Positions 1 through 38,090 of a DNA stretch of 38,090 bases are shown here, in pieces. Numbering within the stretch: the stretch's first letter is position 1; every line of letters begins with the position of its first letter. Origin of the DNA: Flavobacteriales bacterium (GTDB lineage: Bacteria; Bacteroidota; Bacteroidia; Palsa-965). Both the position numbers and the translations under genes were made by a program. The notes beneath the pieces are model-generated. The model was not told the DNA's origin. It did no database searches and saw only the letters and a list, made by a program, of their open reading frames with translations. The stretch is taken from NCBI GenBank assembly GCA_002737665.1, contig NSIF01000013.1, positions 1 to 38,090 on the forward strand, read 5' to 3'.

Positions 1-1
1 T

Positions 2-112
2 GCAAATTATTTTGAAAATACTCAATATGTTTTTAATACGCCACAAAGTAATAGCTTTTCAATAAAGTTAATTTGGTATTTAGATGCCGGGCATTGGTTC
101 AAGAAATTGTAA
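2..112 (+). CDS. C-terminal fragment of an unidentified protein (truncated by window start)
   Basis: An open frame enters from the left edge and stops at TAA 110-112, giving 36 residues that end in SIKLIWYLDAGHWFKKL. The alternating hydrophobic and polar residues in SFSIKLIWYL would suit a final outer-membrane beta-strand, as in a TonB-dependent receptor or another barrel protein. That is inference from a very short fragment. It converges on the beta-mannosidase gene with 25 bases between the stop codons. An open frame of this length could also arise by chance. Confidence 0.4.
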   Translation, partial: ANYFENTQYVFNTPQSNSFSIKLIWYLDAGHWFKKL

Positions 113-137
113 GCAATATTCTACTCTTATTAGAGTT

Positions 138-2741
138 CTATTTTATGTTGTTCATGCTTTGGTAGGTTATTCTTTTCTTCACTTCCATTAGTGAAAGACT
201 TGTTGTCATTGTAATTTCTTTTGTAGTTCCTGGTAGTAAATCAAATCCATTAGCGTTAAATTTTGTAGAACTATCGTCAATAGATAGAAATACATCTTTT
301 GAAAGTTGCTCTGTGTAAAGTGATATTGTGTAAACTCCCTGTTTCGTATTAACAGGTTTAATTGTGATTGTTAATTTTGGATTTTTTGGCAGTACTAGTG
401 ATTTGGTATTTTTAAAGTAATAGTTTTCCGTTGCTGACATTCCGTTCTCAAATTTGAAATTTATATTCAGTACACCTGTTTCAGGTTTTAATACTTTAAA
501 TAATTTATTTTTGACAATTTCACTTGCAACAATTTTTGTTCTTTCTGCAATTGTATGTTGTGAAATATCTGTATTTATTAATTGTTCATTATCAAACGAC
601 ATCCATTTGCATATTAATTTTCCAGTATGCTGAATGGTATCGTCATTTATTATATAAATATAAAGCGAATCTTCGTTTTCTATTGCTGAAATTAAAACAG
701 GTGCATATAAAAATTTTAGTTCGTATTGTAATATTTTTGGTTGCTCATAATAATCTATGGTGGACCAAGAAGTTACTGGCCAGCAATCATTGAATTGCCA
801 AAATAGGGTTCCCATACAGTATGGCATTGCGCGTCGATGTGCTTTTATTGCTTTGGCAATGCCATCTCTTTGCATAATTTGAGAAACATAAATATAATCT
901 GAAAAGACATTTGGTACACTATAATCACGTTCCATGTAATTAGTTATAGTTTCAAAACCTGTTGGGTGCTTTTGATGTGCTTTGACAACAGTACTTGTAA
1001 GGGAATTAATTTCATCTGGATTAAATAAATTGAAGGAGGATAAAGATGGAAGCGCTTGAAATCCATACTCACTTACAAATCGACCAACGTGATTGTCAAA
1101 ACTTGAAAAAGGTTCGTTTCCCCACCAAACACCCCAATAATGTACATCACCTATTTGATAGGCTTGCTTGCGTCCCCAACCTGTTGCAGGCGATGTAGTG
1201 ACATAAGGAATTTCTTTACAGTTAGTATAAAGTATTTCTGGAATTAGTATTTTGAAAAGTTGTTGGTAGTCGTTCCAAATTTGAGCGGAATCACTTTCAG
1301 AATAGTTAAATTCTTTTTGCCAACCCCAATTATTCCATCCTTCGTCAATTTCATTATTTCCACACCATACTGAAATACAAGGATGGCTCTGCAAACGTTT
1401 AATTGTATTTTCAATTTCTATTGTCACAGTTGGTAACAAGACCGGAGGGTAGAGCGCGCACGCAAACATAAAGTCTTGCCAAACCATAATGCCAAGCGAA
1501 TCGCAGAGGTTGTAAAAACGATCGTCTTCATATACACCGCCTCCCCATACACGCAACATATTCATATTGGACTCTTGTACAGCGGTCAATAGTGTATTGT
1601 ATTTTTTTGATGTGACACGTGGTAAAAAATTATCACATGGGATCCAATTAGCACCTTTTATAAAAATAGGTTTATTGTTTAATTTGAAAGTGAAGGAGGT
1701 GCCATTTTTACTTGGGGTTTGGTCTAATTGAATTGTTCTAATTCCAGAACGTACCTTACGAATTATAATTTCTTCTTTGTATTTAAAGTTTAAAGTAAAA
1801 TTATATAGGTTTGCTTTTCCCATGCCATTGCACCACCAAAGTTTAGGATGTGGAATTTTGAATTCAATATGAAAATAGTTATTAGTTGTTTTAGCGTAAT
1901 TTACAGTGCTGTATTTTATTCCGTCAGCATATATTTCAAAAATTATTCCTGAATAGAAGTTTAAACTGGAATGCCCATTTATTGATAGAAAAGCGGTGTC
2001 TCTTTTTACAGAATCAGTTTGTAGTACTAAATTAGAAATAGTTAATTCGTTTGTTCCTTCAATTCTTACTGCTTTCCAAATTCCACAAGTCACTAATCTT
2101 GGTCCCCAATCCCATCCAAATTGATATTGTGCTTTACGAATAAAAGCGCGATCGCCACCAGGTAAATTTTTGTTTCTCGATTTATTTTTATTTTTTTCTA
2201 TTAATTCTGAAGCTGGATGAAAAGTAATTTCTAGTTTATTTTCATTTTTTCTTAAATATTTCCCAACATCAATTCTGCTTTCTAAAAACATGTTTTCAGA
2301 TTGAAGGATTAGCGAATCGTTGAGTTTCACATCTGCATAGGTATCTAAACCTTCAACTATTATTATTTTATTTTTACATTTCCAAAGTTTTTCATCTACA
2401 TTGAATGTAGTTGTGTAATTCCATTGTTTACTTTCAACCCATTGTACTTTTGATTCGTTTGTTCCAATAAAAGGGTCAGGAATTCTTTTGTTAGTTAGTA
2501 AATCTGTATGTACCGTTCCTGGAACAGTGGCTGGCAACCAATCGTTTTTACCTGCCTCTGAAAATTTCCAGTTGGCGTTTAAAAGTTGAATGATTTCTTG
2601 TGATTGTAAGTTGCAGAATGGAAGTACAGAGATATAAAAAGTAATGGCGAAGTAAAATAAAGATGTTGAATTAATTCCGAAACAATTTATTTTAAAAATT
2701 GATTTTGAATTGCTTGTTGTTTTTTTATTAAAAACGATCAT
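138..2741 (-). CDS. Exported beta-mannosidase, glycoside hydrolase family 2
   Basis: Predicted to remove terminal beta-linked mannose from mannan, N-glycan cores or manno-oligosaccharides. The 867-residue length fits the family. A basic N-terminus and a hydrophobic stretch at about 25-46 look like a signal sequence, so the enzyme is probably periplasmic or surface-located. The GH2 sugar-binding jelly roll includes FGWDWGPRLVTCGIW (about 208-222). The TIM barrel carries GANWIPCDNFLP (363-374) and MLRVWGGGVYEDDRFY (395-410). The acid/base Glu464 lies in WCGNNEIDE and the probable nucleophile Glu558 in VSEYGFQALPS. Its ATG overlaps the stop codon of the upstream cutC-family gene (ATGA), so the two are translationally coupled. 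The family and catalytic residues are clear; the natural substrate is not. Confidence 0.93.
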   Translation of the reverse strand: MIVFNKKTTSNSKSIFKINCFGINSTSLFYFAITFYISVLPFCNLQSQEIIQLLNANWKFSEAGKNDWLPATVPGTVHTDLLTNKRIPDPFIGTNESKVQWVESKQWNYTTTFNVDEKLWKCKNKIIIVEGLDTYADVKLNDSLILQSENMFLESRIDVGKYLRKNENKLEITFHPASELIEKNKNKSRNKNLPGGDRAFIRKAQYQFGWDWGPRLVTCGIWKAVRIEGTNELTISNLVLQTDSVKRDTAFLSINGHSSLNFYSGIIFEIYADGIKYSTVNYAKTTNNYFHIEFKIPHPKLWWCNGMGKANLYNFTLNFKYKEEIIIRKVRSGIRTIQLDQTPSKNGTSFTFKLNNKPIFIKGANWIPCDNFLPRVTSKKYNTLLTAVQESNMNMLRVWGGGVYEDDRFYNLCDSLGIMVWQDFMFACALYPPVLLPTVTIEIENTIKRLQSHPCISVWCGNNEIDEGWNNWGWQKEFNYSESDSAQIWNDYQQLFKILIPEILYTNCKEIPYVTTSPATGWGRKQAYQIGDVHYWGVWWGNEPFSSFDNHVGRFVSEYGFQALPSLSSFNLFNPDEINSLTSTVVKAHQKHPTGFETITNYMERDYSVPNVFSDYIYVSQIMQRDGIAKAIKAHRRAMPYCMGTLFWQFNDCWPVTSWSTIDYYEQPKILQYELKFLYAPVLISAIENEDSLYIYIINDDTIQHTGKLICKWMSFDNEQLINTDISQHTIAERTKIVASEIVKNKLFKVLKPETGVLNINFKFENGMSATENYYFKNTKSLVLPKNPKLTITIKPVNTKQGVYTISLYTEQLSKDVFLSIDDSSTKFNANGFDLLPGTTKEITMTTSLSLMEVKKRITYQSMNNIK

Positions 2742-3442
2742 GATGAAATCTTTTCTATTAATTTTTTAATGATAGCTGGATTTGGTAGTAGGTGTTCGCC
2801 AAATCCAAAGGAATTGTAAAGGGCTGTAATCCTTTTGGCAGAAGCATGAAATTCAGTGCATCCTGTTTGCTTTAATAGTTCATTTATATTTCCAGGATTA
2901 ATTCCTGCGCCTGCCATAATTATGATTCGGCCTTTTGATTTTTTATTCAATTCGGCAATTAAAGATTGCCCTTCTAGGGCTGATGTTTTTTGCCCGGACG
3001 TTAGTATTCGCTGTACACCGCACTTTATAAGAATTTCCATTCCGTTTTCAGGCTCATGGCACAAATCAAATGCTCTATGAAATGTTACTGGAATTGGGCT
3101 AGCTGCTTTACAAAGTTGAGTCGTAGCAGCTGCATTAATCATAAAATTGTGATCAAGTATTCCGAAAACAAATCCATCAACACCGTATTTTTTACAATAT
3201 TCAATGTCTGTTTTCATTATGTCTATTTCTGTTGGGCTGTAGCAGAAATCTCCACCTCTTGGCCTGATCATTACAAAGACAGGGCACTTCACATTATTTT
3301 TTACAAATCGTATGGTGCCAATTGAAGGCGTTAGCCCACCTTCTGAATAGCCACTGCATAATTCAATTCGGTTAGCACCGGCATGATCGGCAATAATTGC
3401 GGCTTCAGATGAAAAAACGGCTATTTCGAGTAAAGCGTTCAT
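2738..3442 (-). CDS. cutC: CutC family TIM-barrel protein
   Basis: A 234-residue cytoplasmic protein with the family's conserved blocks: RIELCSGYSEGGLTPS near residue 25, VMIRPRGGDFCYS near 57, VTFHRAFDLC, LTSGQ and IIMAGAGIN, then EFHASAKR near the C-terminus. The family is named for copper homeostasis in E. coli. That phenotype was later attributed largely to the MicL small RNA encoded within cutC, so the molecular role remains open. Here the stop codon overlaps the ATG of the exported beta-mannosidase gene. This places it in a carbohydrate context and suggests, by inference only, a sugar-related activity. The minus-strand text just upstream of the ATG contains TATCTTCG, one mismatch from the Bacteroidota -7 consensus. 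Confidence 0.9.
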   Translation of the reverse strand: MNALLEIAVFSSEAAIIADHAGANRIELCSGYSEGGLTPSIGTIRFVKNNVKCPVFVMIRPRGGDFCYSPTEIDIMKTDIEYCKKYGVDGFVFGILDHNFMINAAATTQLCKAASPIPVTFHRAFDLCHEPENGMEILIKCGVQRILTSGQKTSALEGQSLIAELNKKSKGRIIIMAGAGINPGNINELLKQTGCTEFHASAKRITALYNSFGFGEHLLPNPAIIKKLIEKISS

Positions 3443-3599
3443 TTTATACGAAGATACAAATTAGCGCTTGTGTCCTTGTTATTGTTGTGCTGCTGGTTCA
3501 ACCTTTTTCGAATTGATCCTTTGTACTCCGTGTTAATGTAATTGGTGTATTTTATTTATTTATTTTCGCGTCCTATTCTATCAATTAGATTAAAAGTTT

Positions 3600-4049
3600 A
3601 TGCTTAAAGTAAGAAAATCGACAATTAAAGGTGCTGGACGAGGGTTATTTACTACGTCAAGAATTCGTAAGGAGGATGTAATTGTAGAGTACCTAGGTGA
3701 AAAATTAACTTGGAAACAATGTTTACGGCGATACAAAAATAATTCTCATGAATTAGTTTATGTTTTCTGTGTGACTGATGATAATTGCATCGATGCACAT
3801 GCTACGCCAGATGCGCTTGCTCGATTTGCTAATGATTCGAATGGTACTGAATTTGGTAAACGGAATTTAAATAATGCTGAATATAGAATAATTAAGAAGC
3901 GACCTTATATAGTAGCCACAAAAGCAATTGGTCCTGGTTCGGAAATTTTGGTTAATTATGGTGATGAATATTGGGAGGCGATTTGGGAGAATACAGCGTT
4001 GGAACGTGCTAAAAAATTAAAATTGAGAAAAAAAACAGTCAAAAAATGA
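3600..4049 (+). CDS. Small SET-domain protein (putative protein-lysine methyltransferase)
   Basis: A 149-residue protein made almost entirely of a SET domain. The N-terminal block is KGAGRGLFTT (about 10-20), followed by IVEYLGEKL. The SAM/lysine-binding pseudoknot motifs are ARFANDSNG...NNAEY (about 84-104) and GSEILVNYGDEYW (about 128-140). Eukaryotic SET proteins methylate histone lysines. Bacterial stand-alone SET proteins exist, but their substrates are mostly unknown. There is no pre-SET or post-SET cysteine cluster. The C-terminal tail from ERAKKLKLRKKTVKK is strongly basic and could contact nucleic acid or an acidic partner (inference). It is a single plus-strand gene between two minus-strand units and converges on the GH20 gene with a 24-base gap. 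No convincing promoter was identified. Confidence 0.88.
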   Translation: MLKVRKSTIKGAGRGLFTTSRIRKEDVIVEYLGEKLTWKQCLRRYKNNSHELVYVFCVTDDNCIDAHATPDALARFANDSNGTEFGKRNLNNAEYRIIKKRPYIVATKAIGPGSEILVNYGDEYWEAIWENTALERAKKLKLRKKTVKK

Positions 4050-4073
4050 GGAGACTAAATACTTTATCTATTT

Positions 4074-6416
4074 TTAGTTTACTTCAATTTCTGAAATGAA
4101 AAGCCAAGCGGGGTTTCCTTTTCCTGGAAAACCTGTTGGAATTGATTGATAAGAAGTGCCTATAATTTTTATATATCGCGCTTTACTTTCACATTCATAT
4201 TTTTTTCGTTCGATGCTATTTTTACTCATTGAAAGAGTAAATTTTTGACAACGTTCAGAACTGAAATTAATTCCGTCTGAGGATAGGAGTAGCGATGAAG
4301 TAGGTGTATAAATCCAGCTATTGGGATCATTTAAAAAAGAAATAGCTATGGAATGAATTTCCATCTCTTTGCCTAAATCAATAGTGGCATCTAGTGTATC
4401 GTCAGAAAAACCAAGCCATTCAGATCCAAGCCAAGGAATTCTCCCCGTTTTTCCATCTACTAATGTGAGACTTCCACCATAATTATAAGCTGTTGCTGGA
4501 TTTTTTCTTAGCGTTACTGGTTTTCCAAAAGCTAAATTACTTTGGAAATGTTGTATGTAAAAATTACTTTTTTGTATTGTGCCTTCAAATACTGCTGCTT
4601 TTATTGTTTCATTACCAGTTACTAAAATTGGGTCAGTATAGGCAGTAGAATTATAATTAATTTCTTTTCCTTCAAGCGTAAATAGAATCTTACCTTTTGG
4701 TGACAAAGTGCTAAGCGTTACATTTATTCCATTTTCAGCTCTTGCTGTTGTTGCTTTTACTTCGAAAATACTTTTGGAGTAATTAATTTTCATTCTATCG
4801 TATAAATAAAAATGAGGCATTAATCGTTTGAGAAAAAAATCAAAGTCTTTAGTTGTGTTTTCAGCCCATCCAACTTCTGCTTCTGCTGCAATTCTTGGAA
4901 ATAGCATATACTGAACTTGTTTAAAATCTGGAATATATTCTGTCCAAACGTTTGCTTGCAGCCCTAGAATATATTTTCTTTCTTCTGCTTTTAAAATGGA
5001 TGGTATAGGATTATATGCATACACATTTTCTAATGGTAAATATCCACCGATTGCCAATGGCTCGTTTTCATTTTGAGATTGGTAATGGTCGAAATAACAA
5101 TAGGTTCCAGGGCTCATCACTACGTTGTGTTTTGCTTTTGCTGCTGCAATGCCTCCTTCTTCACCGCGCCATGACATGACAGCAGCACCATCTGCTAATC
5201 CTCCTTCTAAAATTTCATCCCAACCAATTGCTTGTTTTCCTTTTTTTTGTAACATCGTTACAATTTTTTTAGTAAACCAACTTTGCAATTCGTTTTCATC
5301 TTTTAAATTATTTAATTTCATTAAATTTTGACAATAAGTAGATTTTTCCCAACTTTCTTTTGGACATTCATCGCCTCCAATATGTATGTATTTTCCTGGA
5401 AATAATGCGCAAACTTCTTGAAGCACATCGTCTAAAAAGGATAATGTTTTTTCTGATGGGCAAAGTACATCTTCAAAAACGCCCCATGTGTTTGCAACTT
5501 TGTAATCCTTTTGTGTGCAACCTAATTCGGGGTAAGCCGCGAGCATGGCAAGTGCATGGCCAGGCATTTCAATTTCAGGAACGATGGTGATGTGTAATGA
5601 ATCGGCAAATTTTATTATTTCTAGTATATCTAATTGAGTATAAAATCCTCCATAATGTAGTGTATCAAATTGTGGTTTAGCTTGCCCTTGGTGACCTATA
5701 ATTGTTCCGTTTCGCCAAGCGCCAACAGATGTGAGTTTAGGATATTTTTTAATTTCAATTCTCCATCCTTGGTCATCGGTTAAATGCCAATGAAATGTAT
5801 TTAGCTTATAAAGTGCCATGTACTTTAAATAATCTTTTATATTTTCTTTGTTAAAAAAATGGCGTGACACATCAAGGTGAATTCCTCTCCAGCTAAATTG
5901 GGGTTGATCTATTATTGTACACGCTGGAATTGAAAATGGTGAAATTGCATACATAGAGCCTGTTGAAGGGCGAATGAGTTGGAATACGGATTGTAGGGCA
6001 TATAATACACCAGCTTGACCACCGTAAATGGTTATCCCTTCATATTTAATTTGGAGTTTATATCCTTCGTATGGAAGACCTGTGCTGTCTTGAGAAATAT
6101 AAATAAAATTCTTTTCTGTTTTTGCAATTCCATATTGTATGGCAATTCCATATATAGCTTGCAGCTGATTTCTAAAAACATTTATTTCCTTACCGTACGA
6201 TTTATTTTCAGTAAAAATAATTGTTTGTGAATTAATTGCAAATGCTCCATCTGTTGGAATGAGTTGAGCAGGTTTTGGTATAATTGGGAATCGATTTGCG
6301 TCATATTGGGCGAAGGAACTGTTTACAGTAATTGTAAATAGGACACAAACTAAACTGTTAATAAATGATTTTTTTCTTTTTTTAATTGACATTTTTTTTG
6401 ATTTGAAGTACATCAA
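4074..6416 (-). CDS. Exported beta-N-acetylhexosaminidase, GH20, with chitobiase C-terminal and discoidin-like domains
   Basis: Predicted to release terminal N-acetylglucosamine or N-acetylgalactosamine from glycans by substrate-assisted catalysis. A signal peptide ends near AFAQ-type residue 36 (NSSFAQ). The GH20 N-terminal alpha/beta domain covers about 40-170. The catalytic barrel starts at FSWRGIHLDVSRHFF (174-188) and carries FHWHLTDDQGWRIEIK. The catalytic pair Asp349-Glu350 sits in HIGGDECPKESW. About 560-640 resembles the chitobiase/hexosaminidase C-terminal Ig-like domain (FTLEGKEINYNSTAYTDPI). The last 140 residues look like an F5/8 type C (discoidin/CBM32) carbohydrate-binding module. 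The 780-residue length fits this architecture. It lies 15 bases downstream of the small 6432-6899 gene and is probably co-transcribed with it. The first of two adjacent ATGs is used here; the third Met (residue 9) is an alternative. Confidence 0.93.
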   Translation of the reverse strand: MMYFKSKKMSIKKRKKSFINSLVCVLFTITVNSSFAQYDANRFPIIPKPAQLIPTDGAFAINSQTIIFTENKSYGKEINVFRNQLQAIYGIAIQYGIAKTEKNFIYISQDSTGLPYEGYKLQIKYEGITIYGGQAGVLYALQSVFQLIRPSTGSMYAISPFSIPACTIIDQPQFSWRGIHLDVSRHFFNKENIKDYLKYMALYKLNTFHWHLTDDQGWRIEIKKYPKLTSVGAWRNGTIIGHQGQAKPQFDTLHYGGFYTQLDILEIIKFADSLHITIVPEIEMPGHALAMLAAYPELGCTQKDYKVANTWGVFEDVLCPSEKTLSFLDDVLQEVCALFPGKYIHIGGDECPKESWEKSTYCQNLMKLNNLKDENELQSWFTKKIVTMLQKKGKQAIGWDEILEGGLADGAAVMSWRGEEGGIAAAKAKHNVVMSPGTYCYFDHYQSQNENEPLAIGGYLPLENVYAYNPIPSILKAEERKYILGLQANVWTEYIPDFKQVQYMLFPRIAAEAEVGWAENTTKDFDFFLKRLMPHFYLYDRMKINYSKSIFEVKATTARAENGINVTLSTLSPKGKILFTLEGKEINYNSTAYTDPILVTGNETIKAAVFEGTIQKSNFYIQHFQSNLAFGKPVTLRKNPATAYNYGGSLTLVDGKTGRIPWLGSEWLGFSDDTLDATIDLGKEMEIHSIAISFLNDPNSWIYTPTSSLLLSSDGINFSSERCQKFTLSMSKNSIERKKYECESKARYIKIIGTSYQSIPTGFPGKGNPAWLFISEIEVN

Positions 6417-6431
6417 TTTTTTTTTATAGAA

Positions 6432-6899
6432 TTAAACATTTTCAAATGGCTCAACAATTAAACCTTCAATTCCAAGTAGAATTTCTATTTTCTCATCTCC
6501 AAAATCTAGTAGAATTACATTACTTTTAAAACAATTATCTCCTTCGTTAACTATTTCAATTGTGATGAGTTCTTTCCCAATGCATAATTCCCATAATGGA
6601 TTCTCAGTGAAGTCTTCTGTTTTGTAGTCAATTTTTCCACCAAATTGATGCAGTAATAATAACTTGTTTTTTTCTGCATCAAAATCGAGAACTACAATTA
6701 TTCCAGGTATTTTATCTTCAGATGCTGAGAGAATCAATTTTTGTTCATCTGTGAAAATCAACTCCAGCTTATCTAAAAACTCAAATGGATCATCCGCGAC
6801 AAATTTGTTTTGCCAGTTATGATAAATAACTGTTTTAAGAATTTTTTTTTCAGATTTTCTTAATTCAATTAAATCTGCATTGTTGAAATAAGTAGCCAC
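6432..6899 (-). CDS. Hypothetical acidic cytoplasmic protein
   Basis: A 155-residue protein that I do not recognise. It has no signal peptide or membrane segment. It is acidic and looks rich in beta strands (for example IIVVLDFDAEKNKLLLL, ELITIEIV, VILLDFGDEKIEILLGIEG), which suggests a compact cytoplasmic fold. It is the first gene of a likely two-gene unit, with the GH20 hexosaminidase following after 15 bases. Codon use looks ordinary for the window. The full-length frame, ATG start and tight spacing support a real gene, but I can assign no function. Confidence 0.7.
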   Translation of the reverse strand: MATYFNNADLIELRKSEKKILKTVIYHNWQNKFVADDPFEFLDKLELIFTDEQKLILSASEDKIPGIIVVLDFDAEKNKLLLLHQFGGKIDYKTEDFTENPLWELCIGKELITIEIVNEGDNCFKSNVILLDFGDEKIEILLGIEGLIVEPFENV

Positions 6900-6973
6900 A
6901 TTTAAAATTTAAATCTTGATCTTTATTATTGTTGTCTTTTATGCTGTGGAATAAATTATTTTAATGAGATTAC

Positions 6974-9217
6974 TTATTTTATTTTTTTTGAATTTTTATT
7001 TGATTTAGGATTTACCACTGGTGCTGGTAGGTCGATTACTGGAATAACAGTTGGATCGACCTTAGTTGATTTATGTACAAATTTCAATTCATCTACAATA
7101 TTTTTACCCCCCATCAACTTCTCAATTATGAATAATACATAGCGAATGTCAACCGAAATTGTTCGTTGTAAATTTGGTTCGAATGCAATATCGCCGCTCA
7201 TTGCCTCCCAGTTGCCGTCAAATGCAATTCCTACAATGTTACCATCTCCATCGATTACGGGGCTTCCAGAATTACCACCGGTGATGTCTAAGTTATGAAT
7301 GAAACAAATAGGTAATTCTCCTTTTTTGTTTGCATAAGGACCAAAATCTTTATTTTCAATTAGTGATGCTAATTTATCTGGCACTACGAATTCTGGATTG
7401 TTATTATCACGTTTTTCCATAATACCTTCAGCACTTGTATAATAATTATATTGTACAGCATCTGCCGGCTTGTAATCGTGTACTACTCCATAGGTTAAAC
7501 GCATGGTGCTATTTGCATCTGGAGCGTAAGTTTTTTCTGGATTCATTTCACGTAAGCCTGCAACAAACGTTCGCATACCTTTTGAAAATTTTTGTGCTGG
7601 ATTTAAAGAGCGGAAATTCATAGCATGTAAACTGGAACTTGAAGCTGCAATAAAGGCCAAGTCTTTGTTAAGCGTTTTAAGGTTTGGTTTTTTTACAAAT
7701 TCTAATAAGCGATTTTTGTCGGTAAAAATTGATGTTTCAAATAATTTTGTAGCATATGCATTTACATTTCCTTTGTATTTTTTATCCAAAAGATTGTGCC
7801 ATGTAGGACGGTTTGTTGTTATTCGTTCACGATACAAATTAGTTAGATTTACAAATACAACTTTATCTGTATTAGCATCGTATTCTTTAAAGTATTCTTC
7901 TATTTCAGGTAGAAGAGAAGCAAGTTCTTCATTGCGCTTGGTCTGGTCTGGTTTGTTTAGAATTTGAATTATTTCTTCGCTCATTCTCGAAGTAAAGTTC
8001 ATAAATTCAGCACCGCTAATTCCAGTTAAGGAAGAGTAAGTAGAAGCTTTAACGAATGGATCCCATTCTGTATAGTATTCCTTAACTGTTTTCAAAACAT
8101 CAGCATATTTTTGCTTGAGTTCAGGACTACTCGCGGCCCATTTATTGAAATCTTGCTCAATTTTTTCTTTATCACTTTTTACATCTAATCGTTTAAGGCC
8201 TCTTGTTTGACCAATGTAGTATTTCCAAGTATTGGCAGTAGATGCATATTTAGCAGCGTACATTAAACGAACTTGTGGGTCTTTGTCCATTACACTTTTC
8301 CATGAGTCTAGCTTTGTGCCAAAGCATTCTATTAATGCAGGGTTACGAATTTCTACGGCTTGCTCAATTCCATAAGAAGTTAGGTAGCGCGATGTACGAC
8401 CAGGAAAGCCCATAATCATTGTAAAATCACCTTGCTCCAATCCATCGATGTTTACGGGTAAAAAATGTTTAGGGGTGTAAGGAATGTTTTCTTTACTGTA
8501 TGCAGCTGGTTCGTTATTTTTATCAGCATAAATTCGCAACATTGAGAAGTCGCCAGTGTGACGTGGCCACATCCAATTGTCAGTATCGCCACCGAATTTT
8601 CCAACGCTTTCTGGTGGATTTCCTACAAGGCGGATATCGCTGAATGTTTGATAAACCATAATGTAATACTCATTGCCATAGTAGAAAGATTTTACTTCTA
8701 CTTCGTATTTACCATTTTCATTGTTTGCCGCAGCGATTTCTTTTGATTTTGCTGCTAAAGCTTTTTCTCTTTCAGCTTCTGTCATTTCAGCCTTAACAAC
8801 TCCAAGCATGTCATTTGTAACGTTGTCAATTCTAACTAAGAAAGATATTTTGAAATTATTAATTGGAAGTTCTTCGTTCCTACTTTTTGCGCAGAAACCA
8901 TTTAATAATAAATTGTTATCAATTGTAGATAGTGTTTGAATTGCATCGTATCCACAGTGATGGTTGGTGAAGATGAGTCCTTTGTTACTTACTACTTCTC
9001 CTGTGCACATACCATAATTTAATCGAACTATGGCATCTTTAAGCGATGCATTATTAATACTATAAATTTCTTCTTTTGTTAGGTTGAGTCCAATGCCTTT
9101 CATTTCCGCTTCGTTCATTTTGTTTAACAAACTTACCAACCACATTCCCTCATTGGCATTCAAAAATGTTGAGGACATAAAAAAAACTATTGCAGTAATT
9201 TTAAATATTTTTTTCAT
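6974..9217 (-). CDS. S46 family dipeptidyl peptidase, DPP7-like
   Basis: An exported serine exopeptidase that removes dipeptides from the N-terminus of oligopeptides, typically in the periplasm of asaccharolytic or proteolytic Bacteroidota. A signal peptide (about 1-21) ends before NEGMWL, the usual mature start of the family. The chymotrypsin-like triad is visible: the His in TNHHCGYDAIQ (84-94), the Asp in GGDTDNWMWPRHTGDF (near 215) and Ser650 in TGGNSGSPV. Family knowledge says the S1 residue 18 positions after the serine is Gly in DPP7 (hydrophobic P1) and Arg in DPP11 (acidic P1). Here it is Gly668 in AFDGNWEAMSGD, favouring DPP7-type specificity. The 747-residue length is slightly long because of a Pro/Lys-rich tail ending NSKKIK. 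It is encoded alone, with a 161-base upstream region. Confidence 0.93.
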   Translation of the reverse strand: MKKIFKITAIVFFMSSTFLNANEGMWLVSLLNKMNEAEMKGIGLNLTKEEIYSINNASLKDAIVRLNYGMCTGEVVSNKGLIFTNHHCGYDAIQTLSTIDNNLLLNGFCAKSRNEELPINNFKISFLVRIDNVTNDMLGVVKAEMTEAEREKALAAKSKEIAAANNENGKYEVEVKSFYYGNEYYIMVYQTFSDIRLVGNPPESVGKFGGDTDNWMWPRHTGDFSMLRIYADKNNEPAAYSKENIPYTPKHFLPVNIDGLEQGDFTMIMGFPGRTSRYLTSYGIEQAVEIRNPALIECFGTKLDSWKSVMDKDPQVRLMYAAKYASTANTWKYYIGQTRGLKRLDVKSDKEKIEQDFNKWAASSPELKQKYADVLKTVKEYYTEWDPFVKASTYSSLTGISGAEFMNFTSRMSEEIIQILNKPDQTKRNEELASLLPEIEEYFKEYDANTDKVVFVNLTNLYRERITTNRPTWHNLLDKKYKGNVNAYATKLFETSIFTDKNRLLEFVKKPNLKTLNKDLAFIAASSSSLHAMNFRSLNPAQKFSKGMRTFVAGLREMNPEKTYAPDANSTMRLTYGVVHDYKPADAVQYNYYTSAEGIMEKRDNNNPEFVVPDKLASLIENKDFGPYANKKGELPICFIHNLDITGGNSGSPVIDGDGNIVGIAFDGNWEAMSGDIAFEPNLQRTISVDIRYVLFIIEKLMGGKNIVDELKFVHKSTKVDPTVIPVIDLPAPVVNPKSNKNSKKIK

Positions 9218-9378
9218 TTTTTTATAATTTTGATTTTTAAATAAATTTATTTTAATTTTTTATTGATTTTATGAATAACGATGCTAGCTAAATTTATATA
9301 CCTAAGTAGGGATTTATAATAAAAATTCGAAGGTAAATATAATCGGCTAATTTTTGTAAGTTAATCCCTATCGATAAT

Positions 9379-10644
9379 TTATGTCTTTTGATGTTTTTTC
9401 TTGGCAGCAGGGAAGAGTACATTGTTAAGTATCAACCGATAACCTGCAGAATTTGGGTAAAGTGACAAGTCAGTTGGAGGCTCTTCTACTCGGTGTTGGT
9501 AATCTTCAGGATCGTGGCCTGCATAAAATGTCCACATGCCTTTGCCAAAATCGCCGTGAATATACCTCGCTTCATTATTCGATTTATTTTCTCCCATTAT
9601 TAAAACGCCTGCTTTTATTTTTGTTTTTTCATAGCCAGCAGTCTGCCCCCAGAATCCTTTAATAAGATTCGAATGATCTTGACACAACATCGTTGGAACG
9701 GGATCCCATTTAGCAGAAAACTCGAATAGCGAAAAATAATCATTGGTTTCAGTAACACCTTTTTGTACTCTTGTTTCATAGGTGTCAATATCTGAAAATT
9801 CGTATTGTGTTGAATTTGTTTTAAGTTCAAAATTTGTAAAGGCGAAACAATTATTGAAATTCAATTTGGAATTCATATTCTGATCAAATCCATCTCCATC
9901 GTACATTCGATCACAAATATCTAATCCCTCAGCTGCAAGCGCAATGTCGTAGGAGTCAGTTGCAGAACACATGGCAAACATAAATCCTCCACCAGCAACA
10001 AATGCATTAAGTTTTTTTGCAACTGCCAGCTTCATTGTTGACACTTTTTTAAAACCTAGTTTGGAAGCCATCGCTTCATCAGTAGCTACTTGTATTTTAT
10101 ACCATGTAGCAGAATTAAATTGAAGCCAGAATCTGCCGTACTGTCCTGTAAAATCTTCATGATGTAAATGAATCCAATCGTAACGAACGAGCGAATCTTG
10201 CAATATTTTCTCATCGTATAATACGCGGTAAGGTATTTCAGCATACTTCAACACTAGCGTTACCGCATCGTCCCAAGGCTGTTTGTCGGGTGGAGAATAA
10301 ACAGCAATTTTTGGTGGCTTTTCTAATTTAATGGCATCCATATTTACATCTGGTGCAGAAATTTCTTCAAGAATAGCCGCAGCTCTTGCATCTGGCAAAG
10401 TCTCAAACGTTACGCCACGAATAATACATTCATTCTCGTAAGATTTATCATATTTTAATAAAAAACTGCCATCTCGATAATTCAACAGCCATTGCGCTTC
10501 ACCACCTTTTTCAATTACCCAATATGTAATTCCATAGGCCTTTAGATGATCCTTTTGTTTTTCATCCATTGGAATTAATAAATAAGCGGCCTTAACAGGT
10601 TGAAATAATGCAAGAGTTAAAATAAGAATTAATAATCTGCTCAT
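9379..10644 (-). CDS. Exported Bacteroidota protein commonly labelled 'asparagine synthetase B' (label doubtful)
   Basis: A 421-residue protein with a signal peptide (MSRLLILILTLALFQPVKA). It is followed by the block YLLIPMDEKQKDHLKAYGI, which I recall from Bacteroidota proteins named asparagine synthetase B. None of the real AsnB features is present: there is no Cys2 Ntn-glutaminase N-terminus and no SGGxDS ATP-pyrophosphatase loop, and a secreted location does not fit an ATP-dependent enzyme. The middle (about 110-240; PKIAVYSPP, then WIHLHHEDFTGQYG and FVAGGGFMFAMCSATDS) resembles a class I glutamine-amidotransferase-like or flavodoxin-like fold. The C-terminal part has GKGMWTFYAGHDPEDYQH. 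The gene lies 92 bases downstream of dnaB on the same strand. The function is unknown. Family membership is moderately sure and rejection of the AsnB activity is fairly sure. Confidence 0.75.
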   Translation of the reverse strand: MSRLLILILTLALFQPVKAAYLLIPMDEKQKDHLKAYGITYWVIEKGGEAQWLLNYRDGSFLLKYDKSYENECIIRGVTFETLPDARAAAILEEISAPDVNMDAIKLEKPPKIAVYSPPDKQPWDDAVTLVLKYAEIPYRVLYDEKILQDSLVRYDWIHLHHEDFTGQYGRFWLQFNSATWYKIQVATDEAMASKLGFKKVSTMKLAVAKKLNAFVAGGGFMFAMCSATDSYDIALAAEGLDICDRMYDGDGFDQNMNSKLNFNNCFAFTNFELKTNSTQYEFSDIDTYETRVQKGVTETNDYFSLFEFSAKWDPVPTMLCQDHSNLIKGFWGQTAGYEKTKIKAGVLIMGENKSNNEARYIHGDFGKGMWTFYAGHDPEDYQHRVEEPPTDLSLYPNSAGYRLILNNVLFPAAKKKHQKT

Positions 10645-10736
10645 AAATTTAATTGAAATTACTGAATTTTAAATCCCAATAATATTCCTGAATGTTAGCT
10701 CAATTTTATAACATTAAGTGCTTGCTAAATTTAATA

Positions 10737-12302
10737 TTAAAAAGGATCCTCTTCAATATCATTCAGTTTTGATCCACGAATTATATTTCCTGCACCAGGA
10801 GAATTAAAATCAGTATTCGGATTTAATCCTGCATTTGAATTGTATCCACCTTCTGGGTTTTCTGCATTGTTATCGCTGTCCATAAATTTCGCCAATCGTG
10901 CTACGAATTTCAAATTCACACTTCCTATTGCTCCATTTCGGTGTTTCGCAATAATAATTTCAGCAACACCTGCAGTATTATTACCATCTGCATCGGCAGT
11001 GAAATTATAATATTCTGGTCGGTGAATAAACATCACCATATCCGCATCTTGTTCAATCGCACCCGATTCACGTAAATCGGAAAGCTGTGGACGTTTATCG
11101 CCACCTCGAGTTTCCACCGCACGACTTAATTGCGAAAGTGCTATTACAGGAATTTTTAATTCTTTAGCAATGCTTTTTAAAGAACGTGAAATAGTTGAAA
11201 TTTCCTGCTCTCTATTTCCATTCCGATTGTGTTCACCTCCAGTTGTCATCAACTGTAAATAATCTACTACAACCAATTGAATGTCATGTTGAGCTTTCAA
11301 TCGTCTACATTTTGCGCGTAATTCAAAGATGGAAAGGGCAGGTGTATCATCAATAAATATTGGTGCTTCAGATAGTTTGCCAATTTTTGCATTCAATTGT
11401 TGGAGTTCATAATTTTCCAACTGTCCTTTTTTTAATTTTTCCGCATCTAATTCGGATTCAGCTGAAATGAGTCGTTGTACCAATTGCACAGAGGCCATCT
11501 CCAAAGAAAACACAGCTACTGGTTTCGCGAAATCAACAGCTGCATTACGAGCTAATGATAAGACAAAAGCTGTTTTTCCCATGGCGGGGCGTGCAGCAAT
11601 AATCACAAGTTCTGAATTTTGCCAGCCAGATGTAATTCTATCTAGCGCAGTGAAGCCACTTGGAATTCCTGTGATCCCACTTTTTTGATCGCGCGCCAAC
11701 TCAATTTGCTTCATGGCTTCGCTGATAAGCGTACTCATCTTATCGTAATTTTTACGAATGTTTCCTTCCACAACAGAAAATAAACTTCGTTCGGCTTGGT
11801 CTAAAAGGTCAAATACATCTGCTGTATCTTCATATGCATTTCTAATTGTTTCACTCGAAATTTGAATAAGTTCACGTTGAATATATTTTTGGGAAATAAT
11901 TCTTGCATGAAATTCTACGTTTGCAGCCGACGCAACTCTGTTCGTAAGCTGTGAAATGTAATAAGCACCTCCTACTATTTCAAGCTCGCCTGTTCGTTTC
12001 AATTCGTTTGTAACAGTTAGGATGTCAATGGGCTCTGATCGTTGGAAAAGGTTTTGAATTGCAGCAAAAATTCGGCTGTGCGACTCTTTATAAAAACTTT
12101 TAGGTAAAAGAATATCAATCACTGCAGTCAATGCATCTTTTTCAAGCATTAATGCTCCTAAAACAGCTTCTTCCAATTCCACAGCTTGTGGAGGTAATTT
12201 CCCAATTTCATATAGCTGCTGCGATACTTGAGCGAGGTGCGCAGGTTTGGTTCTCAGCACTCCATCTGTACGGCTTTTGTTTTTCTTTTCTTCGGTACTC
12301 AT
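10737..12302 (-). CDS. dnaB: Replicative DNA helicase DnaB
   Basis: The hexameric 5'-3' helicase that unwinds DNA at the replication fork and binds primase through its N-terminal domain. The N-terminal domain (about 35-140) starts with the typical LPPQAVELEEAVLGALMLE. The RecA-like domain begins with SGIPSGFTALDRITSGW-like residues (about 209-227). Walker A is ARPAMGKTAF (237-246), Walker B VVVDYLQLM, and the DNA-binding/arginine-finger region QLSDLRESGAIEQDADMV. The 521-residue length is normal. The last 45 residues are Asn/Gly-rich and end in EEDPF, a low-complexity tail common in this phylum. It is divergent from hpt across a 291-base gap. No intein is present: the Walker A region is uninterrupted. 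Confidence 0.97.
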   Translation of the reverse strand: MSTEEKKNKSRTDGVLRTKPAHLAQVSQQLYEIGKLPPQAVELEEAVLGALMLEKDALTAVIDILLPKSFYKESHSRIFAAIQNLFQRSEPIDILTVTNELKRTGELEIVGGAYYISQLTNRVASAANVEFHARIISQKYIQRELIQISSETIRNAYEDTADVFDLLDQAERSLFSVVEGNIRKNYDKMSTLISEAMKQIELARDQKSGITGIPSGFTALDRITSGWQNSELVIIAARPAMGKTAFVLSLARNAAVDFAKPVAVFSLEMASVQLVQRLISAESELDAEKLKKGQLENYELQQLNAKIGKLSEAPIFIDDTPALSIFELRAKCRRLKAQHDIQLVVVDYLQLMTTGGEHNRNGNREQEISTISRSLKSIAKELKIPVIALSQLSRAVETRGGDKRPQLSDLRESGAIEQDADMVMFIHRPEYYNFTADADGNNTAGVAEIIIAKHRNGAIGSVNLKFVARLAKFMDSDNNAENPEGGYNSNAGLNPNTDFNSPGAGNIIRGSKLNDIEEDPF

Positions 12303-12593
12303 AAAATCAAGGGTCTTTTTTTTGAAGGGTCATAAAAGTAAAAAAAATATCTTTTGAAAGGGTTAGAAATTTATTTTAAACCGATAAAGAGTTTTCCTTA
12401 AATATAAACGAGTTTTCAACATAAAACATAAACGAATCAGGGTTTGAGTTTTAGACTGTCATTAATTTTATAGGAATAATTGTTTTTTGCCTGTTATTTC
12501 GTTTAAATAGGTGCTTATTAAGGGATAAAACCAATAATTAATCACGTTAGTATTGACAAATTTACTTTGTACTTTTGTCCTAATCGAATTCCA
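12303..12593. other. Divergent intergenic region between dnaB and hpt
   Basis: About 290 AT-rich bases without a credible ORF. It must carry both the dnaB and hpt promoters. On the minus strand a TACTTTTA (one mismatch to TAnnTTTG) lies about 35 bases before the dnaB ATG. On the plus strand an exact TACTTTTG lies before hpt. I see no tRNA, no DnaA-box cluster and no strong hairpin. Confidence 0.6.
12570..12577 (+). promoter_or_regulatory. Putative -7 element of the hpt promoter (TACTTTTG)
   Basis: TACTTTTG is an exact match to the Bacteroidota -7 consensus TAnnTTTG. A TTG (12553-12555) lies 14 bases upstream, shorter than the usual spacing of about 19, so the -33 element is uncertain. The box is 16 bases before ATG 12594. 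It overlaps the TTG codon at 12567, which argues against that codon being the translation start. Confidence 0.5.
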
Positions 12594-13136
12594 ATGTCAA
12601 ACATAAAATTAGACGACAAAAGCTTTACTTCCTATATTTCTGAAGAAAAAATTAATGAGGTAGTAAATCGTGTTGCTGCCTTAATTAATGCCGATTACAA
12701 GGATAAAAATCCTTTGTTTCTTGTTGTATTGAATGGAGCATTTATGTTTGCTGCTGATGTATTACGCGGTATTACAACGGAATGCCAAGTTTCTTTTGTG
12801 AAATTGAGCTCTTATACAGGAACTTCAAGTTCTGGTAAAGTAAAGGAGTTGGTTGGTATGAACGAAGACCTTGAAAATAGGCATGTAGTAGTGCTGGAAG
12901 ACATCGTTGATTCAGGAACGACGATTGAGTATATCCTTGCAGATTTAGCAACCAAAAAGACGGCTTCTATAGCAGTAGCAACATTTCTTTTTAAGCCAGA
13001 TGTATATAAAAAAGATTTTAAAATTCAGTATATTGGTTTAGAGATACCGAATCACTTTATTGTAGGTTATGGCCTTGATTATAATGGTTTTGGAAGAAAT
13101 TTGAAGGACATTTATGTAGTAAAAAGTAATGATTAG
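12594..13136 (+). CDS. hpt: Hypoxanthine phosphoribosyltransferase
   Basis: Salvages hypoxanthine (and often guanine) with PRPP to give IMP or GMP in the cytoplasm. The 180-residue protein has the PRTase PRPP-binding loop VVVLEDIVDSGTT (about 103-115), the LNGAFMFAADVLR loop near residue 45 and a C-terminal VGYGLDYNGFGRNL, all typical of HPRT. The open frame could start at TTG 12567, adding nine residues (MYFCPNRIP), but that codon lies in the predicted promoter box. I use ATG 12594, which gives the expected family N-terminus SNIKLDDKSF. It heads the conserved Bacteroidota order hpt-adk-obg, with adk 56 bases downstream. Confidence 0.95.
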   Translation: MSNIKLDDKSFTSYISEEKINEVVNRVAALINADYKDKNPLFLVVLNGAFMFAADVLRGITTECQVSFVKLSSYTGTSSSGKVKELVGMNEDLENRHVVVLEDIVDSGTTIEYILADLATKKTASIAVATFLFKPDVYKKDFKIQYIGLEIPNHFIVGYGLDYNGFGRNLKDIYVVKSND

Positions 13137-13192
13137 CATTCCATTAAAGTTTCATTTTAATTACATTCAATTTTAACTTAGTATTTTACTCA

Positions 13193-13768
13193 ATGCTTAA
13201 TGTCGTTTTGTTTGGTCCACCAGGTGCAGGAAAAGGCACTCAATCTGAAAAGCTGATTGAAAAATATTTGCTTGTTCATCTATCTACCGGGGATATTTTC
13301 CGTTCAAATATTAAAGGTGCAACCGAGTTGGGAAAACTTGCTAAAAGTTTTATGGATAAAGGTGAATTAGTTCCCGATTCGGTAACCATTAGTATGCTTG
13401 AGGATGTTGTAAACAAACAAATCAATCCTAAGGGTTTTATTTTTGATGGTTTTCCAAGAACTTCAGCACAGGCCGAATCGCTTGATGCTTTTCTTATCCA
13501 AAAAGGATGGAGAATTTCGGCAATGATTGCGTTAGAGGTGTCAGACGAAGAATTGAAAAAACGTTTGTTGCTTAGAGGTAAAGATTCAGGTCGTGCAGAT
13601 GATGCAAATCCGGAGGTAATTCAAAATCGAATTAATATTTACAACCGTGATACCGCCCCACTTAAAAATTTTTATAAAGAACAGGGAAAATACCGTGGTG
13701 TTGAAGGACTTGGTACCATTGAAGATATTTTCGATCGACTTTGTAACGAGATAGATTTATTAAAATAA
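13193..13768 (+). CDS. adk: Adenylate kinase (short-lid form)
   Basis: Catalyses ATP + AMP to 2 ADP and is essential for nucleotide energy balance. The 191-residue sequence has the P-loop GPPGAGKGTQ (8-17), the AMP-binding STGDIFRSNIKG and GELVPDSVT, the FDGFPRTSAQAESLD segment (about 83-97) and the lid start RLLLRGKDSGRADD. The lid is the short version without zinc cysteines, which explains the length below the 214 residues of E. coli Adk. It sits between hpt and obg, an order often conserved in Bacteroidota, and is probably co-transcribed with both. Confidence 0.97.
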   Translation: MLNVVLFGPPGAGKGTQSEKLIEKYLLVHLSTGDIFRSNIKGATELGKLAKSFMDKGELVPDSVTISMLEDVVNKQINPKGFIFDGFPRTSAQAESLDAFLIQKGWRISAMIALEVSDEELKKRLLLRGKDSGRADDANPEVIQNRINIYNRDTAPLKNFYKEQGKYRGVEGLGTIEDIFDRLCNEIDLLK

Positions 13769-13800
13769 ATCTCCAATCAAATAGGTATTAATAAATAAAA

Positions 13801-14823
13801 ATGGCTGATTCTAATTTTGTTGATTACGTAAAAATTTGTTTGAAGTCTGGTAAGGGCGGAGCGGGATCTATTCATTTATTACGTACTGCTCAAACCGCTA
13901 AGGGAGGTCCTGATGGAGGAGATGGTGGGCGTGGTGGTCACATTATTCTTCGTGGAAATAAAAATGTATGGACCTTAATTCATTTGAAATATAGGAAGCA
14001 TGTTATTGCAGCTGAAGGCGAAAAGGGTGGCAAATCGAATAGTACAGGTGCAAGTGGAAAAGACGAATACCTTGATGTTCCGCTGGGTACTATTGCACGT
14101 GATTTTGAAAGTGGGGAATTGATTTGTGAAATTAATGACGATGGTCAAGAATTCAAAATTGTTAAGGGAGGACAAGGAGGTAAAGGAAATTCTTTTTTTG
14201 CTACGCCAACGAATCAAACTCCAAGGCATGCTCAACCTGGTGGCGATTCAATTGAAGAATGGAAAATTCTTGAATTGAAATTATTAGCCGATGTGGGATT
14301 AGTAGGATTTCCGAATGCAGGAAAATCAACATTGCTTTCTGTTGTTTCGGCTGCAAAACCAGAAATTGCAAATTATCCATTTACTACGTTGGTTCCTAAT
14401 TTAGGAATTGTAAAATATCGTGATGATCGATCATTCGTGATGGCAGATATTCCAGGAATTATTGAAGGAGCTGCATCAGGAAAAGGTTTGGGAGTTCGTT
14501 TTCTGCGCCACATTGAACGAAATTCTGTATTGTTATTTCTTGTCCCTGCAGACAGTAACGATATTGTTGCGGATTATAAAATTTTGTTAAATGAATTAGA
14601 AGAGTATAATCCAGAATTATTACATAAAAAAAGAATGCTTGGAATTTCGAAAGCCGATATGTTGGATGAGGAATTATTTGATGCTTTGAAAAAAGAGGTT
14701 GATAAAAAATTCTCCAAAAAGTTCAAAATCCCCTATGTAATTTTTTCATCTCATTCTGGTAAAAATCTTCAAAAATTAAAAGATGAGTTGTGGATTCTGA
14801 TGAATGAAATAGATTTCCATTAA
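13801..14823 (+). CDS. obg: GTPase ObgE/CgtA
   Basis: An essential GTPase that binds the 50S ribosomal subunit and links ribosome assembly to growth state. The glycine-rich Obg fold covers about 1-158 ([49 protein letters not shown]). The G domain follows with G1 [11 protein letters not shown] (about 168), the switch region [12 protein letters not shown]3 [16 protein letters not shown] and G4 SKAD (near 284). The 340-residue form lacks the variable long C-terminal extension of some species. It starts at ATG 32 bases after adk and converges on the ogt-like gene, with 30 bases between stops. Confidence 0.97.
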
Positions 14824-14853
14824 CGCATTACCTTTATTTTACGCAATATTTCT

Positions 14854-15348
14854 TTATTCAAAGAGTGAAAGTTGTGGTGTATTTGGCCATCCACCTTCCA
14901 TTCGAAGTAGCCAATCTTGACGAAATTGCCCCCCTTCGTTTTTTGCAAGTCCTCCATCATTTCCTATTACTCGATGCGAAGGAATAATAAGTGAAATTTT
15001 ATTTTTACAAACAGCAGCAAGTGCGGATTGAAAAGTATTGAGGTGGCCTACACGTTTTGCAAGTTCGAGGTACTTAATGGTTTCTCCGAAAGGAATTTTG
15101 CACAGTTCGGTCCATATTTTTTCTTGAAATAGTGTTCCTTTTCTCTCAATTGCTAAATCAAATTTTTTTCTTGACCCAGCAAAATATTCCTGAAACTGAT
15201 TCGCAGCTTTGAATAAAAGTAGCGGTGTTTTGTCTGCTGTTGGGGTGGGGGGCTTCGTGAAAAAAATTACAGAAGAAATAACTGCTGCTGTTCCTGTAAT
15301 TTCAATAAATCCAATTGGTGAATCAATGACAATAGAAGACATAATCAA
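14854..15348 (-). CDS. Ogt/MGMT-family protein lacking the alkyl-acceptor cysteine (alkyltransferase-like)
   Basis: The 164-residue protein aligns along its whole length with O6-alkylguanine-DNA alkyltransferases: a small N-terminal domain, then LFQEKIWTELCKIPFGETIKYLELAKRVG (about 92-120) and a C-terminal NEGGQFRQDWLLRMEGG. The active-site motif PCHRVIG is here PSHRVIG. The codon is TCG on the minus strand (14973-14975), so the acceptor Cys is Ser. The helix that normally carries the arginine finger (AARAVG-like) reads TFQSALA, with Gln at that place. Known alkyltransferase-like proteins with Trp or Ala here bind alkylated guanine without repairing it and feed nucleotide excision repair. This may be such a protein. 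The frame is otherwise intact. It follows rfaE1 by 37 bases. Confidence 0.85.
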   Translation of the reverse strand: MIMSSIVIDSPIGFIEITGTAAVISSVIFFTKPPTPTADKTPLLLFKAANQFQEYFAGSRKKFDLAIERKGTLFQEKIWTELCKIPFGETIKYLELAKRVGHLNTFQSALAAVCKNKISLIIPSHRVIGNDGGLAKNEGGQFRQDWLLRMEGGWPNTPQLSLFE

Positions 15349-15385
15349 ATATAATCAATGCTAATGTTAAAAGCTTTTAATTGAC

Positions 15386-16393
15386 CTATTGAACCAAAAT
15401 GGAAATAGTTTCTTCAATTAATTGATTGCTGTCGATTGGAACTACACCAACGCTTTCACAAACTAATCCTCCTGCTATATTGGATATTTCTGCAATCATT
15501 TCAGGTTTTAATCCTGCTGCAAGCGCTAATGCAGCAACACTTACCACGGTATCACCCGCTCCCGAAACATCAGAAATATTGCGGTAGTGCGCTGGTAATC
15601 TTTTTTTAACATGTCGCCCATGAATATAAATTCCGTGTTCAGATAGCGTAATCATTGCAAGATCAATTTTAAGTTTTGATTTCAGCATGTCAACTGCTTT
15701 TGCTAATTCTTTTTCACTGCTTTGGTCAAAATCAAGTTTTAAGCCTTCTTTTAACTCTTTAAGGTTTGGCTTAAACAATGTTGCACCGTGGTAACACATG
15801 AAATGTTTTTTCTTTGGGTCAACCACAACTGGCACACTTAGTTTTTTTGCTCGACGTAATACGTCCTTAATTAAAGGTTCTGTAATTAGTCCTTTGTTGT
15901 AATCTTCAAAAATAATTACATCAATTTTTTGTGTTTCGATGAGGTAGGTGATACTTTGAAGAAATAAATTGGTTTCGTGTTCGGTAATATCAGAATCAAT
16001 TTCTTCATCAATCCGTAGTAGATGACTCGTATTGCCAAGAACCCTTGTTTTGATTGTTGTAATTCGATCTCTACTTTTAAGAATCCCTTTTACACTTAGT
16101 TTTTCTTTCTCCATCATTTCTAAGAAATGTTTTCCCGCACTATCCACGCCAATTACAGAACACAAAACTGGCGTAGCACCTAATGCTTTTACATTTAAAG
16201 CAACGTTTGCTGCGCCTCCAAGCCGTTGTTCTTTACGTACGACTGATACGATAGGCACAGGTGCTTCGGGTGAAATTCGAGAGACTTTTCCCCATACATA
16301 ATTATCGATCATTACGTCACCAATAATTAGTACACGAAGTTTTATAAAACTATCAAAAATTTGCTTTATTGATTTCGAAGTGTGCTTTGCCAA
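15386..16393 (-). CDS. rfaE1: D-glycero-beta-D-manno-heptose-7-phosphate kinase (RfaE1/HldE kinase domain)
   Basis: A PfkB-family sugar kinase that makes heptose 1,7-bisphosphate on the way to ADP-heptose for the lipopolysaccharide core. Visible motifs are VLIIGDVMIDNYVWGKVSRISPEAPVPIV (about 21-49), RLGGAANVALNVKALG (about 56-71), a LLRIDEE block, VVVDPKK, and the catalytic DVSGAGDTVVS anion hole with its Asp base near 279. At 335 residues it contains only the kinase domain; the adenylyltransferase half of HldE must be elsewhere. No in-frame ATG exists before the first conserved motif, so I accept the TTG start. This places IKQIFDSF at the usual distance from the N-terminus. A minus-strand TACTTTTA lies just upstream. 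Confidence 0.92.
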   Translation of the reverse strand: MAKHTSKSIKQIFDSFIKLRVLIIGDVMIDNYVWGKVSRISPEAPVPIVSVVRKEQRLGGAANVALNVKALGATPVLCSVIGVDSAGKHFLEMMEKEKLSVKGILKSRDRITTIKTRVLGNTSHLLRIDEEIDSDITEHETNLFLQSITYLIETQKIDVIIFEDYNKGLITEPLIKDVLRRAKKLSVPVVVDPKKKHFMCYHGATLFKPNLKELKEGLKLDFDQSSEKELAKAVDMLKSKLKIDLAMITLSEHGIYIHGRHVKKRLPAHYRNISDVSGAGDTVVSVAALALAAGLKPEMIAEISNIAGGLVCESVGVVPIDSNQLIEETISILVQ

Positions 16394-16474
16394 TTTAGTT
16401 GAATTTTTGTAAAAGTATGAAAAATTGAGTTGGTGCTTTAGGGCTGTAATAGAATTTAATACTTTGTTGTTGTT

Positions 16475-16514
16475 AAAAAAAAACGGGAATCTTGAAAAGA
16501 CTCCCGTTTTTTTT
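16475..16514 (-). terminator. Rho-independent terminator after the siaB-siaC pair
   Basis: A run of nine A, then CGGGA, then TCCCG and eight T. The hairpin is GGGA/TCCC plus TCTT/AAGA around a GAA loop, with one A-C mismatch. On the minus strand it follows the siaC-like stop by 14 bases and ends in a T-run. The matching A-run makes it able to work in both directions. It also lies upstream of rfaE1 and insulates that gene from siaBC. Confidence 0.85.
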
Positions 16515-16528
16515 AAGATTTTATTTAA

Positions 16529-16909
16529 TTAATCAGCTTCTTCAATCATTTTGAATGGCACTGCAATTATTGCTTGATAATCTTCGCCTGCTTCGAGCAT
16601 GTCTTCATCGTCTTGCTCGTAATGCCAGTTGATGATAGTTGCATTTCCTGCTTTATGTATTGCTTCTAGTTTTTTGAAAATATCAAGAATACATTTTGAC
16701 GAACTTGTGTTAAAATATTCAAGTTGAATTTTAACATTAGTATTTGCTTGGGGCTTTGCCGCATAGCGATCCAAAAGTTCTACTATTGGCTTGTAGAATT
16801 CGATTGAGTTTTCAGGGATAGATCGCCCCTTTATTTCAAGATGACCTGTTGCTATATCGAAATTTATAGTTGGTGTTTTTGGAGTTCCCTCAATTGTGAT
16901 GCCTTCCAT
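16529..16909 (-). CDS. SiaC family regulatory phosphoprotein (DUF1987-like)
   Basis: A 126-residue protein that I recognise as the SiaC/DUF1987 family: MEGITIEGTPKTPTINFD at the start, the GRSIPENSIEFYKPIVELLDRY block (about 28-49), VKIQLEYFNTSSSKCILDIF (59-78) and a C-terminal NWHYEQDDEDMLEAGEDY (about 93-110). In Pseudomonas aeruginosa, SiaC is phosphorylated by SiaB and dephosphorylated by SiaA; the unphosphorylated form activates the diguanylate cyclase SiaD. The known phospho-site is Thr68. Here Thr68 in FNTSSSK falls at the same number, so the site appears conserved. It lies 52 bases after the kinase-like gene, across a 14-base triplicate repeat. No diguanylate cyclase is encoded in this window. 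Confidence 0.85.
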   Translation of the reverse strand: MEGITIEGTPKTPTINFDIATGHLEIKGRSIPENSIEFYKPIVELLDRYAAKPQANTNVKIQLEYFNTSSSKCILDIFKKLEAIHKAGNATIINWHYEQDDEDMLEAGEDYQAIIAVPFKMIEEAD

Positions 16910-16921
16910 AGTTATGGTATT

Positions 16922-16963
16922 TATTGTTTTGTTTTTATTGTTTTATTTTTATTGTTTTGTTTT
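16922..16963. repeat. Three tandem copies of a 14-base unit between siaB and siaC
   Basis: TATTGTTTTGTTTT, TATTGTTTTATTTT and TATTGTTTTGTTTT follow head to tail, differing at one base. They fill the gap between the two genes and overlap the siaB-like stop codon. In mRNA sense the block is A-rich and includes the region just upstream of the siaC-like start, so copy number would change the intergenic distance. Confidence 0.9.
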
Positions 16964-17534
16964 ATTGTGGAGTTATCTTAATATTTAAACTGAAAAATGA
17001 ATACATATCATCAATGGGCATAAAATTGTATTTCAATTTTTGACCAGTTTTACGTGCAATGTCAATCATACCTAAGCCACCACCACCTTTTGCAGACATT
17101 TGACCGTTATTGAGCACAGCTTTATAATAATCTTTCAGTTCTTCTTTTGAAAGTTTATTTATTTCGTCTAATCGAGTTTGCAATACTTCTACATTTTTTG
17201 AAAGAATGTAATTACCCGTTACAATATTATACTCATTATCCATTTTACCTATCATAAAAATAGCAGAACGAATATTCTCACCAGTTCCGGTTGTAATAGA
17301 TATTCCGTTTAATGATCGTGGAATTTCGTCCATGTGATGGTAAAGGTTTTGCAAACATTCAACCAGCACATTATAAACCTTCTTCTTCGTCTTTGGTTGC
17401 TCTTGCATGGTGTCTAACTTAGACTCCATTATTTGTAATATAGATGTAAGTAACTCTGCAGTTATATCGCCTTTAAAGGAGAGCATAATGTTATTACGCT
17501 CCATCTTATCGTAAAAATCGTATATGTCAACCAT
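16962..17534 (-). CDS. SiaB-like protein kinase (DUF6272 family)
   Basis: A 190-residue cytoplasmic protein resembling the SiaB family, GHKL-type kinases that phosphorylate SiaC. The ATP-lid-like blocks visible are VYNVLVECLQNLYHH (53-67; Glu59 and Asn63 match an N-box) and the glycine-rich GGGGLGMIDIARKTGQ (about 152-167). It also has a FKGDITAELLTSILQIMESKL helix near the N-terminus. The pair with the downstream SiaC-like gene repeats the Pseudomonas siaBC order. A promoter of Bacteroidota type lies 37 bases upstream of the ATG and a strong terminator follows siaC, so the two form their own transcription unit. The assignment rests on recalled family features and on the neighbour. Confidence 0.82.
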   Translation of the reverse strand: MVDIYDFYDKMERNNIMLSFKGDITAELLTSILQIMESKLDTMQEQPKTKKKVYNVLVECLQNLYHHMDEIPRSLNGISITTGTGENIRSAIFMIGKMDNEYNIVTGNYILSKNVEVLQTRLDEINKLSKEELKDYYKAVLNNGQMSAKGGGGLGMIDIARKTGQKLKYNFMPIDDMYSFFSLNIKITPQ

Positions 17535-17571
17535 TTTTAATATTCCGGGCTACTATAGATTAGCAATTATA

Positions 17572-17602
17572 CAAATATAGCGTGACTTTTCGGATTTCCA
17601 AA
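17572..17602 (-). promoter_or_regulatory. Bacteroidota-type promoter for siaB-siaC (TTTG-N19-TATATTTG)
   Basis: Read on the minus strand, TTTG (17599-17602) is followed by exactly 19 bases and then TATATTTG (17572-17579). This matches the -33 TTTG and -7 TAnnTTTG elements described for Bacteroidota primary sigma factors. The predicted leader before the ATG at 17534 is about 30 bases. The sequence also overlaps the 5' end of a longer plus-strand frame starting at GTG 17582, evidence that the longer frame is not coding. Confidence 0.75.
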
Positions 17603-17680
17603 CAAATGTTTAAACAAGCAATTATTATCAAATTTTTAAGTTCGTTAGTCTTGCTTTATATTCTTAATTCCCAAATGAAT

Positions 17681-17713
17681 TTCGTTTTTATTCTTCAGGA
17701 GGTAGTACCTTTG
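17681..17713 (+). promoter_or_regulatory. Putative promoter of the methyltransferase-ZIP-rlmL-pfkA unit
   Basis: TACCTTTG (17706-17713) exactly matches TAnnTTTG. A TTCG (17681-17684), one mismatch from TTTG, lies 21 bases upstream. ATG 17720 starts six bases after the box, so transcription would begin at or very near the start codon and the mRNA could be leaderless. Confidence 0.5.
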
Positions 17714-17719
17714 TCCGTA

Positions 17720-18469
17720 ATGAAATCCGAAATAGTTAATAGGTGTTGGTTTGAAAGCTGGTTTGATAGCCATTATTACCATTTGTTATATGGCAATCGG
17801 AATGAAAAGGAAGCTGAAAATTTTATCAAACTTCTCACTGATTTTTTGAAACCCACAGTAGGAGCACCTGCTCTTGATCTGGGATGTGGAAAAGGTCGAC
17901 ATGCTATTGCCTTGCATAAAAATGGTTTTAGAGTAACTGGTATTGACCTTTCCAGTAAAAGTATTGAGGAAGCAAGCCGAAGTAATTTACATGAAATTTC
18001 TTTCTTTGTTCACGATATGCGATTGCCGTTTAAGGAGAATTTTTTCGATTATGTTTTCAATCTTTTTACAAGCTTCGGTTATTTTGATTTAAATCATGAA
18101 AATACCGAGGTATTAAAAGCGGTTCACACGGGCTTGAAAAATAACGGTACTTTGGTTATTGATTTTTTGAATGCTACACTTGTGGAACAAACAATTGAAA
18201 CCCATCGAGAAGGAAACTTAGTGGTCGAGGGAGTTAAGTTTAATTGGGAAAAAAGAATTGAGAATGGATATGTCATTAAGGATATTTCTTTTACTGATGA
18301 TAACAAGCCATTCCAATTTACTGAAAAAGTGCAATTATTGACATTGAATGATTTTAGAGAACTGCTTGATCCTTTTTTTGAAATAGAAAATATTTTCGGC
18401 GATTATTTACTTAATAAGTTTGACGAAAATCAATCTCCTCGCTTAATTTTAATTGTAAGAAAAAAATAA
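17720..18469 (+). CDS. Class I SAM-dependent methyltransferase, substrate unknown
   Basis: Taken from ATG 17720 this is a 249-residue soluble protein. It begins MKSEIVNRCWFESWFDSHYY, a typical N-terminus in this Methyltransf_25/11 group. Motif I is ALDLGCGKGRHAIAL (about 51-65), followed by the acidic end of strand 2 in VTGIDLSSKSI. The motif II region DMRLPFKENFFDYVFNLFTSFGYF lies near residues 95-118. A longer frame starting at GTG 17582 would add 46 hydrophobic residues, but that stretch contains promoters for both strands and no homologous sequence that I recognise. The ZIP transporter starts two bases after the stop, so the genes are coupled. A small-molecule or protein substrate is possible; nothing in the sequence decides. 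Confidence 0.88.
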   Translation: MKSEIVNRCWFESWFDSHYYHLLYGNRNEKEAENFIKLLTDFLKPTVGAPALDLGCGKGRHAIALHKNGFRVTGIDLSSKSIEEASRSNLHEISFFVHDMRLPFKENFFDYVFNLFTSFGYFDLNHENTEVLKAVHTGLKNNGTLVIDFLNATLVEQTIETHREGNLVVEGVKFNWEKRIENGYVIKDISFTDDNKPFQFTEKVQLLTLNDFRELLDPFFEIENIFGDYLLNKFDENQSPRLILIVRKK

Positions 18470-18471
18470 AA

Positions 18472-19212
18472 ATGATTTTATTTACTTACGGTCTGATTGC
18501 TTTTGTTTCTGTTCTATTAAGTGGAGCAGTGTTGCTTCTTGTACAAATTCCTCGTACACCAATGCGTTTATTACTTGCATTCAGCGGCTCATTTTTATTC
18601 GCTATCAGTATGCTTCATCTTATTCCTGAATTATTTGCAACGAATACGCCAAATATAGGGATGTGGATTCTTGTGGGTTTTCTCATTCAGTTATTATTAG
18701 AATATTTGTCGGAAGGAATGGAGCATGGGCACTTGCATACCCATGGTAAAGACGACGAGCATTTACATCATAAAAAAAGCATTCCGTATAGCGTAATGAT
18801 TGGTCTTTGTCTCCACTCATTACTCGAAGGTATGCCCTTAGGAATAGAAGATGGGAACTCCAAAATATTTCCTCCATTTCTTACCGGTATTGTTTTGCAT
18901 AATATACCAATTGCGATAACATTCATGAGTTTACTAATTCATCTGGGACATTCTAAATTAAAAGCGTTTTTGCTGATTGGTATTTTTGCATTGATGACAC
19001 CTTTAGGGTTATTGATTAGTCATTTTATTGGCCAGCAGTTGCAAGGGGATTTACAACCATATTTTGCTGCCGTTACGGGTGTTGTTGTGGGGATATTTTT
19101 GCATATTTCAACAACCATACTTTTTGAAAGTACAGAGAATCATCGATTTAATGGATTGAAATTTTTAACAATCCTATTGGGAGTTTTTGTAGCTTGGTTA
19201 TTCATTAAATAA
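18472..19212 (+). CDS. ZIP family divalent metal transporter
   Basis: A 246-residue inner-membrane protein with about eight hydrophobic helices, the size of bacterial ZIP proteins that import zinc, iron or other divalent metals. The binuclear metal-site helices are visible as HSLLEGMPLGIE (about 121-132) and HNIPIAITFMSLLIHLGHSK (about 144-163). A histidine-rich cytoplasmic loop, MEHGHLHTHGKDDEHLHHKK (about 83-102), lies between helices 3 and 4 as in the family and probably binds metal. It starts two bases after the methyltransferase stop and is followed nine bases later by the RNA methyltransferase, so it lies inside a tight operon. Metal specificity cannot be read from the sequence. Confidence 0.92.
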   Translation: MILFTYGLIAFVSVLLSGAVLLLVQIPRTPMRLLLAFSGSFLFAISMLHLIPELFATNTPNIGMWILVGFLIQLLLEYLSEGMEHGHLHTHGKDDEHLHHKKSIPYSVMIGLCLHSLLEGMPLGIEDGNSKIFPPFLTGIVLHNIPIAITFMSLLIHLGHSKLKAFLLIGIFALMTPLGLLISHFIGQQLQGDLQPYFAAVTGVVVGIFLHISTTILFESTENHRFNGLKFLTILLGVFVAWLFIK

Positions 19213-19221
19213 ATTTTATAA

Positions 19222-20466
19222 TTGGAAAATTTAGAAGAAAATAGTGTAGAAAATGACACCGCACTTCCAGTGGGAGATTTTCGAATGGTTGCAAAAACAA
19301 TGCAAGGATTAGAAGGTGTGCTTGCAATTGAACTTTCGAAAATTGGAGCTCGGGATGTTAAGGAACATAAACGTGCGGTAAGTTTTATTGGCGATAATGG
19401 AACGATGTACAAAGCAAATTATTTGTTACGAACGGCATTGCGTATTCTAAAACCTGTGGCAAAATTTAATGCACGTAATGAAAAAGATTTTTACGATGGA
19501 ATCTATGGAATGGATTGGAGTTTAATGTTGAAGCCGGAAGATACGCTTGCTGTTGATTGTACGTTGAACACTGAAATCTTTAATCATTCTTATTATATAG
19601 CGCAAAAAACAAAGGATGCAATTGTAGATCAATTTAGAACTAAATTTGGAAAAAGACCTTCAGTAGATACGGATTTTCCAACGTTGCGAATTAATATTCA
19701 TGTAACCCGTGAAGAGGTAACCGTTTCGCTCGATAGCTCAGGCTATTCTTTGCACAAACGTGGTTATCGCGAAGATGCGGGTAAGGCGCCAATGAATGAA
19801 GTGCTTGCCGCTGGAATTATTTTATTAAGCGAGTGGCATCCGAGTCAGCGTTTAATTGATCCTATGACTGGTTCTGGTACAATTGCAATTGAAGCTGCAA
19901 TGATTGGAAGTCATATTCCTCCTGGAGTATTTAGGGATAAATTTGGTTTTGAAAACTGGAATGATTTTGATTCTTCGGTGTGGGAAAAAATTACAGAAAG
20001 TGCCATTAATAAAATCAGTAATGAAACATTAGCTATTACTGGAATTGAAATTTCTCCCCCAATGATTTCAAAAGCAAGAGAAAATATTACAAGGGCAAAA
20101 GTGGAGGATTTGATTCAGACAGTTTGTTCCGATTTTTTTGAATGGACTCCTCCAGAAGGGAAAGGTATATTAATTATGAATCCTCCTTATGGGGAACGTA
20201 TGGAGCAAGATGATTCTTTGGCATTTTATAAGCAACTTGGCGATACCTTTAAGAAAAAATATGCTGGTTATGAGGCATGGCTAATTTCATCTAACCAAGA
20301 TGCGCTTCGTGAAGTTGGTTTGCGCCCTTCAAGAAAAATTACCCTTTTCAATGGTCCTTTAGAATGTCGTTTGATGAAATATCAAATGTATGAGGGTACA
20401 AAGAAGATTCATAAATTAGAAGCTGGGTATAAGAAACCTGATAAGAATCAAATTATACCTGAATGA
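19222..20466 (+). CDS. THUMP-domain 23S rRNA guanine-N2 methyltransferase, RlmL-type (N-terminal half)
   Basis: Predicted to make N2-methylguanosine in 23S rRNA, equivalent to the m2G2445 half of E. coli RlmL. At 414 residues it lacks the fused RlmK domain. The order is a ferredoxin-like/THUMP region (about 22-180; MVAKTMQGLEGVLAIELSKIGA, then RINIHVTREEVTVSLDSSG), followed by the SAM-binding DPMTGSGTIAIEAAMIG (about 213-229) and the catalytic NPPYGERM (about 318-325). The frame starts at TTG 19222. ATG 19285 (residue 22), just before the first conserved block, is a realistic alternative. The stop overlaps the pfkA ATG, so the genes are coupled. Confidence 0.92.
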   Translation: MENLEENSVENDTALPVGDFRMVAKTMQGLEGVLAIELSKIGARDVKEHKRAVSFIGDNGTMYKANYLLRTALRILKPVAKFNARNEKDFYDGIYGMDWSLMLKPEDTLAVDCTLNTEIFNHSYYIAQKTKDAIVDQFRTKFGKRPSVDTDFPTLRINIHVTREEVTVSLDSSGYSLHKRGYREDAGKAPMNEVLAAGIILLSEWHPSQRLIDPMTGSGTIAIEAAMIGSHIPPGVFRDKFGFENWNDFDSSVWEKITESAINKISNETLAITGIEISPPMISKARENITRAKVEDLIQTVCSDFFEWTPPEGKGILIMNPPYGERMEQDDSLAFYKQLGDTFKKKYAGYEAWLISSNQDALREVGLRPSRKITLFNGPLECRLMKYQMYEGTKKIHKLEAGYKKPDKNQIIPE

Positions 20467-21431
20467 AAACAATAGGAGTATTTACATCTGGAGGTGATTC
20501 CCCAGGAATGAATGCCTGCCTTCGCGCTGTTGTCCGTACCGCCCTTAATGAAGGAGTTTCTGTTTGTGGTATCCGCTATGGGTACGAGGGAATGATTGAT
20601 GGAGATTTTGTTAATATGGATGCGCGTTCTGTAGCTAATATCATTCAACGCGGAGGAACGATTTTGAAAACTGCGAGAAGCAGTCGCTTTATGACTCAGG
20701 AGGGAATGCAGCAAGCGAAATTACAATTGGAAAAGCACAACATAGATGGTGTAATTGCAATTGGAGGTGATGGTACGTTTCGTGGTGCAGAAGCATTTTC
20801 AAAAATTTGCACTATTCCATTTGTTGGTTGTCCTGGAACGATTGATAATGATTTAGTGGGTACTGATTTTACAATTGGATATGATACTGCGCTCAACACA
20901 GTTATTGATGCGGTCGATAAAATTCGTGATACTGCTGAATCTCATAATCGTGTTTTTATTGTTGAAGTAATGGGGCGCGATGCTGGTTTAATTGCACTTT
21001 ATAGTGGAATTGGTTCTGGTGCTGAGGGTATATTAATTCCAGAAACAAAAAATGATTTGTCGGTACTTTTAAAAAGACTTGGCGAACACCAACGAGTTAA
21101 AAATTCGAAAATTATTATTGTTGCTGAAGGTGACGAGGCAGGAGGCGCCTTTAAAGTAGAAAAAGCGGTGAAGGAAACTTATCCTCATCTTGATGTTCGC
21201 GTTTCAATTTTAGGCCATATCCAACGCGGTGGTTCGCCAACATGTATGGAACGTGTAAATGCTAGTCGAATGGGTTATTCGGCTGTTCAGGCATTGCAAT
21301 CTGGTGAGCGTAGTGTTATGGTTGGAATTGTAAACAGGCACATGCTACTTACTCCTTTTACTTCAGCGGTAAAATACCATGCAGAACTTGATAGTGACTT
21401 ATTGAATATGATTGATGTGTTGGCCCGCTGA
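20463..21431 (+). CDS. pfkA: ATP-dependent 6-phosphofructokinase
   Basis: Phosphorylates fructose 6-phosphate to fructose 1,6-bisphosphate, the committed step of glycolysis. The 322-residue length matches bacterial PfkA. Motifs are TSGGDSPGMNACLR (about 8-21), AIGGDGTFRGA (about 99-109), PGTIDNDLVGTDFTIGYDTALNT (about 122-144; the catalytic Asp of TIDND is present), VEVMGRDAGLIAL, and the C-terminal HIQRGGSPT. The residue after GGD is Gly, as in ATP-using rather than pyrophosphate-using enzymes. Its ATG overlaps the stop of the upstream RNA methyltransferase. An 88-base gap follows, so it probably ends the operon that begins at the 17720 methyltransferase. Confidence 0.97.
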   Translation: MKTIGVFTSGGDSPGMNACLRAVVRTALNEGVSVCGIRYGYEGMIDGDFVNMDARSVANIIQRGGTILKTARSSRFMTQEGMQQAKLQLEKHNIDGVIAIGGDGTFRGAEAFSKICTIPFVGCPGTIDNDLVGTDFTIGYDTALNTVIDAVDKIRDTAESHNRVFIVEVMGRDAGLIALYSGIGSGAEGILIPETKNDLSVLLKRLGEHQRVKNSKIIIVAEGDEAGGAFKVEKAVKETYPHLDVRVSILGHIQRGGSPTCMERVNASRMGYSAVQALQSGERSVMVGIVNRHMLLTPFTSAVKYHAELDSDLLNMIDVLAR

Positions 21432-21519
21432 TGGTTAGCTGTGCGCCTTGAAAAAGAGCTACACTATATTTACCTAAACGACCAAGAATCTAAACCTAAA
21501 CTTTCTATTTTCTCGAACA

Positions 21520-22755
21520 TTGATTAAAAAGGTTACAAAAATTAAAAATAGTTTAGAAGGTAATTTTAAACTTTCACAGGGGGTCGATGTGGAAATTTAT
21601 TCTTCTATTCAAAAGTTTAATAAAACAGATTGGGTAAAGTTAATTCCTAAAGAGAGTTTTTTTCTTTCATGGGATTATTTGTGGACTTTTGAAAAGTTAG
21701 CAGCTCCAAACTTTAGGTTTCAATATGTAATTGTTTCAGAAAATAACAGGCCAGTAGCAGCTTTTTATTTTCAATTAATTTTTCTTTTGGAGTCCGAAAT
21801 TTCTTATATTTTAAAACCGCTTGCTTCGAAATTGCCCAAAATTAGCATTGCGAATGAAATAAGAGATTGGTTTGTTAAATGCAGTATTGAAAAAGGTTTT
21901 CGGTTATTAGTATCTGGGAATAATTTCATAAGTGGAGAATATGGGATTGGGATTTCTCCAAATGCAGTTGTGAAAGAAGTTTTTGATGCGTTTGCAGATA
22001 CCGTAAAACTTATTTCTAAAAATGACAAACGAGATGGCAAGATCTCTGCGATCTTGGTTAAAGATTATTTTGAAAACACTGCCGTTACTACTGCCGACCA
22101 TTTACAAAAAAAACGGTATCATCGTTTTTTAGTGGAGCCCGAAATGATAGTTGCAATTCAACCTGAATGGAAAAAATTTAATGATTACCTCCAAGCATTT
22201 TCAAAAAAATATAGAAATAGGGCAAATGTAGTTTTGAAGAAAACGAAAAGTTTGAATGAAATAGCATTGAATGTTGTTGAGTTAGAAAAAGTAGCTACCG
22301 AAATTTATCAACTGTATAAAAATGTGTACGATCGTGCGAAGTTTAGGTTATCGATTTTACCAGCGAATTATTTTATAGAAATGAAGAAAGCATTTCCTGA
22401 CACATTTCATATTTATATATATCAAATGGATGGAAAAGTAGTTGCCTTTCGATCCGAATTTCTTCTGTCAGCTCAACTCGAGGGTCATTTTATAGGTTTA
22501 GATTATGCTGTAAATGAATTGTACCCAATTTATCAAAGGATGCTTTATGATTTTATTCGGGATGGTATAGCCTTGGGCTATCAAAAAGTTTATTTAGGTC
22601 GCACCGCTGCAGTAATGAAATCTACAGTTGGAGCAGTAGCGCATGATTTGGTTTGTTATTTAAAATATAGCAATGGAATAGCTGGCCAAATCGCTCGTCC
22701 ATTTATTGAATATTTGAAACCTTCCATTGGTGTCATTAGGAATCCTTTTAAATAA
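21520..22755 (+). CDS. FemAB-like/GNAT-fold acyltransferase (Acetyltransf_6 type)
   Basis: A 411-residue cytoplasmic protein with two GNAT-like halves. The second half carries the usual Acetyltransf_6 sequence: FSKKYRNRANVVLKK (about 225-239), a YQLYKNVYDRAKF segment (near 265), VAFRSEFLLSAQLEGHFIGLDYAVNELYPIYQRMLYDFIRDGIALGYQKVYLGRTA (about 307-362). Relatives include peptidoglycan-bridge FemABX enzymes and acyltransferases of exopolysaccharide or surface-glycan synthesis. The substrate here is unknown. The frame begins at TTG 21520 because no ATG is available near the N-terminus; the exact start is uncertain. It stands alone between pfkA and the adhesin gene. Confidence 0.8.
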   Translation: MIKKVTKIKNSLEGNFKLSQGVDVEIYSSIQKFNKTDWVKLIPKESFFLSWDYLWTFEKLAAPNFRFQYVIVSENNRPVAAFYFQLIFLLESEISYILKPLASKLPKISIANEIRDWFVKCSIEKGFRLLVSGNNFISGEYGIGISPNAVVKEVFDAFADTVKLISKNDKRDGKISAILVKDYFENTAVTTADHLQKKRYHRFLVEPEMIVAIQPEWKKFNDYLQAFSKKYRNRANVVLKKTKSLNEIALNVVELEKVATEIYQLYKNVYDRAKFRLSILPANYFIEMKKAFPDTFHIYIYQMDGKVVAFRSEFLLSAQLEGHFIGLDYAVNELYPIYQRMLYDFIRDGIALGYQKVYLGRTAAVMKSTVGAVAHDLVCYLKYSNGIAGQIARPFIEYLKPSIGVIRNPFK

Positions 22756-22863
22756 TTTAATTGTTTAATTCAATCCTTCAATTAGCCATTTTATTAATTC
22801 TCCTTTTTCTATTACATTAGTGCTCCAATTATTACAAGATTAGTTTTAAAATTTCAAAAACTT

Positions 22864-25800
22864 ATGCCGAGTCGCATCGTTTTTATTTCAGTAATTACTT
22901 TTTTTTGCGTCTTTAAGTTGTTTGCACAGCAGGGAATACATGGTCCTAAGGTTGTTACTTCAGCTAATACAATTGTGAATGAATACACATCAATAACAGC
23001 TTATGTTCCTGCTGGAAGTACTACGTTACCTGTTGCGGCAAGTTCTCTAAATGCAAACAATAGATTTGCAGGTCCGCTTGTGCCTGGCGATTTGATAATG
23101 ATTTATCAAGTTCAAGGAGCCATCATCAAAGATATTTGGAGCGCACCAAACCCTGATACCACCTGGGGAAAAATTGTTACTAGCGGTGATTATTATAGTA
23201 CAGGGAGGTATGAATTTCATCAAGTTTCCGCTGTTCCCAATTCAACTTCTATTGTTATCAATTGCGCCACAACTTATGACTATATTCCTAATGGCGCAAC
23301 AGCTCGTAAGCCAATGGTGATTAGGGTTCCTCGTTATACTACATTAACAATTAATTCTGCTGGCGTTTTAACTTGTGATGATTGGGCTGGAACTCTTGGT
23401 GGTGTACTTGCTGTGGAAGTGCAAGGAAATACTGTAATAAATGCAGGTGGATTAATTGATTTGAATGGCAAAGGTTTTCGTGGTGGCTCTTTGGTTGGCG
23501 ATAATAACACTCAATTTGGTTCCAATACTAATGCGTCAACAAATAGTTTTTTAGGGGCTGAAAAGGGTGAAGGTGTTGCCGGTTATCAGGCAGAGTATGA
23601 TGCTTTTGGTGGCCGATATTGCAGAGCGCCAGGTGCAAATGGCGGCGGCGGTGGTTGTGCTCATAATGGCGGCGGCGGCGGTGGTGCTAATGGTCCTAAT
23701 AGTTCAAGTAATTCTGCGTATTGGAGTGGAAATGGAATTCCAGACCAAACAACACCGGGATGGACTACTGCATGGAATCTTGAAGCACCAATGAATACAA
23801 TGTCTCTTCGAACTTCGTTGAATTCAGCTGGAGGTGGACGAGGTGGTTACAGTTTTTCCTCAGCTAATTTAAATGCTTTAACTGTTGGTCCAAGCAATGC
23901 AAGTTGGGGCGGGGATTATCGAAATAGTTTGGCAACAGGTTTAGGCGGTCGTCCATTAGATTACAGTACAGGAAGATTATTTTTTGGGGGTGGAGGTGGT
24001 GCTGGAGATCAGAATAATTTAGGTGGCGGTGTTGGTGGAGATGGTGGTGGTTTATGTTATTTGATGGTTTTTGGTGGGATTGCTGGCAGTGGCACTATTT
24101 CAGCTAATGGTTTGAATGGCGCAAACGGTCAAGGAGGTTCAGGTCTAATTACAGGAATTGATGGTGCTGGTGGAGGAGGTGCTGGTGGGACTGTAATTTT
24201 AAATGCCGTAACAGGTGTTGCCAACACAATTACTCTGAATGCAAATGGAGGAAATGGTGGTAATCAAGTTATTAATTTGACCTTATCCACAAATGAAGGA
24301 GAGGGTCCTGGCGGTGGTGGTAGCGGTGGTTACATTGCAATATCATCCGGCACGCCAGTAAGAAATTCAAATGGCGGATTAAACGGGACAACGAATTCCG
24401 CAGGATTAACAGAATTTATTCCAAATGGAGCAACTAAAGGTTGCCCTGGAACAAATAACGCTACAATTACAAATTTTACAATAAACGTTTCGAATATTAC
24501 TATTTGTGTAAATAATTCAGTCACTCTTACTGCAACTTTGGGAGGTTCGCCACCAGCTAACACTACAATTTATTGGTATGCTGCTGCAGTTGGCGGGAAC
24601 CCAATTTTTACTGGACCTTCATACACTACACCAGCACTTACCCTAAGCACTACGTATTGGGTTGCTACTTGTCCAGGTTGGTGGCGTGTTCCTTTAATTG
24701 TTACAGTGTCAACTGCTCCTACTGTTACAGCAAGTGCAAGTTTAAGCTCAATTTGTATTGGTAGTTCAACAACATTAACTGGTGCTGGTGCAATTACGTA
24801 TTCTTGGAATCCGGGGAATTTAGTTGGTGCTTCTGTTGTTGTTTCACCAGCCGTAACAACTACTTATACGGTAACGGGTACAGTTGTTTTAGGTTGTACT
24901 AACACTGCTACTATAACAATTACTGTAAATCCAATACCTACTGTTACCGCATCTGCATCTCCAAGTCCGATTTGTAATGGTGGTTCTTCCACACTTACAG
25001 GTGTTGGCGCAACATCCTATGTTTGGAATCCTGGAAATATACCTGGATCGCCAATTGTAATCTCACCAACGGCAACAACAACGTATACTGTAACGGGCAC
25101 ATCGTTGGGTTGTTCAAACACTGCTCAAGTAACTGTTGTTGTAAATGCTGGACCAACTGTGACTGCAATTGCTGCACCTTCAGCAATATGTGCTGGCGGA
25201 TCTAGTATTCTTACTGGAGGTGGAGCAGCAACTTATGTTTGGAATCCTGGAAATATAATTGGTGCCTCAATTACAGTTAGTCCATTAACAACCACTACTT
25301 ACACCGTTACTGGCACAGCTTCTAATGGTTGTATAAACACACAACAAGTTACAGTTACAGTGAACCCACTTCCAGTTGTTACTGCAACGGCTACAAGCCC
25401 AATTATTTGTTTGGGAGCATCTACTGTACTTACCGGAGGTGGAGCCGCAACTTATGTTTGGAATCCTGGAAATATAATTGGCGCCTCAGTAACAGTAAGT
25501 CCAATAGCAACAACAACTTATACCGTAACCGGTACAGCTTCCAATGGTTGTGTAAATACACAACAAGTAACAGTTACTGTCAATCCTCTTCCTATTGTTA
25601 CCGCAACAGCTTCTAGTCCAAGTATTTGTTTAGGGAGTTCCGTTTCTTTAACCGGAGGAGGTGCCGCAACTTATGTTTGGAATCCGGGTAACATCAGTGG
25701 TTCTCCAATTTTAGTCTCACCTACAGCAACCACAACCTATACCGTAACAGGAACTGATGCTTTTGGTTGCACCAGCACTTCTCAAGTGATTGTTGTTGTA

Positions 25801-27909
25801 AATTCATTACCAATGCCAACTGCAATAGCTACTCCATTATCAATTTGTATTGGACAAAGCGTTTCGCTTGTGGCGAGTGGTGGTGTAACTTACACGTGGA
25901 ATGGAGGAAATTTGATAAATGCAACAGGTGTTTCACAAACAGATTTTCCTAACACGACATCAAGTTACATTGTGAACGTGACAGACATTAATGGCTGTAC
26001 AGCAACTGCACAGGTTACTGTAAACGTCAATCCATTACCAATTGTAAATGCAGGTATAGATCAAACAATTTGTTCAGGAAATGCAGCAACAATTGTTGCA
26101 TCAGGGGGTGGAACATATTTATGGAATGGCGGTTCATTAGTTAATGTTCCTGGTGCTAGTCAAACTGTTTTACCCACAAATACTACAACCTATATTGTCA
26201 ATGTTACTGATGTTAATGGATGTGTTAATTCAGACTCCGTTAATATTTTTGTAAATCCAAATCCGACAACTGCTGCCGGTCCCGATGTTTCTATTTGTCC
26301 AAATAGTTCTTGTCAACTTCTTGCAACTGGCGCTATTAGTTATTTATGGAGTCCTTCACTGGGTTTAAATTTTACAAATATCCCTAATCCAATTGCTAAT
26401 CCATTGGTGACAACTGTTTATGTCGTTACTGGAACAAATTCTGCAGGTTGTACATTTAGTGATACAATTATTGTTACTGTTTCCAATATACTTTCAGTTT
26501 ATGCTGGAGCTGATGTTTCAATTTGTTTAGGCGACAGTGTGCTGCTAAGTACTTCTGGAGGTGTTTTCTATAGCTGGACACCTGCTATTTCTTTACAAAC
26601 ACCAGCAAGTTCATCTACCAACGCATTTCCTACTGCTACAACAACTTATACGGTTCAGGTCACTGATTCGAATAGTTGTTCAGGAATAGATTCTGTTACA
26701 GTTTTTGTAAACCCTGCAGTTTTTATTTCTGTTTCCGGCAACGCTTCAATTTGCGCAGGACAATCTGCTACGCTAACTGCTAATCCAACTGGAGGAACAG
26801 CTCCTTATAACTTTAATTGGAGTAACAATTTAATAGGAGCAGGCCCACATCTTGTTGTTCCAATAACTACAACCACTTATACTGTATCTGTAACTGATTC
26901 ATTGGGATGCACTACGCCTTCGCAAAGTATTTTGGTAACGGTTAATCCGCTGCCAATTCTCGTCATTCAATCATTTTCTAATGTATCATGTTATAATGGT
27001 ACCGATGGTACAGCAACAGTACTTGCTTCAGGTGGTAATCCTCCATTTACTTATGCTTGGACTCCTGTTGGTGGAAATGCTTCTACTGCGAGTGGATTGA
27101 GTGTTGGTTCTTATACCGTTACTGTCACAAGTATTGATGGTTGTATTGAAACACAATCAGTAATTTTAACACAGCCAACAGCTATTTTGCTTACAAATGT
27201 GAGTGTTAATGAAAATTGCATCAATGCAGATGGAAGTGCTAGTGTTGCTGCTAGTGGTGGAAATCCAGGATATACTTATCTCTGGAGTAATTTATCGACG
27301 AATGATTCAATTACAAATTTAACTTCTGGAAATTATTCTGTTACAGTAACGGACGCGAATGGTTGCACAGCTTTAGCAAATGTTAGCGTTGGTAATTCAA
27401 GTACAGTCAATGCAGATGCGGGAATAGCTGTTACAATTATTGCAGGTCAAACCACGGTGTTAAACGGAACAGGTGGAGTAAATTATTCTTGGTCACCACC
27501 CTCCACATTAAGTTGCACAAATTGTCAAAATCCAATTGCTTCACCAACCGTAACCACTACCTATACGGTAACAGTTTCCGATGCATTTGGATGTTTTGAA
27601 ACTGACACGGTTACTGTTTTTGTTGATATTTTATGTGGTGAATTATTTATTCCAAATGCATTTTCTCCAAATGGTGATAATGCAAATGATACTTTTTATG
27701 TTCGAAGTAATTGTATAAAATACATGGATTTTCAGATTTACAATCGTTGGGGTGAAAAGGTATTTTATTCCAATGATCAAGCAAAGGGATGGGATGGCAT
27801 TTGGCGTGGTGAACCTTGTGAATCAGCAACATTTACCTATTTTATGAGTGCTTTGCTTTTGGATGGATCATCGGTGAAAAAACAAGGAACAATTTCGTTA
27901 GTTAAATAA
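22864..27909 (+). CDS. Giant repeat adhesin with type B T9SS C-terminal domain
   Basis: A 1681-residue surface protein. A signal peptide ends near LFAQQ (22). Residues about 23-230 form an unassigned beta-rich region. A glycine-rich region (about 230-520) with runs of five or six Gly follows. An Ig-like domain (about 536-618) leads into roughly ten tandem Ig-like repeats of 70-78 residues, each with an SICxGxS start, a YxWNPGN core and a TTTYTVTGT end. Two SprB-type repeats follow (about 1365-1510; SCYNGTDGTATVLASGGNPP and a diverged copy). The last 90 residues are the gliding-motility-associated type B CTD: FIPNAFSPNGDNANDTF, then FQIYNRWGEKVFYSND. It should cross the outer membrane through T9SS. 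The next gene, seven bases on, is a PorP/SprF protein, the usual partner of this CTD class. Confidence 0.93.
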   Translation: MPSRIVFISVITFFCVFKLFAQQGIHGPKVVTSANTIVNEYTSITAYVPAGSTTLPVAASSLNANNRFAGPLVPGDLIMIYQVQGAIIKDIWSAPNPDTTWGKIVTSGDYYSTGRYEFHQVSAVPNSTSIVINCATTYDYIPNGATARKPMVIRVPRYTTLTINSAGVLTCDDWAGTLGGVLAVEVQGNTVINAGGLIDLNGKGFRGGSLVGDNNTQFGSNTNASTNSFLGAEKGEGVAGYQAEYDAFGGRYCRAPGANGGGGGCAHNGGGGGGANGPNSSSNSAYWSGNGIPDQTTPGWTTAWNLEAPMNTMSLRTSLNSAGGGRGGYSFSSANLNALTVGPSNASWGGDYRNSLATGLGGRPLDYSTGRLFFGGGGGAGDQNNLGGGVGGDGGGLCYLMVFGGIAGSGTISANGLNGANGQGGSGLITGIDGAGGGGAGGTVILNAVTGVANTITLNANGGNGGNQVINLTLSTNEGEGPGGGGSGGYIAISSGTPVRNSNGGLNGTTNSAGLTEFIPNGATKGCPGTNNATITNFTINVSNITICVNNSVTLTATLGGSPPANTTIYWYAAAVGGNPIFTGPSYTTPALTLSTTYWVATCPGWWRVPLIVTVSTAPTVTASASLSSICIGSSTTLTGAGAITYSWNPGNLVGASVVVSPAVTTTYTVTGTVVLGCTNTATITITVNPIPTVTASASPSPICNGGSSTLTGVGATSYVWNPGNIPGSPIVISPTATTTYTVTGTSLGCSNTAQVTVVVNAGPTVTAIAAPSAICAGGSSILTGGGAATYVWNPGNIIGASITVSPLTTTTYTVTGTASNGCINTQQVTVTVNPLPVVTATATSPIICLGASTVLTGGGAATYVWNPGNIIGASVTVSPIATTTYTVTGTASNGCVNTQQVTVTVNPLPIVTATASSPSICLGSSVSLTGGGAATYVWNPGNISGSPILVSPTATTTYTVTGTDAFGCTSTSQVIVVVNSLPMPTAIATPLSICIGQSVSLVASGGVTYTWNGGNLINATGVSQTDFPNTTSSYIVNVTDINGCTATAQVTVNVNPLPIVNAGIDQTICSGNAATIVASGGGTYLWNGGSLVNVPGASQTVLPTNTTTYIVNVTDVNGCVNSDSVNIFVNPNPTTAAGPDVSICPNSSCQLLATGAISYLWSPSLGLNFTNIPNPIANPLVTTVYVVTGTNSAGCTFSDTIIVTVSNILSVYAGADVSICLGDSVLLSTSGGVFYSWTPAISLQTPASSSTNAFPTATTTYTVQVTDSNSCSGIDSVTVFVNPAVFISVSGNASICAGQSATLTANPTGGTAPYNFNWSNNLIGAGPHLVVPITTTTYTVSVTDSLGCTTPSQSILVTVNPLPILVIQSFSNVSCYNGTDGTATVLASGGNPPFTYAWTPVGGNASTASGLSVGSYTVTVTSIDGCIETQSVILTQPTAILLTNVSVNENCINADGSASVAASGGNPGYTYLWSNLSTNDSITNLTSGNYSVTVTDANGCTALANVSVGNSSTVNADAGIAVTIIAGQTTVLNGTGGVNYSWSPPSTLSCTNCQNPIASPTVTTTYTVTVSDAFGCFETDTVTVFVDILCGELFIPNAFSPNGDNANDTFYVRSNCIKYMDFQIYNRWGEKVFYSNDQAKGWDGIWRGEPCESATFTYFMSALLLDGSSVKKQGTISLVK
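23639..23687 (+). repeat. GGC/GGT triplet tracts encoding poly-glycine in the adhesin
   Basis: Two short tracts of GGC and GGT codons encode five and six glycines, separated by CAHN. Gains or losses of whole triplets would change loop length without shifting the frame. Other Gly-rich runs occur at about 23985-24060 and 24160-24190. Confidence 0.7.
24715..26940 (+). repeat. Tandem Ig-like repeat array at DNA level
   Basis: Units of roughly 215-235 bases repeat in frame. The closest pair shares an identical 35-base stretch starting at about 25229 and 25448 (within the codons for ATYVWNPGNIIG), with further near-identity on both sides. A third copy at about 25665 is more diverged. Such similarity permits recombination between units and changes in repeat number. 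Confidence 0.85.
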
Positions 27910-27916
27910 GTATGAA

Positions 27917-28942
27917 ATGAAGAGTAAAAAACTTTATTTAATTGTAGCTTTAGTTTGTGTTTTAGGTTTAGATTTTTTGTCTGGGCAGGATGTTCATTTT
28001 TCTCAATTGACGGAGACGCCTTTGTTACTTAATCCAGCCGAGGCGGGACTCATTCATAATTTTAGTGGAATTATAAATTTTAAGGACCAGTGGAAAAGTG
28101 TAAGTGGTAGCCCATTCAGAACTTTTAATGTGAGCGCTGATATGGCCTTTCTTAAAAAAAATAAAGGGACTCATCTTGGTGCAGGCATTAATATTTTTTC
28201 TGATAAAGCAGGTGTTGGCCAAATGGGAAATACTTTCGGTTCATTGCATCTCTCTGGTATTCTTGCAGTAAATAGTCGCAATTTAGTTTCTGTCGGACTT
28301 TATGGTGGCATGGGACAGCGAAGCTTGAATTATGATAAGCTTTATTGGGACAAGCAATATGACGGAATGACTTTCGACGCATCACGACCTACTTTCGAGC
28401 CTACAACTTTTGGGAATTACACCTATTCAGATTTTGGTCTTGGCCTTGCCTATTTTTATGGTAAGGATCATAAAACGATAAGTTCTAATAATGGGTTAAA
28501 TTTTAATTTAGGACTTTCTCTACAGCATTTGAATCAACCTTTTTATAGCTTTTATGGTACTAGCGATCAAATTTTACCTATGAAGTTTGTTGCACATGGT
28601 AACGCTGCTATAGGATTACAAAATCGAAATCTGATTTTAGAGCCGAGTTATCTTGTTATGATTCAAGGTGGAGGTCATGAAATTAATGCCGGTATGTTAT
28701 TTAAATACGTCATGCAAGATGCCTCAGTTTATACTGGAAGGAAAAAAGTGGGTGCTTTTATTTTAGGCGGATATTACAGGTTGGGAGATGCTGTTGTACT
28801 GGCAACTGGTTATGAATTTTCTGGCTATCGCATTGGAATGAGCTACGATGTTAATTTATCCGATTTGAAAACGGCAAGTAAAACTCGTGGTGGATTCGAA
28901 ATTTCACTTCGATTCACTTCAGAAAGTGCTAAGGGTTTATAG
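27917..28942 (+). CDS. PorP/SprF family T9SS outer-membrane protein (first copy)
   Basis: A 341-residue protein with a signal peptide (MKSKKLYLIVALVCVLGLDFLSG) and the family opening QDVHFSQLTETPLLLNPAEAGL. It is followed by a beta-barrel pattern with many short amphipathic strands and a LGLSLQHLNQPFYSF block near residue 205. PorP/SprF proteins are needed to secrete and anchor T9SS proteins with type B CTDs; in Flavobacterium johnsoniae SprF serves the adhesin SprB. It starts seven bases after the giant adhesin and is probably its dedicated partner. No gene follows for 256 bases. Confidence 0.92.
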   Translation: MKSKKLYLIVALVCVLGLDFLSGQDVHFSQLTETPLLLNPAEAGLIHNFSGIINFKDQWKSVSGSPFRTFNVSADMAFLKKNKGTHLGAGINIFSDKAGVGQMGNTFGSLHLSGILAVNSRNLVSVGLYGGMGQRSLNYDKLYWDKQYDGMTFDASRPTFEPTTFGNYTYSDFGLGLAYFYGKDHKTISSNNGLNFNLGLSLQHLNQPFYSFYGTSDQILPMKFVAHGNAAIGLQNRNLILEPSYLVMIQGGGHEINAGMLFKYVMQDASVYTGRKKVGAFILGGYYRLGDAVVLATGYEFSGYRIGMSYDVNLSDLKTASKTRGGFEISLRFTSESAKGL

Positions 28943-29198
28943 GTACAATTAAACCTATTTTAATATTTTTTGTACATTTTTTTGTAACTAAAGGACCTTG
29001 CCTTTAGTAAAATCAACATGTTAATTTATAGTTATCAATTGAGTTCTTTAGGTTTATTAGTTGCATTTTCAATTATTAAAAATTGAGGTTTTTTTAGATT
29101 TGATACTTTGTTGAAATTTATTAACTTTATGGTCTTAAGGGGCTTTAATTTTGGAGTTTATTCAAAGAGTTTGACCTTAATTTTGGTATTATTATTAA
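28943..29198. other. Intergenic region before the yfiR-like operon
   Basis: An AT-rich gap without a credible gene. It contains an eight-base-pair stem with six-base loop (ACTAAAGG/CCTTTAGT, 28987-29008) not followed by a T-run on the plus strand. It also has two identical TAATTTTG boxes, 32 bases apart, in its last 55 bases. The boxes are candidate promoter elements for the following operon. Confidence 0.5.
29146..29185 (+). promoter_or_regulatory. Tandem TAATTTTG boxes before the yfiR-like gene
   Basis: TAATTTTG at 29146-29153 and again at 29178-29185, both exact matches to TAnnTTTG. The second ends 13 bases before ATG 29199. The nearest TTTG upstream of the second box is 24 bases away, longer than the usual spacing, so promoter strength is uncertain. 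Confidence 0.4.
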
Positions 29199-29729
29199 AT
29201 GAAGCGGAAATTATTTTATTGTATTTTATGTATTTTCCCCGTTTTGTTGGGTTTTCAAACATCTTTTGAGGCGGATGCAAATGTGCGGCTTAAGTCTGTA
29301 TTTATTTATAATTTCACTCGTTACATAGATTGGCCTTCAGATTATAAAACAGGGAGCTTTGTAATTGCCTATTTTGGTAAAAGTTCTAAGGTTATTGCAG
29401 AATTAAATAAAATGGCATTATCAAAAACAGTAGGCACTCAAAAAATTGAAATTCGAATAGTTACCAAACTTTCTGAAATAGGTAAAGCTAATATCCTTTA
29501 TGTAAGTCCTGACGTTGAAACACCGCTTGTTGACATTATCAAGACCACTAAAGGAAAATCGATTTTAGTTGTAACGGAGAACATTGGTTTTGCAAAAAAA
29601 GGAGCTACAATAAATTTCGTAATTGTTGATAACAGACAAAAATTTGAATTGAACCAAGCGAATGCAGAAAAAAACCATCTTAAAGTAAGTTCATCTTTAT
29701 TGGCTTTAGCAATACCAGTAACAAATTAA
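29199..29729 (+). CDS. YfiR family periplasmic protein (DUF4154)
   Basis: A 176-residue protein with a signal peptide (about 1-27). The family block follows at once: DANVRLKSVFIYNFTRYIDWPSDYKTGSFVIAYFGKS. Later blocks are ANILYVSPD (near 105), KSILVVTENIGFAKKGATINFVI (about 124-146) and LNQANAEKNHLKVSSSLLALA at the end. In Pseudomonas, YfiR sits in the periplasm and holds the diguanylate cyclase YfiN inactive. The mature part has no cysteine, so disulphide-based control as in Pseudomonas YfiR is not available. It heads a three-gene operon (TPR protein 6 bases on, then a HAMP-PP2C phosphatase). The membrane phosphatase is therefore a plausible partner in place of YfiN (inference). Confidence 0.88.
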   Translation: MKRKLFYCILCIFPVLLGFQTSFEADANVRLKSVFIYNFTRYIDWPSDYKTGSFVIAYFGKSSKVIAELNKMALSKTVGTQKIEIRIVTKLSEIGKANILYVSPDVETPLVDIIKTTKGKSILVVTENIGFAKKGATINFVIVDNRQKFELNQANAEKNHLKVSSSLLALAIPVTN

Positions 29730-29735
29730 CATACC

Positions 29736-30647
29736 ATGGAAAAGTATAAATTATATAATCTTCGGTTTCTGTTTTTTCTACTACTAATTTTGATTTGTAG
29801 TCCGATTGTGAATGCGCAAAGTTCTGTCATTCATTACGATGCTGCGTTGAATTATATGCAAAAAAATAATGTAGATAGTGCAAAGATTGAGATTGACCTA
29901 CACATGCAAAATGTTGACGTGCAACTCGATCCTGAAAATTGGTATTTGGAGGGATTTATTTATAAAGAGCTTTATAAAAAGTATGAAAATGAAAACTTCA
30001 ATTCTCCCTACCGTGATAAATCGTTGAATTCATTTAAAAAATCGTTTAAGCTTGATACTGTTATTGCTCGGACTAAAACCACGAAAGAGCTTATTCGTTA
30101 TTTAGCTGGTCGCTTTTACAATGATGCTGTTTTAACACTTGATTCATTGAATTATTTAACTTCTATTCTTTGCTATGAGCAATATCGTGACGCAGCACTT
30201 ATTTTGGATTCCATTTTAGATATTAAGAAAAAAGACATCGAATTTTATCTTGCTTTGGGAACCATCTATGTTGAGATTTATAATTCCGATAAAATTAAAA
30301 ATCTTCAATTTTTTAATTTAACGCGCGATACATATATGAAAATATTGAATTGGGATCCGAATAATTATGCAGCTAATTACGATCTTGGTTTATTGTATTG
30401 GAATAAAGGTGTTCATTTGATGAATAACATTGATTACGAATTAAACCTCGATAGCGTTATGCAAGTCCAAAATTATTCCGTTAGTATTTTTAAAGAATCC
30501 CTCCCTTTTGCACAAAAAGCTTATGAAATGGAACCTAAGCGTGAAGAAACATTGATTGTGCTATCTGGAATATTTTATAGTCTCAATGATTTTCCGAAGT
30601 CAAAAGCTTTTGACGCAATACTTAAGGACCTTCAGAAGGAGAAATAA
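29736..30647 (+). CDS. Exported tetratricopeptide-repeat protein
   Basis: A 303-residue protein with a hydrophobic N-terminal segment ending near IVNAQ (28), probably a cleaved signal. The rest is helical with TPR-like units: SVIHYDAALNYMQKNNVDSAKIEID (about 29-54), DAALILDSILDIKKKDIEFYLALGTIYVEIY (about 152-182), NYAANYDLGLLYWNKGVHLM (about 209-228) and a C-terminal RIETLIVLSGIFYSL-like repeat (near 270-285). It probably acts in the periplasm as a protein-binding scaffold. It lies between the YfiR-like gene (6 bases) and the HAMP-PP2C gene (27 bases), which suggests it connects the two in one signalling complex (inference). The individual repeats are diverged and I cannot name a family. Confidence 0.78.
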   Translation: MEKYKLYNLRFLFFLLLILICSPIVNAQSSVIHYDAALNYMQKNNVDSAKIEIDLHMQNVDVQLDPENWYLEGFIYKELYKKYENENFNSPYRDKSLNSFKKSFKLDTVIARTKTTKELIRYLAGRFYNDAVLTLDSLNYLTSILCYEQYRDAALILDSILDIKKKDIEFYLALGTIYVEIYNSDKIKNLQFFNLTRDTYMKILNWDPNNYAANYDLGLLYWNKGVHLMNNIDYELNLDSVMQVQNYSVSIFKESLPFAQKAYEMEPKREETLIVLSGIFYSLNDFPKSKAFDAILKDLQKEK

Positions 30648-30674
30648 TAAAATTTAAAATAGAGATTCTGATTT

Positions 30675-32462
30675 ATGGGTTTTCGTTTTACAATTGGTCG
30701 TAAAATTCTTATTGGGTTTAGTGTACTTATATTTTTAGTACTACTTGCTTTTTCGTTAACGTTGATTACCATTCGAAAAAGCCGTGAAATCAACGATAAA
30801 ATTACAAATTTATATAACCCATCTGTTTCTGCTTTGCAGGATATGTACGTTCTGGTTTTGCAATCCAATACCTTAATAAATAACTGGATTAATACGCCTG
30901 CTTCCAGTAGCGATAAACCCAAATTGAAATTTTTGATAAAATTCGACTATCCATCACAACGAAGGATTATTGATACACTTTCAAAAGGTTGGTCTCAAGG
31001 AGATCGCCAGCTTTGTGATTCTATTTTTAATGATTGTGACAGATTGTGGGTTTTGGATAGGGATGTGATGGTTAATTTGGATAATGTGGATGGCTACAAT
31101 GATGCTTCTATTTTCCTTCTTTGTCAGTCAGATGTATTGGATAATGATGGAGTAATTAAGGTTAAGATAAATACGATATTAAATAATTTAAATAATTTAA
31201 TAAGTATTCAAAACGAGGCAGCCCATGAAAAACGTAACGAAATGTTGGCGTCTTTCAAGACGTTATCAATGGCGGTAATGTTATTGTTGATTGTGCTACC
31301 GCTTGGCGGACTTTTAATTGCATTTCTAACTGCACGAACGATTACCAAACCTATTAAATTTCTTAAGAATATTTTACTTTCAATGGCGCGAGGCGTTCTT
31401 CCAGAAGCGCAAAAAATAGAAAGTAATGATGAGGTTGGAGAAATGTCAGTTGCGCTCAATAGCTTGGTTGATTCTATGAAGTTGACAACTGAATTTGCAG
31501 GTGAGGTGGGAGCAGGGAACTTTGAATCATACTACCAACTGCTCTCTGAACAAGATACTCTTGGCCAAGCACTCTTAAAAATGAGAGGGGAACTTCGTGA
31601 AAATGAAAGAGTGTTGGAAGCTAAAGTTATTGAACGAACGGAGCAGGTGGTGCGTCAAAAAGAAGAGATTGAATTACAGAATCAAAAGCTTGAAATTGTT
31701 TACAAACACATCACCGATAGTATTCGTTACGCTAAACGCTTGCAGGATGCAATTCTTCCACCTATAAGTTTTGTGAATCGCTTACTTCCTGAATCTTTTA
31801 TTTTATTTAAGCCAAAGGATATTGTATCGGGCGATTTTTATTGGTTGTTTGAAAATAAAAACAGGATTTATCTTGCTGCGGTTGATTGTACAGGTCACGG
31901 TGTACCTGGCGCTTTCATGAGTATCGTTGGTAATAATATGTTGAATCAAATTGTAAAAGAAAATCCTGAAATAAATGCAGGACAATTGCTCGATGAATTA
32001 AACATAATGGCCGGGAAAACTATTAACCAGAATGCAGATGAAACGGCTGTTCGTGATGGTATGGATATGACGCTTTGTATTTTGGATACCGATACAAAAA
32101 TTATGGATATGGCAGGTGCAAATAATTCACTCTATCATTATCGTAATTCAGTTTTGAAAGAATATAAAGCGGATAAAATTCCAATCGGTTTTGTAGAAGG
32201 AAATTCGAAGCATTTTACGAATCACCGTATTGCCCTAGAAAAAGGAGATACTATTTATTTATATACAGATGGGTATGCCGATCAGTTTGGTGGACCTAAA
32301 GGAAAAAAATTCATGGTTGAAAAATTTAGAACTTTTCTTAACACCATTCATCCATTGCCTCTTTTGGAACAATATTTAAAATTAGATTCTTCCCTTGAAA
32401 GTTGGAAAGGTGATTTAGAACAAGTTGATGATATTCTTGTCATTGGCTTTAGGGTAAACTAA
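30675..32462 (+). CDS. Membrane HAMP-PP2C (SpoIIE-type) phosphatase, SiaA-like
   Basis: A 595-residue sensor phosphatase. TM1 is about 9-33, an extracytoplasmic helical domain covers 34-195, and TM2 is about 197-220. A HAMP domain follows (RTITKPIKFLKNILLSMARG, with DEVGEM at 252-257). A coiled coil spans about 305-345 (ERVLEAKVIERTEQVVRQKE). The PP2C domain runs from about 350 to the end: DSIRYAKRLQDAILPP, the metal ligands Asp387 in DIVSGDFYW and Asp404 in AVDCTGHGVPGAFMS, then LYTDGYADQFGG and QVDDILVIGF. The architecture matches SiaA of Pseudomonas, which dephosphorylates SiaC. A SiaB/SiaC-like pair lies 13 kb upstream. YfiR-like and TPR proteins precede it in the same operon. That it acts on the local SiaC is inference. 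Confidence 0.9.
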   Translation: MGFRFTIGRKILIGFSVLIFLVLLAFSLTLITIRKSREINDKITNLYNPSVSALQDMYVLVLQSNTLINNWINTPASSSDKPKLKFLIKFDYPSQRRIIDTLSKGWSQGDRQLCDSIFNDCDRLWVLDRDVMVNLDNVDGYNDASIFLLCQSDVLDNDGVIKVKINTILNNLNNLISIQNEAAHEKRNEMLASFKTLSMAVMLLLIVLPLGGLLIAFLTARTITKPIKFLKNILLSMARGVLPEAQKIESNDEVGEMSVALNSLVDSMKLTTEFAGEVGAGNFESYYQLLSEQDTLGQALLKMRGELRENERVLEAKVIERTEQVVRQKEEIELQNQKLEIVYKHITDSIRYAKRLQDAILPPISFVNRLLPESFILFKPKDIVSGDFYWLFENKNRIYLAAVDCTGHGVPGAFMSIVGNNMLNQIVKENPEINAGQLLDELNIMAGKTINQNADETAVRDGMDMTLCILDTDTKIMDMAGANNSLYHYRNSVLKEYKADKIPIGFVEGNSKHFTNHRIALEKGDTIYLYTDGYADQFGGPKGKKFMVEKFRTFLNTIHPLPLLEQYLKLDSSLESWKGDLEQVDDILVIGFRVN

Positions 32463-32862
32463 TCATTTCGATTCTTGTTTTATTATCACATGTGCCATGA
32501 TAGGTTCGTCGTAATAATATATTTTTACAATAGAGTTTATACTGAATTAGATGTTATTAAAATGGTTTTAAAATACCTCCACCCTACGGGGCTTTGAAAC
32601 AATTTAACTTTGGTTTTTCTACCAAGATGTGTTAGAAGATTCATAGGGGCGACTCCAATATTGATTCATTTCCATCATCTCTCTGCCTGAAATTGTTTTT
32701 TCTCTATCTTGTTGTTTATTCACGATGGTTTTTTACTTTTGTTAGTAAATTCTACTTGTTAGAAAATTCAAAAAATAAATGAAGGGTTCTTCTTGTTTTT
32801 TGGAATATTTGTAGAATTCATCTTTAATGATTTTTTTTGAAATACTATAATTCCATAGACAA
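32463..32862. other. 400-base non-coding region before the collagen-like gene
   Basis: No credible ORF on either strand. It contains a short GC-richer patch (about 32578-32600, CCACCCTACGGGGC) in otherwise AT-rich DNA and a promoter candidate at 32712-32741. The leader from that promoter to the ATG would be about 115 bases. I see no tRNA or recognised riboswitch. Confidence 0.6.
32712..32741 (+). promoter_or_regulatory. Promoter candidate for the collagen-like operon (TTG-N19-TACTTTTG)
   Basis: TTG (32712-32714), 19 bases, then TACTTTTG (32734-32741), an exact TAnnTTTG. The 19-base spacing matches that seen before siaB. The predicted transcription start lies about 115 bases before the ATG at 32863. 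Confidence 0.6.
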
Positions 32863-34785
32863 ATGAAAAAAGTAATTTTATTGATTGCTATCCTCTTGGT
32901 AGATTTTGGTTTTGTTGCTGCACAAGCGCCTCAAGGAATAAATTACCAGGCGGTTGCTCGTGGAACTACAGGATTAGAATTACAGCTTACACCCTTGGTT
33001 GTCCGTTTAGGAATTTATTCTGATTTAAATGCTACTATTCAGGTTTATGAAGAATCGCATGCTGTAACTACCAATGCATTTGGTTTGTTTAATGTAGTTA
33101 TTGGGCAGGGAACACAAATTTCCCCTACGGCTTTCAATACCATTTCATGGGGCACAGGATCATATTTTTTGAAAGTTGAAATTGATGGTGGTACTGGATT
33201 TACCAATATGGGAACTACTCAGTTATTATCAGTCCCTTACGCATTGTTTGCACAAAATTCTGCCAATGGTCCAACCGGTTTACAAGGACCAACTGGTGCT
33301 ATTGGAGCAACAGGACCAGTTTCTACAGTCGCAGGACCAACTGGTCCTGCCGGAATTAACGGATTAAATGGTGCAACAGGTTTAATTGGACCAACAGGTG
33401 CGGCTTCTACTGTTGCAGGTCCAACCGGCCCAGCTGGAATAAATGGATTAAATGGTGCTACAGGTGCGACGGGTTTAACTGGTTTAACTGGCGCAACAGG
33501 TATTCAAGGTATAACAGGTGCTACTGGAATAAACGGATTAAATGGTGCTACAGGTGCTACTGGTTTAACTGGCGCTACTGGTATTCAAGGAGTAACAGGT
33601 GCGACTGGTGTTACTGGTGTTCAAGGTTTAACCGGCGCTACGGGCTTGACTGGTGTTACTGGTATTCAAGGTGTAACAGGTGCTACTGGAATAACAGGTC
33701 TTCAAGGAGTAATAGGAGCAACAGGAGTAACAGGAGTAACAGGAGCAACTGGTACACCTGGATCACTCAGTGCATGGGGCTTAACTGGAACTACAGGTAC
33801 AGTTGATGGCGTCAATTTTTTTGGTACAGCGGATTTTGTCCCACTTAACTTTAGAGTGAATAACTTAAAAGCAGGAAGAATAGACATTCCTACATGGAGT
33901 ACATTTTTTGGTTATGAAGCAGGTAATGTAACTACAGGATTACATAATACAGCATTTGGGGATTGGTCTCTACTTTTTAATACCACAGGTGCTGACAATA
34001 CTTCTGTTGGAGTAACCGCACTTCAATCAAACACTACAGGTAGTAAGAATACTGCTGTAGGAAAGAATGCACTTCAAACAAACACTACAGGTAGTAACAA
34101 TACTGCTATCGGAAATGGCGCAGGGGTTTCTAGCGGGGCGCTCACTAACGCAACTGCAATTGGTAATAATGCTGTAGTAGGGGCAAGTAACAGTTTGGTT
34201 TTGGGAGATAACGCAAATGTTGGTATAGGAACAAGCATACCTACTGCAAAATTAGAAATAGCGGGTCAAATAAAAATTACAGGTGGAAATCCAGGTGCAG
34301 GTAAAGTTTTGGTGTCGGATGCGAATGGTTTGGCTCAATGGGCCAACATTACAGATAAGATTGCATTTCATGCGGGTACTAACCCAAATGCCAATCCTCA
34401 ATCTATTTCTGCCAATGTCATAACAACCGTCGCTTTTGGTCAAGGAATTAATTGGTTTAATCATGGACTGGGTTACAATACTGCCAATTATTCTTTTACC
34501 CCACCTGTACCAGGTACCTATCAATTAAATGCACATGTTTCATATTTTAACGCTCCGGCTAATACTCCAATTACAATTACAATCAGAACAGCAGGTGGAT
34601 TTGCTGCGAGAGAAATTAACACTAGTCCTCCTACTGGTAGTGGTGTTTTGCAATTAAGCACCATTATAAATTCCGCTATTTCACAAGGACCTTATTGGGT
34701 TGAGGTTAATATTATTGCCACAAGTGGGATGTCGATTGCTCCATACGACAGTCATTTTTCCGGGTGCTTGCTCTATAAAAATTAA
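32863..34785 (+). CDS. Exported collagen-like protein with a C-terminal C1q-like domain
   Basis: A 640-residue protein in five parts. A signal peptide ends near VAAQ (21). An N-terminal Bacteroidota domain (about 22-132) begins [13 protein letters not shown] and ends [15 protein letters not shown]-x-y collagen-like tract runs from about 136 to 300, mostly GAT, GLT, GPT and GIQ triplets, with two identical STVA interruptions. A YadA-head-like hexapeptide region (about 355-455) repeats NTAxG and NTTGSxNTA. The last 140 residues look like a C1q/TNF-type beta-sandwich: [20 protein letters not shown] (543-562) and a C-terminal [10 protein letters not shown]. Collagen and C1q parts both favour a trimer. 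No type A or B T9SS CTD is visible. The next three genes follow within 16 bases each. Confidence 0.88.
33268..33765 (+). repeat. Collagen-type triplet-codon repeat tract
   Basis: Nine-base units encoding Gly-x-Thr or Gly-x-y recur through about 500 bases. The two blocks beginning with the STVA interruption and running through [16 protein letters not shown] (about 33326-33386 and 33407-33467) are near-identical duplicates. Repeat-number change would stay in frame. Confidence 0.85.
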
Positions 34786-34795
34786 GGTATCAATT

Positions 34796-35563
34796 ATGTT
34801 AAATTATTATCTTAAACATATTTTTTTCTTGGTGGCAGTAACAGCAATGGTTGTTTCAAGCCCTGTTGCCGCTCAGGTAACTGTAGGGTCAATTACTCCT
34901 GTGCTTGTTGGTTCCACCGGAAATTTTTCAATTGCTGGTGGAATGATGATTTCCGCTTCAACGGGAGAACCAATGGTCAGCACATTATCAAATGGTAATT
35001 TTATACTTACACAAGGCTTTCAGCAGCCATCTGGAAATAGCACACTTACTTTAAATGCCAGTATAATTTATACTAATGCTAGTTGTGCTGGATCGAATGA
35101 TGGCTTTGCAAATGTGACTCCAATGGGTGGCGTTGGCCCTTATTCATTTGTTTGGTCAAGTAATCTGAATGATTCAATTACGAATAATACAATTGATAGT
35201 TTATCTCCTGGAACTTATAATGTAACTGTAATTGATGCGAGTGGATTAACAATAAATCAAACTTTCTCAATTTTGGATGGAACTGGAATTTGCGGCCTTA
35301 AAGTTTATTCAGGATTGACACCCAATAATGATGGTCATAACGATCTTTGGATTATTGATTTTATTGATTTATACCAGCCCAATACAGTTTTAATTTATAA
35401 TCGTTGGGGAAGTTTAGTTTGGAAAGGAAATAATTATAACAATAGAGATGTTGTTTGGAATGGTAACGATCAAAATGGAAAAGCGCTTACTGACGGGACC
35501 TATTTTTATGTTATAGAAGTAAAAGGTGGTCATATGGAAAGTTGGGTTGAACTTTCACATTAA
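34796..35563 (+). CDS. Small T9SS cargo protein with SprB-type repeat and type B C-terminal domain
   Basis: Starting at ATG 34796 this is a 255-residue protein with a good signal peptide (HIFFLVAVTAMVVSSPVAAQ). The open frame extends back to 34700 inside the preceding gene, but that part is not a plausible N-terminus. Residues about 30-75 hold a module common in T9SS cargo (ISASTGEPMVSTLSNGNFILTQGFQQP). One SprB-like repeat follows (about 80-160; NASCAGSNDGFANVTPMGG and YNVTVIDASG). The last 90 residues are a type B CTD: YSGLTPNNDGHNDLWIIDF, VLIYNRWGSLVWKGNNY, DGTYFYVIEVKG. It starts 10 bases after the collagen-like gene and is followed 12 bases later by a PorP/SprF gene. Confidence 0.9.
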   Translation: MLNYYLKHIFFLVAVTAMVVSSPVAAQVTVGSITPVLVGSTGNFSIAGGMMISASTGEPMVSTLSNGNFILTQGFQQPSGNSTLTLNASIIYTNASCAGSNDGFANVTPMGGVGPYSFVWSSNLNDSITNNTIDSLSPGTYNVTVIDASGLTINQTFSILDGTGICGLKVYSGLTPNNDGHNDLWIIDFIDLYQPNTVLIYNRWGSLVWKGNNYNNRDVVWNGNDQNGKALTDGTYFYVIEVKGGHMESWVELSH

Positions 35564-35575
35564 TAATTTTTTGTA

Positions 35576-36511
35576 ATGAAAATGAAAATAGTTGTATTGT
35601 TTATTCTTTCTGTTTTTGCCACATTAAAAGTGACAGATTTATTTGCACAGCAAGATCCACAATTTTCTCAATACATGTTTAACCCACTTTATGTTAATCC
35701 TGCTTATGCGGGAAGCCGAGGTGTTGTTAATGGGGCACTTGCATATAGAAAGCAATGGATTGGTTTTGATGGTGCACCTTCAACAATGGCTTTTGCTGTT
35801 AACATGCCATCCAAAAAAGGAAAAGTAGGAATCGGTTTTGAAGTGTTTAATGATAAAATTGGTCCGAAAACTACAACTGGTGCAATGGTAGATTATGCTT
35901 ACCGCATTCCACTTGGAAAGGGGAAATTAGCTTTTGGATTAGGCGCAGGCCTCATGTCATTCAATGTGAACTGGGACGAGGTTACTTATAAAGATGGTGC
36001 TGACAGTTACAACCAACTTGGTGTTGTTAAAATTACTAAGCCGGATTTTAAATTTGGCATTTATTATAATTCTAAGAAATTTTATACGGGCATATCATTT
36101 ACGCATTTGAATCAGGAAGTTTATTCGGTAACGCAAGATTCTTTAATGTTCACTGCAATAATGAGTAGGCATTCTTACATAACAGTAGGAAGGGCATTTC
36201 AAATAGCAGATAATGTTGTTTTCAGTCCTTCTATCATGTTTCGTAATTCGGGAAATAATTTAGGCAATAATGTTGATTTGAATTTAAACTTTAAATTGAG
36301 GGATGTGCTTTGGGTTGGATTGACAATACGATCCAATAAATGCCTTGTTGCGTTGGTACAATACAGTATTACCAATCACCTTAAGCTGGGTTATTCATTT
36401 GATATGAGTGGAACTCGTCTTGCTACTTATAACTCTGGCACGCATGAAATAGTACTTGCCTTTGACTTGAATATTTTTCAATCCAAAGTTCTTTCACCTC
36501 GTTTCTTTTAA
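35576..36511 (+). CDS. PorP/SprF family T9SS outer-membrane protein (second copy)
   Basis: A 311-residue protein with a signal peptide ending at LFAQ (25) and the typical QQDPQFSQYMFNPLYVNPAYAGSRG opening, followed by YRKQWIGFDGAP (about 59-70) and a GVGIGFEVFNDKIGP-like strand. This copy is closer to the family pattern than the one at 27917. It lies 12 bases after the type B cargo gene and 16 bases before a PorE-like gene, the arrangement expected for a cargo-specific secretion and anchoring set. Two of its later blocks, SFTHLNQEVYS and LVALVQYSITNHLKLGYSFDMS, support the barrel assignment. Confidence 0.94.
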   Translation: MKMKIVVLFILSVFATLKVTDLFAQQDPQFSQYMFNPLYVNPAYAGSRGVVNGALAYRKQWIGFDGAPSTMAFAVNMPSKKGKVGIGFEVFNDKIGPKTTTGAMVDYAYRIPLGKGKLAFGLGAGLMSFNVNWDEVTYKDGADSYNQLGVVKITKPDFKFGIYYNSKKFYTGISFTHLNQEVYSVTQDSLMFTAIMSRHSYITVGRAFQIADNVVFSPSIMFRNSGNNLGNNVDLNLNFKLRDVLWVGLTIRSNKCLVALVQYSITNHLKLGYSFDMSGTRLATYNSGTHEIVLAFDLNIFQSKVLSPRFF

Positions 36512-36527
36512 TGGCTTATTAGCAGCA

Positions 36528-38090
36528 ATGGTTAATATAAAAAAATACTTTTTTCTAGTATTAATACTTTTAATATGTTGCCCTGTTTCTGCTCAGCTGC
36601 AGCGAGGGGATAAGTATTTTAATGAAGGCGAGTTTGCAAAAGCCATTCCTGCCTATGAGAGAATCCTAAAAAATAAAAGTGATTCTGCCGTAATGGAAAA
36701 TCTTGCTAATTGTTATCGCATTACAAAAAATTATAAGAAAGCAGAGGAATGGTATTCAAAAACAATTGCAGCTAATCCCAATTGTAAATCAATCGTTTAT
36801 TTTAATTACGGAATTGCATTGAGAAATAATGGCAAAATAGATGAGGCGAAAAATCAATTGCAAAATTATATTTCTAAAAACACAAATTCTCAAACCGCAG
36901 AACTTCAAGTTCGTAGTATTGATTATGTAATGAATTCACAGAGCCAAGTTCCATTGTATGCTGTATGGAATAGTCCTTCATTGAATACACCTAGCGCGGA
37001 TCTTTCACCTCTTTATTTTCAAAATGGATTATTATTTATTTCTGATAGGGGTGAAAAAGATCTCCTTAATGATGAAAATTCAGCTGTTTCAGGACGTGCA
37101 TTTTTTTCTATTTATTACGCAAAAACATCTTTAATAAAAGAGGATTCTATTTTCTACGGTAAAGCATCTAAATTTTCTTCTGTCATAAATAAAGAATTTC
37201 ATACTGGTCCAATTTCGGCTACAAAAAACGGAAAATTTATTGCGTTTAATCATGTAGAATTCAAAAAAATATTGAAGTCAAAAAAATTTGTTAATCGTTC
37301 AAAAATTTATTTTAGTAATTACATTGAGCGTCATTGGTCCACACCATCAGAATTTCAGTATAATAGTAATGCTTATTCGTGCGCACATCCGGCATTATCT
37401 AATGATGGAAATTTCTTATTTTTTGCATCAGATAGGATAGGGGACGGTAGTATGGGTGGTATGGATATTTGGGTGTGTAGGCGGGAGGGTGATACTTGGA
37501 GCGCGCCAGAAAATTTAGGACCCGAAGTAAATACTACTGCCGATGAAGTTTTTCCATACTTGCGAAACGATGGAATACTTTTTTATTCTTCTGATGGACT
37601 AGTGGGAATGGGGGGGCTAGATATTTTTTCTGCCCTAAAAGATACCGATGGGAAATGGAGAAATGTTGTGAATCAAGGTGCGCCTTTAAATGGAGTTACG
37701 GATGATTTTGGAATAACTTTTAATGCAGAAGGAAGTCGAGGTTATTTTACATCTAACAGAATAGGAGGAAAGGGTGATGATGATGTTTATTGTTTTAAGG
37801 TTATTAGCAAATTTATTCGATTTAAAGGCAAGATTTTAACCAGTACAAAAGCGGAGGAAATTTTAGCAAATACAAAAATAGAGTTATTGTCCAAGGAAGG
37901 GAGATTGTTAAGCAAAACTACTACAGATGGCAAAGGGAATTTTATTTTTGAAAATCTTTTAGCGGGTCAAAATTACCTGATTCGCTTGGATGAAAAAGAT
38001 TCCAATATTTCGTGTCGCAAGAAATATTACATGATGGATGAAAAAGATAAATTAGTGCGCGTAACGGTATTGAATGAAGTTGGTGGTCGA
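36528..38090 (+). CDS. PorE-like TPR/PD40 protein, probably OmpA-family (truncated by window end)
   Basis: The frame opens at ATG 36528 and stays open for 521 codons to the last base. A signal peptide (MVNIKKYFFLVLILLICCPVSAQ) is followed by TPR units (about 24-150; GDKYFNEGEFAKAIPAYERIL, then NYKKAEEWYSKTIAANP). A PD40 beta-propeller follows (about 160-420; ADLSPLYFQNGLLFISDRG, HPALSNDGNFLFFASDRIG, VFPYLRNDGILFYSSDG, YFTSNRIGGKGDDDVY). A carboxypeptidase-regulatory-like domain begins near 425 (KIELLSKEGRLLSKTTTDGKGNF). In PorE and related T9SS-associated proteins an OmpA peptidoglycan-binding domain comes next; here it would lie beyond the window. It probably anchors the PorP/SprF assembly to the cell wall (inference). 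Confidence 0.88.
   Translation, partial: MVNIKKYFFLVLILLICCPVSAQLQRGDKYFNEGEFAKAIPAYERILKNKSDSAVMENLANCYRITKNYKKAEEWYSKTIAANPNCKSIVYFNYGIALRNNGKIDEAKNQLQNYISKNTNSQTAELQVRSIDYVMNSQSQVPLYAVWNSPSLNTPSADLSPLYFQNGLLFISDRGEKDLLNDENSAVSGRAFFSIYYAKTSLIKEDSIFYGKASKFSSVINKEFHTGPISATKNGKFIAFNHVEFKKILKSKKFVNRSKIYFSNYIERHWSTPSEFQYNSNAYSCAHPALSNDGNFLFFASDRIGDGSMGGMDIWVCRREGDTWSAPENLGPEVNTTADEVFPYLRNDGILFYSSDGLVGMGGLDIFSALKDTDGKWRNVVNQGAPLNGVTDDFGITFNAEGSRGYFTSNRIGGKGDDDVYCFKVISKFIRFKGKILTSTKAEEILANTKIELLSKEGRLLSKTTTDGKGNFIFENLLAGQNYLIRLDEKDSNISCRKKYYMMDEKDKLVRVTVLNEVGGR

Follow-up and report, generated by a model that had tools for sequence, protein, structure and literature searches.

A conserved YfiR-TPR-HAMP/PP2C gene triad in Bacteroidota and its possible role as an envelope switch

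YfiR is a periplasmic brake on c-di-GMP synthesis, and its occurrence in an operon with a membrane-bound phosphatase raises the question as to what it controls there. Such an operon lies at 29199-32462 on the forward strand of a 38,090-nucleotide stretch from a Flavobacteriales bacterium (contig NSIF01000013.1; hereafter the window). An earlier note had assigned to it a YfiR-family protein, a TPR protein that is exported, and a HAMP/PP2C membrane protein, and the open reading frames and Pfam matches bear this out; gaps of 6 bp (YfiR/TPR) and 27 bp (TPR/phosphatase) separate the genes. The SiaB/SiaC pair that the note placed 13 kb away is present, but it lies about 11.7 kb from the YfiR gene and on the opposite strand.

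29199..29729, forward: YfiR/HmsC-like (DUF4154) gene, 176 aa (ORF, Pfam, NCBIfam)
29736..30647, forward: TPR protein gene, 303 aa (ORF, Pfam)
30675..32462, forward: membrane phosphatase gene, 595 aa (TM1, periplasmic sensor, TM2, HAMP, predicted helical linker, SiaA-type PP2C)
30774..31259, forward: periplasmic sensor, phosphatase residues 34-195, predicted four-helix bundle of chemoreceptor type
31326..31478, forward: HAMP domain, phosphatase residues 218-268 (Pfam)
31860..32456, forward: SpoIIE/PP2C catalytic domain, phosphatase residues 396-594 (Pfam, profile comparison)
16529..16909, reverse: SiaC, candidate substrate, Thr68 in an NTSS motif (Pfam, NCBIfam)
16962..17534, reverse: SiaB-family kinase (DUF6272), candidate SiaC kinase (Pfam, NCBIfam)

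Genes for surface proteins flank the operon in the window.

Conservation of the gene order

The genes stay together in relatives, as the earlier note had anticipated. In a class survey of 395 genomes, from which 100 loci were fetched besides those of the window's own family, the order YfiR-TPR-sensor(-PP2C) is found in 98 of the 100 (95 complete, and three in which the contig stops behind the sensor); it is also present in 11 own-family genomes and in one further genome (G045). Counting the window, the triad occurs at 110 loci that span 23 families, its genes separated by small gaps, and the arrangement is therefore not due to chance. The full-length TPR family accompanies the triad in 98 of the 100 class loci.

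A few loci depart from this order. At L063 and L065, YfiR adjoins the same sensor type, with PP2C output and in divergent arrangement, and at L095 it lies 18 bp from a sensor-GAF-PAS protein (sensor E 3e-24); the triad TPR gene is absent from all three. L287 has a triad-type sensor and no YfiR in its 6.5-kb stretch, and L181 has YfiR and TPR without the PP2C. No natural fusions of YfiR, TPR or PP2C were found in 161 loci read from stop to stop; at L213 a 524-aa TPR reading frame, which runs across YfiR in a different frame, was taken as an artefact of ORF calling. L108, with YfiR and PP2C-SiaB-SiaC within 17 kb, was not accepted as a tight operon, as three other reading frames intervene. The Pfam tallies of YfiR neighbours omit L086-L090, L108 and L114 downstream, and L075-L077, L081, L086-L088, L090 and L108 upstream.

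Another explanation would be that this is simply an envelope housekeeping operon, in which YfiR and the PP2C are co-transcribed and share no pathway. The surface-protein neighbours in the window would fit this. However, the order persists with small gaps over all 110 loci and 23 families, and YfiR is described in PMC3375315 as acting on a HAMP-type membrane protein; we consider a housekeeping operon very improbable.

YfiR, the TPR protein and the sensor

The first gene product matches PF13689 (YfiR/HmsC-like) at E 1.7e-34, with 119.4 bits against a cut-off of 24.9, and scores 112.3 bits with the TOL_0243-type YfiR-like NCBIfam model, under its cut-off of 125. A profile built from 40 YfiRs finds the solved YfiR 4zhu (E 5.3e-13); a narrower 12-row profile of triad YfiRs does not recover it, and its best match (E 0.51) is to another protein. 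The N-terminus is hydrophobic, as judged by hydropathy only, with no cysteine following, and the protein is a putative periplasmic regulator. The middle gene product has a TPR_19 match (E 9.9e-07), no OmpA match in Pfam, and an N-terminus resembling a signal sequence, with no lipobox apparent by eye.

The earlier note had likened the topology of the membrane protein to that of YfiN. The layout (TM-periplasm-TM-HAMP) supports this, but the sensor is of another type. Among 58 triad-type sensors, 43 match the Pfam family 4HB_MCP_1 at E<=1, and CHASE8 is absent among the 25 of 87 families listed for them. A profile comparison of triad sensors with those of YfiR-linked kinases gave 2.8%, and an AAhxF pattern occurs in one of the 58 triad-type sensors versus seven of 19 kinase sensors. 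The full-length phosphatase model was poor (pLDDT 44.7, from a two-row alignment), and the sensor was therefore modelled alone (pLDDT 74.9). A fold search with this model returned nothing at E<=0.001; four-helix sensors rank first (best E 0.013), and the matches further include ClyA, designed proteins and similar helical bundles of no relation. The predicted sensor thus looks like a chemoreceptor four-helix bundle and not like the CHASE8/PAS domain of YfiN. Because the sensor is not YfiN-like and the AAVVF-type motif is rare, the mode of YfiR contact cannot be borrowed from YfiN.

A bundle sensor could nonetheless engage a periplasmic partner. The fold list includes 5xsj, in which a bundle sensor is complexed with another protein (XylFII-LytSN), as our model proposes, although the structural match is weak (E 0.2); XylFII is a periplasmic substrate-binding protein acting with the histidine kinase LytS. 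On the YfiR side, the hydrophobic patch for partner binding was read by hand from the alignment of the 40-YfiR profile: Phe162 lands on F149, which is kept in at least 90% of 12 triad YfiRs, but Phe151 lands on I138. By a crude pattern, only about 55 of the 110 triad YfiRs have a Phe at the patch position.

In another reading the TPR protein touches the sensor and YfiR does not. YfiR would then bind either this protein or a small ligand, and its sole effect would be on how much TPR protein is left free; the constancy of the full-length TPR family in the triad and the scarcity of YfiN's YfiR-binding motif in triad sensors are consistent with this. Nonetheless, at L063, L065 and L095 YfiR is paired with the same sensor type without the triad TPR protein, and for this reason we regard TPR contact as unlikely.

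Phosphatase output and a possible link to SiaC

Within the phosphatase, Pfam recognizes HAMP (E 1.6e-05) and SpoIIE (E 3.4e-20). The SiaA-like output proposed earlier is supported: the best solved relative in a profile search with the PP2C domain is 6k4e at E 1.4e-52 (SpoIIE, E 6.7e-06), and 6k4e is the PP2C domain of SiaA (PMC7647112). The SiaA NCBIfam model scores 225.7 bits, below its equivalog cut-off of 700, with its best stretch at residues 292-594; a second SiaA-model stretch also passes in the full-length protein. Scanned alone, the window sensor does not match SiaA at E<=1, nor does SiaA appear among the 25 of 53 families listed for the 58 sensors.

According to PMC7647112, T68 of SiaC is the site acted on by SiaA and SiaB. 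The NTSS motif of the window SiaC starts at residue 67, and Thr68 is thus retained. All 110 triad genomes carry SiaC, versus 101 of 285 others, in a count that ignores phylogeny. At L187, L191 and L193, SiaB-SiaC lies directly upstream of the triad on the same strand, and the 13 kb fetched at L187 contain no PP2C besides that of the triad; these contiguous loci represent three of five triads in one family (f61), and the L191 SiaC reads in two frames.

The earlier note had envisaged a full circuit from YfiR and TPR through the PP2C to SiaC. Genome co-occurrence and the three contiguous loci favor it, but a private PP2C-SiaC pair is doubtful, because a different PP2C of about 1100 aa (one in pieces) lies upstream in 11 of 20 fetched window-type SiaBC loci; at L259 it comprises Reg_prop, Y_Y_Y and SpoIIE domains. 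It is further weakened because SiaC lies within about 6 kb on each side of only seven of 98 class triads (the NTSS pattern is missing in four) and genomes of the window's order carry 5-42 SpoIIE-type PP2Cs, with 1-6 SiaC copies. The same envelope switch may instead serve another phosphoprotein, such as a paralogue of SiaC or one of the small STAS proteins, with the window-type SiaC served by an adjacent PP2C in relatives, or by many phosphatases as a hub. STAS proteins, which are possible PP2C substrates, occur in 11 of 12 own-order genomes (with frames of 118 and 145 codons in the window's own genome). The SiaA substrate-loop pattern does not discriminate: it is present in 93 of 102 triad PP2Cs and 12 of 13 SiaBC-adjacent PP2Cs, and was ruled out as proof of SiaC specificity by its presence in 21 of 35 other PP2Cs. 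A tree of PP2C domains (45 of the 102 triad domains drawn at random, plus all others) was uninformative; neither the triad nor the SiaBC-adjacent set forms a clade. Weighing against another substrate, nine of the 20 SiaBC loci and the window have no PP2C beside SiaBC, SiaBC and the triad are contiguous in three genomes, and no triad genome lacks SiaC. We consider another substrate a serious if doubtful possibility.

A search for GGDEF domains found none in 12 own-order genomes or in 42 further triad genomes (the window's own genome is 66.6% complete), and accordingly no SiaD-type diguanylate cyclase among the 12. Signals that the triad receives from the envelope are probably relayed to protein phosphorylation and not to c-di-GMP. 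As to the specific route, we put at about even chances a three-protein envelope switch acting via YfiR, the sensor, the PP2C and SiaC. The TPR protein would present or withhold YfiR in the periplasm; YfiR would dock on the four-helix-bundle sensor, and the bundle state would pass through HAMP to the PP2C, with a sign of regulation that we infer. SiaB would phosphorylate SiaC and the triad PP2C would remove the phosphate from Thr68, and unphosphorylated SiaC may then act on a target other than a diguanylate cyclase.

Comparison with known systems

The comparison draws on PMC7647112, PMC4655355 and PMC3375315. Like YfiBNR of Pseudomonas aeruginosa, the triad combines in one operon a gene of the YfiR family and one for a signalling protein of TM-periplasm-TM-HAMP layout. 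Unlike YfiBNR, it has a sensor resembling a four-helix bundle where YfiN has CHASE8/PAS with AAVVF, and a TPR protein where YfiBNR has YfiB, an OmpA-like lipoprotein; no GGDEF was found in the 54 genomes searched. The earlier note knew of no system of this composition. Swapping of Yfi outputs is itself already known, with histidine-kinase, HPT, MCP and GGDEF-EAL variants described, but PP2C does not figure among those listed in the portions of PMC3375315 consulted. None of the papers searched joins YfiR with PP2C or SpoIIE, or with a histidine kinase, TonB-dependent receptor and HAMP, and none treats SpoIIE and partner switching in Bacteroidetes; of two that mention YfiR and Bacteroidetes, the one listed concerns tube microbiomes.

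SiaABCD of P. aeruginosa (PMC7647112) likewise has a two-TM HAMP phosphatase with a SiaA-type PP2C, together with a SiaB kinase and a SiaC bearing Thr68. The triad differs in that the sensor alone has no SiaA model match, the window phosphatase is outside the siaB-siaC operon, no SiaD-type cyclase was found, and YfiR and TPR are added. In other Bacteroidota, YfiR likewise adjoins a HAMP receptor at TonB-dependent receptor-YfiR-CHASE8 histidine kinase loci, but these have a histidine-kinase output, a CHASE8 sensor, the TonB receptor upstream and no TPR gene between.

We tentatively suggest, at slightly less than even confidence, that the triad represents a widespread class of envelope signalling. 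In this class YfiR, once paired with PAS-type sensors, would have been transferred to chemoreceptor-type ones, a serine/threonine phosphatase would have taken the place of c-di-GMP or two-component outputs, and the signal would reach, without c-di-GMP, a SiaC hub that several phosphatases read. The triad is compact and easily deleted, and the predictions for SiaC Thr68 are clear. If this is true, YfiR would be a general periplasmic adaptor, coupled here to a protein phosphatase through another sensor type, and an input would have been found for the large sets of SpoIIE-type phosphatases in these genomes.

The triad and its conservation

The three ORFs of the YfiR-TPR-HAMP/PP2C operon (hereafter the triad) lie where the earlier note had placed them, as confirmed by ORF reading; a SiaB/SiaC pair matched by family models lies on the opposite strand.

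29199-29729, + strand, YfiR/DUF4154 protein (119.4 bits against a cut-off of 24.9)
29736-30647, + strand, TPR protein with a signal-sequence-like N-terminus
30675-32462, + strand, sensor-HAMP-SpoIIE/PP2C protein with two hydrophobic segments
16529-17534, strand opposite to the triad, SiaC and SiaB

The triad genes are separated by 6 bp (YfiR/TPR) and 27 bp (TPR/phosphatase). The phosphatase profile matches 6k4e, the SiaA PP2C domain (PMC7647112), at 1.4e-52 versus 6.7e-06 for SpoIIE, and the window sensor scanned alone has no SiaA match. PP2C acidic motifs, sought with five loose patterns of which one is trivial, are present in 107 to 108 of 108 fetched sensor-PP2C proteins, two of them from outside triads.

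Within the window's own order (12 genomes, all of one family), PF13689 is matched in 11, each with a triad; the exception, G398, is 72% complete. At E<=0.001 the TPR profile A3 hits 334 of the 395 genomes surveyed in the class, because TPR repeats are promiscuous. We fetched 100 further class regions, each from a different genome, at the listed TPR-profile matches with E values up to 1.7e-40, and read them by six-frame stop-to-stop search. The YfiR-TPR-sensor-PP2C order is complete in 95 and runs into a contig edge after the sensor in 3 more, so that the gene order for which the earlier note had proposed a survey is kept at 98 of 100 loci; the remaining two are a YfiR-TPR pair without PP2C (L181) and a locus with a different TPR gene (L258). 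With 11 own-family loci and one in genome G045, the total is 110 triads in 23 families, with median spacings of 5 bases between the final codon of YfiR and the base where the TPR profile match begins, and of 25 from TPR to sensor. YfiR occurs in 152 of the 395 class genomes, 110 of which carry the triad.

In the window, a collagen-like surface protein is encoded downstream (32863-34785), with genes for type IX secretion adhesin (Ig_7, SprB, CHU_C) and PorP/SprF proteins on either side of the triad (22864-28942 and 35576-36511). Proteins with an INYQA.AR-type start are encoded within 4.5 kb downstream of 19/110 triads and 0/49 non-triad YfiR loci, the latter mostly from other classes. A divergent sigma-70-family gene adjoins 19/110 triads upstream (L161:4803-5390 included, the one copy scanned with Pfam), with a possible anti-sigma partner beside it at nine.

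Pairing of YfiR with the sensor

Yfi outputs are described as modular, with histidine kinases, HPT, GGDEF-EAL and MCP named; in the portion of that source available to us a phosphatase is not among them, and the YfiR-YfiN PAS/HAMP core is treated as the constant part (PMC3375315). The triad differs from the Yfi systems described there in both output and sensor, and our literature search found no paper coupling YfiR with PP2C or SpoIIE.

YfiR is present in 39 of 395 genomes of the phylum sample. Among hand-chosen neighbors of non-triad YfiR genes, with some loci omitted, a TonB plug domain is found in 25/34 upstream, and histidine-kinase domains (27), CHASE8 (22) and DUF4154 itself (5) in 35 downstream; TonB receptor-YfiR-CHASE8 kinase is therefore a common module, from which the triad is distinct. 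In L103 to L107 the YfiR domain lies within ORFs of 646 to 793 aa, apparently histidine-kinase fusions, as judged from a pooled domain tally.

Three loci stand between this module and the triad. In L063:4239-8820 and L065:8309-12630, a TonB-dependent receptor-YfiR pair adjoins a divergent PP2C with a triad-type sensor (E ~1.5e-32); in L095:8062-10578, the gene 18 bp downstream of YfiR encodes a membrane protein that combines a triad-type sensor (E 3e-24) with HAMP and GAF-PAS, the last replacing PP2C as a third kind of output for this pairing. YfiR and the triad-type sensor therefore go together without the TPR protein, although L287 is a counter-case, with a triad-type sensor and no YfiR within the 6.5 kb fetched.

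We compared 58 triad-type sensors, those of L063 and L065 included. At E<=1, 43 match 4HB_MCP_1 (best 1.6e-07), and 14 match TarH among the best 25 of 87 families; the window sensor's match to 4HB_MCP_1 is weak (0.0059) and below the cut-off. Profile comparison with the sensors of YfiR-linked kinases gives 2.8% probability. A model of the window sensor built from a two-row alignment shows four long helices (pLDDT 74.9); Foldseek returned no match at E<=0.001, its list being headed by the four-helix sensors 4k0d, MCP2201, Tar, LytS and NarQ, intermixed with unrelated bundles.

YfiR or the TPR protein may contact a four-helix bundle, with HAMP transmitting the signal and the TPR protein perhaps standing in for YfiB or a TonB receptor. 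That the TPR protein rather than YfiR touches the sensor seems unlikely, its odds being lowered by L095, where YfiR accompanies the sensor in the absence of a triad TPR gene. For contact by YfiR, the reported site on YfiN, AAVVF (PMC3375315), has the form AAhxF in 7/19 kinase sensors versus 1/58 triad-type sensors. By hand alignment, Pseudomonas aeruginosa YfiR Phe162 falls on window F149, kept at ≥90% in 12 triad YfiRs, and Phe151 falls on I138; by a crude pattern, Phe is found at the YfiR motif in only ~55/110 triads. The YfiR surface that would be used in triads is therefore uncertain from these alignments.

The link to SiaC

SiaA and SiaB target Thr68 of SiaC (PMC7647112). Window SiaC has T68 within NTSS and aligns at 8e-21 to solved DUF1987 chains, among them 6k4f, which is SiaC (PMC7647112); its phosphorylated T68 would be the substrate of the triad PP2C. 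The earlier note had suggested that triad and SiaB/SiaC could form one full circuit and had proposed a survey of their co-occurrence. With the window SiaC as query, SiaC is found in 211/395 class genomes, comprising 110/110 with the triad versus 101/285 without (Fisher p 1.2e-38, uncorrected for phylogeny). SiaC is also present in 30/42 YfiR genomes lacking the triad.

SiaC lies within the fetched stretch at 7/98 class triads. Three of these (L187, L191 and L193, from the five triads of family f61) have SiaB-SiaC-YfiR-TPR-PP2C on one strand with window-type SiaC, L193 having a second PP2C upstream of SiaB; at L183, L184, L241 and L161 a SiaC without NTSS lies 3 to 4.3 kb away. Triad and SiaC also lie on one contig, 19 to 20 kb apart, in two genomes from the genus of the window (G395 and G399).

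Other phosphatases accompany SiaC, too. Among 20 fetched window-type SiaBC loci, 11 have a PP2C upstream and nine have none; this PP2C is of ~1,100 aa (L259:2269-7736 and 10 further loci of L259 to L278), with Reg_prop/Y_Y_Y/SpoIIE in the one scanned (L259), and is accompanied by a protein of ~273 aa whose N-terminus resembles that of a lipoprotein and whose L259 copy has no Pfam match. The 12 own-order genomes encode 5 to 42 SpoIIE-type PP2Cs and 1 to 6 SiaCs each, a many-to-few phosphatase network, and 11 have STAS matches. Neither loop pattern nor tree separates the triad and SiaBC-adjacent PP2C sets from other PP2Cs. The PP2Cs at SiaBC, these gene numbers, STAS, loop pattern and tree all argue against a private triad-SiaC pair.

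GGDEF was matched in 0/12 own-order genomes (11 with the triad) and 0/42 further triad genomes, versus 8/14 control genomes; the SiaC target would therefore be other than SiaD. A fair reading is that SiaC is a hub served by several phosphatases, one of them controlled by YfiR/TPR.
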